Source of the DNA: Actinokineospora spheciospongiae | Lineage (GTDB): Bacteria; Actinomycetota; Actinomycetes; Mycobacteriales; Pseudonocardiaceae | Direction: 5' to 3' | Assembly: GCF_000564855.1 (NCBI RefSeq) | Contig: NZ_AYXG01000101.1 | Coordinates: 1 to 64,000, forward strand | Length of the DNA stretch: 64,000 bases | Shown: in pieces, positions 1-64,000 of the stretch | How the letters are laid out: each line of letters opens with the position of its first letter | How positions within the stretch are numbered: position 1 is the stretch's first letter | Translations under genes and position numbers: made by a program | The notes under the pieces: model-generated | What the model was told of the DNA's origin: nothing | Database searches by the model: none | What the model saw: the letters and a program-made list of their open reading frames with translations, nothing else

Positions 1-2
1 GC

Positions 3-341
3 AGCGCCCGCCACACCGTCCTGCTCACCGCCTGCATCTCCGCGGCCGTCGTGGTCAGCATGCTCGGGTACCTCGTCTTCGACGCGGCGACCTCCGTGCT
101 CCACCCCACCGACTACCAGCGCCTCTCCCCCGGGCAGGCCGAGTCCGAGGTGGCCGACGTGCTGCCCGCGCGGACCCGCGTCGACGACCCCGGCACCGGT
201 CCGCCCCCGCGAGCCGGGGCGACCTGCCGGTACTACAGCACGCACCCGAACCCGTTCGACCAGCGGCGGCACGACCTCTACCGGCTGTGCTTCCTGGGCG
301 GGCGCCTGGTGGACAAGGCCCTGCTCACCCGCGACCCGTGA
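3..341 (+). CDS. C-terminal part of a membrane-anchored protein, function unknown (partial)
   Basis: The reading frame is open from the left edge of the window to a TGA at 339-341, so only the C-terminal 112 residues are visible. It begins inside a hydrophobic segment (about HTVLLTACISAAVVV to LGYLVF) that looks like one membrane helix, followed by a polar tail of about 80 residues with two cysteines (CRYY and RLCFLGG). The tail could form a disulfide outside the cell. I do not recognise the family. The stop lies 31 bases before the next gene on the same strand, a LuxR-type response regulator, so the two may be cotranscribed. No kinase motif is visible in this fragment, so calling it a sensor would be speculation. 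Confidence 0.6.
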   Translation, partial: SARHTVLLTACISAAVVVSMLGYLVFDAATSVLHPTDYQRLSPGQAESEVADVLPARTRVDDPGTGPPPRAGATCRYYSTHPNPFDQRRHDLYRLCFLGGRLVDKALLTRDP

Positions 342-372
342 CCGGCGGGGATGATGCGGGCATGATCCGGGC

Positions 373-1056
373 ATGATCCGGGTTGTCCTCGCCGACGACG
401 AGGCGGTCGTCCGCATGGGGGTCCGCGCGGTCCTCGCCGCGGCGGACGACATCGAGGTCGTCGCCGAGGCCGACACCGGGCGCGCCGCCGTGGACGTCGT
501 CCTGGCCCACCGCCCGGACGTGGCCGTGCTCGACATCCGCATGCCCGGGCTCACCGGGCTGGACGCGGCAGCGGAGATCCGCGGGCTGGGCACCGGCACG
601 GAGGCCCTGATCCTGACCACCTTCGCCGACGACTCCTACATCTCCCGGGCCCTCGGTGACGGCATCGGCGGGTTCGTGCTCAAGACCGGCGACCCGCACG
701 ACATCATCGCCGGGGTGCGCGCGGTCGCGGCGGGCGCCGCGTTCCTGTCCCCGCCGGTCGCCAAGCGGGTCGTCGACCACCTCTCCGGCAGCGGCCCGCG
801 CCTGCGCACGACCGAGCGGATCACCGGGTTGACCGACCGCGAACGACAGGTGCTCGGCCTCGTCGGCGCGGGGCTGTCCAACGCCGAGATCGCCCGTCGC
901 ATCCACGTCGTCGAGGGCACCGTGAAGGTCTACGTCAGCACCATCCTCACCCGACTGGACGTCCGCAACCGGGTCCAGGCCGCCATCATCGCGTACGAGG
1001 CGGGTCTGATCCCCCGGTCACGCGTCGACCGGGGGCGGGACGAGCGGGGCACGTGA
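373..1056 (+). CDS. NarL/LuxR-family response regulator
   Basis: This 227-residue protein has a receiver domain (residues 1-120) with the acidic pair D8/D9, phospho-acceptor D54 in VLDIRMPG, the switch Thr in LTTF and the conserved Lys in FVLK. A C-terminal LuxR-type helix-turn-helix follows (LTDRERQVLGLVGAGLSNAEIA, about 148-205). It is a transcription factor switched by phosphorylation. No histidine kinase lies downstream. The preceding partial membrane protein is the only cotranscribed candidate partner seen. The start region carries an 11-bp tandem duplication (CATGATCCGGG at 361-371 and 372-382), which places an out-of-frame ATG at 362 just before the real ATG at 373. The 3' end overlaps the convergent amidase gene by 39 bases. 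Confidence 0.93.
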   Translation: MIRVVLADDEAVVRMGVRAVLAAADDIEVVAEADTGRAAVDVVLAHRPDVAVLDIRMPGLTGLDAAAEIRGLGTGTEALILTTFADDSYISRALGDGIGGFVLKTGDPHDIIAGVRAVAAGAAFLSPPVAKRVVDHLSGSGPRLRTTERITGLTDRERQVLGLVGAGLSNAEIARRIHVVEGTVKVYVSTILTRLDVRNRVQAAIIAYEAGLIPRSRVDRGRDERGT

Positions 1057-2418
1057 CGCTTCGACGACCGCTGCCGCGGCGAGGCAGTTGTCCTCGCGGT
1101 ACGCGCGACCGATGATCTGCACCCCCGCGGGCAGTCCGCCGTCGAGTCCCGTGGGCACCGCGACGGCGGGGAGCCCGGCGAAGGTGGTCGCCACGTTCAG
1201 CGCCATGGCCCGGCCGTAGCGCTCGTTCGCCTCGGCGTCGGCCCGTTCCAGGTCGGGCGGTGGGGCGAGGCGGTCGTACACCGGGCCCAGCACGAGTGGG
1301 AACTGCTCGCCGAACCGCGCCAGCGCCTTCCGGACCGCCATCAGCGACGCGGTCGCGGCGATGTACTCCGGGAGTGCCGCCGGGGGTCTGCGGTCCATCG
1401 CCAACCGCTGGTAGCTCCTGTCCTCTTCGGACAGGACCGTGGCGATGCGGTCCCAGATGAGCCCGAACTCGGTGTTGACCAGCACACCGTAGGCGGACAG
1501 GGCCTCGTCGAGGCCGGGCAGCGCCTCGACCTCGGTGACCTCGTGGCCCGCCGCGGCCAGCGCGTCGGCGGCGTGGTCCAGGGCCGCTGACACCGCCGCG
1601 CTGGTGCCGACCCCGCCGGGGTCGCGGACCAGCGCCACCGGTTGGGGTGGGCTGTCCCCCAGCCGCGCGGGGACGGGGAGTGCGCGCGGGTCCCGCGGGT
1701 CCGGACCGCACAGCACCTCGTGGACCAAGGCCAAGTCGTCGACGGTCCGGGCGATCGGGCCGTCGACCGGGAAGAGTTGCGAGGCCAGGGACGGTTCGTC
1801 CGAGCCGATCCGGTGGTCGGCCGGGTAGCGGCCGGGCGTGGGCTTCAACGCGGCCACGCCGCAGAAGTTCGCGGGCAACCGCAGCGAACCCCCGGCGTCG
1901 TTGCCGAGGCCGAGCACGGCCATGCCCGAGGCCACGGCCGCGGCGTCGCCACCGCTGGAGCCGCCGGGCGTGCGGTCGGGGCGCCACGGGTTGGCCGTGC
2001 TGCCGAACAGTTCGCTGCGCGAGTGCATGCCCGCCATCGTCAGCGTCGGCATGTTGGTGTGGCCGACGAACACCGCGCCCGCCCGCCGCAGGCGCTCGAC
2101 CGGTGGGGCGTCCCGCGCGGCGACGTTGCGCGCGAGGAACCGGGCGCCGTGCGTGGTGGCCAGGCCGCCCACGGCGATGCTCTCCTTGACGGTGAACGGG
2201 ACCCCCGCCAGCGGGCCGACGTCCGCACCGCGCGCCCGCCGGGCGTCCAGCGCCTCAGCCTCCCCCACGGCGTCCTCGGCCCGCTGCGTGATCGCGTTGA
2301 CCGTCGGGTTCACCCGGTCGATCCAGGCGAGTGTGTCGCGGACGAGGTCGGCCGCCGAGACCGTCCCCGCGCGGACGGCGGCGGCCAGCTCACGTGCGCC
2401 AGTGGTGATCATGCGCAT
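1018..2418 (-). CDS. Amidase-signature family amidase
   Basis: This 466-residue protein is an amidase-signature hydrolase of normal length for the family. The Ser-cisSer-Lys triad is visible: K78 in FTVKES, the serine pair S154/S155 in PGGSSGGDAAA, and nucleophile S178 in NDAGGSLRLP. Such enzymes cleave amides to acids and ammonia in the cytoplasm; the substrate cannot be told from sequence. The gene lies 35 bases behind a TetR gene on the same strand. An 18-bp perfect palindrome sits 3 bases before the first ATG (2418), leaving no room for a ribosome site. A start at the second ATG (2412) as a leaderless message is as likely. The TetR is the probable regulator (inference from position). Confidence 0.92.
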   Translation of the reverse strand: MRMITTGARELAAAVRAGTVSAADLVRDTLAWIDRVNPTVNAITQRAEDAVGEAEALDARRARGADVGPLAGVPFTVKESIAVGGLATTHGARFLARNVAARDAPPVERLRRAGAVFVGHTNMPTLTMAGMHSRSELFGSTANPWRPDRTPGGSSGGDAAAVASGMAVLGLGNDAGGSLRLPANFCGVAALKPTPGRYPADHRIGSDEPSLASQLFPVDGPIARTVDDLALVHEVLCGPDPRDPRALPVPARLGDSPPQPVALVRDPGGVGTSAAVSAALDHAADALAAAGHEVTEVEALPGLDEALSAYGVLVNTEFGLIWDRIATVLSEEDRSYQRLAMDRRPPAALPEYIAATASLMAVRKALARFGEQFPLVLGPVYDRLAPPPDLERADAEANERYGRAMALNVATTFAGLPAVAVPTGLDGGLPAGVQIIGRAYREDNCLAAAAVVEASRAPLVPPPVDA

Positions 2419-2448
2419 TAATATACGACGTCGTATATAACTTGTCTC
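2410..2448 (-). promoter_or_regulatory. Amidase promoter with 18-bp palindromic operator, probably leaderless
   Basis: On the minus strand GAGACA (2448-2443), a 17-base spacer and TATATT (2425-2420) form a good sigma-70-type promoter; transcription would begin at about 2412, the second in-frame ATG. The perfect palindrome ATATACGACGTCGTATAT (2421-2438) fills the spacer and -10 region, where a bound repressor would block polymerase. The adjacent TetR protein is the obvious candidate ligand, but binding is inferred. Confidence 0.6.
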
Positions 2449-2453
2449 CCGCG

Positions 2454-3098
2454 TTACCGGCGGACCGCCGCCTCGAAGAACGCGCCGAGTTCCGCACCGA
2501 TCCGCTCCGCCGCCGCCGCGTCGGTGACCCGGCCGGAGCGGATCTGCGTGTCGAGCGCGACCCGGATGACCTCGGCCGCGAGCCCCACGTCCAGGTCGCG
2601 CACCAGGCCCGCCCGCTGCCCGTCCCGGAGCAGGGCGACGAGTTCCACCGACCCGTCGCGGGCCAGGTCGGCGTACTCGACGCCGCCCGCCGCCTCCCGG
2701 TGCCGGACGATGGCGGCCAGCGCGCAGGCCTTGGCTGGTTCATCCGCGATGAACCGGACGCTCTCCGCGATGTAGGCGGTCAGCCCCGCGAACGGGTCGG
2801 GAGCCGCGGCGACCGCGGCGGCGAGCCGTCGCCCCGCCTCGGCGACGATTGCCGCCAGCACGGTGTCGACGAACTCGGCGCGGTCCGCGAAGTTGCCGTG
2901 GAAGGCTCCACGGGTGCAGCCCGCGGCGGCGGCGAGCCGATCCAGCGACACGTCCGCGACCGGGTGTTCCGCCCACAGCGCGATCGCCGCCGCCACGAGT
3001 CCCCGCCGGGTCTCGGCGCGGCGTTCGGCCTGCGTGCGCCCGCCCCGGGTGGTCCTCACCGGTTCGCCCGGCCCACCGTGTGACGACATCGAATCCAC
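2454..3098 (-). CDS. TetR/AcrR-family transcriptional regulator
   Basis: The 214-residue protein has the N-terminal TetR helix-turn-helix (about residues 25-70, with DVSLDRLAAAAGCTRGAFHGNFADRAEF) and an all-helical C-terminal ligand domain of normal length. It precedes the amidase on the same strand with a 35-base gap that holds a palindromic operator, so it probably represses the amidase. No copy of that palindrome was found upstream of the TetR gene itself. The start is uncertain: GTG at 3098 lies close behind a GGGGAG ribosome site, and the ATG three codons later (3089) is an alternative. Confidence 0.9.
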   Translation of the reverse strand: MDSMSSHGGPGEPVRTTRGGRTQAERRAETRRGLVAAAIALWAEHPVADVSLDRLAAAAGCTRGAFHGNFADRAEFVDTVLAAIVAEAGRRLAAAVAAAPDPFAGLTAYIAESVRFIADEPAKACALAAIVRHREAAGGVEYADLARDGSVELVALLRDGQRAGLVRDLDVGLAAEVIRVALDTQIRSGRVTDAAAAERIGAELGAFFEAAVRR

Positions 3099-3255
3099 CG
3101 CTCCCCTCCCGCACGAACGTACCGCCCACCTGCGCGCTCACGCGCAGGGCGGACCGGCGTGGTGGTGATCGCCCGCGAATTCGGCGTTGGGCCGATTGAG
3201 GGACGGGCGGGCGGGGTATTTCCCCGGCAAGGCGAACGTCGTCGAAGGAGTGGAC

Positions 3256-3534
3256 GTGACTGTCTCAGGGATCATCAGCGCACTGGTCGTCGGTCTGATC
3301 ATCGGGGCGCTCGGCAGGCTCGTCGTGCCGGGCAAGCAGCACATCCCGATCTGGCTGACCATCGGCATCGGCATCGTGGCCGCCATCATCGGCACCTTCC
3401 TGGCCAACGCCCTCGGCGTCGGCGACACCCGGGGCATCGACTGGATCGAGATCGTGTTCCAGGTCGCCCTGGCGGGTGCGGGCGTGGCCCTGGCAGCCGG
3501 TCTGTACGGCCGCAGGGGCGCGGTTCACCGGTAA
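3256..3534 (+). CDS. GlsB/YeaQ/YmgE-like small stress-associated membrane protein
   Basis: This 92-residue protein consists of three hydrophobic helices with glycine-rich turns (SGIISALVVGLIIGALGRLV, then WLTIGIGIVAAIIGTFLANAL, then a C-terminal helix ending GAGVALAAGLYGRR). That is the typical size and pattern of the GlsB/YeaQ/YmgE (transglycosylase-associated) family, inner-membrane proteins linked to stress responses and of unclear biochemical role. The start is GTG at 3256, set by GAAGGAG at 3244-3250 with a 5-base spacing; a longer in-frame reading from 3187 lacks a ribosome site. A strong hairpin terminator follows, so the gene is probably monocistronic. Confidence 0.85.
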   Translation: MTVSGIISALVVGLIIGALGRLVVPGKQHIPIWLTIGIGIVAAIIGTFLANALGVGDTRGIDWIEIVFQVALAGAGVALAAGLYGRRGAVHR

Positions 3535-3548
3535 CCCCATACCTCAAC

Positions 3549-3590
3549 CGACCAGCGCCGCCACCGGAGTTCCGGTGGCGGCGCTGGTCG
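3549..3590 (+). terminator. Intrinsic terminator-like hairpin after the GlsB-like gene
   Basis: A perfect 20-bp stem (3549-3568 with 3571-3590) closes on a 2-base loop, 15 bases after the stop codon. It is GC-rich without a clear T-run, as is common in actinomycetes. Confidence 0.75.
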
Positions 3591-3622
3591 TTCGTACGCG
3601 GATCGAGGGGCAGCGCACGGGG

Positions 3623-3666
3623 TTGACCCAACCTATTCCACAAGTTATATATGATGCGTGACATAT
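3623..3666 (+). promoter_or_regulatory. Leaderless promoter of the monooxygenase operon with PadR-type dyad
   Basis: TTGACC (3623-3628), a 17-base spacer and TATATA (3646-3651) lie 6 bases before the GTG start at 3658, so the message probably begins at the start codon. The inverted repeat ATATG-N8-CATAT (3649-3666) overlaps the -10 box and start. Its arm spacing resembles known PadR operators, and a PadR gene ends this operon. The block ACAAGTTATATA (3640-3651) also occurs in the amidase promoter. Confidence 0.6.
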
Positions 3667-5052
3667 GACAGGCAGGACCGGGCCGTGGTGCTCGGTGCCG
3701 GGATCGCAGGTCTCGTGGCCGCCCGGGTCTTGTCCGAGCACTACGACGAGGTGGTCGTGGTCGAGCGGGACGAACTCCCGGACGGTCCTGGGCACCGGCG
3801 CTCCACGCCCCAGTCGCAGCACGCGCACGGCCTCCTGGGTTCCGGTCGGCGGGCACTGGTCGGCCTGTTGCCCGGGCTGAGCGCGGACTTGGCCGCCGAG
3901 GGGGCGATCACCCCGGGCTCGGGTGATCCGGCGATGGGCGACCGTTCGCTGTTCGTCGTCCGGGGCGGCACGACGATCCGGATACCCTCCTGGTGGAGCG
4001 CGGGCTTCGCCGCCAGCCGGGTCCTCGTCGAACACGCGGTCCGCAGCCGGGTACGGGCACTGCCGAACGTCGTCGTGCGGGAGGGGACGGCGGTCCTCGG
4101 GCTGGTGACCGATCGGACCCGCAGTCGGGTCACCGGGGTGCGGACACCCGGCGGCGACCTGGGCGCGGACCTGGTCGTCGACGCGTCGGGCCGGGGTTCG
4201 TCGCTGCCGCGGTGGTTCGAGCGGATCGGGCACCGGCCGCCGCCGGTGTCGGTGGTGCACTCCGACGTCCGGTACGCCAGCGTGGTGACCGAGCCGGACC
4301 CGTCGTTCGAACCCGAGTGGTTGGCCGTCCTCGGTGGCCAGGCCGAGTCCGGCTCGTCGGTGGGCGGGGTGGTGCTGCGCATCGAGCACGGCCTGCTGCA
4401 CATCTCGTTCGGCTCGGTCGGCGGTGGCCCGCCGATGCCGACCGACACGGCAGGACTGCGCGACTTCGCCGACCGGATGGCCGCGCCGGTCGTGGCCGAG
4501 GCGCTGCGGCGGTCGACCCCGGTCGGCCCGGTGCGCGCCTTCCGGGTCCGCAGCAACACCCGCCGCCACTACGACCGCCTGCGCGAGGCACCACGGGGTG
4601 TCGTCGCGCTCGGCGACGCGGCCTGCGCGTCGAACCCGGTCTACGGCCAGGGGATGAGCGTGGCGGCGCTCTCGGCGATCGCACTCGGCCGGGTCCTGGC
4701 CACCGGGGGCGGAGCGCCGGGGTTCGAGCGCCGCGCGGCGCGAGCGGTCGCCGCCACGTCCGCCGAGGCCTGGCGCCTCGCCCTCGGGGAAGACCTCCGC
4801 CACGGGTGCCGCACCGAAGGCGTCCGCACACCGTGGACGACGCGACTCGGGCAGGGCTACCGCGACCGGCTGGAACGGGCGGCGGCGGTGGACCCAGAGG
4901 TGGCGTCGGCGTTCAACGACGTGCTCAACCTCCACCGGCCGGTGTCGTCGCTCGGCTCCCCGCGCATCGCCCGGCGGGTCCTGCGCCCGCTGCGGGATCG
5001 CGACCCCGGTCCCCTGTCGGCGACGGTCGCCACCGTCCTCGGCATCGCCTGA
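3658..5052 (+). CDS. FAD-dependent monooxygenase / oxidoreductase
   Basis: This 464-residue flavoprotein has a dinucleotide-binding motif at residues 13-18 (GAGIAG, followed by VVVVERD) and a second FAD motif near the C-terminal third (GDAACASNPVYGQGM). This matches the class A flavin monooxygenase-like family that carries HRRSTPQSQHAHGLL near the N-terminus. Such enzymes hydroxylate or epoxidise small hydrophobic substrates with NAD(P)H and oxygen. The GTG start has no ribosome site and sits where transcription would begin, so translation is probably leaderless. An epoxide-hydrolase-like gene starts 24 bases later and a PadR gene follows, suggesting a substrate-induced oxidation-then-hydrolysis operon (inference). 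The substrate is unknown. Confidence 0.88.
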   Translation: MTYDRQDRAVVLGAGIAGLVAARVLSEHYDEVVVVERDELPDGPGHRRSTPQSQHAHGLLGSGRRALVGLLPGLSADLAAEGAITPGSGDPAMGDRSLFVVRGGTTIRIPSWWSAGFAASRVLVEHAVRSRVRALPNVVVREGTAVLGLVTDRTRSRVTGVRTPGGDLGADLVVDASGRGSSLPRWFERIGHRPPPVSVVHSDVRYASVVTEPDPSFEPEWLAVLGGQAESGSSVGGVVLRIEHGLLHISFGSVGGGPPMPTDTAGLRDFADRMAAPVVAEALRRSTPVGPVRAFRVRSNTRRHYDRLREAPRGVVALGDAACASNPVYGQGMSVAALSAIALGRVLATGGGAPGFERRAARAVAATSAEAWRLALGEDLRHGCRTEGVRTPWTTRLGQGYRDRLERAAAVDPEVASAFNDVLNLHRPVSSLGSPRIARRVLRPLRDRDPGPLSATVATVLGIA

Positions 5053-5076
5053 ACCCGCCCGAGCGAGGAGAACCGG

Positions 5077-5943
5077 ATGTTCCAGCCCCAGTTCGTCGAC
5101 GTCGACGACGTCCTGCTGCACGTCGAGACCGCGGGCCCGCAGGACGGTCCCCCGGTGCTGTTCCTGCACGGCTGGCCCGACCTGTGGCTCAGCTTCGCCG
5201 AGCAGATGACCGCGCTCGCCGGGCGCGGGCACCGGGTGGTGGCGCCGGACCAACGCGGCTACGGCCTGTCGTCCAAACCCGCGGCGGTCGCCGACTACGC
5301 GATGCCCCTGCTGGTCAAGGACATCGTGCTGCTCATCGAGCGCCAAGGCCTGGCGCCGGTGCACCTGGTCGGGCACGACTGGGGCGGCGCGGTCGCCTGG
5401 GCGGTGGCCATCGAGCGGCCCGACCTGCTCCGGTCGTCGACCGTCGTCAACTGCCCGCACCCGCGGGTGTTCGCCCGCGCCCTCACGCGGATGCCCTCCC
5501 AGGTGGCGCGGAGCTGGTACATGGCGGTGTTCCAGGTCCCCGGCCTGGCCGAGGCGGTCCTCGGCGCCCGTGGCGGCGCGGTCCTGGCGGCGATGCTCAG
5601 GCACGGCGCCCACCTGAGCGAGGCAGACCTGGACAAGCACCGCGCCGTCTGGCGCCACCCGGGCGCGATCCAACGGCCACTGTTCTGGTACCGGGCGATG
5701 TTCCGGTCACTGCCCGCCTCGATCCGCGCCCAGCCCGACACCCCGGTGCGCGTGCCCACCCAGCTCATCTGGGGCCACCGCGACGGCGCGTTCAGCACCC
5801 GCCTCGTCGACCCCAGCGCCGCCCGCTGCGACGAGTCCGAAGTGCACTGGCTCGATGCCGGGCACTGGCCGCACCGCGAACACCCCGAGCAGGTGACCGC
5901 GCTGCTCGAAAGCTGGTTCGCACGGCACGCGGACGACGGGTGA
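5077..5943 (+). CDS. Alpha/beta hydrolase, epoxide hydrolase-like
   Basis: The 288-residue protein has the alpha/beta-hydrolase oxyanion motif HGWPD (31-35) and an aspartate nucleophile in GHDWGG (D101), the hallmark of epoxide hydrolases and haloalkane dehalogenases. The acid (GHRDGAF) and histidine (GHWPHRE) complete a plausible triad. A cap region with WYMAVFQ and FWYRAMF resembles the tyrosine-bearing cap of epoxide hydrolases. It probably opens epoxides or hydrolyses a related ester. A GAGGAG ribosome site precedes the ATG, and the gene follows the monooxygenase closely, so it may process that enzyme's product. Confidence 0.88.
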   Translation: MFQPQFVDVDDVLLHVETAGPQDGPPVLFLHGWPDLWLSFAEQMTALAGRGHRVVAPDQRGYGLSSKPAAVADYAMPLLVKDIVLLIERQGLAPVHLVGHDWGGAVAWAVAIERPDLLRSSTVVNCPHPRVFARALTRMPSQVARSWYMAVFQVPGLAEAVLGARGGAVLAAMLRHGAHLSEADLDKHRAVWRHPGAIQRPLFWYRAMFRSLPASIRAQPDTPVRVPTQLIWGHRDGAFSTRLVDPSAARCDESEVHWLDAGHWPHREHPEQVTALLESWFARHADDG

Positions 5944-5984
5944 CGATTGGTACCCTCCTGCCTGCGCCCGCCGGAAGGAACCCG

Positions 5985-6551
5985 ATGCTGAAGTTCGCCC
6001 TGCTCGGCTTCCTGCTCCGCCACCCGATGACCGGCTACGACCTGGCCTCGGCCATCAGGAACAGCATCAACTTCGTCTGGCCCGCCCAACTCAGCCAGAT
6101 CTACCGCACCCTGGGCCAACTGGAGAAGGACGACCTGGTGGTGTCCGAGGTGGAACCCCAACAGGGCCGCCCCGACCGCAGGGTGTACTCGGTGACCGAC
6201 GCGGGCCGAACGGCGTTCGAGACCTGGACCGGCGAGCTGGTCACCGACCTGGACCCGGTCCGCGTCCCGTTCATGGTCCGCTTCTTCTTCTACGGCGCCC
6301 GCCCGCCCCAGGAGACCATCACCCAACTCCAGGTCCTGCGCGACCTGCACGCCAAAGACCGCGACCGACTCGCCACCGAACTGCGCGACCAGATCGCCGC
6401 CGCCACCGCCCACCACACCGGCGACGACCTCGACCCCCTGATCGTCGACTCCGTCCGCCGAGCAGGCGAGATGATGTCCCAGACCTGGGTGGACTGGATG
6501 GACGAAACCATTGAGCGCCTGCGCAACGTCCCCCCGCGATCGACCACCTGA
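5985..6551 (+). CDS. PadR-family transcriptional regulator
   Basis: This 188-residue protein opens with the PadR winged helix (LKFALLGFLLRHPMTGYDLASAI, then QIYRTLGQLEKDDLV and GRPDRRVYSVTDAGR) and ends with the long helical dimerisation domain typical of the family. PadR proteins are repressors released by phenolic or other small aromatic molecules. The ATG at 5985 is fixed by GGAAGGAA at 5973-5980; the same frame is open far upstream but only as a shadow of the preceding genes. It is the last gene of the monooxygenase operon. A dyad with PadR-like spacing over that operon's promoter suggests autoregulation (inference). Confidence 0.9.
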   Translation: MLKFALLGFLLRHPMTGYDLASAIRNSINFVWPAQLSQIYRTLGQLEKDDLVVSEVEPQQGRPDRRVYSVTDAGRTAFETWTGELVTDLDPVRVPFMVRFFFYGARPPQETITQLQVLRDLHAKDRDRLATELRDQIAAATAHHTGDDLDPLIVDSVRRAGEMMSQTWVDWMDETIERLRNVPPRSTT

Positions 6552-6611
6552 CCCGACGCCCCTCCGGCAGCGACGGCTCACGGCGAAGTGGTCCTCTCGG
6601 GCCTGCTGCGG

Positions 6612-7223
6612 CTATTCGGTGGCGGCAGGTCGGCTGTGTCTGGCGTAGTGCCTGGCCGCGCGGGCGCGGTTGCCGCAGGCGGTTGAGCACCACTCTCGGC
6701 GCGGGTGGTCCTTGAGGAAGTAGAGGACGCAGCCGGGGGCAAGGCAGACGCGCAGGTCCAGGTCGTTCCACTGGCCGAAGAGGGTGACGGCCTCGGTGGC
6801 GAAGGCGCGCAGGAGAAGGTCGTCCGGTGATCCGGAGGTGTACGTCCTCTCGGTCACGGTGCCGTCGTCGGTCAGTTCGAGAGCTTGCCAGGTGTGGGCC
6901 GTGCGGGCGTTGTGGTTGACCGTGTGGAGCGCGGTGTCGAGGGAGGTCATCGCGGACGCGGCTCGGGAGCGGGGGTCGGCGGTTCGCTCGGCGGCCAGTC
7001 GCCGCAGGGCGTTGCGCAGGTCGCGGAGGCGGGCCAGTCCGTTGTCGGACAGGTTTGCCGGGTTGGACGGTTGTGGTGCCAGTGCGGTGAGCCAGTGGCG
7101 GGCGTCCCGGGGGGTGGCGAGGGAGTCGTGGATGCCGTGCCGGTCCGCCCAGATGGTGTTCACCAGGTCGATCGGCGGTGCCTGCCCCAGCAGCGGGGGC
7201 AGGGTGAGCTGATCGGCGGTCAC
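6612..7223 (-). CDS. CGNR zinc-finger / ABATE-domain transcriptional regulator
   Basis: The 203-residue protein has the ABATE-like N-terminal region ([26 protein letters not shown]) and a C-terminal treble-clef-type zinc finger with C160, C165, C179 and C183. The last belongs to the diagnostic CGNR motif (183-186) followed by [10 protein letters not shown]. Proteins of this family are thought to be stress- or ligand-responsive DNA-binding regulators. The gene is divergent from an NTF2-like gene. The shared 133-base intergenic region holds three copies of TCTAACGG, a likely operator set for this protein. Confidence 0.88.
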
Positions 7224-7235
7224 ACCTCACCCTAG

Positions 7236-7328
7236 CTCTTCTAACGGATGGGGCGCAGTTCACCCGTTGACACCAGCCGATCGTCGCGCCTACTCTTCTA
7301 ACGGATTGCATAGCTTCTTACCGTTAGA
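7236..7328. promoter_or_regulatory. Three-copy TCTAACGG operator candidate
   Basis: TCTAACGG occurs at 7240-7247 and 7297-7304, each inside the 14-bp direct repeat CTCTTCTAACGGAT (7236-7249 and 7293-7306), and inverted as CCGTTAGA at 7321-7328. Copies two and three form an inverted pair 16 bases apart. They lie between the CGNR regulator and the divergent NTF2-like gene. Confidence 0.6.
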
Positions 7329-7356
7329 TGCCCCTGAGCTGAGCAGGAACACCGCC

Positions 7357-7818
7357 ATGTCTGAATCCCGTCCCCCGTTCCCGCCCTTCGACGAGGAAGG
7401 CGCCCTGCGGAAGGTCCAGGCCGCCGAGGACGCGTGGAACACGCGCGACCCGGGTCGGGTGGCCCTCGCGTACACACCGGATTCGGTGTGGCGCAATCGC
7501 GACACCTTCGTCACCGGGCGGGAAGCGATCGTGGAGTTCCTGACCGCCAAGTGGGAGCGCGAGCAGGACTACGCGCTGCGCAAGGGCCTGTGGGGCTTCC
7601 GCGGCAACCGGATCGCGGTGCGGTTCCAGTACGAGTGGCACGACGACCGGGGTCAGTGGTGGCGCAGCTACGGCAACGAGCTGTGGGAATTCACCGAAAC
7701 CGGCCTGATGTCCCGCCGCGAGGCCAGTATCAACGACGTGGCCATCAGCGAGGCCGACCGCCGCTGGTTCGGCCCCCGCCCCGAAGCCGAACACGGCCGG
7801 GACATCCCGCTCCGGTGA
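7357..7818 (+). CDS. NTF2-like (DUF1348-type) protein
   Basis: This 153-residue protein has the conserved pattern of the DUF1348 branch of the NTF2/SnoaL-like fold: [10 protein letters not shown], then [29 protein letters not shown], and [12 protein letters not shown]. Members are small cone-shaped proteins of mostly unknown activity. It is divergent from the CGNR regulator, which probably controls it. The ATG at 7357 agrees with the family N-terminus; an in-frame extension back to 7267 runs through the operator repeats and is unlikely to be translated. Confidence 0.85.
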
Positions 7819-7866
7819 TCGCGGTACGGGTTCACACCCGACCGCAGGCGGAGCGATCGATGCGCC

Positions 7867-8502
7867 TCAGATGATTCCGTGGTCGCGGGCGTACACGGCC
7901 GCCTGGGTGCGGTCGCGCAGGTTGAGGCGGGTGAGGATGCGGGAGATGTGGTTCTTCACCGTGCCCTCGCTGACGTAGAGGTGCCCGGCGATCTCCTTGT
8001 TCGTCGCGCCGCCTGCCACGAGGCGCAGGACGTCCCGTTCACGCCCGGTCAGGGGTGGGGTGTGCGGTGCCCGTGGGCTTTTCGGTGCCGTGAGGGACTT
8101 CGCGAGGCGGGTGGCGATGGTGGCGTCGAGTTGGGCGACCCCGGCGTGGGCGAGACGGACGGCGTTGGCGAGGTCGGGGGCGGGGAGGTCCTTGAGGAGG
8201 TAGCCCGCCGCGCCCGCCGTGAGGGCTCGGACCACGTACTCCTCGTCGTCGAAGGTGGTGAGCATGATGATCCTGGTGGTGGGCAGGCGGTCGCGGAGGA
8301 TGGTGACCGCGCCGACGCCGTCGAGGACGGGCATGCGCACGTCCATGAGGATGACGTCGGGGGTGGTGGCCAGGGCCCGGTCGACGGCGTCGCGGCCGTC
8401 GACGGCGGTGCCGACGACCTCGATGCCGGGCTGGATGGACAGCAGCGACGCGATGCCGTCGCGGATCAGGCGCTGGTCGTCCACCACGAGAACGCGCGTC
8501 AC
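7867..8502 (-). CDS. NarL/LuxR-family response regulator of a two-component pair
   Basis: The 211-residue protein has a receiver domain with D8/D9, phospho-acceptor D54 (LMDVRMPV), LTTF and YLLKDLP, then a LuxR-type helix-turn-helix (LTGRERDVLRLVAGGATNKEIA). The GTG start overlaps the stop of the histidine kinase by four bases (8499-8502), so the two are translationally coupled. The kinase phosphorylates this protein. A divergent membrane-protein gene beyond the kinase is a likely target. Confidence 0.93.
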   Translation of the reverse strand: MTRVLVVDDQRLIRDGIASLLSIQPGIEVVGTAVDGRDAVDRALATTPDVILMDVRMPVLDGVGAVTILRDRLPTTRIIMLTTFDDEEYVVRALTAGAAGYLLKDLPAPDLANAVRLAHAGVAQLDATIATRLAKSLTAPKSPRAPHTPPLTGRERDVLRLVAGGATNKEIAGHLYVSEGTVKNHISRILTRLNLRDRTQAAVYARDHGII

Positions 8503-9572
8503 CCGGCCCTCCTGGGGACCACGACCGTCACCGTGGTGCCGTGCCCGGTGCTGCTGACCTCCAGGTCGCCGCCCGCGAGCACGGCCCGCTCCCGCATGCC
8601 GGACAGCCCGTGGCCCTCGCGGCGACCGCCGGTGCCCCGGCCGTCGTCGGCCACCTCCAGCCGGGCCCACGCGGGGTCGAAGTGCACGGCGATGCGGACC
8701 TCCGACGCGCGGGCGTGTCGCCGGGCGTTGGTCAGGGCCTCCTGGGCGGCCCGGTAGAGGGTGGTCAACGCGGTTTCGTCGGCACCTTCCTCGTCCCCGT
8801 GGAACTCCACCGCGACCGCGGGGCCCGTCGTCGACCCGACCAGCTCGCGCAGTGCCGGTTCGAGGCGGAAGCCCGCCCGGAGGAGGCGCACGGACCGCCG
8901 GACGTCCTCCAAGGCCTTCCGCGTCGACGCGCGCGCCTCGGCGACGGCCTCCACCACCACCCCGGGGTCGCGCTCCCGGAAGGCGTCGGCCCGCTCCAAC
9001 TGCACCGCCACGGCGGTCAGGTGGTGCCCGAGGCTGTCGTGCAGGTCCCGGGCGATCCGGGTCCGCTCCGCGGCGGCCGACAGCTCCGCCACCCGCGCCG
9101 CCTGCTCCTCCAGCCGCGCGCGGACCCGCGCCTCCCCCGCCGCCGTCTCCGCCATGGCGAGGGCCAGCACGAGCCCGACGGCGAACATGAGCAGGTCGTT
9201 GACGTACTCGGCCTCCCCCAGCCACCCCGGCTCGACCACCTGGAAGACCACGACCATCCCCGCCACGCACAACCCGCCCGCCAGCAACCCGACCCGGCGC
9301 CCGAAGGCCAGGTGGGCGGCGAACGGGACCAGCACGAACAGCGCCTTCGCCAACCCCGAACCGTCCGTGGCGGCGGCCAGCCCGAACAGCACGACGTCCA
9401 CCGCCAACGACAGCCGAGGGTCCCACTCCCGCCCCACGGCCAACACCCCGAACAGCACGAGCATGACCCCGCCGAACCCGAGGACGTCCACAGCGTCTCC
9501 GTGCACCATGGCGTAGTAGACCCCCGCCGCGAGCACCACCCCGTAGACCGCCGCTGACACCGCCCTGACCAT
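8499..9572 (-). CDS. Sensor histidine kinase, NarX/DesK-like (HisKA_3)
   Basis: The 357-residue membrane kinase has about five hydrophobic segments in its N-terminal half, a short coiled linker (EARVRARLEEQAARVAELS), the HisKA_3 phospho-acceptor motif ARDLHDSLGHH, and an HATPase region with AQEALTNARRHA and VADDGRG, then GHGLSGMRERA. It senses a signal at or in the membrane and passes phosphate to the overlapping response regulator. The frame is open to 9683, but the ATG at 9572 (MVRAVSAAVYG) starts directly before the first membrane helix, while the extra 37 residues look non-coding. The ribosome site is weak, so the start is moderately certain. Confidence 0.9.
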   Translation of the reverse strand: MVRAVSAAVYGVVLAAGVYYAMVHGDAVDVLGFGGVMLVLFGVLAVGREWDPRLSLAVDVVLFGLAAATDGSGLAKALFVLVPFAAHLAFGRRVGLLAGGLCVAGMVVVFQVVEPGWLGEAEYVNDLLMFAVGLVLALAMAETAAGEARVRARLEEQAARVAELSAAAERTRIARDLHDSLGHHLTAVAVQLERADAFRERDPGVVVEAVAEARASTRKALEDVRRSVRLLRAGFRLEPALRELVGSTTGPAVAVEFHGDEEGADETALTTLYRAAQEALTNARRHARASEVRIAVHFDPAWARLEVADDGRGTGGRREGHGLSGMRERAVLAGGDLEVSSTGHGTTVTVVVPRRAG

Positions 9573-9618
9573 GCGGCCCAGGCTACGGCCCACCCACCCG
9601 CCGGTCGCGGCCCCGCGA

Positions 9619-9666
9619 CGCGGTGTGGCCACCCGGCACGTGCCACCCGGCCATCGCGGTGTGGCC
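9619..9666. repeat. Nested direct repeats in the kinase/membrane-protein divergent region
   Basis: CGCGGTGTGGCC occurs at 9619-9630 and 9655-9666. Between them GCCACCCGGC occurs at 9628-9637 and 9642-9651. They lie between two divergent starts and are candidate response-regulator sites. Confidence 0.4.
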
Positions 9667-9728
9667 CGCTGGGACTCGATCACCCGGCCCCGCCGCTCCT
9701 ACCGTCCACCCCGACGAAAGGAGCCACC

Positions 9729-10334
9729 ATGGCCACTCTGACCACCCCGACCACCGGCACCACCGTCCCCCCGGGCCTGTTCCGCTTCGGCCGCGCGAGC
9801 GGCATCGCCGCGGGTGCGCTCATCGGCGTGCCGGGTGCGATCGAGGGGTTCACCGGCGAGACAGCCCCCACCAGCACCCTCGTCGGCGTGTCCCCTGCCC
9901 TCGCCTTCCCCTTCCTGATCGCCCTCTACCTCCGCCACGCCCACCCCCGCGACCGCTTCGCCCTCACCGCCTTCGCCACCAACCTGATCGGCCTCGGCCT
10001 CTTCGGCGCCTCGGCCTTCACCCTCAACCTGGCCCTGTTCCACCTGCCCCAACCGGCCTTGCAGACCCTCCTCGAAGGCCCCACCCGCCCGGCCCTGTTC
10101 GCCAGCGCCGCCCTCTTCGCCGTCGGCAGCGTCCTCTTCGGCGCCTTCCTCATCCGCTCCAGGACCGCCCCCACCGTCGCCTCTTGGCTCTACACCGGGG
10201 CATTCCCCCTGTTCGCCCTCCTGGCCCCGCTCCCCGACTCCCCGCTCACCAGCGCCCTCCACGCCGTCGTCGGCACGGCCGTGGTCTGGCTTTCCCTGGA
10301 CCTCGGCAGGCACCGCTCCGACCCGGCCGCTTGA
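9729..10334 (+). CDS. Multi-pass membrane protein, function unknown
   Basis: This 201-residue protein has about six hydrophobic segments separated by short loops and no recognised domain; its overall look is of a small DUF4386-like or similar integral membrane protein, but I cannot assign a family. AAAGGAG at 9717-9723 gives a well-spaced start. It is divergent from the histidine kinase gene, a layout often seen when a two-component pair controls the neighbouring membrane protein or transporter. Confidence 0.8.
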   Translation: MATLTTPTTGTTVPPGLFRFGRASGIAAGALIGVPGAIEGFTGETAPTSTLVGVSPALAFPFLIALYLRHAHPRDRFALTAFATNLIGLGLFGASAFTLNLALFHLPQPALQTLLEGPTRPALFASAALFAVGSVLFGAFLIRSRTAPTVASWLYTGAFPLFALLAPLPDSPLTSALHAVVGTAVVWLSLDLGRHRSDPAA

Positions 10335-10389
10335 AGCCGGTGCGCGGCGAGCGAGGACACCGCCCGAACCCCTGTGGCACAGTGGAGCG

Positions 10390-11547
10390 GTGAACAGGAC
10401 TGGGGGAGTTCTGGCGGCTCTGCTCGCCATCGTGCTGGTGGGGTGCGGCAAGGCGGAGGAGTCGGCGCCGCTCGGGTTCGCGCCGCACCCGGGGGCCGTG
10501 CAGGCGCCCTGGGCGCACGGCGACTGGGTGCCGGAGAACGTCGGTCTGCGGGACCTGGTTCCGGTCGGCGACTGCGTCGTCGGTGTCGGGACCTACGCCA
10601 ACGGCTACCGGAACGTCAGCGCCAACTGGCTGCCGGACGCCGGGTGCGCCCGGTTGGACATCCGCCCCGCACCCGACGGGTCGGCGGGCGGCGGGGACTT
10701 CGCGGGAGAGCGCGGGCGCGGCTGGCCCGGTGGCGGGCTCGCGGCCACCTCCGTCGTGGCCGGGCCTGCGGATTCGGTGATCGGGGTGTACGAGAGCGGG
10801 CAGTTCGCGCGCCTCGACCGCACCGGCGAGGTCGTGCGGTTGGCGAAGCCGGGCAACGTCCAGCGGGTCACCGGTCTGGCGCGCGCGGGTGGAATGCTCG
10901 TGGCCGTGGGGACGGCGGAAGAGCCCGCGAGCAGCCCGATCGCGTGGGTTTCCACCGATGACGGCGCGACGGTGGCGGAGGTCCCGTTGCCGCGCGACCC
11001 GGCGAGCACCCACGCGACCGACCTGCCGTGGTCGGTCGCGGCGGCGGGTTCGACCGTCGTCGCCGTCACCTTCGGGTCGCCGCTGAGCATCTGGTCCTCG
11101 ACCGACGCCGGGCGCACCTGGACCGTCGAGCACCTCGACGACCTGCCGAAGTCCACCAACGTCAAGGGTGTGCTGCCGGTGGGTGACCGCTGGCTGCTCT
11201 TCGGCTCCGCCGAGGCCGAGCGCGGCCCGAACCGGCCCGTGCTCATCTCCGGGACGCCGGGCGACTGGCGCCTCGACGACACCGCCGCCCTCGGCGAGGG
11301 CGGGATCGTCGCCGCCACCGTCGACGCCCGCGGCCTGCCCGTCCTGCTCGGCAGGACCTACCTGCCGCACGTGCCGGAGCAGAACCAGACGTACTGCTCC
11401 ACCGTCTGGACCCGGACCACCACCGACTGGGCCCGCGGTTCCCTCGGCTGCGCCCAGCAACCCGCCACCGCGATCACCACCCTGCGCGACGGCAGGGTGG
11501 TGATCGCGGGCAACCGGGACCTGTGGATCAGGCCCGCTTCGGCTTGA
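10390..11547 (+). CDS. Secreted lipoprotein with beta-propeller-like (BNR/sialidase-type) repeats
   Basis: The 385-residue protein starts with a lipoprotein signal peptide ending in the lipobox LVGC (Cys at about residue 19), so it is probably anchored to the outer face of the membrane. The body has recurring blades of the kind WVSTDDGATV, IWSSTDAGRTW and a third WTRTTT, matching BNR/Asp-box beta-propellers found in sialidases and other binding proteins. No sialidase catalytic arginine triad could be assigned, so a binding role is as likely as an enzyme. The GTG start follows a GTGGAGC stretch. It is convergent with the cutinase gene. Confidence 0.75.
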   Translation: MNRTGGVLAALLAIVLVGCGKAEESAPLGFAPHPGAVQAPWAHGDWVPENVGLRDLVPVGDCVVGVGTYANGYRNVSANWLPDAGCARLDIRPAPDGSAGGGDFAGERGRGWPGGGLAATSVVAGPADSVIGVYESGQFARLDRTGEVVRLAKPGNVQRVTGLARAGGMLVAVGTAEEPASSPIAWVSTDDGATVAEVPLPRDPASTHATDLPWSVAAAGSTVVAVTFGSPLSIWSSTDAGRTWTVEHLDDLPKSTNVKGVLPVGDRWLLFGSAEAERGPNRPVLISGTPGDWRLDDTAALGEGGIVAATVDARGLPVLLGRTYLPHVPEQNQTYCSTVWTRTTTDWARGSLGCAQQPATAITTLRDGRVVIAGNRDLWIRPASA

Positions 11548-11567
11548 CGGTCAGCAGGGCGCCGGGA

Positions 11568-12467
11568 TCAGGCGTTGGGGCAGGAGGCGGTGTACTCGGT
11601 CAGCCCGTCTCCGGTGGGGGCGGGGCAGAGGAACTGGTCGTAGCGGGTGTCCTCGTCGACGAAGCGCTTGAGCCAGGCGGTGGCGTACTTGCCGATCGTG
11701 GCGTTCTCGCGGACGAAGGTGCCGTGGTCGGCGCCTTGGACGTTGACCAGGGCGCGTTCGCGGGCGCCGGTCATGCTCCGGTAGAACGGGCGGGAGAAGG
11801 TGCCGATGCCTGCGACGTTGTCGGCACTGCCCGCCATGAGCATGGTCGGGGTCTTGACCGTCTGCCAGGTCTTGTCCTGGTTGTACGGTGCCAGCGGGAC
11901 GGCGGCCTTGATGGTGGTCCGCTGGGAGACGGCGTACAGCGCGCCGCCGCCGCCCATCGAGTGCCCCATGACGGCGAGCCGCTGCGGGTCCAACCGCTGC
12001 CGGACCGCGGCCGGGGACGACGTGGTCAGGTAGTCCAGTGCGGACAGCAGTTCCCGGCCCCGGGTGGTCGGCTGGTCGTAGATGCTGTTGGTGGCGATGG
12101 TGATCACGACGAAGCCTCGGGAGGCCAGGCGCGGGCCGAGCCAGGCGACGGCGCTCTGCGGTGAGGTGTAGCCGGGCACGACGGCCACGCCGCCGTAGGT
12201 GCCGTGGGTGGTGTCGTCGGGGTAGTAGATGGTGGCCGCGCCGAAGCCGGGGGTCTGCGAATCCGCGATGGTGACCTGGCTGAAGGCCAGGTCACCGACC
12301 GGCTGGCGCAGGTTCGCGTCCGTGGGGTCGACACCGTGGACGGGTACGGCGGCGGGAGCGACGGCGACGGGTGCCGCTTCCGCCCCGGTCGCGACGGTCA
12401 GGGCACCGGCGCTCAGCGCGATGGCGGAGGCGAGGCTGACCAGGGATTTGCGCGTGGTGAAGGACAT
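11568..12467 (-). CDS. Secreted cutinase / polyester hydrolase of the PET-hydrolase type
   Basis: This 299-residue protein has a signal peptide (to about residue 31) and an alpha/beta-hydrolase domain closely resembling actinomycete cutinases that hydrolyse polyesters. Nucleophile S170 sits in GHSMGGGG, acid D216 in SADN, and H248 in GADHG. The oxyanion residues are Y100 (PGYTS) and M171. C281 and C296 at the C-terminus match the conserved disulfide, and the run KYATAWLKRFVDEDTRY is a family signature. A tyrosine (Y195, APYNQDK) takes the place of the usual active-site tryptophan. The start is ATG 12467 with an AGAGGAA ribosome site; a longer reading to 12554 is not supported. Substrate preference is inference. 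Confidence 0.9.
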   Translation of the reverse strand: MSFTTRKSLVSLASAIALSAGALTVATGAEAAPVAVAPAAVPVHGVDPTDANLRQPVGDLAFSQVTIADSQTPGFGAATIYYPDDTTHGTYGGVAVVPGYTSPQSAVAWLGPRLASRGFVVITIATNSIYDQPTTRGRELLSALDYLTTSSPAAVRQRLDPQRLAVMGHSMGGGGALYAVSQRTTIKAAVPLAPYNQDKTWQTVKTPTMLMAGSADNVAGIGTFSRPFYRSMTGARERALVNVQGADHGTFVRENATIGKYATAWLKRFVDEDTRYDQFLCPAPTGDGLTEYTASCPNA

Positions 12468-12634
12468 CGGTGTTCCTCTACGTCGAGTGGCACCTACAGG
12501 GGAAACACACGCCACCAGGGGGTACATGTGTCCGGCGTGGACACCGACACCCACCGGGGTGGCCGGGCGTTCTCCTCGTTGTCGTCCGCCGTGTTCCGAC
12601 TGTACGCAGACCGGCTTCCTTAAATCAACACTCG

Positions 12635-12681
12635 GTTCGACATTGTCGACCTATCGGGTATCGTGTACGACAATGTCGAAC
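12635..12681 (+). promoter_or_regulatory. Long inverted repeat over a leaderless promoter of the CitB-type regulator
   Basis: GTTCGACATTGTCG (12635-12648) and its exact inverse CGACAATGTCGAAC (12668-12681) are 19 bases apart and flank the start codon (ATG 12673). Within them TCGACA (12637-12642), a 16-base spacer and TATCGT (12659-12664) could be the promoter, 8 bases before the ATG. This looks like an autoregulatory operator; as RNA it could also form a hairpin holding the start codon. Confidence 0.6.
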
Positions 12682-13368
12682 TACATACTTGACCTTGCGG
12701 CCCCCCTCCGGGTGCTGGTCGTGGACGGTGACCGCACCGCGGCGGGCACCCACCGCGGCCAGGTCGAGGGCCTGCCCGGCTTCACCGTCGTGACCACCAC
12801 CCACACCGCCTCCGCGGCCCGGCGCGCGCTCGTGCACCGGCGGGTGGACCTGGTCCTGCTCGACCCGCGCCTGCCGGACGGGTCGGGCGTGCACCTGCTC
12901 CGGTGGCTGCGCGCGACCGGCCTGGACGTCGACGTGATCGCGGTGGCCGACACCCCCGACCCCGCCGGGCTGCGCGCCTGCGTCTCCCTCGGTGTGCTGC
13001 ACTACCTGCTCAAACCGCTCACCGGCGAGCACCTGCGCCACCGCCTGGTCCGGTACGCGCAGTACCGCGCGGCGGCGGGCGGGTTCGACGGCCAGGAGGA
13101 CGTGGACCGGGCGATGGCGGTGCCGCGCACCCCGCCCGCTCCCCCGGGTGGCATCAGCGGCAGCACCCTCGACACCGTGCGCGGGTCGCTGCGGGCGGCG
13201 GGCGGAGCCGGCCTGACCGCGGTCGACCTGGCCGCGCGGGTGGGGCTGTCCCGCGTCACCGCCCGCCGCTACCTGGAGTACATGGTCCTGGCGGGCAGCG
13301 CCGACCGCGTCCCGTACTACGGGACTGTCGGCCGACCACGGTTGCACTACCGGTGGTTGGGCGCCTGA
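12673..13368 (+). CDS. CitB/DcuR-family response regulator
   Basis: The 231-residue protein has a receiver domain (about 12-130) with phospho-acceptor D64 (LLDPRLPDG) and Lys in YLLKPLTG, then a C-terminal helix-turn-helix (LTAVDLAARVGLSRVTARRYLEYM) of the type that pairs with citrate/dicarboxylate sensor kinases. The usual acidic pair is altered: the motif reads VVDGD, with glycine (G19) at the second acidic position. No kinase partner is in the window. The start codon lies inside a 14-bp inverted repeat and no ribosome site is present, so expression is probably leaderless and autoregulated. It is divergent from the cutinase gene (205 bases apart) and may control it (inference). Confidence 0.88.
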   Translation: MSNYILDLAAPLRVLVVDGDRTAAGTHRGQVEGLPGFTVVTTTHTASAARRALVHRRVDLVLLDPRLPDGSGVHLLRWLRATGLDVDVIAVADTPDPAGLRACVSLGVLHYLLKPLTGEHLRHRLVRYAQYRAAAGGFDGQEDVDRAMAVPRTPPAPPGGISGSTLDTVRGSLRAAGGAGLTAVDLAARVGLSRVTARRYLEYMVLAGSADRVPYYGTVGRPRLHYRWLGA

Positions 13369-13380
13369 ACGGAACCCGGG

Positions 13381-14709
13381 TCAGTCGCCGCGCTGGTAGA
13401 CGTCGGGTACGCCGTCGTGGTCGGCGTCGACGGATTCCTGTTCGCAGATCCGGCGGTGCGCCCGCACCCGCAGGCGCAGCAGCACCGTGGCGAAGACCGC
13501 GGCCACCACCGACCCCGTCAGCACGGCGATCTTGGCGACGTCGTCGCGCGGGGTGCCCAGCCCGAAGGCGAGTTCCCCGATGAGCAGGGACACGGTGAAC
13601 CCGATGCCGCCGAGCACCGCGACCGCGACCACGTCGAGCCACCGCAGGTCGCTGTCGAGTTCGGCGCGGGTGAAGCGCACCGCCGCGTAGGTGGCCAGGG
13701 TGATGCCCACCGCCTTGCCCCCGACCAGCCCCAGGATGACGCCGAGGGCGACCGGGTCGGTCACCGCCGACACCAGCCCGCTCACCCCGCCGACGGTGAC
13801 CCCGGCGGCGAAGAACGCGAACACCGGCACCGCCAGGCCCGCCGACACCGGGCGCAGGCGGTGCTCGAAGTGCTCGGCCAGCCCGGGGCCCTCCCCGGCG
13901 CGGCGGCGGATGACCGGCACCGCGAACCCGAGCAGCACCCCGGACACCGTGGCGTGCACCCCGGAGGCGTGCACCAGGGCCCAGGTCGCGGCGGCCAGCG
14001 GCAGCAGCAGCCACCAGGAGCGGATGCGCCGCTGCACCGCCGCGGTGAACGCCGCGAGCGGGACGAGGGCGAGCAGCAGCGGCCCGATCGACAGGTCGTC
14101 GGTGTAGAACACGGCGATGATGACGATCGCGATCAGGTCGTCGACGACGGCGAGGGTGAGCAGGAAGGTGCGCAGCGCCGAGGGCAGGCTGTGCCCGATG
14201 ACCGCGAGCACGGCCAGCGCGAACGCGATGTCGGTGGCGGTCGGGATCGCCCAGCCGCCGAGCGCCCCCGGGTTCCCGAGGTTGACCAGGGCGTAGACGA
14301 CGGCGGGGACGATGACGCCGCCGACCGCGGCGGCCACCGGCACGATCGCCCGGCGCGGGTCGCGCAGGTCACCGGAGACGAACTCGCGCTTGAGCTCCAG
14401 CCCGGCGACGAAGAAGAAGATCGCCAGCAGCCCGTCCGCCGCCCACGTCCCCAGGGACAGGTCCAGGTGCCAGGCCGCGGGCCCTACCCGCAGCTCGCGC
14501 AGGGCGGTGTAGGAGTCGGCCCACGCGGAGTTCGCCCAGACCAGGGCGACGAGCGCACCGATGAGCAGCAGCACGCCGCCGACGGTCTCCTTGCGGAGGA
14601 TGTCGGCGGCGCGGCTGGCTTCCGGCCAGGACCGCCGGTCGAGCGCGCGGGCCGTGGCACCGGGCGGGCGCTGCGGAGCGGGGTCGGGCATGGGGTTCTC
14701 GTCGGCCAC
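13381..14709 (-). CDS. nhaA: Na+/H+ antiporter NhaA
   Basis: The 442-residue protein matches NhaA over its full length: the helix start [36 protein letters not shown], the ion-site region [17 protein letters not shown] and the paired aspartates in [14 protein letters not shown]. It exchanges sodium for protons across the cytoplasmic membrane. The GTG at 14709 is chosen because GGAGG stands 5 bases before it; an ATG at 14733 is in frame but has a weaker site. The C-terminal tail ([17 protein letters not shown]) carries a DxDxDG-type calcium-binding-like loop. It is 254 bases downstream of the DUF6114-like gene and may have its own promoter. Confidence 0.95.
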
Positions 14710-14963
14710 GGGCGCCTCCAGGGGTGCGGTCATCCAGGCGCCGACCAGGCTTCCCGGCACACCACAGGCAAGGGCCTGACGCACTGACCGTAGTCGATAC
14801 CGCGCTGTGCCGCAGCACACTGTGACGCGGCTCGGTGCCGGTGTGGCCGCTCCCGCGACACGTTCCGGTGGGCACGCACCCGGTCCGGGCGGGCCACCGT
14901 TCGCGGGGTCCAGATGCGACACCGGCCCACCGGGGCTCTCCGCCCGCTCGCACGAGGTGGATC

Positions 14964-15464
14964 TCAGTGTTCCCCCGGTGCGCCGGGCACCGACCGCCAC
15001 CACCGCTGCCCGGCTGCCCCCTGCCCCGCTCGTGGTCGGTCGGTCCAGGCCAGGGCGAGGGCGCTGCCGATGAGGCCGCTGAGGGTGCCGACCAGGAACC
15101 CGCCCAGGTTGCTAGTCACCAGCGCGACGAGCGAGAGCAGGGCCGCCGTGGTGCCCGCGGCGATCCGGTACTGCGGTCGCACCCACAGCGACAGGCCGCA
15201 GATCGCCATGAGGGCGCCGATCAGCAGCGCCGAGACACCGCCGAGGGTCCTGATGGAGATCACGGCGTCGCCCACGCGGAAGGTGGCGTACGGCGGTACC
15301 GCGATGGCCACCGCCGACAGCAGCAGGAACACCCCCGCGCGGAAGGGGCGTCCCCGCCGCCAGCGGGCGAACACCCTGCGCTGCCCGCCCGCCGCCGCGG
15401 CCCAGCGGCGGGCCGCCGGGCGCAGGCCCGCCAGGGTCGGGGTCCACGCGCCGCTCAGAAGCAT
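14964..15464 (-). CDS. DUF6114-like membrane protein
   Basis: This 166-residue protein has an arginine-rich N-terminal segment ([23 protein letters not shown]) followed by about four hydrophobic helices, as in the actinobacterial DUF6114 family. Function is unknown. Its start overlaps the end of the DUF6230-like gene by ten bases, a pairing repeatedly seen in actinomycetes, so the two products probably work together at the membrane. It is the last gene of the acyltransferase operon. Confidence 0.78.
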
Positions 15465-16057
15465 CCCTGGTCACCCTTGCGCAGCGAGAGGTCGATGTTC
15501 TTCAGCCGGATCGTCTGCGCGCTGGTGCTCCAGGACGTCTGGCGCAGTCCCACGATCGTGGCCCGGTCGGCCTGGAGGCCGAAGCTGCCCGCGGCGCCCT
15601 TGACCGGCCCCCTGTCCAGGCGGGCCGCGTCGACGCCGAGTTGGGGGTTGACCAGGGTGAGGTCGCCGCTGAGCCCGGCGACACCGATGACCAGGTCGGT
15701 GGCGGCCATCCCGCCCGGGCCCGCGGAGACCATGACCAGGGTGATGTCCCCGACGACGGGGACCGAGCGCAGCAGCACCGACTGGCAGAAGTTGTCCAGC
15801 ACCGCGCCGCGGAACCCGCTCACCGCGACCGGGTGCGCCGCGCCCGACCCCTGGTCCACCCCGACGAGCTGGACGAACCCGTCGCCCACGAGTTTGTCGG
15901 CGCTCACCTTGAAGCTGACGCCGGACACCGCGAAGGACGCCGCGACCGCGCCCTGGGCCATGCCGAACACCAGCACCGCCGCCCCGGCCAGTCCCGCACC
16001 GAGGGTTCCGGCGAAGCGCCCCCAGCGAGTGCGCCCACCTGTGTCGAACTGTGCCAT
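15455..16057 (-). CDS. DUF6230-like exported protein
   Basis: This 200-residue protein begins with a hydrophobic export or anchor segment (FAGTLGAGLAGAAVLVFGMAQGAVAASF) and continues as a beta-rich domain (ISFKVSADKL-like strand pattern, then LRSVPVVGDITLVMVSAGPGG). This corresponds to the actinobacterial DUF6230 family, some members of which carry old and doubtful cholesterol-esterase labels; I see no esterase motif. The ATG at 16057 is preceded by AGAGG; a GTG one codon upstream is also possible. It is coupled to the DUF6114-like gene and follows the acyltransferase gene by 81 bases. Confidence 0.75.
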   Translation of the reverse strand: MAQFDTGGRTRWGRFAGTLGAGLAGAAVLVFGMAQGAVAASFAVSGVSFKVSADKLVGDGFVQLVGVDQGSGAAHPVAVSGFRGAVLDNFCQSVLLRSVPVVGDITLVMVSAGPGGMAATDLVIGVAGLSGDLTLVNPQLGVDAARLDRGPVKGAAGSFGLQADRATIVGLRQTSWSTSAQTIRLKNIDLSLRKGDQGCF

Positions 16058-16138
16058 CACACCGCACCTCTCGTATCGGTCTGGGTCGTTCCGGGTCTCG
16101 GCCGGGGAGGACGGGAACCGGTCACGCCGGTGGTGGGG

Positions 16139-17602
16139 TCACCGCCCGGCCTTGCGCACCGCGTCGACCACCGCCTCGAACTCCACTTCCAGGCAGCGGA
16201 CGAGCATCCCGGCCTCGGCGACGGACGCCGGGTCGAGGTTGACCCCGATGCAGCAGTTGCCGTCGAACCAGACCATCGTCACCGAGATCGCGCCCCCGGG
16301 GAGCGGGCCGAACGGGTACAGCCGCTGGACCCGCGCACCAGCGAGGTACACCGGCTCGGTGAACGCCTTCATGCTGCTGAGCTGCACGTCGTGAGCGCCT
16401 GCCACGCGGCGGAACAGCGGGATGACGGCCGGGGTGGGAAGAGGAACGAGCAGTTCGGCCAGGTGCACCGGGGCCGCCGCCGCCTCCTCGGCGCGGGCGG
16501 AGGCGATCAGGTCGCTCACCACGCGCATCCGGCGGGCGTTGTCGGTTTCCCCCACCGGGGCGGGGAACCGGCCGACGGTGAAGCTGTTCCCGCTGGAGCG
16601 GGCACCGTTCTCCATCGCGATGGGGATCGCGACGGGGAGCGTGTCGAGGGTGACGCCGTGCCCCTCGTGGTAGCGCCGTATCCCGCCGAGCACCGTGGCG
16701 ACGAACACGTCGTTGACCGACACCCCGTGGCGCGAAGCGGTCTCCCGCATCACGTCCAGGGGGACCTCCAACACGTCGAACCGCCGGGAGGTGCTCCGCC
16801 GGGCCAGTAGCGGGGAGGTATCGCCCAGGCCGGGGAGCAGGACGCGGAACGCCGAATCGACCAGCCGCTGCGCGTGCAGGAGAGTGCCGAACGGTTGCCG
16901 CAGCACCCGCCCGACCAGCCTGCGACCCTCGCCCAGCACGGCCGCCGAGCGCCCCAGCAGGCCGTGCCGCTCGCGGTCCTCGCCGTCCAGCGGTTCGAGC
17001 ACCCGCAGCCGTCCCGGTCCCGGTCGCTCGTCCGGTGCGCGGCCGAAGGCCAGCGACATCATCCGCTGCACGCTCAGACCGTCCATGCTGCTGTGGTGCA
17101 GCTTGAGGAGGAACCCGGCCCGGTCGCCGTCGAGCCCCTCGACGAGCACCGCCTCCCACAGCGGGCGGGAGGGGTCGAACGGGGTGCGCTCCATGAGCTG
17201 GGCCAAGTCCAGTAGCTGCCTGAGGTCGCCGGGGGCGGGCAGCCGGACCCGGTGCAGGTGGTGGTCGAACTCGAAGTGCGGGTCGGGTGCCCAGCGCGGG
17301 GTGCCGATCCCACCCGCGGGCTCGACCACCCGTTCCCGCAACCGGGGGACCTGGACGGTCAACCTGGTCCACTCCTCGACCAGGCGGGACCAGTCGGGCG
17401 CCGAGTCGAGCACGTGCACCAGCACGATGGGCGAGCGCAGCAGGGGCTCGCGCCCCGTGCGCCACATGACCGCCTCCATGCCGGTCATCCCGGAGTCGGC
17501 GCCCGGGGGGACCTCGTCGACGAACACCCTGCTGTCGACCACTTTCCCGCTGTCGGCTACTTTCCTGCTGCCGACGACTTTCCTGCTGTGGTGGCTGTGC
17601 AC
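16139..17602 (-). CDS. Wax ester synthase / diacylglycerol acyltransferase (WS/DGAT)
   Basis: The 487-residue protein carries the acyltransferase motif HHxxxDG (HHSSMDG) in its first half and the C-terminal WS/DGAT block with PIAMENGARSSGNSF and QLSSMKAFTEPVYLAGARV. It would esterify an alcohol or diacylglycerol with an acyl-CoA at the membrane, making wax esters or triacylglycerol. The GTG at 17602 has GGAG 5 bases before it. Its N-terminus is unusual: residues about 6-23 consist of three 6-residue repeats (SRKVVG, SRKVAD, SGKVVD) encoded by an 18-bp tandem repeat, before the usual start of the domain at MTGMEAVMW. It is cotranscribed with an alpha/beta hydrolase upstream and DUF6230/DUF6114 genes downstream. 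Confidence 0.9.
   Translation of the reverse strand: MHSHHSRKVVGSRKVADSGKVVDSRVFVDEVPPGADSGMTGMEAVMWRTGREPLLRSPIVLVHVLDSAPDWSRLVEEWTRLTVQVPRLRERVVEPAGGIGTPRWAPDPHFEFDHHLHRVRLPAPGDLRQLLDLAQLMERTPFDPSRPLWEAVLVEGLDGDRAGFLLKLHHSSMDGLSVQRMMSLAFGRAPDERPGPGRLRVLEPLDGEDRERHGLLGRSAAVLGEGRRLVGRVLRQPFGTLLHAQRLVDSAFRVLLPGLGDTSPLLARRSTSRRFDVLEVPLDVMRETASRHGVSVNDVFVATVLGGIRRYHEGHGVTLDTLPVAIPIAMENGARSSGNSFTVGRFPAPVGETDNARRMRVVSDLIASARAEEAAAAPVHLAELLVPLPTPAVIPLFRRVAGAHDVQLSSMKAFTEPVYLAGARVQRLYPFGPLPGGAISVTMVWFDGNCCIGVNLDPASVAEAGMLVRCLEVEFEAVVDAVRKAGR
17532..17585. repeat. 18-bp tandem repeat (three units) inside the WS/DGAT gene
   Basis: Units at 17532-17549, 17550-17567 and 17568-17585 follow the pattern CTGYCGRCYACTTTCCYG with few changes. 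They keep frame and encode hexapeptides at the N-terminus of the acyltransferase. Confidence 0.75.
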
Positions 17603-17683
17603 GTCCGCTCCTTCGGCCAGTGGGGGTGTGAACGCGGCGGGCCCGGCACCGACCGGGCTCCCGGTGGGGGTCGGGCGGCGGGG

Positions 17684-18529
17684 TCATCGTTCGCGGACCG
17701 GCGGCGGTCGCCGCGACACCGCGCCGACGCGGTCCAGGATCAGCTCGGCGACGGCGTGCGGGTTCTCCCACAGGGCCAGGTGACCGCTCCTCGGGATGAC
17801 GCTGTGCGTCATGACCCCGACCCGGTCGACCAGCGGCTTCGCGTAGACCGCCGCGGGCGCCATCCGGTCTTCCAGCGCCCAGGCGGCGTGGACGTCGTGG
17901 GCGCGGCCGTCGACCGGGCGCACGCCCGCCGACCCGACCAGCCCCCGCATGGCGGGCCAGTACGCGTCGGCGCGGACGAACCCGCGCAGCACCTCCACCG
18001 CGTCGTCCGCGGACAGGGTGTCCACCCGTTCCACCACCGAGCGGAACACGGTGTGGCGCACGGGCGCCCACCGCATCAGGAACGGCGCGTACGGGATCGT
18101 CAGGTGGGCGGCCAGGAAGATCGAGCTGAGCTGCGCGATCAGCCGCGCCCGGTGCCAGGCGTGCCGCCACGCCACCGGTGGGCACAGGACGGTCGTGGAC
18201 AGCGCCCGGCCGCGGCGGGCGAGTTCCAGCGCCACCCACGACCCCAGGGAGTGGCCCACGACGTGCGCCTGCCGGAACCCGGCCAGGTCCATCCAGGCCT
18301 CCACCTCGTCGGCCATGACCTCCGGCATCGGCGATCGCACCGGGCCGTGCCACCGGGCTCCCCAGTGCCCCGCCGTCGTCGGCGCCAGGACGTCGCAGTG
18401 CTCCTCGATCAACCGCAGGACGGGGCGCCAGATCGGCCACGTCCCGCCGAGGCCGTGGATCAGCACCACGGGGTGCCCGCGGCCCGAGCGGTGGTGCGCG
18501 GGCGGGGGTGGCGTCGAATCCCTGCTCAT
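17684..18529 (-). CDS. Alpha/beta hydrolase (lipase/esterase-like)
   Basis: The 281-residue protein shows the alpha/beta-hydrolase fold: oxyanion motif HGLGGTWPIW, nucleophile serine in VVGHSLGSW, and a C-terminal histidine in PRSGHLALWENP. No signal peptide is seen, so it is probably cytoplasmic. It is first in the operon ahead of the WS/DGAT acyltransferase (81 bases apart), which fits a role in releasing or trimming acyl esters. It is divergent from the SARP regulator across a 369-base region. The substrate is unknown. Confidence 0.88.
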   Translation of the reverse strand: MSRDSTPPPPAHHRSGRGHPVVLIHGLGGTWPIWRPVLRLIEEHCDVLAPTTAGHWGARWHGPVRSPMPEVMADEVEAWMDLAGFRQAHVVGHSLGSWVALELARRGRALSTTVLCPPVAWRHAWHRARLIAQLSSIFLAAHLTIPYAPFLMRWAPVRHTVFRSVVERVDTLSADDAVEVLRGFVRADAYWPAMRGLVGSAGVRPVDGRAHDVHAAWALEDRMAPAAVYAKPLVDRVGVMTHSVIPRSGHLALWENPHAVAELILDRVGAVSRRPPPVRER

Positions 18530-18898
18530 ACCCGGTCGGGTCCCTTCGCTCTCGGTCGCGTCCCGGGGCCGCCCGGGTGGCCGGGGGCTCCCCGAACGCG
18601 CGGATCACCGGTCGAGGTCGTGCTTGACGCTAGGGAACGGCTCCGACGACGGGCCGACGAAATCCGGACGCGCCCGCTGACATCCCACCGACAGGCACGT
18701 TCGGTGACAGGCGTCCGCTCACCTGGGGGAACGGGGGAATATGCGAGCGGAACCGGCGACTGTCGGTGATGGAACACCCGCGCTGTTGGGAACTTGTTTC
18801 ACGTCCAATTGCCGCCGGCCACCGCTGCGGTGCTGGCTCACCACCGGGCGGGCCCGCGTCAGGATGAGGTCGGGTGGGGCAGGCGGAGGAGGATGTGC
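18530..18898. promoter_or_regulatory. Divergent promoter region between the lipid operon and the SARP gene
   Basis: No convincing gene is seen. Heptamer-like direct repeats TGACATC (18678), CGACAGG (18689) and TGACAGG (18705) are 11 and 16 bases apart; the 11-base step is the spacing SARP regulators use. GGGGGAA occurs twice (18725-18731 and 18733-18739). These are candidates only. Confidence 0.35.
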
Positions 18899-19663
18899 AT
18901 GCAGGTCCGGTGTCTTGGCCCGATGGTGATCGGAACCGGGCGGCGGGAGGTCGTCGTGCGGTCGTCCCTGCGGGCCAGGGTGCTCGTGGTGCTGGTGGTC
19001 AACGCGGGCGACCTCGTCTCCCGGGAGTGCCTGGTCGACGAGGTGTGGCCGAGCGACCCCCCGGCGGGGGCGGTGGGCTCGTTGCACGCGCACGTCAGCA
19101 GGCTGCGCGGGGACCTGGCCCGCTGGGGCGTCGGTGATCGCATCGACATCGCGGCCGAGCAGGGCGGCTACCGGCTCCGGATGACCGGCGTCGGTCTCGA
19201 CGTCGAGGACTACGAGGGGTTGGCCGCGACCGCCCACCGGCGGCGGCGCACCGCCGCGGGCGAGGTGCCGGAACTGGCCAGAGCCGCCCTGCGGCTGTGG
19301 CGCGGCGAACCCTTCGAGGGGTTGGAACTGGGGCTGCGCGGCCACCTGGCCCGCGCCCGGCTCCAGGAGTCGCGGATGGCGTTGTTCGAGGCACTGGTCG
19401 ACACGGCGCTGACCAGCGGCAGGCACCAGGACGTCGTCGCCGAGCTGCGCGAGCTGACCATGGTCTTCCCGTTCCGGGAGAAGTTCCACGAGCAGCTCAT
19501 GGTCGCCCTGTACCGCTGCGGGCGGCAGGTCGAAGCCGTCCAGGCGTTCCACGGCCACCGCGAGCGCATCTCGCGGGAACTGGGCTTGGAGCCCTCACCC
19601 GCACTGCGCAGGCGGATGACCGAGATCCTGCGCCACGACCCGGCGCTGTGGCAGGCGGGCTGA
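18899..19663 (+). CDS. SARP-family transcriptional regulator
   Basis: This 254-residue protein has the size and two-domain build of small SARP activators: an OmpR-like winged helix (MQVRCLGPMVIGTG through HVSRLRGDLARWG, about 1-90) and a bacterial transcriptional activation domain (about 95-245, ending FHGHRERISRELGLEPSPALRRRM). SARPs typically activate secondary-metabolism or linked operons by binding heptamer repeats. The ATG at 18899 lies 6 bases after GGAGGAGG (18885-18892); an ATG two codons earlier abuts the ribosome site. It is divergent from the acyltransferase operon, its most likely target. Confidence 0.88.
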   Translation: MQVRCLGPMVIGTGRREVVVRSSLRARVLVVLVVNAGDLVSRECLVDEVWPSDPPAGAVGSLHAHVSRLRGDLARWGVGDRIDIAAEQGGYRLRMTGVGLDVEDYEGLAATAHRRRRTAAGEVPELARAALRLWRGEPFEGLELGLRGHLARARLQESRMALFEALVDTALTSGRHQDVVAELRELTMVFPFREKFHEQLMVALYRCGRQVEAVQAFHGHRERISRELGLEPSPALRRRMTEILRHDPALWQAG

Positions 19664-19711
19664 CCCCGGACGGGAACGCGGCCGGGCACCGGAAAAGTAC
19701 CCGGCGGTCCC

Positions 19712-19735
19712 GCGGGCGCATTGATCCGCGCCCGC
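19712..19735 (+). terminator. Weak hairpin after the SARP gene
   Basis: GCGGGCGC (19712-19719) pairs with GCGCCCGC (19728-19735) around an 8-base loop, 49 bases after the SARP stop. The stem is short, so this is tentative. Confidence 0.35.
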
Positions 19736-19962
19736 ACATCAGCGCGGGAGTTGTGAGGTGAGTTACAGATTCCCAATCGGAAGCCCGCACTTGTCACCAC
19801 CTCATACTTCACCGGGTTCTTCTTACGCGGTTCGAGCGCGAGGTGAGGCAAACCCTAAGTCGAGGATCACACCCGTTAGGCGCTAGCCCGCACCATCGGA
19901 TCAGCGGATGATGATTTTCCGACCGAACTCGCCCACTCGCCGTAGAGGGATGGCCCATTCCC
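19736..19962. other. Intergenic region before the XRE regulator
   Basis: This stretch is less GC-rich than its surroundings. The sequence GAGGTGAG occurs at 19755-19762 and 19840-19847, and CACCTCA (the inverse of TGAGGTG at 19754) lies at 19798-19804. These may be regulatory sites for the downstream XRE gene. No gene was recognised. Confidence 0.3.
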
Positions 19963-21177
19963 ATGCGCGTTGTGCCTGACGGCAGGAAGATCGAGCAGCG
20001 TCGCCGGTCGAAAGGACTGTCCAGGAGAACACTGGCCGGTTTGATCGGGCGGAGCCAGGAATGGCTCAGGCAGATCGAAAAGGGAATGCGCCCGTTGGAC
20101 AGCCTGGAGGTGCTGGGTCGCATCGCCGAGGCGCTGCGGGTGGAGAGCTGGTCGGAACTGGTCGACCTGCCGACCGGTCTCGACCTCGACGCCCGACCGG
20201 CCGGGCGCCAGGACTTCGTCCACCTGCTCTGGCGCTCGCTCCTCGGCGTGCGGGAGGGAGGATCGCGGGTCCCGGGGCCGCCCAGGGTGCCCGTGCTCGA
20301 CCGCCGGGTCGCCGGTGTCTGGTCGCGGTGGCACGCGCCGGGCCGGAACCTGGGGGCGATCGCGCACGACGTCGCCTCGCTGCTGAACGGGACGCGCGAA
20401 GCCATGACGTGGTGCGCCGGGAAGCAGCCGCGCGAGCTGCCCGGCGCCCGGCGGGCCCACGTGCAGGCCCTGCAACTGGCGCGCGCGGTGCTCAGCCACG
20501 CCAACGAGCACTGGCTCGCCCACGTCGCGGCGGCGCAGTGCCTGGCGCTCACCCTGCCTGCCGAGGACGCCGTCCTGACCGGCGTCGGCGGGCACGGCGC
20601 GGCCCGCTCCCTGCTCGGCCTCGGCTTCGCCGCCGACGCCCAGCGCTTGGCGCTCGCCTCGCTGGAAGCGCTCGCCTGCGCCCCGGTGCCCGCCCGGCAG
20701 CGCTACGCCGCAGAAGGCGCCCTGCACCTGCTGGCAGCCGAAGCCGCGGCCCAGGCCAACGACGTGACCACCTGCCAGGAAATGCTGCGGGGGGCGGAGA
20801 AGCTGGCCGAGCGGCAGGTCCTGACGGGCCACCCGGTGTTCGGCCCGGTCTCCGCGCAGATCGGCGAGGTGCGCTCGATGATCCGCCTCGGTCACGTCGA
20901 CCTCGCCGTCGACCTCGCCGAGAAGATCAGGGTGGACAACCAGCACCCGGCCGACGAACAGGCCGACCTCTACCTGGCGGTGGCCCACGCGCGGGCCTGC
21001 CGCCAGGACCACGTGCCCGCGCTGCTGGAACTGCTGAAACTGGAGCGCACAGCGGAGGACGTGCTCCGCTACGCCCCGCTCGCCGGGGAGACGATCCGAC
21101 AACTGCTCGAAACCGCCCCGCACAGCCTGCGCGCGGAACTGCGCCGCCTCGACAACCTCGCCCGCGACGGCAACTGA
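19963..21177 (+). CDS. XRE-family helix-turn-helix regulator with TPR-like C-terminus
   Basis: The 404-residue protein has an N-terminal XRE helix-turn-helix (IEQRRRSKGLSRRTLAGLIGRSQEWLRQIEKGMRPLDSLEVLGRIAEAL, about 10-60) and a long alanine-rich helical region with repeat-like pairs (AADAQRLALASLEAL, EMLRGAEKLAE, VDLAVDLAEKIR) that resembles TPR arrays in actinomycete regulators. Such proteins often sense a peptide or small molecule. The ATG at 19963 has only a distant AGAGGG; GTG 19972 is an alternative. It is convergent with a gene for a 76-residue charged protein. No target is evident. Confidence 0.82.
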   Translation: MRVVPDGRKIEQRRRSKGLSRRTLAGLIGRSQEWLRQIEKGMRPLDSLEVLGRIAEALRVESWSELVDLPTGLDLDARPAGRQDFVHLLWRSLLGVREGGSRVPGPPRVPVLDRRVAGVWSRWHAPGRNLGAIAHDVASLLNGTREAMTWCAGKQPRELPGARRAHVQALQLARAVLSHANEHWLAHVAAAQCLALTLPAEDAVLTGVGGHGAARSLLGLGFAADAQRLALASLEALACAPVPARQRYAAEGALHLLAAEAAAQANDVTTCQEMLRGAEKLAERQVLTGHPVFGPVSAQIGEVRSMIRLGHVDLAVDLAEKIRVDNQHPADEQADLYLAVAHARACRQDHVPALLELLKLERTAEDVLRYAPLAGETIRQLLETAPHSLRAELRRLDNLARDGN

Positions 21178-21307
21178 ACAGCCGGTGACGTCGTGACGAA
21201 GAACTTTCCGCTCCGCAATGGCGAACACCGGAGCCGCTGCCCGAACTCCATTCGGTGGAACCCCGCACGAACCGGAGTTCCGGATACCGCCGGGCGCACC
21301 ACTGGGG

Positions 21308-21538
21308 TCAGGCGGAAGCCCTGGGTGCTTCCGCGATCCCGTCCTCCTCGACGACCTCCCGGAGGTCGTGTTCGAACAGGTCGACGAACTGCTTGGCGAT
21401 CCGCCTGTCGTCGATTTCCCGCACCACGTCGATCGCGAGCCTGCCCGCGTCCGACGCCGCCTTCGGCTTGTCCTGCGGTTTCGCGACACGAACCTTGGCC
21501 AAGGCGGTGCGCAGGGGCATGACGTCGGCTTCGGACAT
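21308..21538 (-). CDS. Small charged hypothetical protein
   Basis: This 76-residue protein is rich in Lys, Asp, Glu and Ala and looks helical (LRTALAKVRVAKPQDK, then AGRLAIDVVREIDDRRIAKQFVDLFEHDLREVVEEDG). I do not recognise a family. The ATG at 21538 has AAAGGAA 6 bases before it, which is good support for a real gene; an in-frame extension to 21670 adds a Cys-rich stretch without a ribosome site. It faces the XRE regulator across 130 bases and lies downstream of the split subtilase on the same strand, 259 bases away. Confidence 0.6.
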   Translation of the reverse strand: MSEADVMPLRTALAKVRVAKPQDKPKAASDAGRLAIDVVREIDDRRIAKQFVDLFEHDLREVVEEDGIAEAPRASA

Positions 21539-21797
21539 CGCAGGTTCCTTTCCTGTGCCGTGGAGAAGCCAGCCGGCGGCAGGAGATCTTTTCCATCCGC
21601 CGGTTCCGTGGCAGTGGGATACCCCGGTTCGCGCACACCCAATCCCAGGCAGACAAGGACATGTTTTCATTTTCCGATACCACGATCGGGGGGTTTCATC
21701 GACGATTGGACGACACCGCGAACTTCCCCAAGATCGATTTCATCCCGGTTTCGGAGTTCTTTTCACATGACGCACCGGTCTCGTCCAGCGTGGACAT
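21539..21797. other. Lower-GC intergenic region after the subtilase gene
   Basis: This 259-base stretch is visibly richer in A and T than its neighbours (for example around 21655-21690 and 21760-21780) and probably holds the promoter of the small downstream gene on the minus strand. No second gene or strong hairpin was seen. Confidence 0.4.
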
Positions 21798-24449
21798 TCA
21801 TCGGAGGGCGGCGATGGCGGCCTCCAGGTTCGGTTGGGGGCCGATGTGGCGCGGGTCGGCGGCCGGTTGCGCGGCGCCGGTGGCCTTGAGGAGTTGGCGG
21901 ACCCGCACCGGCGTCAGCGGGGGTCCGGACTCCTGGGCGATGCTCTGCACCACACCCACCGCGCCGACCACGATGGGGCAGGCGCCCGAGGTGCCGTTCA
22001 TGTTGCTCCAGTACACCCGGTTCGGGTCGGTCTCGGTCGGGGTCAGGTCCTGGAGCGGGTCGAGACCGCCGCCGAGGGTGGCGACGCACCTGCCGTACGC
22101 CTGGAGGTCAACGCGCGACCCGTGGGTCGAGAAGGGCATCGAGGTGCGCTCGGCGGGCCTGCCGGGCACGCACTCGGCCGTGCCGGGGATGTCGGGCGGC
22201 TCTCCGGCCCCGACGACGATGGCACCGGAGTCCGGGCGGTCCATGACGGTGCGGGCCAGTGGGTCGTCGGGGTCGTCGAGGTCGTTGCCGCCGTTGCCCG
22301 CGGCCTCCACGACGGTGATGCCCGCCGCGGTGGCCAGGACGACCTCGTCGTAGACCGCCGGGTCGACCTCCCACGGGTACCAGCCGCCGGTCTCGCGGTC
22401 GTAGGACGAGATCTCGACGAGGATCACGTCGCCGGGCTCGGAGTGCTGCCTGGCGAGGGTCATCGAGCCGGGTTCGGCGCCGCTGGCGAGCTGCAACCGC
22501 GCCCGCGGCAGGATTCCGGCGACGCCGAGGCCGTTGTCCGCCTGGGCCGCCACGATCCCGATGACCGCGGTGCCGTGCACGCCCGCGGGGGTGCACGGCG
22601 AGGAGACCATCGTCTGCAAGCGCACCGGCGCGGGGCGGTCGGCCAGGTCCTCGTGGCAGGTGTTCCACAGGTTGCGCAGGCTCGCCGCGCGCTTCTGCAC
22701 CGGGCTGCCGGTGGTGCTCCCGTCGCCGAGCTGACCGCTGCCGTTGGTCCCCCAGCCCCACAGCGCGCCGTCAGCGCCGACGGCCAGGCTGAACGCCGTG
22801 CCCGCGCCCACCAGCGACCGGGTGGCCGTGTCGCCGGGCGGGGACCGCACCTCGGACGGGGAGGACGCGTCCGCCGTGCCGCCGGTGCCGAGCTGGCCGC
22901 TGCCGTTCGCGCCCCACGCCCACAGCGCGCCGCCCTCGGTGACGGCGACGGTGTGCTGGTCGCCCGCGGCCACGTCCGTGGCCGAGTCGAGGTCGTCGAC
23001 CCGGACCGGGGTGAGGCGCGTGGTGGTGGTCCCGTCACCGACCTGGCCGTGGGAGTTGTCGCCCCAGGCCACCAGCGTTCCGTCGAGCAGCCGCGCGACG
23101 CTGTGCCCGCCGCCCGCGCCGACCTGGGCGACGGCGCCCAGGTCCGTCACCGCGACCGGTGTGGCGCTGCCCGCGGTGGAGCCGTCGCCGAGTTGGCCGC
23201 TGTCGTTGGCACCCCAGGCGCGCACGGTGCCGTCGTCCAGCAGCGCCACCGAGTGGTCGCGGCCCGCGGCGACCCCGCCCGGCCGGGTCGAGACGCCGGA
23301 GAGGTCGTCGACCGCGATCGGGGTCGTGCTGAACGGCACCCCGGCGGGCGGTGCGCCGAGCTGGCCGTGGGAGTTGTCGCCCCAGGCGCGGACCGTGCCG
23401 TCGGAGCGGACGGCGAGCACGTGGGCGTCGTCCGCGCTGATGCTCCTGACGCCTGCGAGCCCGGGGACCGGCACGGGCGCCTGCCTGGCCGTCGTGTCGC
23501 CGAGGCCGAGCTGGCCGAGGTCGTTGGCCCCCCAGGTCCACACCGTGCCGTCGGTCGTGAGCGCGACGGAGAAGTCGGTGCCCGCCGCCACCGATTCGAC
23601 GCCCGCGAGCCCCGGGACCTGCGTGAACACCGAGCTGCCCGCTGTCGTGCCGGTGCCGAGCTGGCCGCTCCCGTTGGCCCCCCAGGCGCGGACCGTGCGG
23701 TCGGCCGAGGGCACGTCGGCGTCGCTGATCACCGCCAGCGCGTGGGTCCGCCCGGCCGCGATCGCGCCGGGGCGGACGGCGACCCGGTCCGCGTGCCCGG
23801 CCTCGATGTCGGTCACCGTGACGTTCTCGCCCCCGCCCCCGGGCCGCGCGTTGGCCGCGTCCGCGCCGATCCCGGTGCCCGCGGTCGCGCCGACGGTGTT
23901 GCGGTAGACCTGGTTCGGGCGGAACGGGTCGGCCGCGGGTGACCGCGGTGGCAGTGGGGTGTAGGCGATCTCGACCGCGGGCAGGGCGTTGAGGTCGGCC
24001 ACCAGCGCGCCGGCGCCGCCGGGCGCGGTGATGGTGAACCACGAGTTGAGGTCGGGCAGCTCTCGGTCGGCGCGCTGCTCCAGCCGGAGGCGTTCCCCGG
24101 TGACGACGTCTTCCGGGAGCGGTGTCATCGGGCGCATCGACGCGCCGGGGTGCCTGCTCAGCACGGTCCGCACGGCCGAGGCGTCCCGCGCGTCCTGGGC
24201 CACCGGCCGCCGGTCCCGGACGCGCACGGCGCGGTCGGCGCGGAACTTGACGGCGACCTCGGTGGCGGAGGGATCGGCGAGGACCGCCGCACGGGTCGCC
24301 TTCGCCCGGCTGTGGTCGTAGGCGGGTGCCCTGTCCGCGGTGGACACGGCCGCGGTCCACGCGGGCAGCAGCACGACCGCCAGCACGGCGAGCGCGACCA
24401 CCGGCAGCCGTTTTCGGTGCTGTGCCTGCCATTCGACGGTTGCGGACAT
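21798..24449 (-). CDS. Secreted S8 subtilase with a seven-repeat RCC1 propeller inserted in its catalytic domain
   Basis: The 883-residue protein has a basic N-terminus and one hydrophobic export helix (about 15-33), a propeptide-like region, and then a split subtilisin domain. Catalytic Asp214 (VTDIE) is followed at about 225 by seven RCC1 repeats, each with a WG(A/D/T)N..GQ(L/V)G core (WGANGSGQLG, WGANDLGQLG, WGDNSHGQLG, WGANDSGQLG, WGDNSHGQVG, WGANGSGQLG, WGTNGSGQLG). The protease resumes at about 591 (LWNTCHEDL) with His625 (VHGTAV), oxyanion Asn719 (AAGN) and Ser821 (NGTSGAC). All catalytic residues are intact, so it should be active once folded. GGGGGAG precedes the ATG. The AfsR-like regulator gene ends 139 bases upstream on the same strand. 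Confidence 0.9.
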   Translation of the reverse strand: MSATVEWQAQHRKRLPVVALAVLAVVLLPAWTAAVSTADRAPAYDHSRAKATRAAVLADPSATEVAVKFRADRAVRVRDRRPVAQDARDASAVRTVLSRHPGASMRPMTPLPEDVVTGERLRLEQRADRELPDLNSWFTITAPGGAGALVADLNALPAVEIAYTPLPPRSPAADPFRPNQVYRNTVGATAGTGIGADAANARPGGGGENVTVTDIEAGHADRVAVRPGAIAAGRTHALAVISDADVPSADRTVRAWGANGSGQLGTGTTAGSSVFTQVPGLAGVESVAAGTDFSVALTTDGTVWTWGANDLGQLGLGDTTARQAPVPVPGLAGVRSISADDAHVLAVRSDGTVRAWGDNSHGQLGAPPAGVPFSTTPIAVDDLSGVSTRPGGVAAGRDHSVALLDDGTVRAWGANDSGQLGDGSTAGSATPVAVTDLGAVAQVGAGGGHSVARLLDGTLVAWGDNSHGQVGDGTTTTRLTPVRVDDLDSATDVAAGDQHTVAVTEGGALWAWGANGSGQLGTGGTADASSPSEVRSPPGDTATRSLVGAGTAFSLAVGADGALWGWGTNGSGQLGDGSTTGSPVQKRAASLRNLWNTCHEDLADRPAPVRLQTMVSSPCTPAGVHGTAVIGIVAAQADNGLGVAGILPRARLQLASGAEPGSMTLARQHSEPGDVILVEISSYDRETGGWYPWEVDPAVYDEVVLATAAGITVVEAAGNGGNDLDDPDDPLARTVMDRPDSGAIVVGAGEPPDIPGTAECVPGRPAERTSMPFSTHGSRVDLQAYGRCVATLGGGLDPLQDLTPTETDPNRVYWSNMNGTSGACPIVVGAVGVVQSIAQESGPPLTPVRVRQLLKATGAAQPAADPRHIGPQPNLEAAIAALR

Positions 24450-24588
24450 CTCACTCCCCCGGTCGACCTGAAAACCAGGATGCCCCAGACCACCGACAGA
24501 ACCGTCCGCTTTCCCGGGCGATGGCCGCCGACCGAAGAGGATTCACTCGTTCGAGTGGCGCGCACCTCTGCGGCGGCGCGCCTGCGGT
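24450..24588 (-). other. Gap between the AfsR-like gene and the subtilase gene
   Basis: This 139-base gap lies between two same-strand genes. No long hairpin is seen, so readthrough from the regulator gene is possible; a separate promoter cannot be excluded. Confidence 0.35.
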
Positions 24589-27369
24589 CTACCCGCCCGC
24601 CCCCTCCGCAGGCGTGTCCACTCGGGCGGAGTGGAGCAGTGCCCGCAGTTCGCGCGCGTTGCCCTCGCGGCCCTGCTCCTCGTACCTGCCCAGCGCGCTC
24701 TGCCAGGCCGCACGCGCTCGATCGTGCTGCCCGAGTGCCGCGTGGGCGTGGCCGAGCCGGTCGAGGGTGTCCGCTTCCTCCGCCGCGGAGCCGATTTCGC
24801 GCAGGAGGGCGAGCGCGGTCAGGTAGTGGTCGACCGAGTCGGCGTGCCTGCCGCTGTGGTGGGCGATGTAGCCGAGGCTGTCCAGGGTGGTCGCCTGCCC
24901 CTCGGTGTTGTCGTGGCGCAGGAACAGGTCGTAGGCCTCCCGGCAGTGCTCGCGCCCCGCGGCGAGGTCGCCGGATATCGCGGCGTACCAGCCGACCGCG
25001 TTGAGCGCCCCCGCCTCCCACAGCGGGTCGCCGAGGGTGCGGCAGATGCGCAGCGCGTGCTCGGCGTGGTCGCGGGCCTGGTGGCTGTCCCCCCTGGACA
25101 TCGCGGCGGAGGCGAGGGTCCGGTGGGTGTGGGCCTGGTTGAGGTCGTCGTCGTGGTGCTCGGCCAGCGCCAGCGCGGCCCGCAGGCAGCGGCCCGCCTC
25201 GTCGTGCTGCCCGAGGTCGGCGTGCGCGCGGCCGAGCAGCCGGTGGGCGCGCACGTGCGCGGTCGGGTCGGACAGGTGGGCCACGGCGTCCACCGCGGCC
25301 GTCCACACGGCGAGCCGGTCGCGGAGGTGGCCGCGCCTGCGCAGGTAGGTCTCCAGCGCGCCCGCCAGGCCCCAGGTGACCCGGTGGAGCTGCCGGTCCG
25401 CCGCCGCCCGCTGGGTGGCGAGCAGGTTGTCGCGCTCGGCGCTGAACCAGCGCGTGGCCGCGGCGTCGTCCTCGGCGGTGAGCGGGGCGCAGCCCGCCAC
25501 CGGTGGGGCCAGGTCCAGCGAGGGGCGGTCGGGGTTGAAGACGGCGTCGGCGTTGCGCGCCGTGTGCAGGTAGAAGTCGGTCAACCGGTCCAGCGCGGCG
25601 GTGACGACGTCGGCGGGCAGGTCCTGGGCGGTCTCGCCCGCGTGCAGCCGGATCAGGTCGTGCATCCGGTGGCGCCCGGTGTCCGAGCCGGTGAGCAGCG
25701 ACGCCTGTTCCAGGGCGCGCAGCACCGCCGCCGCGGCGGTCTCGGGCAGGCCGAGCAGGCTCGCGGCGGCGGGCAGGCCGATGTCGCGGCCCGGCGCGGT
25801 GCCCAGCAGCGCGTAGGCGGTGGCCTGCTCGGGGGTGAGCACCGTGAGCGACAGCGAGAGCACCGCCCGGAGGTTGGCGGCCGGGTCGGTGTCGGCGAGC
25901 GCTTCGAGCCCGAGGTCGCCCAGCGCGGCGGCCAAGCCCACCAGCGTGAGCCGCGGCCGGGTCAGCGCGTGGGCGGCGACCAGGCTCAGCGCCAGCGGGA
26001 AGCCGCCGCACAGCTCGACGAGCCGGTCCAGCCCCTCGGCCTCCGCCGTCGCCCGGTCGGTGCCGATCCGGTCGGCGAGAAGTGCCCGCGCCTCACCGGC
26101 CGAGAGCACGTCCAGCGGCAGGTGACCCGCGCCGTGCCGGGTGAGCAGGCCGGTGAGGACGGTGCGGCTGGTGATCAGGACCGTGCAGCGGTCGCTGTCG
26201 GGCAGCAGCGGCGCGACCTGGGCGCTGTCCGCCGCGTTGTCCAGCACCACCAGCACCCGCTTGCCCGCGACCAGCCCCCGGAACAGGGTGGCCGCCGCGT
26301 GCGGGTCGACCGGGATGCGCGCGGGCTCCACGCCGAACGCGTCGAGGAAACCGCGGACGGCGGCCGCCGCGGGCAGGGGCGCCCCCTCGGGGCTGAAGCC
26401 GCGCAGGTCGACGAACAGTTGGCCGTCGGGGAAGCGGTCGGCGTGCCGGTGCGCCCAGTGCAGGGCCAGCCAGGTCTTGCCGATCCCGCCCGCGCCGGTC
26501 AGGGCCGAGATGACCACCGGTGCGCCGGGGTCCACGCCTGCCAGCGCGGCGTCCAGCCGGGCCAGGTCCCGGTGGCGGCCGACGAACCGCCGGGGGGCGC
26601 GCGGCAACTGGCGGCACAGCGCGGCGGGCGTGATCGTCGGGGCCCGGCCCGCGGCCAGCAGGGTGCCGTGCCACTGCTGGAGCCGGGTGCCCGGCTCGGT
26701 GCCGAGCTCCTCGACGAGCCGGTCGCGAATCCGGCGGTAGTGCGCCAGCGCGTCGGCGGTGCGCCCAGCCTGGTGCAGCGCGAGCATGTACTGACCGGCA
26801 ACGCGCTCGTCGAGGGGCCGGTTGGCGACCCTGGTGGCCAGCTCGGCCACCAGGTGTTCGCCGTGGCCCGTCCGCAACCGCGCGTCGACCAGGTCGCACT
26901 GGGCCGCGATCCGCTCCTCGTCGAGCCCGGCGCGTTCGACGGCGGCCCACGCGCTGTCCAGGCCGGTCAGCGCCTCCCCGCGCCACAGGTCCAGCGCGTC
27001 GGTGAGCAGCCGGGCGGCTTCGGCGGGGTCGGGTTCGGACCGGGCCCGCGCGCACAGGTCGCGGAAGGCGACCACGTCGACGGCGCGGGCCCCGGTGGTG
27101 ACGAGCGCGTAGCCGCCGGGTCTGCGGGCGATCTCGAGCCAGTCCACGCCCGCGAGCGCCTGCCGCAGCCGCGACAGGTAGCTGTGCAGCGTCGCCCGGC
27201 CGCGCCGGGGCACGTCCTCGGCCCAGACCCGCTCGACCAACTGGTCCACCGGCACCACCCGGCCCGCGTCGAGGGCGAGCGCGGCGAGGAGGCACCGCTG
27301 CCTCGCGGGCCCCAGGTCCACCCGGTGCCCGCCCGCGTGGACCGCCACCTCCCCGAGCAGGCGCAACAC
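24589..27369 (-). CDS. AfsR-like regulator (winged helix, BTAD, NB-ARC ATPase, TPR)
   Basis: This 926-residue protein has the AfsR architecture: an OmpR-like winged helix (about 1-95), a BTAD (about 97-240), an NB-ARC ATPase with P-loop GAGGIGKTW (292-300) and Walker B VLVVLDNAAD, and a C-terminal TPR region (for example AHRLLGRAHADLGQHDEAGR and ALNAVGWYAAISGDL). ATP-dependent assembly regulates DNA binding in known members. GTG 27369 is chosen because GGAGG lies 7 bases before it; the frame is open to 27864, but through the divergent gene. It precedes the split subtilase on the same strand and is divergent from an I36-like inhibitor gene, so it may control both. Confidence 0.9.
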   Translation of the reverse strand: MLRLLGEVAVHAGGHRVDLGPARQRCLLAALALDAGRVVPVDQLVERVWAEDVPRRGRATLHSYLSRLRQALAGVDWLEIARRPGGYALVTTGARAVDVVAFRDLCARARSEPDPAEAARLLTDALDLWRGEALTGLDSAWAAVERAGLDEERIAAQCDLVDARLRTGHGEHLVAELATRVANRPLDERVAGQYMLALHQAGRTADALAHYRRIRDRLVEELGTEPGTRLQQWHGTLLAAGRAPTITPAALCRQLPRAPRRFVGRHRDLARLDAALAGVDPGAPVVISALTGAGGIGKTWLALHWAHRHADRFPDGQLFVDLRGFSPEGAPLPAAAAVRGFLDAFGVEPARIPVDPHAAATLFRGLVAGKRVLVVLDNAADSAQVAPLLPDSDRCTVLITSRTVLTGLLTRHGAGHLPLDVLSAGEARALLADRIGTDRATAEAEGLDRLVELCGGFPLALSLVAAHALTRPRLTLVGLAAALGDLGLEALADTDPAANLRAVLSLSLTVLTPEQATAYALLGTAPGRDIGLPAAASLLGLPETAAAAVLRALEQASLLTGSDTGRHRMHDLIRLHAGETAQDLPADVVTAALDRLTDFYLHTARNADAVFNPDRPSLDLAPPVAGCAPLTAEDDAAATRWFSAERDNLLATQRAAADRQLHRVTWGLAGALETYLRRRGHLRDRLAVWTAAVDAVAHLSDPTAHVRAHRLLGRAHADLGQHDEAGRCLRAALALAEHHDDDLNQAHTHRTLASAAMSRGDSHQARDHAEHALRICRTLGDPLWEAGALNAVGWYAAISGDLAAGREHCREAYDLFLRHDNTEGQATTLDSLGYIAHHSGRHADSVDHYLTALALLREIGSAAEEADTLDRLGHAHAALGQHDRARAAWQSALGRYEEQGREGNARELRALLHSARVDTPAEGAGG

Positions 27370-27489
27370 GCCGCCACCTCCCCCGTACCGCCCCTGACCC
27401 GCGGAATGCGGAAACGTCGCAAGCGATCCGCAGTGCCCGCGTCCCAGTATGGCCGCACAGCGCAAGCCGAACGGACGAGGGAGCCGAAC
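27370..27489. promoter_or_regulatory. Divergent promoter region, AfsR-like gene / I36-like gene
   Basis: These 120 bases separate two divergent starts. Short inverted arms GCGGA (27402) and TCCGC (27428) flank AAACGTCGCAAGCGA. No clear sigma-70 boxes were identified. Confidence 0.3.
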
Positions 27490-27948
27490 ATGATCGGGAA
27501 CAGGGTGGCGCGCGGGGTGGCGAAGGTGGCCGGGGTGGCGTTGACCGCCGCGGCGGCGCTGGTGGTGGGGCCGCAGGCGGCGTCGGCCCAGGTGGCGGCG
27601 CAGGCCCCGGCGGTGGCGTGCCAGGCCGTCGGGCGGGTGTCCGGCTCGGTCGCCGAGTACACCCTCTACGACGACGCCGGGTACTCCGGCGCCTGCATCA
27701 CCTTCTACCGGCTGGGGAACTGCACCGCCACCACCGGGGACGTGAACGGGCTCTACAACCTGGCCGGGTGGGGCTGGGACAACCGGGCCGGTTCGGTGCA
27801 CACCTACAGCCAGTGCGACGTGATGGTGTACGACGCGCGGGACTGCCCGCGCGGCGGGGCGCACAGCACCTGGGTCGACCAGAGCGCGGACCTGCGGCTC
27901 GGCGGCGTGAACTGGCAGAACCGCGCCACCTGCGTGCTCGTGAGCTGA
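27490..27948 (+). CDS. Secreted peptidase inhibitor I36-like / beta-gamma-crystallin-fold protein
   Basis: The 152-residue protein has a signal peptide (about 1-33, ending ASAQ) and a small Cys-containing beta-rich domain with the crystallin-like motif YDDAGYSGACITFY and a second half ending WVDQSADLRLGGVNWQNRATC. This is the pattern of the I36 (SMPI-like) inhibitor family, whose characterised member blocks metalloproteases; inhibition here is not proven. GGGAG precedes the ATG at 27490. The last base of its TGA stop is the first base of the ATG of the next gene, so translation is coupled to a small HTH protein. Confidence 0.75.
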   Translation: MIGNRVARGVAKVAGVALTAAAALVVGPQAASAQVAAQAPAVACQAVGRVSGSVAEYTLYDDAGYSGACITFYRLGNCTATTGDVNGLYNLAGWGWDNRAGSVHTYSQCDVMVYDARDCPRGGAHSTWVDQSADLRLGGVNWQNRATCVLVS

Positions 27949-28274
27949 TGGGGGTGCTCGAACAGCAGTGGTGCCCGGACCCCGACCGGGTCACCGACGA
28001 CGCGGGGCTGGTCGAACAGCTCGACCTGCTGCGGCGGCGGGCGGCCCGGGGCACCGGCAAGGCGCGGGTCGGCCTGAGCACCCTCGCGCGGCGGGCGGGC
28101 CTGCCCCGCTCGACCGTGCACACCTACGTCAGCGGGCGGGCGTTCCCCCCGGTCGACGCGCTCGACCGGATCGTGCAGGCGCTCGGCGTCCCGCCCTCGG
28201 GCCTGCGCCCGTGGGGCGAGGCGTGGTTCCGCGCCGCCGCCGACCTGGACCGGCGGCGGCGCGGAACCCGGTGA
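27948..28274 (+). CDS. Small XRE-type helix-turn-helix protein
   Basis: This 108-residue protein has one helix-turn-helix (VGLSTLARRAGLPRSTVHTYVSGRAFPPVDALDRIVQALGV, about 43-85) and a short WGEAWFRAAADLDRRRR tail, as in actinomycete single-domain XRE proteins. Its ATG overlaps the TGA of the I36-like gene (TGATG), which implies tight cotranslation and a role in control of that gene or the facing protease genes (inference). Confidence 0.8.
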   Translation: MGVLEQQWCPDPDRVTDDAGLVEQLDLLRRRAARGTGKARVGLSTLARRAGLPRSTVHTYVSGRAFPPVDALDRIVQALGVPPSGLRPWGEAWFRAAADLDRRRRGTR

Positions 28275-28736
28275 CCCCGAAAGCGGCTCAACGGTGACGA
28301 CGAACACCGACGCGGTCGGTCCGGAGCCATGAGCTGCCGCAGGTGGCGATCCGGTGGGAGTTGCCGTCCGACAGCGGACTCGTCGTGCTGCCTCAGAGGT
28401 CTTCGTTCGCCCGCGCCACCGGTTCGGCGACCGCGCGGCGGTGGGCTGGTCCGCGCACCAGCGGGTCGGCGGCGGTCGAGGCCGCGAATTCTCCTGGAGC
28501 AGCAAGGCTTCCACTGCGGTGAGCCAGAGGCCCACCGGGCTGCGCACCGCGGCCAGCAGGGCACCGGTGGGCACAACGCCCCGAGCACCTGGTCCCGTGC
28601 GGTGACCGGCTCCGCCGCGGCCTGCCTGCCCCGCGAGAACAGCTTCACCTGTCGAAGATCGTCGTCGCAGGTGGACCGTCGACCGGAGCCCATTCGCCGA
28701 ACCCGGCCGGTGGGAGTTTTTTCACCCGGGCTGCGA
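28275..28736. other. 462-base stretch without a convincing gene
   Basis: Short overlapping reading frames occur on both strands, but none has a ribosome site, family motif or sensible composition. The stretch may hold decayed sequence between two convergent genes. Confidence 0.4.
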
Positions 28737-28779
28737 GGGCAGGCGGCCAGACCCCCCGTGGGTCACCGGCCGCCTGCCC
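28737..28779 (-). terminator. Hairpin after the PHB-depolymerase-family gene
   Basis: GGGCAGGCGGCC (28737-28748) pairs perfectly with 28768-28779 over a 19-base loop. It begins 19 bases beyond the minus-strand stop at 28798. Confidence 0.6.
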
Positions 28780-28797
28780 CGGTCGACACCGGTCGGA

Positions 28798-29802
28798 CTA
28801 CGGCAGTGAGCGGCCGCTGAAGAAGTCCCACACCAGGGTGCTCAGGTCCGGCCCGATCGGGTCGGCGTAGGCGCCTTCCCCGCCACCGGGCCACCGGTGT
28901 CCGAGGCCCTCGACGCTGTACTTCTCGATCAGCAGTTCGCCGGTGCCCGCGTCGGTGTAGCCCGTTTTGACGTACGGGTAGGCGCCCGGCTCCACCACGC
29001 GCTGCCGGGAGTCGGCCACGTCGTCGACGTCGCCGTCGAGCACGCCGTCCCGGGCCAGGTCGTCGATGGCGGCCCAGTGCGTGACCAGGCGGTCGCCGAA
29101 GACCGGTTCGACGGTGGTGTCGGCGTCGCCCTGCGCGATGAACGTCGGCACCTGCCGGGCCCGCGGGCCCATCTCGGCGTAGGCGAGTTTCGCGGTGTCG
29201 ACCGGGCTGACCTTGTCCCGACCGCCCAGGATGACCCGGTCAGCGGCGTACTCGCCACCGGCGAGGCTGCCGATCGCCGCGTAGACGTCCGGGTAGGTGA
29301 CCCCGAGGACCACGGCCATCGCGGCACCGGCGGACGCCCCGACGGCGTAGACCCGCTCGGCGTCGGCGCCGTACCGCGCCACGACGGCCTGGGTGGCGCC
29401 CGCCAGCAGCGACGGTTCCCCGCTGCCGCGCTTCTGGTTGCCCGGCAGCAGCCCGTTCCAGCAGCCGTTGATGTTCCACAGCCGGTTCTGCGTCGGGTAG
29501 ACGACGATGAACCCGCGGGCGTCCGCGAGGTCGTTGAACCGGGTCATGGCCTTCATCGAGTTGTCCCCGTAGCCGGTCATGTCGCACCCGTGCAGGGCGA
29601 CGAGCACCGGCAGCGGCGTGCCCGGCCGGTGGGACGGCGGCAGGTGGACCTCGTAGTCGAGCCGCCCCCAGAAGTTGACGAACGTGGCCCGCTCGTCGCG
29701 CCCGCCCGCCGCCGACGCCTGGCTCGACAGCGACGTCACCGACGCCAGTGCCAGCACCAGGGTGGTGAGTGCCCGCAGCACCCGTTTGGTCTTGACCCCC
29801 AT
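28798..29802 (-). CDS. Secreted PHB depolymerase-family esterase
   Basis: The 334-residue protein has a signal peptide (KTKRVLRALTTLVLALASV, cut near ASAAG) and an alpha/beta-hydrolase domain of the poly(3-hydroxybutyrate) depolymerase/LpqC family. Visible are LHGCDMTGYGDN, YPTQNRLWNINGCWNG, nucleophile serine in VGASAGAAM, the acid in QGDADTTV and histidine in GLGHRWPGG. It should hydrolyse an ester outside the cell; polymer, feruloyl or acetyl substrates cannot be told apart from sequence. The ATG at 29802 is supported by AGAGGA; two in-frame ATGs further upstream lack sites. It is divergent from the PucR gene. Confidence 0.88.
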   Translation of the reverse strand: MGVKTKRVLRALTTLVLALASVTSLSSQASAAGGRDERATFVNFWGRLDYEVHLPPSHRPGTPLPVLVALHGCDMTGYGDNSMKAMTRFNDLADARGFIVVYPTQNRLWNINGCWNGLLPGNQKRGSGEPSLLAGATQAVVARYGADAERVYAVGASAGAAMAVVLGVTYPDVYAAIGSLAGGEYAADRVILGGRDKVSPVDTAKLAYAEMGPRARQVPTFIAQGDADTTVEPVFGDRLVTHWAAIDDLARDGVLDGDVDDVADSRQRVVEPGAYPYVKTGYTDAGTGELLIEKYSVEGLGHRWPGGGEGAYADPIGPDLSTLVWDFFSGRSLP

Positions 29803-29909
29803 GGATTTTCCTCTCGTTCTCCCCATCGGATTTCCCTGTCTTGTCAATCCTCACCAAGACCGGCCCGCGGCGACACCGGCCCCCGACCCAACAGTGGTAG
29901 ACGGGAGTT

Positions 29910-31148
29910 GTGACTGATGACAACGAGGCGCTGACCATCGGCGGCCGGGTGCTCTACCAGCGGCTGTTCGCCGAGCGGCGCCGCATGGCGCGGCGGCTGG
30001 TGGAGCGGTTCGGCCGGGAAATCGGTGCCTACCAGCGGCTTTCGAGTGCGGAGCTGCTCGACACCATCGCCGCGGTCACCGAGGAGAACCTGCGGATCTT
30101 CGCCGAGTCGGTGCGCGACCGGGCGGCGCCGTCGCCCGGGGAGCTGGTCGGGCCGATCACGGTGTCGGCCGCCCGGCGCGCGGGCGAGGGGATGGCGCTC
30201 GACGGTGTCATGGGCGCGTACAGCATGGGGATGCTCGAAACCTGGCGCGCGATGGTCGCCGACGCGCGACCCGAGGACCTCGACCACGTCCTGGCGTTCA
30301 CCGAACTCGTGCTCGGCTACATCCACGGCGCGGGCACCGCCTCGGCGGCGGCCTACCTGGAGGAGCGCCGCAGGCTGGACAGCGGCGAGCAGCAGCGCCG
30401 CCACACGCTGGTGTCGGCGTTGCTGCGCGGCGACCCGCTGGAGGAACCCGCGCGCCGCGCCGGTGTCCGGCTCGCGCCGCGCTACCTGGTGCTGCGCCTG
30501 GCCTTCGCCGCGCACGAGGACGAGACGGAGCCCGGCGTGGACGCCACGATGGCCGCGCAGCGCAAGGTCCACCGGGCCGAGCAGGAACTGGCGGCGGCGG
30601 TGGGGGAACCGGTGCTCTCGCTGCTCGACACGACCGGCGGCACGGCACTGCTCGCGGGCGAGGACTGGTCCGCGGCGGAGGCGGTCGTCGACGGGCTCAG
30701 CCGCGCCGCGGGCGTCGAGGTGACCGCCGCCGGGGTCGCCGCGGAACCACCGGGCGTCGCCGGAGCCGTCCGCCAGGGTGGTGAGATCCTGGAACTGGCG
30801 AGCGTGTTCGGCCGAGGCCCCGGCTTCTACCGGCTGGCCGACGTCGTCCTGGAGTACCAACTGACCAGGCCGACCGCGGCGAGCGGTGCGCTGCGCGCCC
30901 TGCTCGCGCCGCTCGACGAGCACCCGGACCTGCTCGTCACGCTGGAAACCTACCTGCGGCTCGGGTTGAACCGGCGGCAGACGGCCGTGCGGCTCCACGT
31001 GCACCCGAACACCGTGGACTACCGGGTGCGCAAGGCCGTCGCGCTGACCGCGCTGGACCCGGCCGATCCCGCCCACCTGCAGCTCATCGGCGCCGCGCTC
31101 GTCATCCGCCGGATGACCGTGGGCGGGCGGGTCAGGCCGGTCCGATGA
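29910..31148 (+). CDS. PucR-family transcriptional regulator
   Basis: The 412-residue protein ends with the PucR C-terminal helix-turn-helix (LLVTLETYLRLGLNRRQTAVRLHVHPNTVDYRVRKA) and has the usual GGDEF-like middle region and an N-terminal helical sensor part. PucR proteins often activate degradation or stress genes in response to metabolites. The GTG start lies after a GGGAG. It is divergent from the esterase gene (107 bases) and overlaps the convergent phytoene-desaturase-like gene by 17 bases, so either could be its target. Confidence 0.87.
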   Translation: MTDDNEALTIGGRVLYQRLFAERRRMARRLVERFGREIGAYQRLSSAELLDTIAAVTEENLRIFAESVRDRAAPSPGELVGPITVSAARRAGEGMALDGVMGAYSMGMLETWRAMVADARPEDLDHVLAFTELVLGYIHGAGTASAAAYLEERRRLDSGEQQRRHTLVSALLRGDPLEEPARRAGVRLAPRYLVLRLAFAAHEDETEPGVDATMAAQRKVHRAEQELAAAVGEPVLSLLDTTGGTALLAGEDWSAAEAVVDGLSRAAGVEVTAAGVAAEPPGVAGAVRQGGEILELASVFGRGPGFYRLADVVLEYQLTRPTAASGALRALLAPLDEHPDLLVTLETYLRLGLNRRQTAVRLHVHPNTVDYRVRKAVALTALDPADPAHLQLIGAALVIRRMTVGGRVRPVR

Positions 31149-32607
31149 GCCCGGCGACGATGGCGGCCGACAGCGCCACCAGCGGCAGGCCGCCACCCGG
31201 GTGGGCCGACCCGCCGACGAGGAACAGGCCGGGCACGGGGCCGCGGTTGCGCGGGCGCAGCAGCGCGGCGCGCGGCCCGTTGGACGACGTGCCGTAGATC
31301 GAGCCGCCCACCGAGCCGGTGTCGCGCTCCCAGTCGGCCGGGGTGCGCACCTCCCGCCAGCGCACCCGGTCGCGCACGTCCAGCCCGCGCTCGGCGAGCA
31401 CCCGCAGGACCCGGTCGGCGTAGTCGTCGGCCAGCCCGGGCGCCCGCCAGTCCACCGGGCCCTGGCGCGGGGCGTTGACCAGGACGAACCACGCCTCGTC
31501 GCCCTCGGGCGCCACGGCGGGGTCGTCGGGTGAGCAGACGTACACCGCGGGGTCGGGCACGGGTCGCGGCGCGCGGCCGAAGATCGCGTCGAACTCGGCG
31601 TCGTAGTCCGCGGGGAACAGCACGCGGTGGTGGTGGCGCGGACCGGGGGTGCGCCCGCGCAGGGCGAGCAGCAGCACGAACCCGGACAGCGAGGGCACCG
31701 CGCGCCGCAGCGCCCGCCGGGGTCGGCGCGCCGACCGGGCGGGCAGCAGGTCGCGGTAGAGCACCTCGGCGTCCACATCGGACACGACGACGTCCGCGGC
31801 GATCCGCTCCCCGTCGCCCAGCCGCACGCCGCTGACCCCGGTGGGGGTGGCGTCGATTCCGGTCACCGGGGCGTTGAAGCGCAACCGCACCCCCAGTTCG
31901 CGGCACCGGTCGGCCAGCGCGTCGCCCAGCACCCGCAGGCCGCCGCGCACGTACCAGCCGCCGAAGTGCTGCTCGACGTAGGGCACCACGCTCAGCACAG
32001 CCGGAATCCGGCGCGGGTCCGACCCGCTGTAGGTGGCGTAGCGGTCCAGCAGCACCCGCAGCCGGGGGTCGTCGAACCGGGCGCGGCCGAGCGCGCGCAG
32101 CGTCCGCCACGGCGCGATCGCGGCCAGGTCGCGCGGGTTGGCCGAGCGGCGCACCAGGTCGCCCAGCCCGCCCAGGGGGCGCTGCAGCACCGACTCGCCC
32201 ACCAGGCCCCACAGGTGCGCGGCGTCCGCCATGACCCGGCGCCACTGCGCGGCCGACCGCTCCCCGAACGCCGCCGCCAGGGCCGCGGGCACGTCCTCCT
32301 CGGCGTGCGGCAGGTCGACCTCGGTGCCGTCGGCGAAGCGGTAGTGGCACACCGGGTCCACCGGCACCACGTCCACCACGGTGTCGAGGGGCGCCCCGGT
32401 CGCGGCGAACAGGTCGCGGTAGACCTGCGGCATGGTCAGCAGCGACGGGCCGGTGTCGAAGGTGTACCCGTCCCGGCGCAGGGTGCCCAGCTTGCCGCCG
32501 TGGGTGTCGCCCTGCTCCACCACGGTCACCCGGTGTCCCAGCGCGGCCAGGCGCGCGGCCGCGGCCAGCCCACCCATCCCCGCCCCCACCACCACGACAC
32601 CGGCCAC
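31132..32607 (-). CDS. Phytoene desaturase-like FAD oxidoreductase
   Basis: The 491-residue protein begins with a Rossmann FAD motif (VVVVGAGMGGLAAAARLAALGHRVTVVEQ) and follows the CrtI family: GGKLGTLRRDGYTFDTGPSLLTMP near the N-terminus and the C-terminal block FLVGGSAHPGGGLPLVALSAAIVAGL. Members desaturate carotenoids or isomerise and oxidise related polyenes. No phytoene synthase or other carotenoid gene lies nearby, so the substrate is open. GTG 32607 is chosen because it starts the Rossmann strand with GGGGGGA upstream; the frame is open to 32832 without support. Confidence 0.85.
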   Translation of the reverse strand: MAGVVVVGAGMGGLAAAARLAALGHRVTVVEQGDTHGGKLGTLRRDGYTFDTGPSLLTMPQVYRDLFAATGAPLDTVVDVVPVDPVCHYRFADGTEVDLPHAEEDVPAALAAAFGERSAAQWRRVMADAAHLWGLVGESVLQRPLGGLGDLVRRSANPRDLAAIAPWRTLRALGRARFDDPRLRVLLDRYATYSGSDPRRIPAVLSVVPYVEQHFGGWYVRGGLRVLGDALADRCRELGVRLRFNAPVTGIDATPTGVSGVRLGDGERIAADVVVSDVDAEVLYRDLLPARSARRPRRALRRAVPSLSGFVLLLALRGRTPGPRHHHRVLFPADYDAEFDAIFGRAPRPVPDPAVYVCSPDDPAVAPEGDEAWFVLVNAPRQGPVDWRAPGLADDYADRVLRVLAERGLDVRDRVRWREVRTPADWERDTGSVGGSIYGTSSNGPRAALLRPRNRGPVPGLFLVGGSAHPGGGLPLVALSAAIVAGLIGPA

Positions 32608-33117
32608 CTCAGCGGTCCCCCCTCGGCGCGCACCACGGGCACAGGGCGGGAGACGACCGGCCGGGAGCGGGCATGCCCGCACAGTAATCGCGGGCGGGCG
32701 GTTCGGCAGGGCGGCGTCGAGGGGCGCCGCCGACGACGGCGCGACCGGTGCGAATGGCGTTCGCGGACGAGGTGGTGCGGAAAAGGTGGTTTCGACAAAC
32801 CGGGGCAAGCACATCGGTGGACGCCGGAGCACGTGTCATCACTACTTTCGTCGGGTGGACGGCGTCGCCGACCGAACCGGATAATCCGACCGCCGTCCGA
32901 GCCATAAGCGTGCGCCATAAGGTCGACGAACACCCGGGCCAACTGGGAAAATCCTTCCCAGGCAATGGGATCGGTGACCTTGTGCCCGGATCGCGAGCTG
33001 GTGCATATTCAGGAGGCGAAAGCACCCGGGATGATTTCATCTCCACTGGACCGACATTTCGCGAATCGTCCTCGCCCATCCCCTGCACGGCGTTCCCACG
33101 CCGATTGGAAGGCTCTC
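32608..33117. other. 510-base region upstream of the secreted protease gene
   Basis: No convincing gene is seen. The region includes a lower-GC section (about 32760-33020) and a direct repeat GCCATAAG at 32901-32908 and 32914-32921, 13 bases apart. It probably contains the promoters of the two divergent flanking genes, but no clear -35/-10 pair stands out. Confidence 0.4.
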
Positions 33118-33837
33118 ATGCGCAGATTCCTCGCAGCCCTGGCTGTCGCCGGTGCGGCGGTGCTCTCGATCGCGGGCTCGGCCTCGGCCTCGGCCGAGCC
33201 GTCGGGCGGGATGCAGCCGAACGTCATAGGCGGGCACAACGCGACCGAGACCTACTCCTGGATGGTCTCGTTGAGCAACGGCTGCGGCGGCAGCCTGGTG
33301 GCCCCGCAGTGGGTCGTCACCGCCACCCACTGCGGCAGCGCGAGCCAGGCCCGGGTGGGCTCGACCAACAAGAACTCCGGCGGTGAACTGCTGCGCGTCG
33401 ACCGGCGGGTCAACCGGGCGGGCACCGACCTGACGCTGATGCACCTGTCCACCGCCTCGCGCCAGGCGCCGGTGCGGATGGCCACCGCGAACCCCGCCCC
33501 CGGCGGCGCGGTGCGCCTGCTGGGCTGGGGCTGCCTGAGCTGGCCGTCCTGCTACACGCCGACCACGCTGCAGGAGATCGACCTGACCCTGCTGCCCGCC
33601 AGTCGGTGCGCCGCCGGTGGCGGCACGTCCACCGACATCTGCGTCTCCGGCGACCGCGCCCACTCGGCCTGCCACGGCGACTCCGGCGGCCCGGCCGTCG
33701 TGGGCACCCGGGGCAACTGGACCCTGGTCGGTGAAACCCACGGCCCCGGCGACAACGGCGGCGAGTGCGCCACCACCACCCTCTACACCGGCATCGCGGC
33801 GAACCTGGGCTGGATTCGACAGCAGATCGGCGGCTGA
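33118..33837 (+). CDS. Secreted trypsin-fold (S1) serine protease, chymotrypsin-like pocket
   Basis: The 239-residue preproprotein has a signal peptide (1-26) and a short propeptide before the mature start VIGGHNATETYSW. The catalytic triad is H71 (TATHC), D104 (GTDLTL) and S189 (CHGDSGGP). The residue six before the catalytic serine, which sets primary specificity, is Ser (S183), as in chymotrypsin rather than the Asp of trypsin. Six or more cysteines suggest disulfides. The ATG has GGAAGG 6 bases before it. It ends in a strong terminator and is probably monocistronic. Confidence 0.92.
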   Translation: MRRFLAALAVAGAAVLSIAGSASASAEPSGGMQPNVIGGHNATETYSWMVSLSNGCGGSLVAPQWVVTATHCGSASQARVGSTNKNSGGELLRVDRRVNRAGTDLTLMHLSTASRQAPVRMATANPAPGGAVRLLGWGCLSWPSCYTPTTLQEIDLTLLPASRCAAGGGTSTDICVSGDRAHSACHGDSGGPAVVGTRGNWTLVGETHGPGDNGGECATTTLYTGIAANLGWIRQQIGG

Positions 33838-33870
33838 CGAGCCGAACCGGCAGACCGGAGGCCCTGACAA

Positions 33871-33914
33871 CGCCCCGTGCTCGGTGGTGACCGATCACCA
33901 CCGAGCACGGGGCG
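33871..33914 (+). terminator. Strong hairpin terminator after the S1 protease gene
   Basis: A perfect 20-bp stem (33871-33890 with 33895-33914) closes on the tetraloop CCGA, 33 bases after the stop. Confidence 0.8.
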
Positions 33915-34054
33915 TCCGGATTCTTCCCACGGAATGCGCAGACGAGTAGGCCCACCTCACCCGAGAAGTGGGGAGAGCAGCCACGATTCCGCCCACTGCG
34001 GCCGGGGGCGAAAGCTGACCACCTCGGAGTTCTCCGGCGTCACGACCCTCCCGG

Positions 34055-34702
34055 TCAGCAGGTTCCCTTGGGGTCGGGCATCGGCAGCGATGGGTCGAAG
34101 ATCCGCTTGCGGTCCTCCTCGGGGGTGGCGCCGCCCGGGTTGACCAGCTCGGCGTCCGCCGGGGCCAGGTAGCCCCGGACCGCGGCCGAGCAGCTCATCG
34201 AGTAGAAGAACCGCGAGTGGTCCAACGGGGTCAGCCCCCGGCCGACGCCCGGCCAGTCGGCCAAGCCGTAGAAGCCGTACTGGGACTGGGCCCGGACGAC
34301 GCTGATGATCTGCATCGGTCCGGTCAGCACCGCCCGGTTGCGCGGGGTGAAGGCGTAGGCGAACGAGTGGTTCATGTCGATGATCAGCTCGCCGCGTCGG
34401 CCCGCCTGGACGGTCATGGTGCCGGTGACCTTGACCGGCACCCCGTCCAGCAGGGTGCTGCCCTCGGCGATCGCGGTGCGCAGGTGCGGGGAGGCGAGCA
34501 CCTCGGCCCGCTTCGGCGCGGCGAACTGGTCGGCCAGCAGGTGCACGTCGGTGCCGTGGAGGACCCGGGGGTCGATCCGGGCGCTGATCAGCGCCCGGCG
34601 GGCCCGGTCGAGCGCGTCGGCGACCTGCGCCCGGGTGAACCCGGCGAGCGGCGCCGCGGCGGGGGCCACGATCCCGGCCTCACCGTCGGCCCACCCCTCC
34701 AC
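34055..34702 (-). CDS. Hypothetical protein lacking the N-terminal anchor expected of its family (possibly truncated)
   Basis: The product (215 residues from GTG 34702) resembles actinobacterial anchored proteins of unknown function that continue after a membrane helix with a VDLxHPFA...EGWADG block, then a GFTRAQVADALDRARRALISARIDP helix and a C-terminal YRSxMxC-like region (here FYSMSCSAAVRGYL). Here the similarity begins at about 34741 with TVDLAHPF, immediately at the stop of the upstream kinase gene, and no ATG, GTG or TTG is in frame there. The first usable start (34702) removes the VDLAHPF block, and no signal peptide or helix is encoded. It may be a 5'-truncated gene, or be read by frameshift from the kinase gene. 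Family recall is from memory and needs a search. Confidence 0.5.
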   Translation of the reverse strand: MEGWADGEAGIVAPAAAPLAGFTRAQVADALDRARRALISARIDPRVLHGTDVHLLADQFAAPKRAEVLASPHLRTAIAEGSTLLDGVPVKVTGTMTVQAGRRGELIIDMNHSFAYAFTPRNRAVLTGPMQIISVVRAQSQYGFYGLADWPGVGRGLTPLDHSRFFYSMSCSAAVRGYLAPADAELVNPGGATPEEDRKRIFDPSLPMPDPKGTC

Positions 34703-34743
34703 GGCGGTGCCCGCGAAGGGGTGGGCCAGGTCGACGGTGGGCG

Positions 34744-36576
34744 TCAGCGACCGGGCAACCGGGGGGCGATCAACCGGCCGAGCGCGGTCACCTTCTCGCA
34801 CAGGGCTTCTTCCGGGACGCTGCCGTCCTCGCTGTCCAGGCTGAGCGTGGCGACCTCCATCCAGTCGTCGTTGATCGCGGTGTGCTCGACGTACCTGCGG
34901 TGGATGATTTCGATCTCGCACCCCGTGGCGCCTTCGTCCGCATTGGAGTCGGTGCCGACGTGAGCTTCGCCGACCCCGGTGGAGACGGTGGTTTCGTCGT
35001 CATCGGCATCCTCGGGCCACTCCCGGCTGAACACGAGCGTGAGGTCGAAGGAGTCGGTCTGCCAGTAGCAGGTCCAGTTGCCGAAGTCGGGCTCCGGTGT
35101 CACCGGGGTGGTGAACACCGTGGCCAGTTCGTCCTCCGCGAGGGTGGCGCACGCGTCGGCGTTCGCCAGGGACCGCGGGTCGAACGGCTTGCCACGACGG
35201 GGGATCTGGGTGGCCTGGCCGAGCTTGGACAGCACGCTGCCCGACACGTCGGAGGCCATGGAGCACAGCTCGGACGGGTGCCCGCCCTGGTTCCGGGCGG
35301 TGACGACGACCCGGTTGCCGTCCGGGAGCGTGATCGGGCGCTCGCACTCGCCGTTGCGCTCGGGGGGAAACTCGCCCGCCTCGAGTTCCCCGGGGGTGTG
35401 GGGCTGGGATCGGTACTCGTCGGGGTTCACGATCCGGACCCACACCTCCCCGACGTCCTTCTCCTCCTTGCCCAGCCGCACGGTCATGCCGCAGCGGTTG
35501 AACTCGCCGTACTCGGTGTCCTTCCGCACCACGTGGTTGCCGAACCGGGCGAGGGAGTTCGGGTCGAGCAGGGAGCACGGGTCGGCGGTGCGCTTGTCCC
35601 CCACGTTGCCGTTTCCCACCAGCGGGGAGGCGAGGGAGGACGAGCCGCTGTTCGCGTAGACGACCGCTCCCGCCGCCACCGCCGCGGCCAGGAGTGCCGA
35701 CCCGACAAGGACACCCCGCTTGCGCGGTGGCGGGCCGACCGGGACGGTCGCGCCGTCCGCCGTGCCCGCCATCGGGTTGATCGGGACGGTGATCCCGGAG
35801 ATCACCTCCAACTGCATCTTGGCCGCGCGCAGGGTCGGGCGGACGTCGGGGTGGTGGGCGAGCAGGTCGGACAGCAGCGGTTCGAGCGCCCCGGCCCGGG
35901 TGGTGGGGCAGCGGTCGCCCGCCATCGCCCGCCGCTGCTGGGCGTGCGGGTCGTGGCTCGGCGGTCCCCACGGGGAGTGGCCCTCCACGGCGGCGAACAG
36001 GGTGGCCCCGAGGGAGAACACGTCGGCGGCCGGGCCGCCCGGGGTGCCGTTGGCCACCTCGGGCGCCATGTAGGCGGGGGTGCCGACGACCCTGGCGTCG
36101 CCGGTGTTGGTCAGCTCGGCCCAGTGGGCGATGCCGAAGTCGGTCAGCTTGGCGGTGCCGTCCTCGGCCACCAGCACGTTGCCCGGGGTGACGTCGCGGT
36201 GGACCATCCCGCGGTCGTGCATGGCCACGAGCGCGGCGGCGATCTGCGCGCCCACCCCGGCCGCGGCCCGCGGCGTCAGCGGGCCGGTGGTGGCGAGGGT
36301 GGCGGCGATGCTGCGCGCCGGGAAGTACTCCATGACCAGCCACCGGTCGGCACCGTGGACCACCACGTCGTACATGCTGACCACGTTCGGGTGCTGCAAC
36401 CCGGCGGCCATCTGCGCCTCCCGCCGAAGCTGCGCGTCGTTCCCGCCGGTGGACCGCTTGAGCGCCACCACCCGCCGCAGTTCGGAGTCGGTGGCCCGCC
36501 AGACGACACCCATCCCCCCGGCACCGATCTGCTCCTCCAGCCGGTAACGCCCCGCGATCATGTCCCCACGCTGCAT
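34744..36576 (-). CDS. Membrane Ser/Thr protein kinase with extracellular sensor region (PknB-like)
   Basis: The 610-residue protein has an N-terminal PknB-type kinase domain (about 10-270): glycine loop GAGGMGVVW, K40 (VALK), catalytic loop HRDVTPGN, DFG in LTDFGIAHW and YMAPEV. The catalytic-loop lysine usual in HRDxK is a threonine here. A single membrane helix (VLVGSALLAAAVAAGAVVYA) separates it from a large extracellular part with two DUF3558-like halves, each with cysteines and an FxREWP motif near the end. ATG 36576 has no clear ribosome site; the ATG at 36561 follows a weak GGGG. It is divergent from an FHA gene and paralogous to the kinase at 38999. Confidence 0.9.
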   Translation of the reverse strand: MQRGDMIAGRYRLEEQIGAGGMGVVWRATDSELRRVVALKRSTGGNDAQLRREAQMAAGLQHPNVVSMYDVVVHGADRWLVMEYFPARSIAATLATTGPLTPRAAAGVGAQIAAALVAMHDRGMVHRDVTPGNVLVAEDGTAKLTDFGIAHWAELTNTGDARVVGTPAYMAPEVANGTPGGPAADVFSLGATLFAAVEGHSPWGPPSHDPHAQQRRAMAGDRCPTTRAGALEPLLSDLLAHHPDVRPTLRAAKMQLEVISGITVPINPMAGTADGATVPVGPPPRKRGVLVGSALLAAAVAAGAVVYANSGSSSLASPLVGNGNVGDKRTADPCSLLDPNSLARFGNHVVRKDTEYGEFNRCGMTVRLGKEEKDVGEVWVRIVNPDEYRSQPHTPGELEAGEFPPERNGECERPITLPDGNRVVVTARNQGGHPSELCSMASDVSGSVLSKLGQATQIPRRGKPFDPRSLANADACATLAEDELATVFTTPVTPEPDFGNWTCYWQTDSFDLTLVFSREWPEDADDDETTVSTGVGEAHVGTDSNADEGATGCEIEIIHRRYVEHTAINDDWMEVATLSLDSEDGSVPEEALCEKVTALGRLIAPRLPGR

Positions 36577-36749
36577 GAGCGAAAAGGTAACAGCCCGAAC
36601 CGCCAAGTCGAGGGGCGATGGCCTTTGCCCGTCAGGGTTCCACGCGCCCACCCGCGGCGGCGGCAGATCCCCGGCCCGCCGCTCGGGACCGGTCCCGGGT
36701 GACCGGAATATCGTGGTCGGACTACGCACAACCGCCTGGGGAGATCGAC
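36577..36749. promoter_or_regulatory. Divergent region between kinase and FHA genes
   Basis: These 173 bases separate the two divergent starts. An AT-richer patch GGAATATCGTGG (about 36705-36716) could hold a plus-strand -10 (TATCGT). No operator dyad was seen. Confidence 0.3.
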
Positions 36750-37535
36750 ATGCAGTTCGCGCCCGTGGAGCCGATCGCCGTGCGGAGCCTGGTGCTCGGT
36801 GCGGCGCGGGTCCCGCCCGGAGGGCTGTCCGCGCTCACGCTGACCGGCGGGGTCACCGTCGAGCCGAGCGAGGGCAGGCGGGTCCGGTTCGGCCGCAACC
36901 GACCGCGGGTGGAGGTGTGCGTCGGGGAGAACGACGTGACCGTCAGCCGCGAGCACGGCGTGCTCGACCACCGCGGCGGCCGCTGGTGGGTGACCAACAC
37001 CGGTCGCTCCCCCATCCGCCTGCCCGCTTCCCCGCTGCTGCACCGAGACGGCGAACCGCTCCCCCTCGCCCCCGGGTACACGCCGCTGTTCCTGCGCGGT
37101 TCCCGGGGCCGCGAACACCTGGTGGAGCTGTACGTCGCCGACGCGGGCGGGAGCCAACTCGCCCCGCGCCCCAACGACATCACCCAGCCGCCGAAGCGCT
37201 GGCGCCTCACCGAGGAGGAACGGCTGGCCCTCGTCGTCCTCGGCAGGCGCTACCTCCTGCACGACCCGCACCCGCAGCCGCTGTCCCGGCAGCAGGCCGC
37301 CGACCAGCTCCGGGAACTGCGGCCAGCCGCCAACTGGACGACCAAGCGCGTGGAGCACACCATCGCGGGCGTCCGCGGCCGCCTCGCCGCGAGCGGTGTC
37401 CATGGGTTGCTGCGCGAAGAGGTGGGCGAACCGGTCGGGCTGACGCTGACGGTCAACCTGCTGCGCGAGCTGATCTCCTCCACCACACTCGTCCCGCTCG
37501 ACCTCGACCTCGTGGACGACCCGAACGCGCCCTGA
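36750..37535 (+). CDS. FHA-domain protein
   Basis: The 261-residue protein has an N-terminal forkhead-associated domain (about 40-135) with the phosphothreonine-binding signature: VRFGRNRPRVEV, the VSREHG loop and WWVTNTGRSPIRL. The C-terminal half is helical (WRLTEEERLALVVLGRRYLL, then RQQAADQLRELRPAANWTTKRVEHTIAGVRGRLA) and looks like a winged-helix DNA-binding segment. It is probably a phosphothreonine-reading adaptor or regulator for the neighbouring kinases. The ATG at 36750 follows GGGGAG with a 6-base spacing; a longer reading from 36618 is not needed. It is divergent from one kinase and near a second. Confidence 0.85.
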   Translation: MQFAPVEPIAVRSLVLGAARVPPGGLSALTLTGGVTVEPSEGRRVRFGRNRPRVEVCVGENDVTVSREHGVLDHRGGRWWVTNTGRSPIRLPASPLLHRDGEPLPLAPGYTPLFLRGSRGREHLVELYVADAGGSQLAPRPNDITQPPKRWRLTEEERLALVVLGRRYLLHDPHPQPLSRQQAADQLRELRPAANWTTKRVEHTIAGVRGRLAASGVHGLLREEVGEPVGLTLTVNLLRELISSTTLVPLDLDLVDDPNAP

Positions 37536-37537
37536 CC

Positions 37538-37557
37538 GCTGCCCGGCGGCGGGCAGC
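37538..37557 (+). terminator. Short hairpin after the FHA gene
   Basis: GCTGCCCG (37538-37545) pairs with CGGGCAGC (37550-37557) over a 4-base loop, 3 bases after the stop codon. Confidence 0.5.
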
Positions 37558-37596
37558 TCACCGAGTCCACCGGGCACAGCGCCTCCCTGGGCCAGG

Positions 37597-38850
37597 TCAG
37601 CTCCGGCCAGCACAACCCGGGCGGCGAAGCCCGAGCCCTGGTCGCGTGGTCGTCCCGCCCAGTTCGTACGCGCCGACGTCGTGGCCCGCTCCCGCCGGTC
37701 GGGGTGTGCCGTCGAGGTCGAAGGCGGGGGCCAGGCGGGGTGAGCCGGCGTCGACGGCGGGCGAGCCCGCGGTGAGGTGGAAGTCGCCCCCGGCCGGGTC
37801 GGCGAAACCGGGGTCGCCGGTCATGTTGTGGTCGCTGATGAAGGGGCCGGTGTCGACGGGTCCCTCGGCGAAGATGTTGTTGCGCAGGACGTTGTGGCCG
37901 CGGAAGCGGTCCGCGTCGATGACCACCGCACCGAGCCGGTTCCCGGCGAAGGTGTTGTTGACGATCTGGACGTCGGACATCGTGCCGGTGGATTCCACCC
38001 AGAGGCTCAGCCCGGCCTGGGCGTTCCCGGTGGAGACGTTGTTGAACACCCGGACCTCCGCGAGCCGCCTGGTGGTCGAGTAGTCCTCGACGGCCAGGGC
38101 GATGCCCGCCTTGGTGCTGTTCTCCGCACCGGAGACGACATTGTTGTACACGTCGACCGAGGTCGCGGAGTCCACGTAGATGTTGGGGCCGCGGTTGTCG
38201 GTGACCACGTTGTCGTGGATCTTCACCCGGGCGTGGTCGGTGTACTTGACGTCGATGCCCTCCTCGCCGTTGTCGTGGACCCGGCAGTGCCGGACCTCGA
38301 CGTCGCGGGAACCGGACGCGATGCTCAGCGCCTCGTGGTCGGCCGAGGTGCCCCGCGCGTTCGTGCCGTGGATGTCGCAGGAGTGCACCGAGACGCGGGA
38401 CGTGCCGACCAGGACCAGCCCGCCGTCGCGGGAGCCGTCGACGGTGAAGCCGCCGAACTCCAGGTCGTGGCCGCCGTTGGCGTGGGCACCGAATCCCCGC
38501 GAGCCGGACACCGCCAGGTTCAGGAACCGCTGCCAGGAGTGGTTCCCCACCGCGAGCAGCCCGTCGGGCCCACCCGCACCGGTGATGACGGCGGGGCCGC
38601 CGACGCCGGTGAAGGTGATGGGGCGGCGCGGGGTGCCGTCGGTGCGGATGGTGAGCCCGCCCGGGTAGGTGCCCGCGGCGATCGCGACGGTGTCGCCGGG
38701 CCGCACGACGTCGGCGGCGGCCTGCGGCGTGGCGTACCGGGCGCCCGGCCCGACCGCGAGGACCCGCCCGGCCGCCGCCGTCGCCGAGCCGGTGCCCGGC
38801 AGGACCACCACCGCCACCAGTGCCAACGCGCAGGCTCGTTCCAGCATCAT
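37597..38850 (-). CDS. Secreted right-handed parallel beta-helix protein
   Basis: The 417-residue protein has a signal peptide (MMLERACALALVAVVVLPG, cut near ATAA) and a polysaccharide-lyase-like beta-helix: a DUF1565-type entry (GRVLAVGPGARYATPQAAADVVRPGDTVAI is the region) followed by many N-rich rungs such as IHDNVVTDNRGPNIYV, VYNNVVSGA and IVNNTFAGN. It may bind or cleave polysaccharide; no catalytic site could be assigned. A C-terminal DVGAYELGG block is typical of these proteins. The start at 38850 is supported by AGGGGGG. It lies between the FHA gene and the second kinase. Confidence 0.82.
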   Translation of the reverse strand: MMLERACALALVAVVVLPGTGSATAAAGRVLAVGPGARYATPQAAADVVRPGDTVAIAAGTYPGGLTIRTDGTPRRPITFTGVGGPAVITGAGGPDGLLAVGNHSWQRFLNLAVSGSRGFGAHANGGHDLEFGGFTVDGSRDGGLVLVGTSRVSVHSCDIHGTNARGTSADHEALSIASGSRDVEVRHCRVHDNGEEGIDVKYTDHARVKIHDNVVTDNRGPNIYVDSATSVDVYNNVVSGAENSTKAGIALAVEDYSTTRRLAEVRVFNNVSTGNAQAGLSLWVESTGTMSDVQIVNNTFAGNRLGAVVIDADRFRGHNVLRNNIFAEGPVDTGPFISDHNMTGDPGFADPAGGDFHLTAGSPAVDAGSPRLAPAFDLDGTPRPAGAGHDVGAYELGGTTTRPGLGLRRPGCAGRS

Positions 38851-38986
38851 CGCCCCCCTGTTCCGACGCGGGCACTCCCGGCGTCGCCCCGGTTCTACCC
38901 CCGGTGCGCGGGACCGGTCCCCCGCGCCCGGTGGTCCGTTCAGGTGCCCCGGTCCGGGGCCGACCGCGCCGGGCACCGGCGCTGCC

Positions 38987-39001
38987 TAGACTGGTCCGGT
39001 G
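38987..39001 (+). promoter_or_regulatory. Probable leaderless promoter of the second kinase
   Basis: TAGACT (38987-38992) lies 6 bases before the GTG start (38999) and there is no ribosome site, so transcription probably starts at the start codon. No good -35 box is seen. Confidence 0.45.
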
Positions 39002-40768
39002 CGAGCCGACCACGTCATCGCCGACCGCTACCGCCTGGACGAAGAGCTCGGCGAAGGCGGGATGGGGGTGGTCTGGTGCGCGACCGACCTGGAACTGGGT
39101 CGCGCGGTCGCGCTGAAGCGGTCCCGGGACGGGGACACCGGGCAGATCCGCCGCGAGGCCCGGATCGGCGCCGGGCTGCTGCACCAGAACGTGGTCACCG
39201 TCTTCGACACGGTCGTCGACGGCGAGGAGCGCTGGCTGGTCACCGAGTACCTGCCCGCCCGCAGCCTCGAGCAGGTGATCGAGGCCGACGGGCCGCTGCC
39301 GGAGGACCTGGTGGCGCGCATCGGCGCGCAACTGGCGGACGCGCTGGCGGCCATGCACGCGCGCGGGATCGTGCACCGCGACGTCAAGCCGGGCAACGTC
39401 CTGGTGACCGGGGACGGCACCGCGAAGCTGACCGACCTGGGCATCGCGCGCTGGGCCGAGGTCACCCGCACCGGCGGCGCGCAGCTCACCGGGACCGTCG
39501 GCTACGTGGCCCCCGAGGTGGCCGACGGCCACGACGCCGGACCGGCCGCGGACGTGTTCTCCCTCGGCGCGACGCTGTACGCGGCCGTGGAGGGCCATTC
39601 GCCCTGGGGCACCGGGGAAGACGGCCCGTTCGTGCAGATGCGCCGCGCCGCCGCGGGCCGGGTCGACCCCTTCCGCCGCGCCGACCGGCTCCGCCCGGTG
39701 CTCACCGCCCTGCTGCGCGTCGACCCGGCCGGGCGCCCGACCGCGGCCGAGGCCACCCTCGCGCTCGCTGGCGGGCAGGAGGTCCCCCCGCGGCGGCCGG
39801 GCCCGCCGGGTCGCCGGCGGCGCAGGCTCGCCGCCGCGGCCGCGGGCGTGGGCGCCATCGCCCTGGTGACCACCTTCGCCCTCACGGCGGGCCCACCGGA
39901 GCGCGACGGCGACCTCCCCGGCACGCTGGGCGCGGACCCGGCCGCGGCCGACCCCTGCGCCGCGCTGTCCACCGACGCCCTGGCCGGGTTCGGCGAGGCC
40001 TTCATCGACCCGGAACTGGGCAACTTCGGCACCTGCGTCGTCACCACCACGCTGCCGGACGAGGCGGGGCAGGTGCAGACCCACCTCGACCTGACCGGCC
40101 CGCTCCGGTACCCGCCCCGGCCACCGACACCGGGGCAGGTGGGTGGGATCGAACGCCCGGACGTCCGCGACGGCGCCTGCACCCGCGCACTGCCCCTGGC
40201 CGACCTCAACCGGGTGGTCATCACGTCCCGGCCGCTGGACGACGCGGAGAACACCCCCGTGTGCGCGATCTCCGAAGCCGTGGTGGGCACGGTGGCGCAG
40301 ATGCTCGCCAACGGCCCGCTCCCCCACCGCGCCCAACCCCTCCCCTCCTGGTCACTGGCCCACGTCGACGCCTGCGCCCTGCTGTCGGGGTCCGATGTGG
40401 CCACCGCTCTCGGATCGGTCGAAGCCGGTGACGCGAGCCTCGGCGGCTGGCAGTGCGACTGGGACCACGACCGCAGAACGGTGCGGGTCCACTTCAGCCG
40501 GGAGTGGCCGATCGAGGACGACGCGGACGTGGTCGGCACGCGAATCCGCGTCGGCGACCGCGACGCGGTCATCGCGGCGACCGGGAAGACGTGCCAGGTG
40601 CAGGTCGTGCACAGGTTCTACACCCCGCCGTCGGTGCTGCACGGCACCGAGGAGGACCGCGAGGAAATCGTGGTCGTCGACTTCAAGGACCCGGGCGGCA
40701 CCGACCAGGCGGCGCTGTGCGAGACCGCGCGCACCCTCGCCGCCGCCGCCGTCGCCCGGCTCCCGTGA
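38999..40768 (+). CDS. Membrane Ser/Thr protein kinase with extracellular sensor region (paralogue)
   Basis: The 589-residue protein has the same design as the kinase at 34744: GEGGMGVVW, K40 (VALK), complete catalytic loop HRDVKPGN, DLG in place of DFG (LTDLGIARW), and YVAPEV. A membrane helix follows (RRLAAAAAGVGAIALVTTFALTAG), then an extracellular region with paired cysteines and an FSREWP motif. The two kinases share residue spacing and end at the same point, so they are paralogues. It is divergent from the beta-helix gene. Its sensor region may detect an extracellular ligand or the beta-helix protein's product (speculation). Confidence 0.9.
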   Translation: MRADHVIADRYRLDEELGEGGMGVVWCATDLELGRAVALKRSRDGDTGQIRREARIGAGLLHQNVVTVFDTVVDGEERWLVTEYLPARSLEQVIEADGPLPEDLVARIGAQLADALAAMHARGIVHRDVKPGNVLVTGDGTAKLTDLGIARWAEVTRTGGAQLTGTVGYVAPEVADGHDAGPAADVFSLGATLYAAVEGHSPWGTGEDGPFVQMRRAAAGRVDPFRRADRLRPVLTALLRVDPAGRPTAAEATLALAGGQEVPPRRPGPPGRRRRRLAAAAAGVGAIALVTTFALTAGPPERDGDLPGTLGADPAAADPCAALSTDALAGFGEAFIDPELGNFGTCVVTTTLPDEAGQVQTHLDLTGPLRYPPRPPTPGQVGGIERPDVRDGACTRALPLADLNRVVITSRPLDDAENTPVCAISEAVVGTVAQMLANGPLPHRAQPLPSWSLAHVDACALLSGSDVATALGSVEAGDASLGGWQCDWDHDRRTVRVHFSREWPIEDDADVVGTRIRVGDRDAVIAATGKTCQVQVVHRFYTPPSVLHGTEEDREEIVVVDFKDPGGTDQAALCETARTLAAAAVARLP

Positions 40769-40865
40769 CCTCGTACCCGTCGCACCGCCCGATCGTGTCT
40801 TGTTGGCCCGACGGCAGGTGCTCCCCCGCGTCCCGGGGTAGAACCCAGGGGAACGGGAGGCGAAT

Positions 40866-41339
40866 GTGAGTCGCGGTGACGAGGTGCGCCGGGTCCGGCG
40901 GGGGGCCGGCTTGGCGGTGAGCCCGGGGACCCGCCGGGTGCTGCTGGTCGTGCTCGGGGTGGTGGCGCTGGGGATCGGCGGGTGGGCCTACTTCGCCCCG
41001 GAGGCCTGGTACGGCTCCTTCCCCGGCTTCGGGTTGCGGTGGCTGCCGGTGCTCGGCCCCTACAACCAGCACCTGTCCTCCGACGTCGGCGCCCTCTACC
41101 TGGGTTTCGCCGTGCTGACCCTGCTCGCGGCGGGCAGGGCGGCCGACACCGCCCTGGTCCGGGCGACCGGCGCGGCCTGGTTGGTGTTCAACGTCTTCCA
41201 CACCGCCTACCACCTGCGCCACCTGGACATGCACAGCGCCACCGACAACCTGCTCAACGCCGTGTCGTCGGGCGTGTTCCTCCTCATCAGCGCGGCGCTG
41301 CTCCTGCCGCTCCGGCGGGGTTCCGCGGCCAGGGGGTGA
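40866..41339 (+). CDS. Four-helix membrane protein, function unknown
   Basis: This 157-residue protein has four hydrophobic segments: VLLVVLGVVALGIGGWAYF, then YNQHLSSDVGALYLGFAVLTLLA, WLVFNVFHTAYHL, and FLLISAALLLPL. The layout resembles DoxX- or DUF4345-like small membrane proteins; I cannot assign it further. GGGAGG precedes the GTG at 40866. It has no close partner, though it follows the kinase by 97 bases. Confidence 0.75.
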   Translation: MSRGDEVRRVRRGAGLAVSPGTRRVLLVVLGVVALGIGGWAYFAPEAWYGSFPGFGLRWLPVLGPYNQHLSSDVGALYLGFAVLTLLAAGRAADTALVRATGAAWLVFNVFHTAYHLRHLDMHSATDNLLNAVSSGVFLLISAALLLPLRRGSAARG

Positions 41340-41372
41340 CCGCCCCCCGGTGACCGGGTCGGCACCGCCTCC

Positions 41373-43265
41373 CTAGCGGCGCAGGGTCGTGGGGCCGAGG
41401 GCGCTCTCCAGTTGCTCCCACCGCTTGACCAGGTCCGCCATCATGAGCATCAGGACCTCGGGGAAGGCGTGCAGGAAGCTCCGGTACCGGTAGTGGTCCA
41501 GGTAGAACACCAGGACCTCGTCGCTGAGGGCGGTGACCGAGGTGGTGCGGGCGTCGGCGAACAGGTCGTGGTGGCCGAGCAGGGCACCTCGGCCCAGGAC
41601 CGCGCGGTCGTAGACGCCGCCGAAGTCGACCTCGACCTCGCCGCCGGCCACCAGGAGCACCCCGTGCGCGGCGTCGTCCTCGCGGCACAGGGAATCGCCC
41701 GCGGTGAACGGGATCTCGTCGAACATCGAGGCGAGGGTTTCCAGTTCGGTGTCGGCCAGCGAGGTGAACAGCCGCACCCCGTGCGGGTCGGCGCTGTCCC
41801 GCAGGCACGCCACCCGTTCGGCCAGTTCCCGCTCGCCGACGTGCGCCATCCGCATCCGCGCGAAGCGCAGCACGCGGTCGGTGTCGCGCGCCCGGCGGCG
41901 GGAGGTGCCCGCGTTCGGCGGGGTGTGGGTGGCGGGGTTCCCGCTGATCCGCGCCGCTTCGCGCAGGCCGGACTCGTAGGCGCTGTGCACGCACCCCCAG
42001 TGGTGGGGGTTGGTGCCCTCACCGGCGAAGAACAGCCGGTCGCCGACCGGTTCGGCGAGGGTGCCGATGTCCCTCGGTGAGGCGTCGACGCCGATGCAGG
42101 TGTAGGAACCCCTGGCGAAGGGGTCGGCGGACCACGCGGTGCGCGAGATGTGCTCGGGCGCGGGCACGCCCGCGCCGAAGACGTCCGCGACGATGGTGGT
42201 GGCGTAGGTGCGGACCTCCTCGTCGGACCAGGTTTCCAGCTCGCGGCCGAGCGAGGCGCCGAGCAGCATCACCAGGACCGGTGCGCCGTGGGACTTCCAC
42301 ATGCTGATGACGACCGTGGGGTGGCGGTCGGTGTCGCGGCACAGGTAGCCGAAGACGTACTGCTCCTTCGGCCAGAAGGGTTCCCGGTAGTGCAGGGCGA
42401 TCTTGTTCAAGGTGCCGAAGCCCAACCGGGCGACCGCCGTCCGCTTGGCCTCGGGCAGCGGGGGCTCGAAGCGCACCGCGTCGGCCTTGAGCACCCCCAG
42501 CGGCAACGTCACCAGCACCTTGTCGGCCTCGAAACCACCCCGGTCGGTCGTCACCCGCACGGGCACGGCCCCCGTGTCGATCCGCGTGACCACGTGGCCC
42601 AGCCGGACGTCCAGCCCCTCGGCGAGGGCGTCGACGACCGACCGGTAGCCCTCGTGCAGGACGCTGTCGCCGTAGCCGTAGACCAGGTAGCCGTCCTCCC
42701 AGTGCTTCAGCGACAGCTTGTCGGGGTCCTCGGCGACGTCCTCGCGCAGGATCACGTTGAGGTGGTAGCGGACCGCCTGCTCGTCCTCGGGGGACAACCG
42801 GCGCTCGGCGAGGACCTGGCGCACGGCCTCGCCGAGCGGCGTGTCCGGGTGCTGCCCCCGGCGCGCGGCCTCGGCCCGCTGTTCGAGCTCGTGCAGCACG
42901 TCGTCGGCCAGTTCCCGGGTGCGGCTCTTGTGGCGGTGGCCCGCCGGGCGGTTGTCCGCGCCGAACAGGTCGAGGTTGTCGAACCCCCCGGTGTAGGCGC
43001 TGTCGCCACCGACGTAGCTGTGCGGGATGCCCAGGTCCTCCACCAGTTCGGTGATCGGGTTGCCGTCCGTGCCGTGAATCCAGTGCGCACCGAGGTCCAC
43101 CCCGTGCCCGTCGGTCCAGATCCGCCCACCGACGCGGTCGCGCGCCTCCAGGACGGTGACGGGGTGGCCGAGTCCGCGCAGCGCCCGCGCCGCGGCGAGC
43201 CCGGCGATCCCGGCCCCCACCACCAGCACGCTGGGTGGACCGTCCGGGTCGGCGTCGTGGGGCAT
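41373..43265 (-). CDS. Flavin amine oxidase fused to a cyclic-nucleotide-binding-type domain
   Basis: The 630-residue protein joins two domains. Residues 1-445 are a flavin-containing amine oxidase: GxGxxG at 17-22, GGRIWTDGHGVDLGAHWIHG, the conserved lysine K288 (LGFGTLNKIAL), and FFAGEGTNPHHWGCVHSAYESG near the FAD. Residues about 497-620 form a cNMP-binding cup (LFTSLADTELETLASMF, GGEVEVDFGG, RTTSVTAL, VKRWEQLE). In the phosphate cassette the usual Glu is missing (LGHHDLFADARTTSV) although the Arg (R573) is kept, so cAMP binding is doubtful. ATG 43265 starts the Rossmann strand after a short tail; a reading to 43442 is unsupported. It would oxidise polyamines or other amines in the cytoplasm under allosteric control (inference). 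Confidence 0.88.
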   Translation of the reverse strand: MPHDADPDGPPSVLVVGAGIAGLAAARALRGLGHPVTVLEARDRVGGRIWTDGHGVDLGAHWIHGTDGNPITELVEDLGIPHSYVGGDSAYTGGFDNLDLFGADNRPAGHRHKSRTRELADDVLHELEQRAEAARRGQHPDTPLGEAVRQVLAERRLSPEDEQAVRYHLNVILREDVAEDPDKLSLKHWEDGYLVYGYGDSVLHEGYRSVVDALAEGLDVRLGHVVTRIDTGAVPVRVTTDRGGFEADKVLVTLPLGVLKADAVRFEPPLPEAKRTAVARLGFGTLNKIALHYREPFWPKEQYVFGYLCRDTDRHPTVVISMWKSHGAPVLVMLLGASLGRELETWSDEEVRTYATTIVADVFGAGVPAPEHISRTAWSADPFARGSYTCIGVDASPRDIGTLAEPVGDRLFFAGEGTNPHHWGCVHSAYESGLREAARISGNPATHTPPNAGTSRRRARDTDRVLRFARMRMAHVGERELAERVACLRDSADPHGVRLFTSLADTELETLASMFDEIPFTAGDSLCREDDAAHGVLLVAGGEVEVDFGGVYDRAVLGRGALLGHHDLFADARTTSVTALSDEVLVFYLDHYRYRSFLHAFPEVLMLMMADLVKRWEQLESALGPTTLRR

Positions 43266-43330
43266 GGCTCGATTGTCACGTGGTCGGCGGCGTCCGGACA
43301 GTCCCGGATCGTGTACTGGCGCCCGGCGGC

Positions 43331-43996
43331 TCAGGCGCCCAGGACGAGCGCCCCCGCACCCCGACCCGTGCCGACCAGCTCGGCCACCCGGGTCAGGCGG
43401 GGGTCCCCGGGTGGGACGTCGATCTGGAAGTGCGCCTCCCACGGGGTGGCGAACGTGCCGCCCCAGCGGACGACGCCCTCGCAGGACGCCACGATGTCGG
43501 CGACGACGGCGCGCTGGAACCCGGTCAGGTCACCGGTCGTGCCCGGCGGGTACCAGCCGGGGCGGATCGCGACCGCGGTGCCCGAGCCGAAGTTGCTGTC
43601 CGGACCGCGCCGGGACAGGCCGGTGGCGCGGAAGCCGGTCACCTCGTCCGCGCGCAACGCGTCGACCTCGTAGTGGTAGCGGCGGACGACGTGCACCAGG
43701 ACCGCCTCGACCGCGCCCACCCGCAGCGGGACGCGCAGGTCGCTGCCGGGGACCGGGCGGGTCCACACGGCCCCGCCCGCGTCGGCGGACGACTCGACCG
43801 GCCAGCCGTTCGCACTGGTGGCACCGGTGCGCGGGTCGCGCGGGGCGCGCACCGGCGGCGCCGCGGGCGCGGCGGCGGCCGGGGTGGTGGACACCGCGCC
43901 CATCCCCGCCACCGCGGCGAGACCGACGCCGGCGCGCAGCAGCGCCCGGCGGCCGAACACGGAGGTGGGCTCGGGTGCGGCGAGTTCTTCCGACAT
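43331..43996 (-). CDS. Tat-exported M15-peptidase-like protein with lost zinc ligands
   Basis: The 221-residue protein has a twin-arginine signal (FGRRALLRAGVGLAAVAG) and a domain like M15-family D,D-carboxypeptidase-like proteins of actinomycetes: the block SNFGSGTAVAIRPGWYPPG, where active members have a His and an Asp (SNHxxGxAxD), and EGVVRWGGTFATPWEAHFQIDVPPGDPRL. Here the His is Phe and the Asp is Ala, so zinc chemistry is probably lost while the fold remains. It may bind wall peptides. It lies 65 bases upstream of the amine oxidase gene on the same strand. Confidence 0.75.
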   Translation of the reverse strand: MSEELAAPEPTSVFGRRALLRAGVGLAAVAGMGAVSTTPAAAAPAAPPVRAPRDPRTGATSANGWPVESSADAGGAVWTRPVPGSDLRVPLRVGAVEAVLVHVVRRYHYEVDALRADEVTGFRATGLSRRGPDSNFGSGTAVAIRPGWYPPGTTGDLTGFQRAVVADIVASCEGVVRWGGTFATPWEAHFQIDVPPGDPRLTRVAELVGTGRGAGALVLGA

Positions 43997-44023
43997 GACA
44001 GGGCCTTCCGGGTCAGGGACGGT

Positions 44024-44386
44024 TCACAACCACTGGACGCAGTGCCAGAGCGACGGCCAGGCCAGCGCGAGGGTGCCCGGGAGCAGGACCAGCAGGCCAC
44101 CCCAGGCCCACCTCCACCCCCACGGCACCCCCCACAGCAACGCCAAGCCGAAGTTGACCAGGTGGTACACCCCCGCGACCAACACCACGCCCACGCCGCC
44201 GACGACGGCGTCGACGCCCGGTTGCCCGGTGTACCGCCAGTCCGCGACCACCAGACCCGCCGGGGCGAGCAGGCCCTGCCCGATCGCGTACACCAGGAGG
44301 ATCAGCGGCACCAGCGCCAGGTGCCCGAGCAGCCAGTTGGCCATCGTGGCCGCCGCCCAGGCAGCCACCCGCCGAGCCCCGACCAC
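44024..44386 (-). CDS. Small membrane protein, function unknown
   Basis: The 120-residue protein has four hydrophobic segments with many Trp and Gly residues (WLLGHLALVPLILLVYAIGQGLL, VGGVGVVLVAGVYHLVNFGLALLWG, LLVLLPGTLALAWP). No family is recognised. GGGGGGAC stands just before the GTG at 44386; an internal ATG at 44344 is an alternative start. It sits between the DUF1906 gene and the M15-like gene on the same strand, with gaps of 21 and 27 bases, so cotranscription is likely. Confidence 0.6.
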   Translation of the reverse strand: MVGARRVAAWAAATMANWLLGHLALVPLILLVYAIGQGLLAPAGLVVADWRYTGQPGVDAVVGGVGVVLVAGVYHLVNFGLALLWGVPWGWRWAWGGLLVLLPGTLALAWPSLWHCVQWL

Positions 44387-44407
44387 GTCCCCCCGATCTC
44401 CCGCGCG

Positions 44408-46603
44408 TCACGAGCGCAGCGGCGCCTGGTACCTCTCGAAGATCCGGTACAGGTCCACCATGGCGACGCCGTAGCCGACGGAGCTGTTCGCGGTCCCGTT
44501 GTACCGGGCCATGATCCGCCTGCTGTCGTCCTCGTTGGTCAGCGGGTTCGGCCGGGCCACCCCGATGTCCGCCGCACCCCAGACGTGCACCGCGGGGATG
44601 ACGCCGACGTTGTACACGGGGTCGCCGTTGAGCTTCTGCCAGACCTCCCACAGGTCCGCGTCGGCGTCGGGGTTCCTCAGCTGACCGCCGATGACACCCT
44701 GCCGGACGCAGTGGTTGGTGGCGGTGATCGCGGTGCGGGCGAAGACCTGCCCCAGCCCGGTGCTGGAATCGGCCGGGCCGACCCCGGTGCCCTCGTGGTA
44801 CTGCCGCACCAGCGCGTCGGCCGCGGGGTCCCCGACGTTGTAGGCGCGGTACTCCCACAGCAGCGGGCACTGGATGAGGGCCTTGCGCATGCGGTAGGAC
44901 CGGGCCAGGCGGGTGATCAGCCAGTCCAGGGCGAGCACCACGTCGACGGCCTCGGTGGTGCTGTTGAGGGTGAGGGCCTGCCACCCGTCGCCACCGGTCT
45001 CCGGCACCCCCCGGCCCTCCAGGTAGGCGCGCACGTCGGCCAGCAGCGCGTCCCGCTTCGCCGGGTCGAAGCTGACGTCGAGCGCGCTGTCGGGGACCTC
45101 GGGGTCGTAGCTCGACTGGCCGGGGTCGCGACCGGAGGAGATGTTGTTGTCGATCTCGATGGCCCCGCTGCCCGACCCGACCGAGATGGTGGAGATCTGG
45201 TCGAAGGCCCAGTTCGCGGGCATGGGGTAGCCGAGGTTGCCGGAGAACCCGGTGGACATGTCGGAGACGAAACTGGCGTCGGCCAACCCCTCGGCCGCCA
45301 CCCGGCTGCACACGTTGCGCGGGCCGTAGATCCCGACCCGGTACTCCGCCCCGTACTGGGCCGCGGTCGCCGCGATCGCCCGGAAGTGCGGCAGGACGCC
45401 CTCGGTGACCTGGTGGTCCAGCGCGTCGAAGTCGACCGCGAAGTAGATCCGGGTGCCCGGCCGGTACCCGTGGTGGCGCGCCCGCTGCACCGCCGCCAGC
45501 GCGTCGGCCACGCCCTGCTGGTGGCTGAAGTAGTCCGCGGACCCGCCCAGGGTCTGGTAGATCGGGAACGAGTTGAGCCCGAACGACCGCAGCCGCTGCA
45601 ACTCGCCGGGCTGGATCTGCTTGTTCAGCGAAGAACCCGGCGCGTTGGCCAGGTAGCGGCCCACCACCCGGTACCCCGCGGCGCGCAGGGCGACGGCCCG
45701 GTCCGCGGTGACCTCGGTGACGCAGTCGGCCGCGGTCCCCCGCCGGGTCGCGTCCCCGGTGGACACCAGCAGCGACGCCCAGGTGGCGAAGTCCCCGGTG
45801 CCGGTCACCGGCAGCGCGACGAAGGCCTGGAAGCTCCGGACCGCCGCGGCGAGGTCGCTGCCGAACGCGCTCGTGAACGCCACCCCGGGCCGCTGGTTGA
45901 AGACCAGCGCGGCGCTGAACAGCGACACCCAGGTGCCGGTGCTGCCGGTGGCGAGCGGGTGCGCCCGGATGCCGTCCCTGGTGCCGGGCCCGAAGACCCC
46001 GTTGGCCACGTCGTCGCCCATCCCGATCTCGTACTGGATCGCGTACACGAGCGCTTTCTGCACGTCCCGCGAGAAGTGGCCGTCGCACGGGATGATGAAG
46101 AAGTTGCGGCGCGCCTGGTGGCGGCCGTTGAGCCACTGCTGCACGGACCGGATCTGCTCCCCGCCACCGGAGAGGGTCACGTAGGCGTCCATGGTCAGCA
46201 GCGCCTTAAACACCTTCGGGGTGACACCGTCACCGGGATAGGCGGCGGACACGCCCATGTCCTGCTTGAGGCGGGTGACGGCGGTCGAGACCCGGGAGTT
46301 GAAGGTGCCGTCGATGTTGCCGCCGTCGTACCCCTTGCAGTACAGGGCGGACTGCACGATCCGGTAGGCGTTCGCGTGCCTGGTGCCCGCGTCGACCACC
46401 GGGAACCGCGATTGCAGCGCCGCCAGCGTCGTGGGTCCGAAGCTGTCGGACAGGGCGGTGATGCCGAGTTCGTACTGCAGCGCGCGGGTGAGCGCGTACA
46501 TCACCGGCCACCCGGTCTTGCCGTTCTCCGCCACCTTCGGAATCCCGGCCACGGAATAGGAGTTGATGAACCGCTGCGCCCGGACAACCATCTCGTCGAC
46601 CAC
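44408..46603 (-). CDS. Large DUF1906 glycoside-hydrolase-like protein with wall-binding-type repeats, no signal peptide
   Basis: The 731-residue protein starts VDEMVVRAQRFINSYS, a form seen in a family of long actinomycete proteins. It contains peptidoglycan-binding-like repeats (about 1-290: YALTRALQYELGI..., CDGHFSRDVQKALVYAIQYEIG), then a DUF1906 (Rv2525c-like) TIM-barrel hydrolase-like domain (about 295-492: GRYLANAPGS, IYFAVDFDALD, YGPRNVCSRV, FDQISTISVGSG, IEIDNNISS) and a helical C-terminus. D391/D393 are the likely catalytic acids. GTG 46603 has GGGGAGG 8 bases before it. No signal peptide or Tat motif is present, unusual for a wall-acting protein. Confidence 0.82.
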   Translation of the reverse strand: MVDEMVVRAQRFINSYSVAGIPKVAENGKTGWPVMYALTRALQYELGITALSDSFGPTTLAALQSRFPVVDAGTRHANAYRIVQSALYCKGYDGGNIDGTFNSRVSTAVTRLKQDMGVSAAYPGDGVTPKVFKALLTMDAYVTLSGGGEQIRSVQQWLNGRHQARRNFFIIPCDGHFSRDVQKALVYAIQYEIGMGDDVANGVFGPGTRDGIRAHPLATGSTGTWVSLFSAALVFNQRPGVAFTSAFGSDLAAAVRSFQAFVALPVTGTGDFATWASLLVSTGDATRRGTAADCVTEVTADRAVALRAAGYRVVGRYLANAPGSSLNKQIQPGELQRLRSFGLNSFPIYQTLGGSADYFSHQQGVADALAAVQRARHHGYRPGTRIYFAVDFDALDHQVTEGVLPHFRAIAATAAQYGAEYRVGIYGPRNVCSRVAAEGLADASFVSDMSTGFSGNLGYPMPANWAFDQISTISVGSGSGAIEIDNNISSGRDPGQSSYDPEVPDSALDVSFDPAKRDALLADVRAYLEGRGVPETGGDGWQALTLNSTTEAVDVVLALDWLITRLARSYRMRKALIQCPLLWEYRAYNVGDPAADALVRQYHEGTGVGPADSSTGLGQVFARTAITATNHCVRQGVIGGQLRNPDADADLWEVWQKLNGDPVYNVGVIPAVHVWGAADIGVARPNPLTNEDDSRRIMARYNGTANSSVGYGVAMVDLYRIFERYQAPLRS

Positions 46604-47022
46604 GCCACAGACCTCCCCGCCGCCCCTCGGACGGCAATGCGGACGCGCGCCACCGAACGCGCGGGCGAAAAGCCCGCGGCGCACGCACCACGCGAATGGA
46701 AATCCCCACAACGAGCCGGCCCCCGCCGGCGGTCGAAGGCCGGGCCGCGGCCCCCGCCCGCGACTCCCGGCCACTCCCCAGTGTCGAAAACATGCTAGCC
46801 ACAGCCGGAGAACGTTGTCGAGCAACAACAGACCCGACACGCGGGATCTTCACGGGAAAAGCACGGAACCACCACGAAAACGCCTGTGCGGGATTGACAA
46901 GAATGCGAGAGCGCGTCCATTCGCCGAAGACGATTGGACTTGTCGGACGCTGTCGGCGGACACCGCCGCAGTGTGATCCTTCCCGAGCCCGCATCGTGTG
47001 CGGGTCCTGGGAGGAGTCAACG
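46604..47022. promoter_or_regulatory. Divergent region between the DUF1906 and S33 peptidase genes
   Basis: These 419 bases hold no gene. A perfect TTGACA box lies at 46894-46899, but no matching -10 was found at 16-18 bases. A small hairpin (CCCGCA 46988-46993 with TGCGGG 46999-47004) sits just before the ribosome site of the plus-strand gene and could affect its translation. Confidence 0.35.
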
Positions 47023-48642
47023 ATGAGCACCCATTCCCGAAGATCACTCGGACGGCTGGTCGCCGTGGCGGCGCTGGTGGTCGGTGCCACCGGGGCCGTC
47101 GCGGCACCCGCTGCCGCCGGACCCGCGGCACCCGCCCCCGTGGCCTGGGGGCCGTGCGCGTACGAGGACCTGGTCAGCCTGCCCGCCAACGAGGTGCTGC
47201 GCTACTCCTGCGCGCGGTACCCGGTCCCCATCAACCCGGCCCGGCCGCAGCTGGGCACGGTGGAACTGGCGCTGATGCGCCGGGCCGCCGACAACCCGGA
47301 CACCCGGATCGGGTCGCTGTTCCTCAACCCCGGCGGCCCGGGCGGCAGCGGCTACGCGCTGCCCAAGGCCATGAAGAGCTACCTCTCCGCCGACGTGCTG
47401 TCCCGGTTCGACCTGATCGGGTTCGACCCGCGCGGGGTGGGACGCAGCTCGCCCGTGCGCTGCTTCACCACCCAGGAAAACTTCGACGCCCTCAACGCGC
47501 GCATCTCCGCGATCCCGCTCACCGACGAGCAGGAGCGCAGCACCAACGCCGCCTACGGCGACTACGGCCGGGCCTGCGCCCAGCTCGGCGGGCCGCTGCT
47601 CAACCACATGTCCACCGAGTACGTCGCCCGCGACCTGGACCTGCTGCGGGCCGGGGTCGGCGACGCGCAGCTGAACTTCCTCGGCTTCTCCTACGGCACG
47701 CTCATCGGGGCGACGTACGCCAACCTGTTCCCGCAGAACGCGCGGGCGATCGTCATGGACGGCAACGTCGACCCCCGGCTGCGCACCACCAACGGCCTGG
47801 AGTACGACCGGCAGCGCACCGAGAGCTTCGAACTGGTGCTGGACGAGGTGTTGACCCAGTGCGACCTGGCGGGCCCGGCGGCGTGCGCGTTCAGCGGCGA
47901 CGCCAAGGCCAAGTTCACCGAACTGCGGGAAACCGCCGAGCGGGACGGCACGCTGCGCTTCCCTGCGCTGAGCCCGGACTGGCGGATGACGTTCGAGGCG
48001 TTCACCAACTTCATGTCCAGGGCCGTCTACAACCAGACGATCGACCTGCCGACCGTGGCGATCCTCCTGCAATCCGCTTACGACGCCCTGCACCCGAGCG
48101 GGACCCAGGCCCGGACAGCCGCCACACCCGCGATCACCCTGCCCGCCAACGCCTTCGAGCCCGTCGTCGACGCCCTCCCGGACTCCCCCTACACCGGCGA
48201 CGACTCCTACGCCGCGGTGAACTGCGCGGACAAGCCGTTCCTGCACTGGCCCGGCCTGGTGCCCCCGATCGCCGACGCGTGGGACCGCGCCATGCCCACC
48301 TTCGGCCGCGGCCTGGCCTGGGGTGACCCGGGGGTCTGCGTGCAGTGGCCGTTCGCCGCGCGCTGGGCCGACCGGTACACCGGCCCCTGGAACCGCCGCA
48401 CCCCGAACCCGGTGCTGCTGGTCAACAACACCCACGACCCGGCGACCCGCCACACCTTCGCGCAGCGCATGTCCACCCAGCTGGGCAACGCCCGCCTGGT
48501 GACGGTCGAGGCGATCGGCCACACCATCCTCGGCCGCAGCGCCTGCGCCGACCGCATCGCCACCGACTACCTGATCAACCTCGCGGTCCCGGCGAAGGGG
48601 ACCGTGTGCCAGCCGGACGAACAGGCTTTCCCGGCGCGGTGA
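47023..48642 (+). CDS. Secreted S33-family (tripeptidyl aminopeptidase-like) peptidase
   Basis: The 539-residue protein has a signal peptide (1-33) and the alpha/beta-hydrolase plan of actinomycete tripeptidyl aminopeptidases: oxyanion loop NPGGPGGSGY, nucleophile in GFSYGTLIG, acid in NNTHDPATR and histidine in AIGHTIL, with a cysteine-containing helical lid and the C-terminal TAP-like domain. It probably removes short peptides from protein N-termini outside the cell. GGGAGGAG precedes the ATG. A second member of the family lies at 54598. Confidence 0.92.
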   Translation: MSTHSRRSLGRLVAVAALVVGATGAVAAPAAAGPAAPAPVAWGPCAYEDLVSLPANEVLRYSCARYPVPINPARPQLGTVELALMRRAADNPDTRIGSLFLNPGGPGGSGYALPKAMKSYLSADVLSRFDLIGFDPRGVGRSSPVRCFTTQENFDALNARISAIPLTDEQERSTNAAYGDYGRACAQLGGPLLNHMSTEYVARDLDLLRAGVGDAQLNFLGFSYGTLIGATYANLFPQNARAIVMDGNVDPRLRTTNGLEYDRQRTESFELVLDEVLTQCDLAGPAACAFSGDAKAKFTELRETAERDGTLRFPALSPDWRMTFEAFTNFMSRAVYNQTIDLPTVAILLQSAYDALHPSGTQARTAATPAITLPANAFEPVVDALPDSPYTGDDSYAAVNCADKPFLHWPGLVPPIADAWDRAMPTFGRGLAWGDPGVCVQWPFAARWADRYTGPWNRRTPNPVLLVNNTHDPATRHTFAQRMSTQLGNARLVTVEAIGHTILGRSACADRIATDYLINLAVPAKGTVCQPDEQAFPAR

Positions 48643-48649
48643 CCACCGG

Positions 48650-48688
48650 CCGGACGGCGGCCCGGGTGCTCCCCGGTCCGCCGTCCGG
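48650..48688 (+). terminator. Hairpin after the S33 peptidase gene
   Basis: CCGGACGGCGG (48650-48660) pairs with CCGCCGTCCGG (48678-48688) over a 17-base loop, 8 bases after the stop. Confidence 0.6.
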
Positions 48689-48787
48689 CAGTGGCTTGTC
48701 CTCCGGCAGCGGTCACTATCCGGCGGTGACCTGCCTTCCGGCAGCGGTCGTCATCCGGTAGCGGTCACCCTCCGGCAGCGGTCCGCC
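48684..48787. repeat. Six imperfect 17/18-bp tandem repeats
   Basis: Units begin with TCCGG at 48684, 48702, 48719, 48737, 48754 and 48771. Five follow TCCGGYAGYGGY; the third reads TCCGGCGGTGACC. Lengths alternate between 17 and 18 bases. They lie between convergent genes, after a terminator. Confidence 0.75.
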
Positions 48788-48924
48788 CGCTGCGGTGATC
48801 GGTGACCTGGATATCTTTATAGTTGATAGCTAATAAATGTATTTCTGGGCAGACTGGTGCTTCGCCATCTTCGACCCGGATGGGCAGAGGGAGCGCCGGA
48901 ATGGCGCGGGGGAACGGGTTCCGA
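48788..48924. other. AT-rich patch between convergent genes
   Basis: Bases 48810-48846 are strikingly AT-rich for this genome. They include the -10-like TATAGT (48818-48823) and an ATG at 48837 (MYFWADWCF), but that frame has no ribosome site and runs on as the antisense of the reductase gene, so no protein is called. Confidence 0.4.
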
Positions 48925-48960
48925 CGCTGCCCGCCACCGCCGGGGCGGTGGCGGGCAGCG
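48925..48960 (-). terminator. Hairpin terminator of the AurF/reductase operon
   Basis: A perfect 17-bp stem (48925-48941 with 48944-48960) closes on a 2-base loop and begins 3 bases after the minus-strand stop at 48963. Confidence 0.75.
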
Positions 48961-48962
48961 GG

Positions 48963-50471
48963 TCAGACGCGGCTGCGCAGGCGGGACACCAGGGCGGTCA
49001 CGGACCGGCGGTTGCGCTTGGGCAGCCTGCCCTCGGCGGCGTCGGCGATGATCGCGTCCACCGTCTCGGCGGCGTCGGCCTTGTTGGTGCCGATGCCGCC
49101 GGTGGGGCCGCGCTTGATCCAGCCGACGACGTACTCCCCCGGCCTGCCCGCCACCCGCCCGTCGGCGTTCGGGATGGTGCCGGTGAGCTCGTCGAACGGC
49201 AGGCCGGGCACGGGGGTGCCGTGGTAGCCGACCGACCGGACGACCTGGTCGGCGGCGATCTCGACCATGCCGTCGGCACCGGAGACGCGCAGCCCGCGCA
49301 CCCGGGTGTCCCCGAGCGCCTCGAAGGGCGCGGAGTGGAAGCGGAGCACGATGCGCCTGCGGCCGGCCGCGGGCGGGGCGGACCAGTCCACGGCCTCCTG
49401 GGCCACCCCGCGCAGCAGCGCCGCCTTGTCGGCGGGAGCCGCTTCGGCGATGGTCTGCACCGTGCGGGGGTCTTCGGAGTCGACGACCACGTCGACGTCG
49501 TCCCGGGTGAGGAGGGCGATCAGTTCCGCGCGGGTGTAGGCGGCGTCCTCCGGGCCCCGGCGGGCGAGGAGGACGACCTCGCGGACCTTGCTCTCGCGCA
49601 ACCGGGTCAGCGCGGCGGGGGCGATGGACGTGCCCACCAGCGCGTCCGGGTCGGCGGTGAGGATGCGCGCCACGTCCACCGCGACGTTGCCGTTGCCCAC
49701 CAGGACCACGCGCTCGGCGGACAGGTCGACCGCGTCCCCGGCGACGTCCGGGTGGCCGTTGTACCAGGCCACGACGGTGGTGGCGGCCAGGCTGCCAGGC
49801 AGGTCCTCGCCGGGGATGCCGAGGGTGCGGGCCGAGGAGGCGCCGACGGCGTAGACGACCGCGTCGTACCGCGCCGTCAAGTCCGCCGTCGTGACGTCCC
49901 GACCCACCTCGACGCCCAACCGCAGTCGCAGCCTGGGGTGGCTGTGGAAGCGGGCGAACGCCTCGCCGATCTTCTTGGTGGCCGGGTGGTCCGGTGCGAC
50001 ACCGAACCGCACCAGGCCACCGGCGACGGACAGCCGGTCGATCAGGGTGATGCGCGCGTTGGTGCGCAGCAACAGGTCCTGCACGGCGTACATGCCCGCC
50101 GGACCGGTCCCCACCACCGCCACCTCCAGCGGCGCCGGGTTGCCGGGGATCGTGCGCTCGAACGCAGGCGGCCCCCAGGGGTGCAGGTTCGGCGTGGCGG
50201 CCTCCGCGATCACGTCCCGGCCCGCGAAGTACTCGGCGTTGATCCCGGCGTAGACCTGGAGCGGTCCGGTCAGGGCGGCGACCGGGAAGATCGCGTCCAC
50301 CGGGCACGCGTCGACGCACGCGCCGCAGTCGATGCACGTCCCCGGGTCGATGTAGAGCATGTCGGTGCTGCCGAAGTCGGGCTCACCCGGTGCCGGGTGG
50401 ATGCAGTTGACCGGGCACACCGAGACGCAGGACGCGTCGTTGCAGCACGTCTGGGTGATCGCGAAGGCCAT
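48963..50471 (-). CDS. Ferredoxin / NADPH-ferredoxin reductase fusion (FprB-like)
   Basis: The 502-residue protein starts with a seven-iron-type ferredoxin (Cys in CCNDASCVSVCPVNC, then C46, C49, C52 and C56 in TCIDCGACVDACP) and continues as an adrenodoxin-reductase-like flavoprotein with an FAD motif (VVGTGPAGMYAVQDLLLR) and a pyridine-nucleotide motif (VLVGNGNVAVDVARIL). The domain order is that of mycobacterial FprB. It moves electrons from NADPH to an iron-sulfur carrier. It starts 3 bases after the AurF-like oxygenase gene, so it is very probably the electron source for that enzyme. Confidence 0.92.
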   Translation of the reverse strand: MAFAITQTCCNDASCVSVCPVNCIHPAPGEPDFGSTDMLYIDPGTCIDCGACVDACPVDAIFPVAALTGPLQVYAGINAEYFAGRDVIAEAATPNLHPWGPPAFERTIPGNPAPLEVAVVGTGPAGMYAVQDLLLRTNARITLIDRLSVAGGLVRFGVAPDHPATKKIGEAFARFHSHPRLRLRLGVEVGRDVTTADLTARYDAVVYAVGASSARTLGIPGEDLPGSLAATTVVAWYNGHPDVAGDAVDLSAERVVLVGNGNVAVDVARILTADPDALVGTSIAPAALTRLRESKVREVVLLARRGPEDAAYTRAELIALLTRDDVDVVVDSEDPRTVQTIAEAAPADKAALLRGVAQEAVDWSAPPAAGRRRIVLRFHSAPFEALGDTRVRGLRVSGADGMVEIAADQVVRSVGYHGTPVPGLPFDELTGTIPNADGRVAGRPGEYVVGWIKRGPTGGIGTNKADAAETVDAIIADAAEGRLPKRNRRSVTALVSRLRSRV

Positions 50472-50474
50472 GGC

Positions 50475-51392
50475 TCAGATCAGGTTCGCGCGCTTGTAGA
50501 AGACGGTGGCGGCACGGGTGAGCAGACCCGCGGAGTGCAGGAACTCCATCAGCCCGGCGCAGCTGGAGCGCAGCATCGCCTTGTGGTGCTCGTTGGCCTT
50601 GGCCTCGCGGCGGGCCCGCTCGGCGTCGAGGCCCGCGTTGGCGTAGATGTCCTCGTTCCACATGCTCGTGACGATGGCGTACGCGGCGATCGCGACCACG
50701 AGGGCGTTGAACTGCTTGCGCGCCCAACTCGCGCCCGCCAGCCGCTCCTTGGTCTCCTGCCTGGCGAACTTCATGTGCCGGGATTCCTCGACCACGTGGA
50801 TGTTGTTGATGGTGCGCACGAACGGCACCACCCGCTCGTCGCGCATCCAGTCCCGCTGCATCACGTCGAGGACTTCCTCGGCGACCAGGATGGCGGCGTA
50901 GGCGGCCTCCCCGAAGGCGAGGGTCTTGAACCCGCGGCCCAACTCCACGACGACCCGGCGCGGCCGGTAGGCGGGGGCGCCCAGCTTGGCGGCGCCGCGG
51001 GCGAACATGATCGAGTGCCTGCACTCGTCGGCGATCTCGGTCAGCGCCCACTGGAACGCGGGGTCGGTCGGGTCCTTGGCGTAGAAGTCCCTGAGCACCA
51101 TCTGCTGCAGGATCATCTCGAACCAGATGCCGGTGCTGGCGACCGACGCGGCCTCGTGGCGGGTCAGCTCGCGCTGCTGCTCGGGGGTCATCTCGTCCCA
51201 GTACGAGGTGCCGTACAGGGTGCTCCACTCCGGGCTCGCGCCGTGGTAGGCGGTGTCGAGCGGGGTCTCCCAGTCGACCTCCTCCACGGGGTCGTAGGAC
51301 GAGGTGCGCGCGGAGTCCAGCAGCGTGCGCGCGACGGCCTGCCGGTCCGGCGCGAACACGTCCGTGCGGCCACGAGGATCGACGCTGGTCAT
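50475..51392 (-). CDS. AurF-family di-iron oxygenase
   Basis: The 305-residue helical protein matches the AurF/p-aminobenzoate N-oxygenase-like family. Visible metal-ligand motifs are the helix WFEMILQQM, EIADECRHSIMFARG, EEVLDVMQRDW and VVEESRHMKFARQE. The family oxidises amines to nitroso or nitro groups or performs other oxygen insertions; the substrate here is unknown. The ATG at 51392 has AGGAGG 4 bases before it. It forms an operon with a ferredoxin-reductase fusion. Two tandem palindromes lie in its promoter, suggesting TetR-type control. Confidence 0.88.
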   Translation of the reverse strand: MTSVDPRGRTDVFAPDRQAVARTLLDSARTSSYDPVEEVDWETPLDTAYHGASPEWSTLYGTSYWDEMTPEQQRELTRHEAASVASTGIWFEMILQQMVLRDFYAKDPTDPAFQWALTEIADECRHSIMFARGAAKLGAPAYRPRRVVVELGRGFKTLAFGEAAYAAILVAEEVLDVMQRDWMRDERVVPFVRTINNIHVVEESRHMKFARQETKERLAGASWARKQFNALVVAIAAYAIVTSMWNEDIYANAGLDAERARREAKANEHHKAMLRSSCAGLMEFLHSAGLLTRAATVFYKRANLI

Positions 51393-51416
51393 GGGGCCTC
51401 CTGACGTCATGGAGAA

Positions 51417-51449
51417 TGTTACCCGAGGTTACTGTTACCCAAGGTAACA
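51417..51449 (-). promoter_or_regulatory. Two tandem TetR-type operators before the AurF operon
   Basis: TGTTACCCAAGGTAACA (51433-51449) is a perfect 7-bp dyad with a 3-base centre. TGTTACCCGAGGTTACT (51417-51433) is a near copy sharing one base and phased 16 bp. They lie 25-57 bases upstream of the operon's start codon. No dedicated regulator gene is adjacent. Confidence 0.65.
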
Positions 51450-51648
51450 CACCTGACGCCGGGGCCGCACGGGTAATCTTCCCTGCTCGCGCGGGTTGGT
51501 CAACACCCTCTTCCACCGGGTGCCCCACCCGGCTCGGACTTACACCACCTCGCGGGCCACGGCGGGTGGGCCGCGCGTGGCCGCTGTGCTGATTCCGCCG
51601 GTGGCGTAAGCGGGGCCCGACGCCCGGTGGCGGCCCTACCTTGGTCGC
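51450..51648. promoter_or_regulatory. Rest of the divergent region; leaderless promoter of the next hydrolase
   Basis: TACCTT (51637-51642) lies 6 bases before the ATG at 51649, which has no ribosome site, so that gene is probably leaderless. No convincing -35 box or other dyad is seen in the rest of the stretch. Confidence 0.4.
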
Positions 51649-52452
51649 ATGGACCCCATGATCACGGGTACGGCGGCGGGCGTGCCGTTCACCGCGCTGC
51701 CGCCCGCGGGCGGTGGCGCCGCGCCGCTGGTCGTCAGCTGGCACATGATGGACCCGCCGAGGTCGGACGCCGCGTTCGCCGCCGCCTTGCCGATGCTCGA
51801 CCTGCCCGCGTGGCGGGTGCACCTGGGGATGCCGATGTGCGGGGCGCGGATGGTCGACGGGAGCACGGACGCCATCGTGGCGCTGATGCGCGAGGACGCC
51901 CTGATGTCGTTCCTGCACCCGTTCGTCCGGCAGGCGACCGAGGAGTTCCCGGCCGCGCTGGCATCGATCCGCGAGCAGCTGCCGGTCGGCGGCGGTCCCA
52001 TCGGGGTGCTCGGTGGCTCGCTGGGTGGGGCCGTCGCGCTGCGGGTGCTCGCCGAAACCGACATCCCGGTCGCGGCGGGCGCCGTGGTGAACGCCGCCAT
52101 CCGGATGCGGTCCGTCGTCGACCTCTTCCCGGGGGAATACGCGTACGACGCCGAGTCCACAGAGGTCGTCGACGGCTTGGACTTCGTCGCCAGGGCGGGG
52201 GCGATCGCCGGTCGCGCGCCGCTGCTGGTCGTCAGCGGCGAGCTGGACCACCCGGCGCTGCGGGCCGACGCGGTCGACCTCGTCGACGCCGTGGGGGAAC
52301 GCGCCGAACTGCTGTCGATCCCCGGGTTGGCGCACCCGCTCGCCGAGGAGCCCGGCATCGAGCCCGCACCGCAGCTGCCGCAGGCGCGCGAGGTGGACGC
52401 GGGTCTGACCGCCTGGTTCCGGCGTCACCTGGCCGTGGGCCCACAGGGCTGA
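51649..52452 (+). CDS. Alpha/beta hydrolase
   Basis: The 267-residue protein shows a cytoplasmic alpha/beta-hydrolase plan: strand-turn PLVVSWHMMDPPRSD, nucleophile serine in VLGGSLGGAVAL, acid in SGELDHPAL and histidine in GLAHPLAEEPG. No signal peptide is present. The family is broad (dienelactone-hydrolase-like to esterase), so the substrate is open. It appears to be leaderless. It is divergent from the AurF operon across 256 bases and convergent with the XRE gene. Confidence 0.85.
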   Translation: MDPMITGTAAGVPFTALPPAGGGAAPLVVSWHMMDPPRSDAAFAAALPMLDLPAWRVHLGMPMCGARMVDGSTDAIVALMREDALMSFLHPFVRQATEEFPAALASIREQLPVGGGPIGVLGGSLGGAVALRVLAETDIPVAAGAVVNAAIRMRSVVDLFPGEYAYDAESTEVVDGLDFVARAGAIAGRAPLLVVSGELDHPALRADAVDLVDAVGERAELLSIPGLAHPLAEEPGIEPAPQLPQAREVDAGLTAWFRRHLAVGPQG

Positions 52453-52462
52453 CGGCTCGACC

Positions 52463-53296
52463 TCACCGCGCGCACAGCCGGTCCAGCGCGGACTGACTGA
52501 CTTCGTCGGCCGCGCGGCAGATCATCAACCGCTGGTCCGGGTCCTGCACCGGCACCAGCACCTCGAAGTCCAACGCGATCACCCCGACGTCGGGGCGCCG
52601 CACCACCTTGAGGCCACGCCCGCTGACCTTGACGTCCCGCTCGGCCCACAGCCGCGCGAACTCCTCGTGGTGGGTGGTCAACCCGGTGATGAGCCCGGTC
52701 AACTCCGCGTCCTCCGGGTGCGCGGCCCACGCAGCGCGCAGGTAGGCGATGCCCTGCCGCACGACGTGCTCGCGGTCGTCGTGGAACCGGCTCACCTCCG
52801 GGTGCAGCAGGCACAGCCACATCGCGTTGCGCTGCGACGGCGGCAGGGTGCCGAAGTCCACCAGCAGCGCCGCCATCTCGCTGTTCCAGGCGAGGATGTC
52901 GAAGCGGTGGTTCATCAGCATGGCGGGCAGCGGCGACAGGTCGGCGACCAGCCGGGCCAGGGGCGGCGCCGCGGCGGTGGCGGGCCGGTCGGCGGTGCGG
53001 GGGCGCTGGTGGGCCAGGTCGAACAGGTAGGCGCGTTCGTCGGGGGCCAGGCGCAGCGCCCCGGCCAGCGCCTCCACCACCTCCGCCGAGGGCCGCAGCC
53101 CGCGGGCCTGCTCCAACCGCACGACGTAGTCGACGCTGACCCCGGCCAGTTCGGCGACCTCCTCGCGGCGCAGCCCGGGGGTCCGCCGGGACCGCCCGCG
53201 CGGGGGCAGGTCGAAGTCGCGCGGGTCCAGGCGTTCGCGCCGGGTCCGCAGGAACGCGGCCAACTCCTGCGCCGGGTCGATCGTGCGGGTCGTCAT
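52463..53296 (-). CDS. XRE/MmyB-like transcriptional regulator
   Basis: The 277-residue protein has an N-terminal helix-turn-helix (RRTPGLRREEVAELAGVSVDYVVRLEQ) and the MmyB-type PAS-like ligand domain (LSPLPAMLMNHRFDILAWNSEMAAL, then NAMWLCLLHPEVSRFHDD). Relatives sense hydrophobic molecules and often sit divergent from an oxidoreductase they control. Here the divergent gene is an aldo/keto reductase 117 bases away. Confidence 0.9.
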   Translation of the reverse strand: MTTRTIDPAQELAAFLRTRRERLDPRDFDLPPRGRSRRTPGLRREEVAELAGVSVDYVVRLEQARGLRPSAEVVEALAGALRLAPDERAYLFDLAHQRPRTADRPATAAAPPLARLVADLSPLPAMLMNHRFDILAWNSEMAALLVDFGTLPPSQRNAMWLCLLHPEVSRFHDDREHVVRQGIAYLRAAWAAHPEDAELTGLITGLTTHHEEFARLWAERDVKVSGRGLKVVRRPDVGVIALDFEVLVPVQDPDQRLMICRAADEVSQSALDRLCAR

Positions 53297-53326
53297 GCCC
53301 GGTCCAACAGCCGGGGTGGGACTGCT

Positions 53327-53338
53327 CTTCCCAGGAAG
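53327..53338. promoter_or_regulatory. Short dyad between the XRE and reductase genes
   Basis: CTTCC and GGAAG are inverted arms 2 bases apart in the 117-base divergent region. It is a candidate MmyB-type regulator site, judged only from position and symmetry. Confidence 0.35.
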
Positions 53339-53413
53339 TCCTCTCCCTTACCCCCGGGTCGCGGCGGTCGCAGACTCGGTCCCGACGGCGGATCACGAGC
53401 ACAGGAGGACACG

Positions 53414-54472
53414 ATGTCGCTCACCCTGGACAGCTACCGGCTGCTGGGCCGCTCCGGGCTGCGGGTCTCACCGCTGGCGCTGGGCACGGCGACCTTCGGC
53501 ACCGAGTTCGGCTGGGGCGCGGAGAAGGACGAGGCGCGCACGCTGTTCGACACCTACGTCGGGCGCGGCGGGAACTTCGTCGACACCGCGAACACCTACA
53601 CCGGCGGCAGCGCCGAGCGCTGGCTGGGCGAGTTCACCCGGGACAACCGCGAGGGCCTGGTGCTGGCCACGAAGTACACGACGCTGCGCAGGCCCGGCGA
53701 CCCGAACTCCACGGGGAGCCACCGCAAGAGCCTGTTCGCGTCGGTGGAGACCAGCCTGCGGCGGCTGGGCACCGACTACCTCGACCTGCTCCACCTGCAC
53801 GTGTGGGACTTCACCACACCCGTCGAGGAGGTCCTGCGCGGCCTGGACGACCTGGTCCGCCAGGGCAAGGTGCTGTACGTGGCGATGTCCAACGCCCCGG
53901 CCTGGGAGGTCTCGCGCATGCAGGCGATCGCCGATCTGCGCGGCTGGTCGCCGCTGGTCGGGTTGCAGGTCGAGTACAACCTGCTCAACCGGGCCGCGGA
54001 GCGCGACCTGATCCCCATGGCCAGGGCGGTGGGGCTGGGGGTGACCCCGTACTCGCCGCTGGCGGGCGGTCTGCTGACCGGCAAGTACAGCCGCGCCGAC
54101 CTGACCGCGGCGGACACCGGGGAGGGCACCCGCAGGAGCTTCAACGCGGGCCTGGGCCTGGTCAACGAGCGGAACCTCGCGATCGCCGACGTCGTGCGGG
54201 AGGTCGCCGCGGAGCTGGGCCACACCCCCGCGCAGGTCGCGCTGGCCTGGACCCTGGGCAACCCGGACGTGGTGGCACCGATCATCGGCGCCCGCACCCC
54301 CGAGCAGCTGGAGGGGAACCTGGGCGCCCTGGAGGTCGACCTCACCGCCGCCCACCTGGCCCGCCTCGACGAGGCCAGCGCCATCGACCTCGGCTTCCCG
54401 CACGACCTGCTGGCCAGTGACCACATCCGCACCGTGATGAGGGGGGACCTGAAGATCGAGAGCCGCCGCTGA
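53414..54472 (+). CDS. Aldo/keto reductase
   Basis: The 352-residue TIM-barrel protein has the AKR tetrad: Asp and Tyr in FVDTANTYTGGSAE, Lys in LATKYT and His in LHLHVWD, with the NADPH-binding end PIIGARTPEQLEGNL. It should reduce aldehydes or ketones in the cytoplasm. AGGAGG lies 5 bases before the ATG (53414); the frame is open upstream only as a shadow. It is divergent from and probably regulated by the XRE/MmyB-like gene. Confidence 0.93.
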   Translation: MSLTLDSYRLLGRSGLRVSPLALGTATFGTEFGWGAEKDEARTLFDTYVGRGGNFVDTANTYTGGSAERWLGEFTRDNREGLVLATKYTTLRRPGDPNSTGSHRKSLFASVETSLRRLGTDYLDLLHLHVWDFTTPVEEVLRGLDDLVRQGKVLYVAMSNAPAWEVSRMQAIADLRGWSPLVGLQVEYNLLNRAAERDLIPMARAVGLGVTPYSPLAGGLLTGKYSRADLTAADTGEGTRRSFNAGLGLVNERNLAIADVVREVAAELGHTPAQVALAWTLGNPDVVAPIIGARTPEQLEGNLGALEVDLTAAHLARLDEASAIDLGFPHDLLASDHIRTVMRGDLKIESRR

Positions 54473-54597
54473 CAGCCCGCCGGGGCCGTGCGGGCGGTGA
54501 CAGGTGGGGCGGGCCACCGGACTGTTGCGGGGGTCTGCCCCATCGCCCAGGGCGCCGCCGGTTCCTACCTTCGACACCACCTACGAAGGGGGTTCTG

Positions 54598-56073
54598 GTG
54601 CGTCGAGTGGCGGTGGCCGCGGCTGTGGTGCTGACGGTGGGGGCCGTGGTGGGCGCTCCCCCGGCCCTGGCGGAGTCGGGGGTTGCGGGGGTGGTCTGGC
54701 ACGGGTGCTCGACCGGGCCGGACGACCCGCTGGGCGCGGCGTTGGACGAGGCGGGCGCGCAGTGCGGTCGGGTGCGCGTCCCGGTGGACTACCGGCAGCC
54801 GCGCGGGCGGTCGATCGACATCGCGCTGGCGCGGGTGCGGGCGACCGACCCGGCGCGGCGGCGGGGTGTGCTGGTGGTCAACCCGGGCGGGCCGGGCGTG
54901 CCGGGGATGGAGCAGGTGCTGCTGGCCGGGGCGGTGCCGGAGGTCGCCGCGCGCTACGACTTCGTCGGGGTGGACCCGAGGTTCGTCGGGCGCAGCGCGC
55001 CGCTGCGCTGCGACTGGGACACCGACACCTTCCTGCGGTCGGCCGGTCCGGACCGGCGGGCGTTCACCGAGAGCGCGGACCTGGCCCGGCGGCTCGCGGC
55101 GGGCTGCGCCGCCGACCGCGACCGGCTGCCCTTCGCCTCCACCCGCAACACCGCCCGGGACCTCGACCTCGTCCGGCGGGCGCTCGGCGAGGAGCGGATC
55201 TCCTACCTCGGGGTGTCCTACGGGACCTACCTGGGCGCGGTGTACCTCCAGATGTTCGGCGCGCACGCCGACCGGTTCGTGCTGGACTCCGCGGTCGACC
55301 CCGCCGTCCACGGACCCAACCTGCTGCGGCGCAGTGCCCCCGCCATGGCCGCCGCGCTGCGGCACTGGGCGGGCTCGGCGGCGGCCCGCGAACTGGGCGC
55401 CGACGCCGACGCGGTCCTGGCCACCGTCAACCGGATCAACCAGACCGCCACCCGGGGACCGCTGCGCGTTGGACAGTACTCAGTGGACGAACACGTCCTG
55501 CCCTACCTGTTGCTCGCAGGTCTTTACGACGACAGTCCCGAGGCGCAGGCCGACCTCACCGCGACCGTGCGCGCGCTCGACGCGGCGGCCCGGGGGATCG
55601 CCGTCACCCCGCCACCGGCCCTGGAGCACACCTTGGCCGGTGTCCTCACCGGTGCTGGTCCGGCCACCGACCGGGCGGGCACGCCCATCCTGTGCGCCGA
55701 CCGGGCCGCGTCCCGCGACCCGGCCACCTACTTCCGCGACATCCAGGCCCACCGCGCCGCCGAACCGCTGTTCGGTCCGCTGACCCGCAACATCACCCCG
55801 TGCGCGTTCTGGCCGGTGCGCCCGGTCGAACCGCCCACGACCATCGACACCGGCGCCCCGGTCCTGGTCGTCGGCGCCGACGGCGACCCCGTCACCCCGC
55901 ACGCGGGGCAGCTCGCCCTGCACCGCGCCCTCCCCGGTTCCCGCCTGGTGACCCTGCGCGGCGCGTTCCGCCACGGCGTCTACCTCGCCGCGGGCAACTC
56001 CTGCGTCGACACGGCGGTGCGGGACCACCTGCTCGGCGGAGCACTCCCCGCGACGGACCGGACCTGCGGCTGA
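54598..56073 (+). CDS. Secreted S33-family (tripeptidyl aminopeptidase-like) peptidase
   Basis: The 491-residue protein has a signal peptide (MRRVAVAAAVVLTVGAVVGA, cut near ALAES) and the S33 pattern: VNPGGPGVPGM oxyanion loop, nucleophile in GVSYGTYLG, acid in GADGDPVTP and histidine in FRHGVYL. Cysteines in the lid and C-terminus should form disulfides. It is a paralogue of the peptidase at 47023 with a shorter lid. GAAGGGGG precedes the GTG start. A strong terminator follows. Confidence 0.9.
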   Translation: MRRVAVAAAVVLTVGAVVGAPPALAESGVAGVVWHGCSTGPDDPLGAALDEAGAQCGRVRVPVDYRQPRGRSIDIALARVRATDPARRRGVLVVNPGGPGVPGMEQVLLAGAVPEVAARYDFVGVDPRFVGRSAPLRCDWDTDTFLRSAGPDRRAFTESADLARRLAAGCAADRDRLPFASTRNTARDLDLVRRALGEERISYLGVSYGTYLGAVYLQMFGAHADRFVLDSAVDPAVHGPNLLRRSAPAMAAALRHWAGSAAARELGADADAVLATVNRINQTATRGPLRVGQYSVDEHVLPYLLLAGLYDDSPEAQADLTATVRALDAAARGIAVTPPPALEHTLAGVLTGAGPATDRAGTPILCADRAASRDPATYFRDIQAHRAAEPLFGPLTRNITPCAFWPVRPVEPPTTIDTGAPVLVVGADGDPVTPHAGQLALHRALPGSRLVTLRGAFRHGVYLAAGNSCVDTAVRDHLLGGALPATDRTCG

Positions 56074-56100
56074 CCAGGCAGTCTTGATCCGGCGGACACG

Positions 56101-56141
56101 CCACGACGCCCGGTCCGGGTGATCCGGACCGGGCGTCGTGG
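56101..56141. terminator. Bidirectional hairpin between convergent genes
   Basis: A perfect 18-bp stem (56101-56118 with 56124-56141) closes on a 5-base loop, between the peptidase stop (56073) and the minus-strand lipoprotein stop (56156). Confidence 0.75.
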
Positions 56142-56155
56142 GTGGTCGGGGTGGG

Positions 56156-56350
56156 TCAGTCGGTGATGGTCATGACCACGGCGGCGCGGGCGCGCATGCC
56201 GTCGTCGTCGCGGTCGTCGTCGTCACCGTCGTCGTCGCCGCAGGCGGCGAGCAGCGGGAGCAGTCCGAGAACGGCCGTGGCCGCCAGCATGCGCAGCGAG
56301 CGGCGGGTGGTGTCGGGTGCCATGGTGTGCTTCCCATCCTCAGCGGACAT
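56156..56350 (-). CDS. Tiny Asp-rich lipoprotein
   Basis: The 64-residue product has a lipoprotein signal (RRSLRMLAATAVLGLLPLLAAC, lipobox Cys about residue 37) followed by an acidic run (GDDDGDDDDRDDDG) and a short tail. After processing only about 28 residues would remain on the membrane, with a strong negative charge that could bind cations. The ATG at 56350 is preceded by GGGAGGAG at 8 bases; an internal ATG at 56323 would give a 55-residue product. No partner is evident. Confidence 0.6.
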   Translation of the reverse strand: MSAEDGKHTMAPDTTRRSLRMLAATAVLGLLPLLAACGDDDGDDDDRDDDGMRARAAVVMTITD

Positions 56351-56407
56351 ACCGGTCACTCCTCCCATACCCCCTCCGACGCGCGCTCAAGCACCGCACG
56401 CACGACA

Positions 56408-56447
56408 GTGGCCGGTCACCGCCCGTGCGCGGGCAGTGACCGGCCAC
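56408..56447 (-). terminator. Terminator of the pntAB operon
   Basis: GTGGCCGGTCAC (56408-56419) pairs with its inverse (56436-56447). After one mismatch five further pairs lead to a 4-base loop. It lies just after the pntB stop at 56455. Confidence 0.7.
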
Positions 56448-56454
56448 CGGTTGC

Positions 56455-57867
56455 TCAGCCTGCGGACACCGGGGCGGGCAGCGCCGCGACGATGTCGACC
56501 ACGCGGTCCTTCGCGTCGCCGAAGAGCATCTGGGTGTTCTCGCGGAAGAACAGCGGGTTCTGCACCCCGGCGTAACCGGAGGCCATCGACCGCTTGAACA
56601 CCACGACGTTGCGCGCCTCCCACACGTGCAGGACCGGCATGCCCGCGATCGGGCTGGCCGGGTCCTCCGCTGCGGACGGGTTGACGGTGTCGTTCGCGCC
56701 GATCACCAGGACCACGTCGGTGTCGGCGAGGTCGTCGTTGATCTCGTCCATCTCCAGGACCACGTCGTAGGGGATGTTCGCCTCGGCCAGCAGCACGTTC
56801 ATGTGCCCGGGCAGGCGCCCGGCCACCGGGTGGATGCCGAAGCGGACCTCGACGCCCTGGGCGCGCAGGCGGCGGGTCATCTCCGCCACCGGGTGCTGGG
56901 CCTGGGCGACGGCCATGCCGTAGCCGGGGGTGATCACGACCGTGCGCGCGGAGGTGAGCAGCTCGGCGACCCCGGCCGCGTCGATCTCGCGGTGCTCGCC
57001 GTCGACCTGGGCGGCGCCGGAGGCGGTCGGGGCACCGAAGCCACCGGCGATCACGGAGACGAACGAGCGGTTCATCGCCTTGCACATGATGTAGGACAGG
57101 TAGGCACCGGAGGAGCCGACCAGCGCGCCGGTGATGATCAGCAGGTCGTTCGACAGCAGGAAGCCCGCGGCGGCGGCGGCCCAGCCCGAGTAGCTGTTGA
57201 GCATCGACACCACGACCGGCATGTCACCGCCGCCGATGGAGGCGACCAGGTGCAGGCCGAGCAGCAGCGCCACCACCGTGACCACGCCGAGCACCCACAC
57301 CGCGGGCTGCACCACGAACACGACCGTGAGCACCGCGAAGGCGACCAGGGCCAGCAGGTTGAGCACGTGGCGGCCCGGAAGCTGCAGCGGGGAGGAGTTG
57401 ATCCGGGCGGAGAGCTTGAGGTAGGCGATGATCGACCCGGTGAAGGTCACCGCGCCGATGAACACCCCGATGACGACCTCGGCGTGGTGCACCCCCAGCA
57501 GCGATCCCGTCAGCCCGTCCTCGGCGCCGTGGTCGAGGTAGCCGTTCCACCCCACCAGCACCGCGGCCAGGCCGACGAAGCTGTGCATGAGGGCGATCAG
57601 CTCGGGCATGCCGGTCATCTCGACGACCTTGGCCCGCCAGAGGCCGATGGCGGCCCCGACGACCAGCGCGACCACCAGCACCAGCAGGCCGGTCGCCCCG
57701 GAGTCCAGGTTCGCGGCGACCGCGGCCACCAGCGCGATGGTCATGCCCGCGATGCCCGTGCGTACGCCGGTGCGCGCGGTCTCGTGCTTGGCCAGCCCGG
57801 CGAGGCTGGCCAGGAACAGCAGCGCGGCCAGGAGGTAGGCCGCGGTGGTCAGTGTCTGTGCGGTCAC
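56455..57867 (-). CDS. pntB: NAD(P) transhydrogenase subunit beta
   Basis: The 470-residue protein has the PntB layout: about nine membrane helices (to about residue 265) and a C-terminal NADP(H)-binding domain with the motif [25 protein letters not shown] and [20 protein letters not shown]. Together with PntA it couples proton movement to hydride transfer between NADH and NADP+. It starts 3 bases after pntA. Confidence 0.95.
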
Positions 57868-57870
57868 CGG

Positions 57871-59436
57871 TCAGCTCCTCGAGAACATGTTGAGCATCCG
57901 CCGGGTGACGGCGAAGCCACCGACGATGTTGATGGTGGTGAGCAGGACGGCGGCGCCCGACAGCCCGGTCACCAGGGCGTCGTCGGTGCCGATCTGCAGC
58001 AGCGCGGCCACCACGATGATCCCGGAGATGGCGTTGGTGACCGACATCAGCGGCGTGTGCAGCGCGTGGTGCACGTTGCCGATCACGTAGAAGCCGATGA
58101 CGACCGCGAGCGCGAAGACGGTCAGGTGACCGGCCAGGGGCGCGGGCGCGACCGAGGTGATCCCGAACAGCACCAGCGCGCCGAGCACGGCACCCGCGGC
58201 GCGCAGCCACGGCCGCCGGACCGGCTCCTCCTTCGCGGCGGGCGCAGCGGGCGCGGCGGCGGCCGCGGCGGCCGGGGTCGCGCTGACCGACACCGGGGGC
58301 GGCGGCCAGAGGACCTGACCCCCGTGCGCGACGGTCATCCCGCGCTGCACCACGTCGTCCAGGTCGAGGGTCAGCTGACCGTCCTTGCCCGGGGTGAGCA
58401 GGCGCAGCAGGTTGACCACGTTCGTGCCGTAGAGCTGCGAGGCCTGCGCCGGGAGGCGCCCGGGCAGGTCGGTGTAGCCGATGAGCGTGACCCCGTTGTC
58501 GGTGACGACGACCTCACCGGCCACGGTGCCCGCGACGTTGCCGCCCTGCGCGGCGGCCATGTCGACGACCACGCTGCCCGGCTTCATCGAGGCGACGTGC
58601 TCGGCGGTCAGCAGGCGCGGGGCGGGCCTGCCGGGGATGAGCGCGGTGGTGATGACGATGTCGACGTCGGCGGCCTGCTCGGCGTAGATCTCCGCCGCGC
58701 GCCGGTCGTAGTCCTCGGAGGTGGCCTTGGCGTAGCCGTCGGTGCCCATGTCCTGGACGACGTCGACGGCGAGGTACTCCCCGCCGAGGGAGCGGACCTG
58801 GTCGGCGACCTCCGGCCGGGGGTCGGTCGCGCGGACGACGGCGCCCAGGCTGTTGGCCGCGGCGATGGCGGCCAGCCCGGCCACACCGACCCCGGCGACG
58901 AGCACCTTGGCCGGGGGCACCTTGCCCGCCGCGGTCACCTGGCCGGTCAGGAAGCGGCCGAAGGCGTGGGCGGCCTCGATCACCGCGCGGTACCCGGCGA
59001 TGTTGGCCATCGAGCTGAGCACGTCCAGCGACTGGGCGCGGGAGATCCGCGGCACCGCGTCCATGGCCAGCGCGGTGACCCCCTGCTCGGCCAGCACCGC
59101 GACCCGGTCGGGTTCGAGGGCGGGCGCGAGCATGGAGATCGACGTGGCACCCGGGCGCAGCCGCCGGATGTCCTCGGCCGGGGGCGGGTTGATCCCGATG
59201 ACGACGTCGGCGCCCCACACCGGGCCGTCGACCACCTCGGCGCCCGCGTCGCGGTAGGCCTGGTCGTCGAACCCCGATCGCGTGCCCGCCCCGGACTCGA
59301 CGGTGACCTGGTAGCCCAGCCCCAGCACCTTTCCGACGGTGTCCGGGGTCAGTGCCACCCGGGTTTCGGCCTTCTCGGTCTCGGCCCGGACTCCGACGCT
59401 CGGCGCGGCGCCCGCGGTCGGTTCACTGTCGTTCAC
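57871..59436 (-). CDS. pntA: NAD(P) transhydrogenase subunit alpha
   Basis: The 521-residue protein has an alanine-dehydrogenase-like NAD-binding part ([19 protein letters not shown], then [26 protein letters not shown]) joined through an Ala/Pro linker (about 380-405) to a C-terminal membrane domain of about four helices. Alpha is therefore a single fused chain rather than the split PntAA/PntAB of some bacteria. GTG 59436 has AGGAG 5 bases before it; the frame is open to 59766 without support. It is cotranscribed with pntB. Confidence 0.94.
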
Positions 59437-60027
59437 ACGATCTCCTCTCACGCCGGTGCGCGGCGCCGGATGGGTCAGCCCCGGTGCGGGGCGTGTCGAT
59501 CGCTGCGGGTGCGCGATCCCACCGTAGGGAGGGAAGGTACCGCGAAAACCGGCCGTTTCTGGATATGGCGATGCTCGCACCGCAGCGGAATCAAGCCGTT
59601 CCGCAGAGTGGGAACCGCATCGGTGGCTTTGTCCCGGCACCGTTGCGCGGCAAACCCACCCACGGGTTCCGGGCGGGACACGGATTCGCCCGGCCGGGCT
59701 TTTGTCATCTCGGCGCGCACGCGTTCGGGCAACACGCCGACGGTTCTGCGCCCTGTGCTGCCGCATTCCGGCGCGCGGGGGGACCCCGGGGACCGCGTGG
59801 CCGATTCCACCCCGTCCCGGCGGGCGCGGGGCGCGGCGGACCGGTGGGCGGTGATCGGCATGTCAACGGTGAACGCCCTCGGGGGGTTCCGCGTGCTCCG
59901 GGTGCGGCACAGGACGTCCGTCACATTGACTCGGGGGGTCGCGCGGCAGTATTCGACTCATCGTCGCCGATGTCGGAATCGCGCGAGCCCGGGCAGGGGC
60001 ACCGCGTCCCAGGTGGACGGTCCGGGG
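59437..60027. other. 591-base region without a gene; orphan plus-strand promoter candidate
   Basis: The pntAB promoter must lie here but no clear minus-strand pair was found. On the plus strand TTGACT (59926-59931), an 18-base spacer and TATTCG (59950-59955) form a fair promoter that would read into the 3' end of the TetR gene in antisense. No coding frame is convincing. Confidence 0.4.
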
Positions 60028-60675
60028 TCACGGTTCGACGGGTACCGCCGGGCGGGTGATGGCGGCGAGGACGAGGCCGCGGATCTCCTCGGCGATGGCG
60101 GCGGTGTCCAGGGGCGGGTCGTGCGCCTGCCACTCCCGCAGCAGGCCGGTGATGGCGCCGACGACGGCGTAGGCGGTGAGGCGGTAGTCGCGGTCCGGGG
60201 CGTCGCCGCGGGTGGCGGCCAGGCGGGCCTCGGACTCGATAAAGTCGGCCCAGCGGCGGACCCACTCCTGGTGCTGGCGGTCCAGGTCGGTGCTCACCCC
60301 GACGGCCTCGACGTAGTTCAGGCGCGGCAGGCGCGGGTCGGCGGTGATGCCCGCGATGAAGGTGTCGATCAGGACCCGCACCCTGGTCGCGGTGCCCGCG
60401 CCCTCGACCTCGGTGAGCCTGCCGCCGACCCGGCGCAGCGCCTCGGCGTTGATCCGGTCGTGCAGGGTGAGCAGCACCCGCTCCTTGGCCGGGAACTCCT
60501 CGTAGAAGTTGCGGGTGGACACCCCGGCCAGCGTGCACAGGTCGACGATCTTCGTCTGCTGGTAGCCGCGCGCGGTGAACAGCTCCAGCGCGGCCACCAG
60601 CAGCCGGGCCCGGCGCTGGGCGCGGCGGTCGTCGGCGGAGACGCCCCCGTAGGCGCGCCTGGGCGGTGTGGTCAC
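60028..60675 (-). CDS. TetR/AcrR-family transcriptional regulator
   Basis: The 215-residue protein has the TetR helix-turn-helix (ARLLVAALELFTARGYQQTKIVDLCTLAGVSTRNFYEEFPAKERVL is the region, about 20-65) and a helical ligand domain. The GTG at 60675 follows GGGAGC; the frame open to 60822 runs through the divergent promoter. It is divergent from the secretory lipase gene (107 bases), a probable target. Its operator was not identified; the TGTTACC boxes of the AurF operon are not repeated here. Confidence 0.9.
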   Translation of the reverse strand: MTTPPRRAYGGVSADDRRAQRRARLLVAALELFTARGYQQTKIVDLCTLAGVSTRNFYEEFPAKERVLLTLHDRINAEALRRVGGRLTEVEGAGTATRVRVLIDTFIAGITADPRLPRLNYVEAVGVSTDLDRQHQEWVRRWADFIESEARLAATRGDAPDRDYRLTAYAVVGAITGLLREWQAHDPPLDTAAIAEEIRGLVLAAITRPAVPVEP

Positions 60676-60782
60676 CGGTGCTCCCGTTCCCCGACCGGGA
60701 CAAAGTGGTAATCGGGCTTGTCGCTTCGGCGGTGCGGACCTAGGTTTCCGAAAATCGGAGTTTCCACAATACCGGAGGCACC

Positions 60783-62000
60783 ATGGTCCGCCGATCCGCC
60801 CTGGTCTCGTCCCTGGTCGCACTCGCGCTGCTCACCTGCGGGCCCGCGCCCGTGGCGGGCGCCGCCGAGCCCCTGCCGGTGCCGTCTCAGGACGCCTTCT
60901 ACACCCCGCCCGCCCCGCTCCCCCCGGGGTCACCGGGTGACGTGCTGCGCAGCAGGCGGGTCGACTGGCACCCCGAGCCGTTCCGCGTCCTGCCCGCGCC
61001 GGTGGACGCCCACCAGGTCCTGCACCTGTCCACTTCGGCCACGGGCGCGCGCATCGCGGTGTCGGCCACGGTCCTGGTGCCGCCGGACGCCTGGCCCGGT
61101 CCCGGCCCGCGCCCGGTCGTCGCCTACGCCATGGGCACGCAGGGACTCGGCGACCAGTGCGCGCCGTCCTACCACCTGCGGGCGGGCACGGAGGTGGAGA
61201 TCGCGTTCCTGGCGCAGGCGCTGCTGAAGGGCTGGGCGGTGGTCGTCACCGACTACGAGGGTCTGGGTACCCCGGGCACGCACACCTACGCGGTGGGTCG
61301 GTCGGAGGGTCACGCGCTGCTCGACGCGGCCCGCGCCGCCACCCGGCTGCCGGAGGCGGGCCTCGACCGGCGCGCCCCGGTCGGCGCCTTCGGCTACTCC
61401 CAGGGCGGGCAGGCCGCCGCCTGGGCGGGTGAGTTGCAGCCGACCTACGCCCCCGAGCTGAACCTGGTCGGGATCGCCGAGGGTGGCGTGCCGTCGGACC
61501 TGAACGAGGTCGCCGCGTTCAACGATGGCAACCTGGGTTCCGGTCTGCTCGTCGCGGCTGCCGTGGGCTACGCCGCCGCCTACCCCGAACTGCCGTTCGC
61601 TGACCAACTCACTCGACGCGGCAAGGAACTGACGGCCAAGGTGCGGGACGCCTGCGTCGCCGAACTCGCCCTCGCGGCGCCGTTCACCCGGCTCAACGAC
61701 CTCACCACGACCCCGGACCTGATCGACTCCCCCGCCTGGCAGGCCCGGCTCGCCGAGAACCGGCTCGGCACGACCGCGCCCACCGCACCGGTGTACCTGT
61801 ACCACGGCACGCTCGACGAACTGATCCCGTACGCGGCGGCGGAAGGACTGCGCGACCGCTACTGCGCGCGCGGCGCCGACATCCAGTGGACGCCGATCCC
61901 GCTCGCCGGGCACATCACCGCCGTCTCGGTGTGGGGCACCGCCGCGCTGAACTGGCTCGGCGACCGCTACGCGGGCAAGCCGACCCGACCGTCCTGCTGA
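60783..62000 (+). CDS. Secretory lipase (LIP family)
   Basis: The 405-residue protein has a signal peptide (1-26) and the secretory-lipase fold known from fungal LIP enzymes and actinomycete relatives. Family blocks are AFYTPPAPLPPGSPGDVLRSR, a nucleophile in GYSQGGQAAAW, acid in HGTLDELIP and histidine in LAGHITAV, with cysteines C53-like positions in CAPSYHL and the C-terminal DRYC. It hydrolyses acylglycerols or other esters outside the cell. GGAGG precedes the ATG. It is divergent from the TetR gene. Confidence 0.88.
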   Translation: MVRRSALVSSLVALALLTCGPAPVAGAAEPLPVPSQDAFYTPPAPLPPGSPGDVLRSRRVDWHPEPFRVLPAPVDAHQVLHLSTSATGARIAVSATVLVPPDAWPGPGPRPVVAYAMGTQGLGDQCAPSYHLRAGTEVEIAFLAQALLKGWAVVVTDYEGLGTPGTHTYAVGRSEGHALLDAARAATRLPEAGLDRRAPVGAFGYSQGGQAAAWAGELQPTYAPELNLVGIAEGGVPSDLNEVAAFNDGNLGSGLLVAAAVGYAAAYPELPFADQLTRRGKELTAKVRDACVAELALAAPFTRLNDLTTTPDLIDSPAWQARLAENRLGTTAPTAPVYLYHGTLDELIPYAAAEGLRDRYCARGADIQWTPIPLAGHITAVSVWGTAALNWLGDRYAGKPTRPSC

Positions 62001-62008
62001 TCCCGCGA

Positions 62009-62043
62009 GCGGGGTGATCACAGCAGGGGGGTGATCACCCCGC
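62009..62043 (+). terminator. Terminator of the lipase gene
   Basis: GCGGGGTGATCAC (62009-62021) pairs perfectly with GTGATCACCCCGC (62031-62043) over a 9-base loop. Confidence 0.75.
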
Positions 62044-62065
62044 CTGGCGCGGGTCCGCCCGGACG

Positions 62066-62109
62066 CCGACGAGCCCGGCCGATCCACGGGGATCGGCCGG
62101 GCTCGTCGG
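62066..62109 (-). terminator. Terminator of katG
   Basis: A perfect 20-bp stem (62066-62085 with 62090-62109) closes on a 4-base loop, 12 bases after the katG stop. Confidence 0.8.
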
Positions 62110-62121
62110 GGCAGAGCGGGC

Positions 62122-64000
<1,879 letters not shown>

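Follow-up and report, generated by a model that had tools for sequence, protein, structure and literature searches.

The gene at 21798-24449 (-) of the window, the 64,000-nucleotide stretch of DNA analyzed here, encodes an actinobacterial subtilisin-type (S8) protease in which, to judge from sequence comparison, a seven-repeat RCC1 propeller has almost certainly been inserted at the turn just after the catalytic Asp. The insert begins two residues after Asp214, and its 378 residues (217-594) replace a two-residue turn of propeller-free relatives. This domain architecture is real and conserved; it belongs to a known protease family and is apparently undescribed. The gene is a single open frame of 883 codons with an ATG start, in which the following features were assigned.

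21798..24449 (-), complete gene of an S8 pro-protease into which an RCC1 propeller is inserted, 883 amino acids plus stop
24336..24449 (-), residues 1-38, signal-peptide-like N terminus (basic, then hydrophobic), read by eye from the sequence; model pLDDT <50 at 1-37
23946..24317 (-), residues 45-168, putative prodomain, from alignment with insert-bearing relatives and a modeled strand-helix pattern
23802..23918 (-), residues 178-216, first catalytic segment, ending V-T-D214-I-E216, from alignments
23808..23810 (-), catalytic Asp214, kept in 29/30 insert-bearing proteins
22668..23801 (-), residues 217-594, the insert, a seven-repeat RCC1 propeller including linkers, from Pfam, AlphaFold2, the UVR8 match, and empty-site relatives
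21801..22667 (-), residues 595-883, second catalytic segment, starting W-N-T-C-H-E-D-L, from Pfam S8 and from PDB subtilases by profile
22656..22658 (-), Cys598, putatively paired in a disulfide with Cys619, present in 30/30 proteins with the insert and 0/30 without
22593..22595 (-), Cys619, possible disulfide partner of Cys598, present in 30/30 proteins with the insert and 0/30 without
22575..22577 (-), catalytic His625, kept in 30/30 insert-bearing proteins
22293..22295 (-), oxyanion-hole Asn719, kept in 30/30 insert-bearing proteins
21987..21989 (-), catalytic Ser821, kept in 30/30 insert-bearing proteins

The catalytic residues occur in the S8 order Asp, His, (Asn), Ser with the motifs of the family, and the Pfam scan of the 883-residue protein gave a match to Peptidase_S8 (PF00082, E 2.7e-20) and none to S9. 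A profile of the second catalytic segment reached 92 PDB sequences at E <=1e-5, and nearly all of the 60 best are named subtilisins or serine proteases. All four residues reported in the original prediction are present (Asp214, His625, Ser821, and Asn719, whose role in the oxyanion hole is assigned as in other S8 proteases), and the separation of Asp214 and His625, given there as about 410 residues, is 411. The further suggestion of a working protease is probably right, to judge from the retention of the catalytic residues in 29 of 30 family members; L183, from G602, is the lone paralogue without the Asp, which is replaced by Val, and is a possible pseudoprotease. The protein is probably secreted. 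Residues 1-216 can be aligned in six of the eight propeller-free relatives tested, in two of these from about residue 130 onward only, and residues 61-165 of the AlphaFold2 model show a strand-helix pattern in the region of the putative prodomain. A prodomain of the Inhibitor_I9 type occurs in many S8 members but not in all, and the Pfam scan of the 883-residue protein gave no prodomain match. The low-confidence stretch that follows, residues 169-177, may be the maturation site. The promoter scan returned no promoter-like site, and the terminator scan returned one terminator-like site against 1.0 expected.

The evidence that the propeller interrupts the protease comes from relatives in which the site is empty. 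In each of the 30 propeller-free relatives examined, D-x-E is followed by two residues and then by W-x-x-x-H-E-D, and the spacing of Asp and His is 30-36 residues; it should be noted that these are the relatives with a locus at hand, at least two further matches (G078:C8 and G122:C26) having been left out, and that they are not independent, many being nearly identical members of a small number of groups. Because both flanks of the insert are contiguous in all 30, the arrangement is an insertion, and a tandem fusion of RCC1 repeats next to a complete protease is ruled out; the initial reading of the flanks as one interrupted subtilisin segment was therefore correct. Short turns are the rule in subtilases, and the empty site is thus taken as ancestral. 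The position proposed for the insert stands, whereas its limits, given as residues 225-588, are moved slightly outward by the empty-site comparison to 217-594 (22668-23801). Partial coverage of the Pfam S8 profile was rejected as proof of a split, since the profile is matched from position 53 in the 883-residue protein and likewise only from positions 36-52 in the five propeller-free relatives scanned. The only cysteine found between Asp and His in the propeller-free set lies directly after the Asp, in two of the 30; a disulfide between Cys598 and Cys619, if these residues pair, may staple the insert junction.

The Pfam scan identified RCC1 (PF00415, E 3.1e-63) in seven stretches, in agreement with the seven repeats first counted by eye, together with WD40_RLD (PF25390, E 7e-91). 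An AlphaFold2 model of the full chain, built from a 38-row alignment, has a pLDDT of 87.9 and a pTM of 0.83 and contains 28 strands between residues 230 and 587. In a fold search of this model against the PDB, there were 1037 matches at E <=0.001, of which the best 50 are all RCC1-type propellers by description; the top match is UVR8 (TM 0.91 by target length, rmsd 2.1), and HERC2, RPGR, RCC1, and, from rank 45, BLIP-II are also matched by the insert. By the strand count of the model and the match to UVR8, the insert is predicted to be a closed seven-bladed propeller. The junctions are modeled with confidence, the ten-residue blocks across 201-230 and 581-600 all scoring >=87 (87-94); confidence is lower in block 621-630, around His625 (76), and in blocks 751-760 and 791-800 (70). 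The pTM of the model, attained despite an insert of 378 residues, suggests a defined arrangement of the parts. The model of L014, a propeller-free relative, is poor (pLDDT 60.2, pTM 0.68, low around the Asp-His stretch), and its top PDB fold match is pro-subtilisin E; the best 50 matches are subtilases by name or, for some, presumably so.

An insert at the same site, of 365-382 residues by alignment, is shared by 30 proteins from 11 genomes, 4 of them from the window's own family and 26 from another; one gene under two locus identifiers was counted once, and all 30 were found with queries from the insert-bearing family. All 30 have His, Asn, and Ser, and 29 have Asp. Insert-bearing genes were found in 4 of 249 genomes of the window's own family, the window's genome included, in 7 of 250 genomes of the family to which the search codes assign Streptosporangium carneum and Actinomadura rayongensis, which NCBI places in separate families, and in 2 of 394 genomes of a class-wide sample, both already among the previous finds; all these counts are lower bounds, 2 to 9 candidates having been scored per genome. 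In a pattern scan of genomes, 4 of the best 80 loci (of 184) span the whole protein. The gene occurs in multiple copies: G602 has at least nine, G771 has five, four of which lie within ∼17 kb, and S. carneum and A. rayongensis have four apiece. A scan of open reading frames for S8 together with RCC1 outside the insert-bearing lineage found 63 that match both profiles and none beyond the known loci; the profiles and loci were derived from the insert-bearing family, so that other S8/RCC1 fusions could escape. Carriage on plasmids was also considered and rejected: 98 plasmid records match, none covers 80% of the query, and the best ten of the 98 reach at most residues 213-593, which is the insert region.

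In a tree of the catalytic part, calculated with the insert columns omitted, a single branch with support of 100/100 sets the 23 insert-bearing rows apart, and the four rows of the window's own family group together (98/98). The tree has 38 rows, comprising 23 of the 30 insert-bearing and 15 of the 30 propeller-free proteins, the remainder having been found later or left out, and the program issued a warning about long branches that come together among the propeller-free rows and about one long row, L147. A single insertion event in the ancestor of the insert-bearing lineage is most likely. A second RCC1 propeller lies C-terminal to the protease in 15 of the 30 proteins (L113, L147, L152, L153, L156, L157, L180, L182, L183, and L211-L216), and two family members have a ricin-type lectin tail, assigned by Pfam in L155 and by reading of the sequence in L151. 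The last 38 residues of L005 resemble the start of an outer propeller, cut short. When each propeller was compared with the family's own and with 57 other RCC1 stretches, the best match of the inner propellers was another inner propeller in 30 of 30 and that of the outer propellers another outer one in 15 of 15. A quick RCC1 tree of 74 rows, which include the 29 of the 57 other stretches that were retained by length, sets the inner propellers apart by a single branch (SH-aLRT 91) and requires two changes for the outer; on these results, derivation of the inner propeller from the outer was not adopted.

The same results bear on the possibility that the insertion is debris or an assembly artifact with no function. 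The loss of the catalytic Asp in L183 and the 38-residue end of L005, which could be left from an outer propeller, could be read in this way, but across 30 proteins from 11 genomes the insert agrees in site and length and the catalytic residues are retained, and none of the insert-type matches listed has internal stops. An assembly artifact is ruled out by the 30 conserved cases at one site, and a non-functional insertion is very improbable.

The surroundings of the gene were compared in ten fetched stretches (covering 11 of the 30 genes; G771 and G725 were left out), with neighboring genes called by a simple GC-based rule. No partner gene is shared by most of the ten, the protease alone being common to them, and a conserved partner was therefore rejected; scattered matches were to a two-component-kinase-like gene in two, a SARP-like gene in one, and the pair L187/L194. 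Directly upstream of the protease gene in the window is a SARP/AfsR-like regulator with NB-ARC and TPR (24589-27864 (-)), matched in one of the ten homologue stretches only, L193. A second SARP-type regulator, with a BTAD domain, lies at 18794-19663 (+). A small cysteine-containing protein with a signal-like start (27490-27948 (+)) has no Pfam match at 0.001 and by eye resembles, we presume, protease inhibitors of the I36 or crystallin type.

The proposed mechanism is as follows. The protease would be synthesized as a pro-enzyme of the subtilisin type and probably secreted, and an RCC1-type propeller would have entered the short turn after its catalytic Asp, most likely once. To judge from the fold, the first blade of a closed propeller should adjoin the last, so that the domain could replace two turn residues and leave the protease core intact, with the conserved cysteine pair beside it possibly acting as a staple. 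Asp214, Ile215, and Glu216 should be equivalent, we assume, to subtilisin residues 32-34, which adjoin the S2 region, and for this reason the propeller is probably located at the edge of the active-site cleft. There it could act as a built-in substrate-binding and gating domain, selecting or admitting protein substrates that the catalytic domain would then cut. This role as selector or gate is the likeliest of those considered and is put forward tentatively. The paralogue arrays, and the lack of a shared neighboring gene in the ten stretches, favor a self-contained enzyme in which the propeller selects or lets in the protein substrates. The empty site, the shared site and length of the insert, the one-branch tree, the kept catalytic residues, the confidence of the model and its propeller matches, the low identity of the inner propeller over all pairs, the multiplied copies, and the example of the S9 prolyl oligopeptidases speak for this reading as a whole; against it are the lower model confidence around His625, the identities in matched pairs, the variable linkers, the lack of a distinct docking blade, and the Asp-less L183.

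The divergence of the modules is less favorable to gating than it first appears. Over all 435 pairs, the inner propeller has the lowest mean identity (0.50, compared with 0.53 for the prodomain and 0.56 for the catalytic part); the prodomain value uses fewer columns, as several loci start inside it. In the 105 pairs in which both members have both propellers, the values are 0.505 for the inner propeller, 0.508 for the prodomain, 0.54 for the catalytic part, and 0.59 for the outer propeller, so that the inner propeller is distinct from the outer propeller and the protease but hardly differs from the prodomain; in certain close pairs the order is reversed, as in L143/L145 (inner 0.95, catalytic 0.93). 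The argument from divergence is thus weaker in matched pairs, which weakens gating and strengthens the alternatives of a brace and an anchor. A docking blade could not be singled out by conservation, as the per-blade trend is alike in inner and outer propellers. Loops BC and DA of the inner propeller are more variable than CD, an observation on inner propellers only from which no inference was drawn.

The propeller might instead be a structural brace that stabilizes the protease and positions the prodomain without any part in substrate selection, a possible but doubtful explanation. There is a precedent in the germination protease CspB, in which a jellyroll insert of ∼130 residues interrupts the subtilase domain, wedged between subtilase and prodomain; when it is removed, the enzyme loses stability and autoprocessing becomes slower (PMC3567191). 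A rigid brace would fit the cysteine pair and the confidently modeled junctions, whereas all 30 propeller-free relatives examined manage without a propeller. The linkers, moreover, are mostly variable (2 of 20 positions in 217-229 and 588-594 above 0.6), which does not suggest a tight fit and, as far as sequence can tell, argues against a specific packed junction. The remaining alternative is an anchoring or targeting module, by which the enzyme, once secreted, would be attached to a polymer or surface; the position of the propeller in the sequence would then be incidental. The family does carry other accessory modules, namely the second propeller in 15 of 30 proteins and the lectin tails of L155 and L151. 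Anchoring modules are usually terminal, however, unlike an insert in the Asp turn, and this insert is kept after the Asp in 30 of 30 proteins (found with family-derived queries) while the terminal modules vary; we regard an anchor as unlikely.

Among the listed papers of the open literature that pair RCC1 with proteases, in which subscription papers are mostly not included, none concerns an RCC1 propeller in a subtilase; in PMC3482391 the sole match to RCC1 is the name of a virus strain. Many described homologues would have spoken against the original prediction; 29 others exist, and none is described among the papers listed. With S8 subtilases in general (PF00082), the protein shares the Asp-His-Ser order, the oxyanion Asn, the G-T-S motif, and a prodomain-like N terminus, and it differs at the Asp turn, where a 378-residue propeller takes the place of the two residues present in each of the 30 relatives examined. 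A long insert between Asp and His also occurs in tripeptidyl peptidase II and pyrolysin; it is not known to be an RCC1 propeller. In S9 peptidases the propeller is likewise inserted within the catalytic domain, which is an α/β hydrolase with the order Ser-Asp-His, and belongs to a different propeller family. The S9 prolyl oligopeptidases and DPPIV resemble the present protein in combining a protease with a β-propeller, which in the prolyl oligopeptidases controls access to the active site (PMC9218822); the 883-residue protein is distinguished by its Asp, His, Ser order and its S8 match. BLIP-II is a secreted bacterial RCC1-type propeller that inhibits β-lactamase (PMC9218822); it is similar in kind to the insert but is a stand-alone inhibitor and not part of a protease. 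CspB has in common with the present protein a whole β domain that interrupts the subtilase core, and differs in the type of domain, a jellyroll of ∼130 residues as against an RCC1 insert, and in organism and setting (PMC3567191). The present family would show that a protease can survive the entry of a whole propeller beside a catalytic residue, and the empty-site relatives are its natural controls. If the propeller selects substrates, control of a protease by a propeller would have arisen a second time, and the family would offer a natural template for programmable proteases. That subtilisins independently evolved a propeller-gated protease, in which an RCC1 domain in the Asp turn filters substrates as the S9 propeller does and paralogue arrays diversify the filter, is a rather doubtful extension of the comparison with S9.
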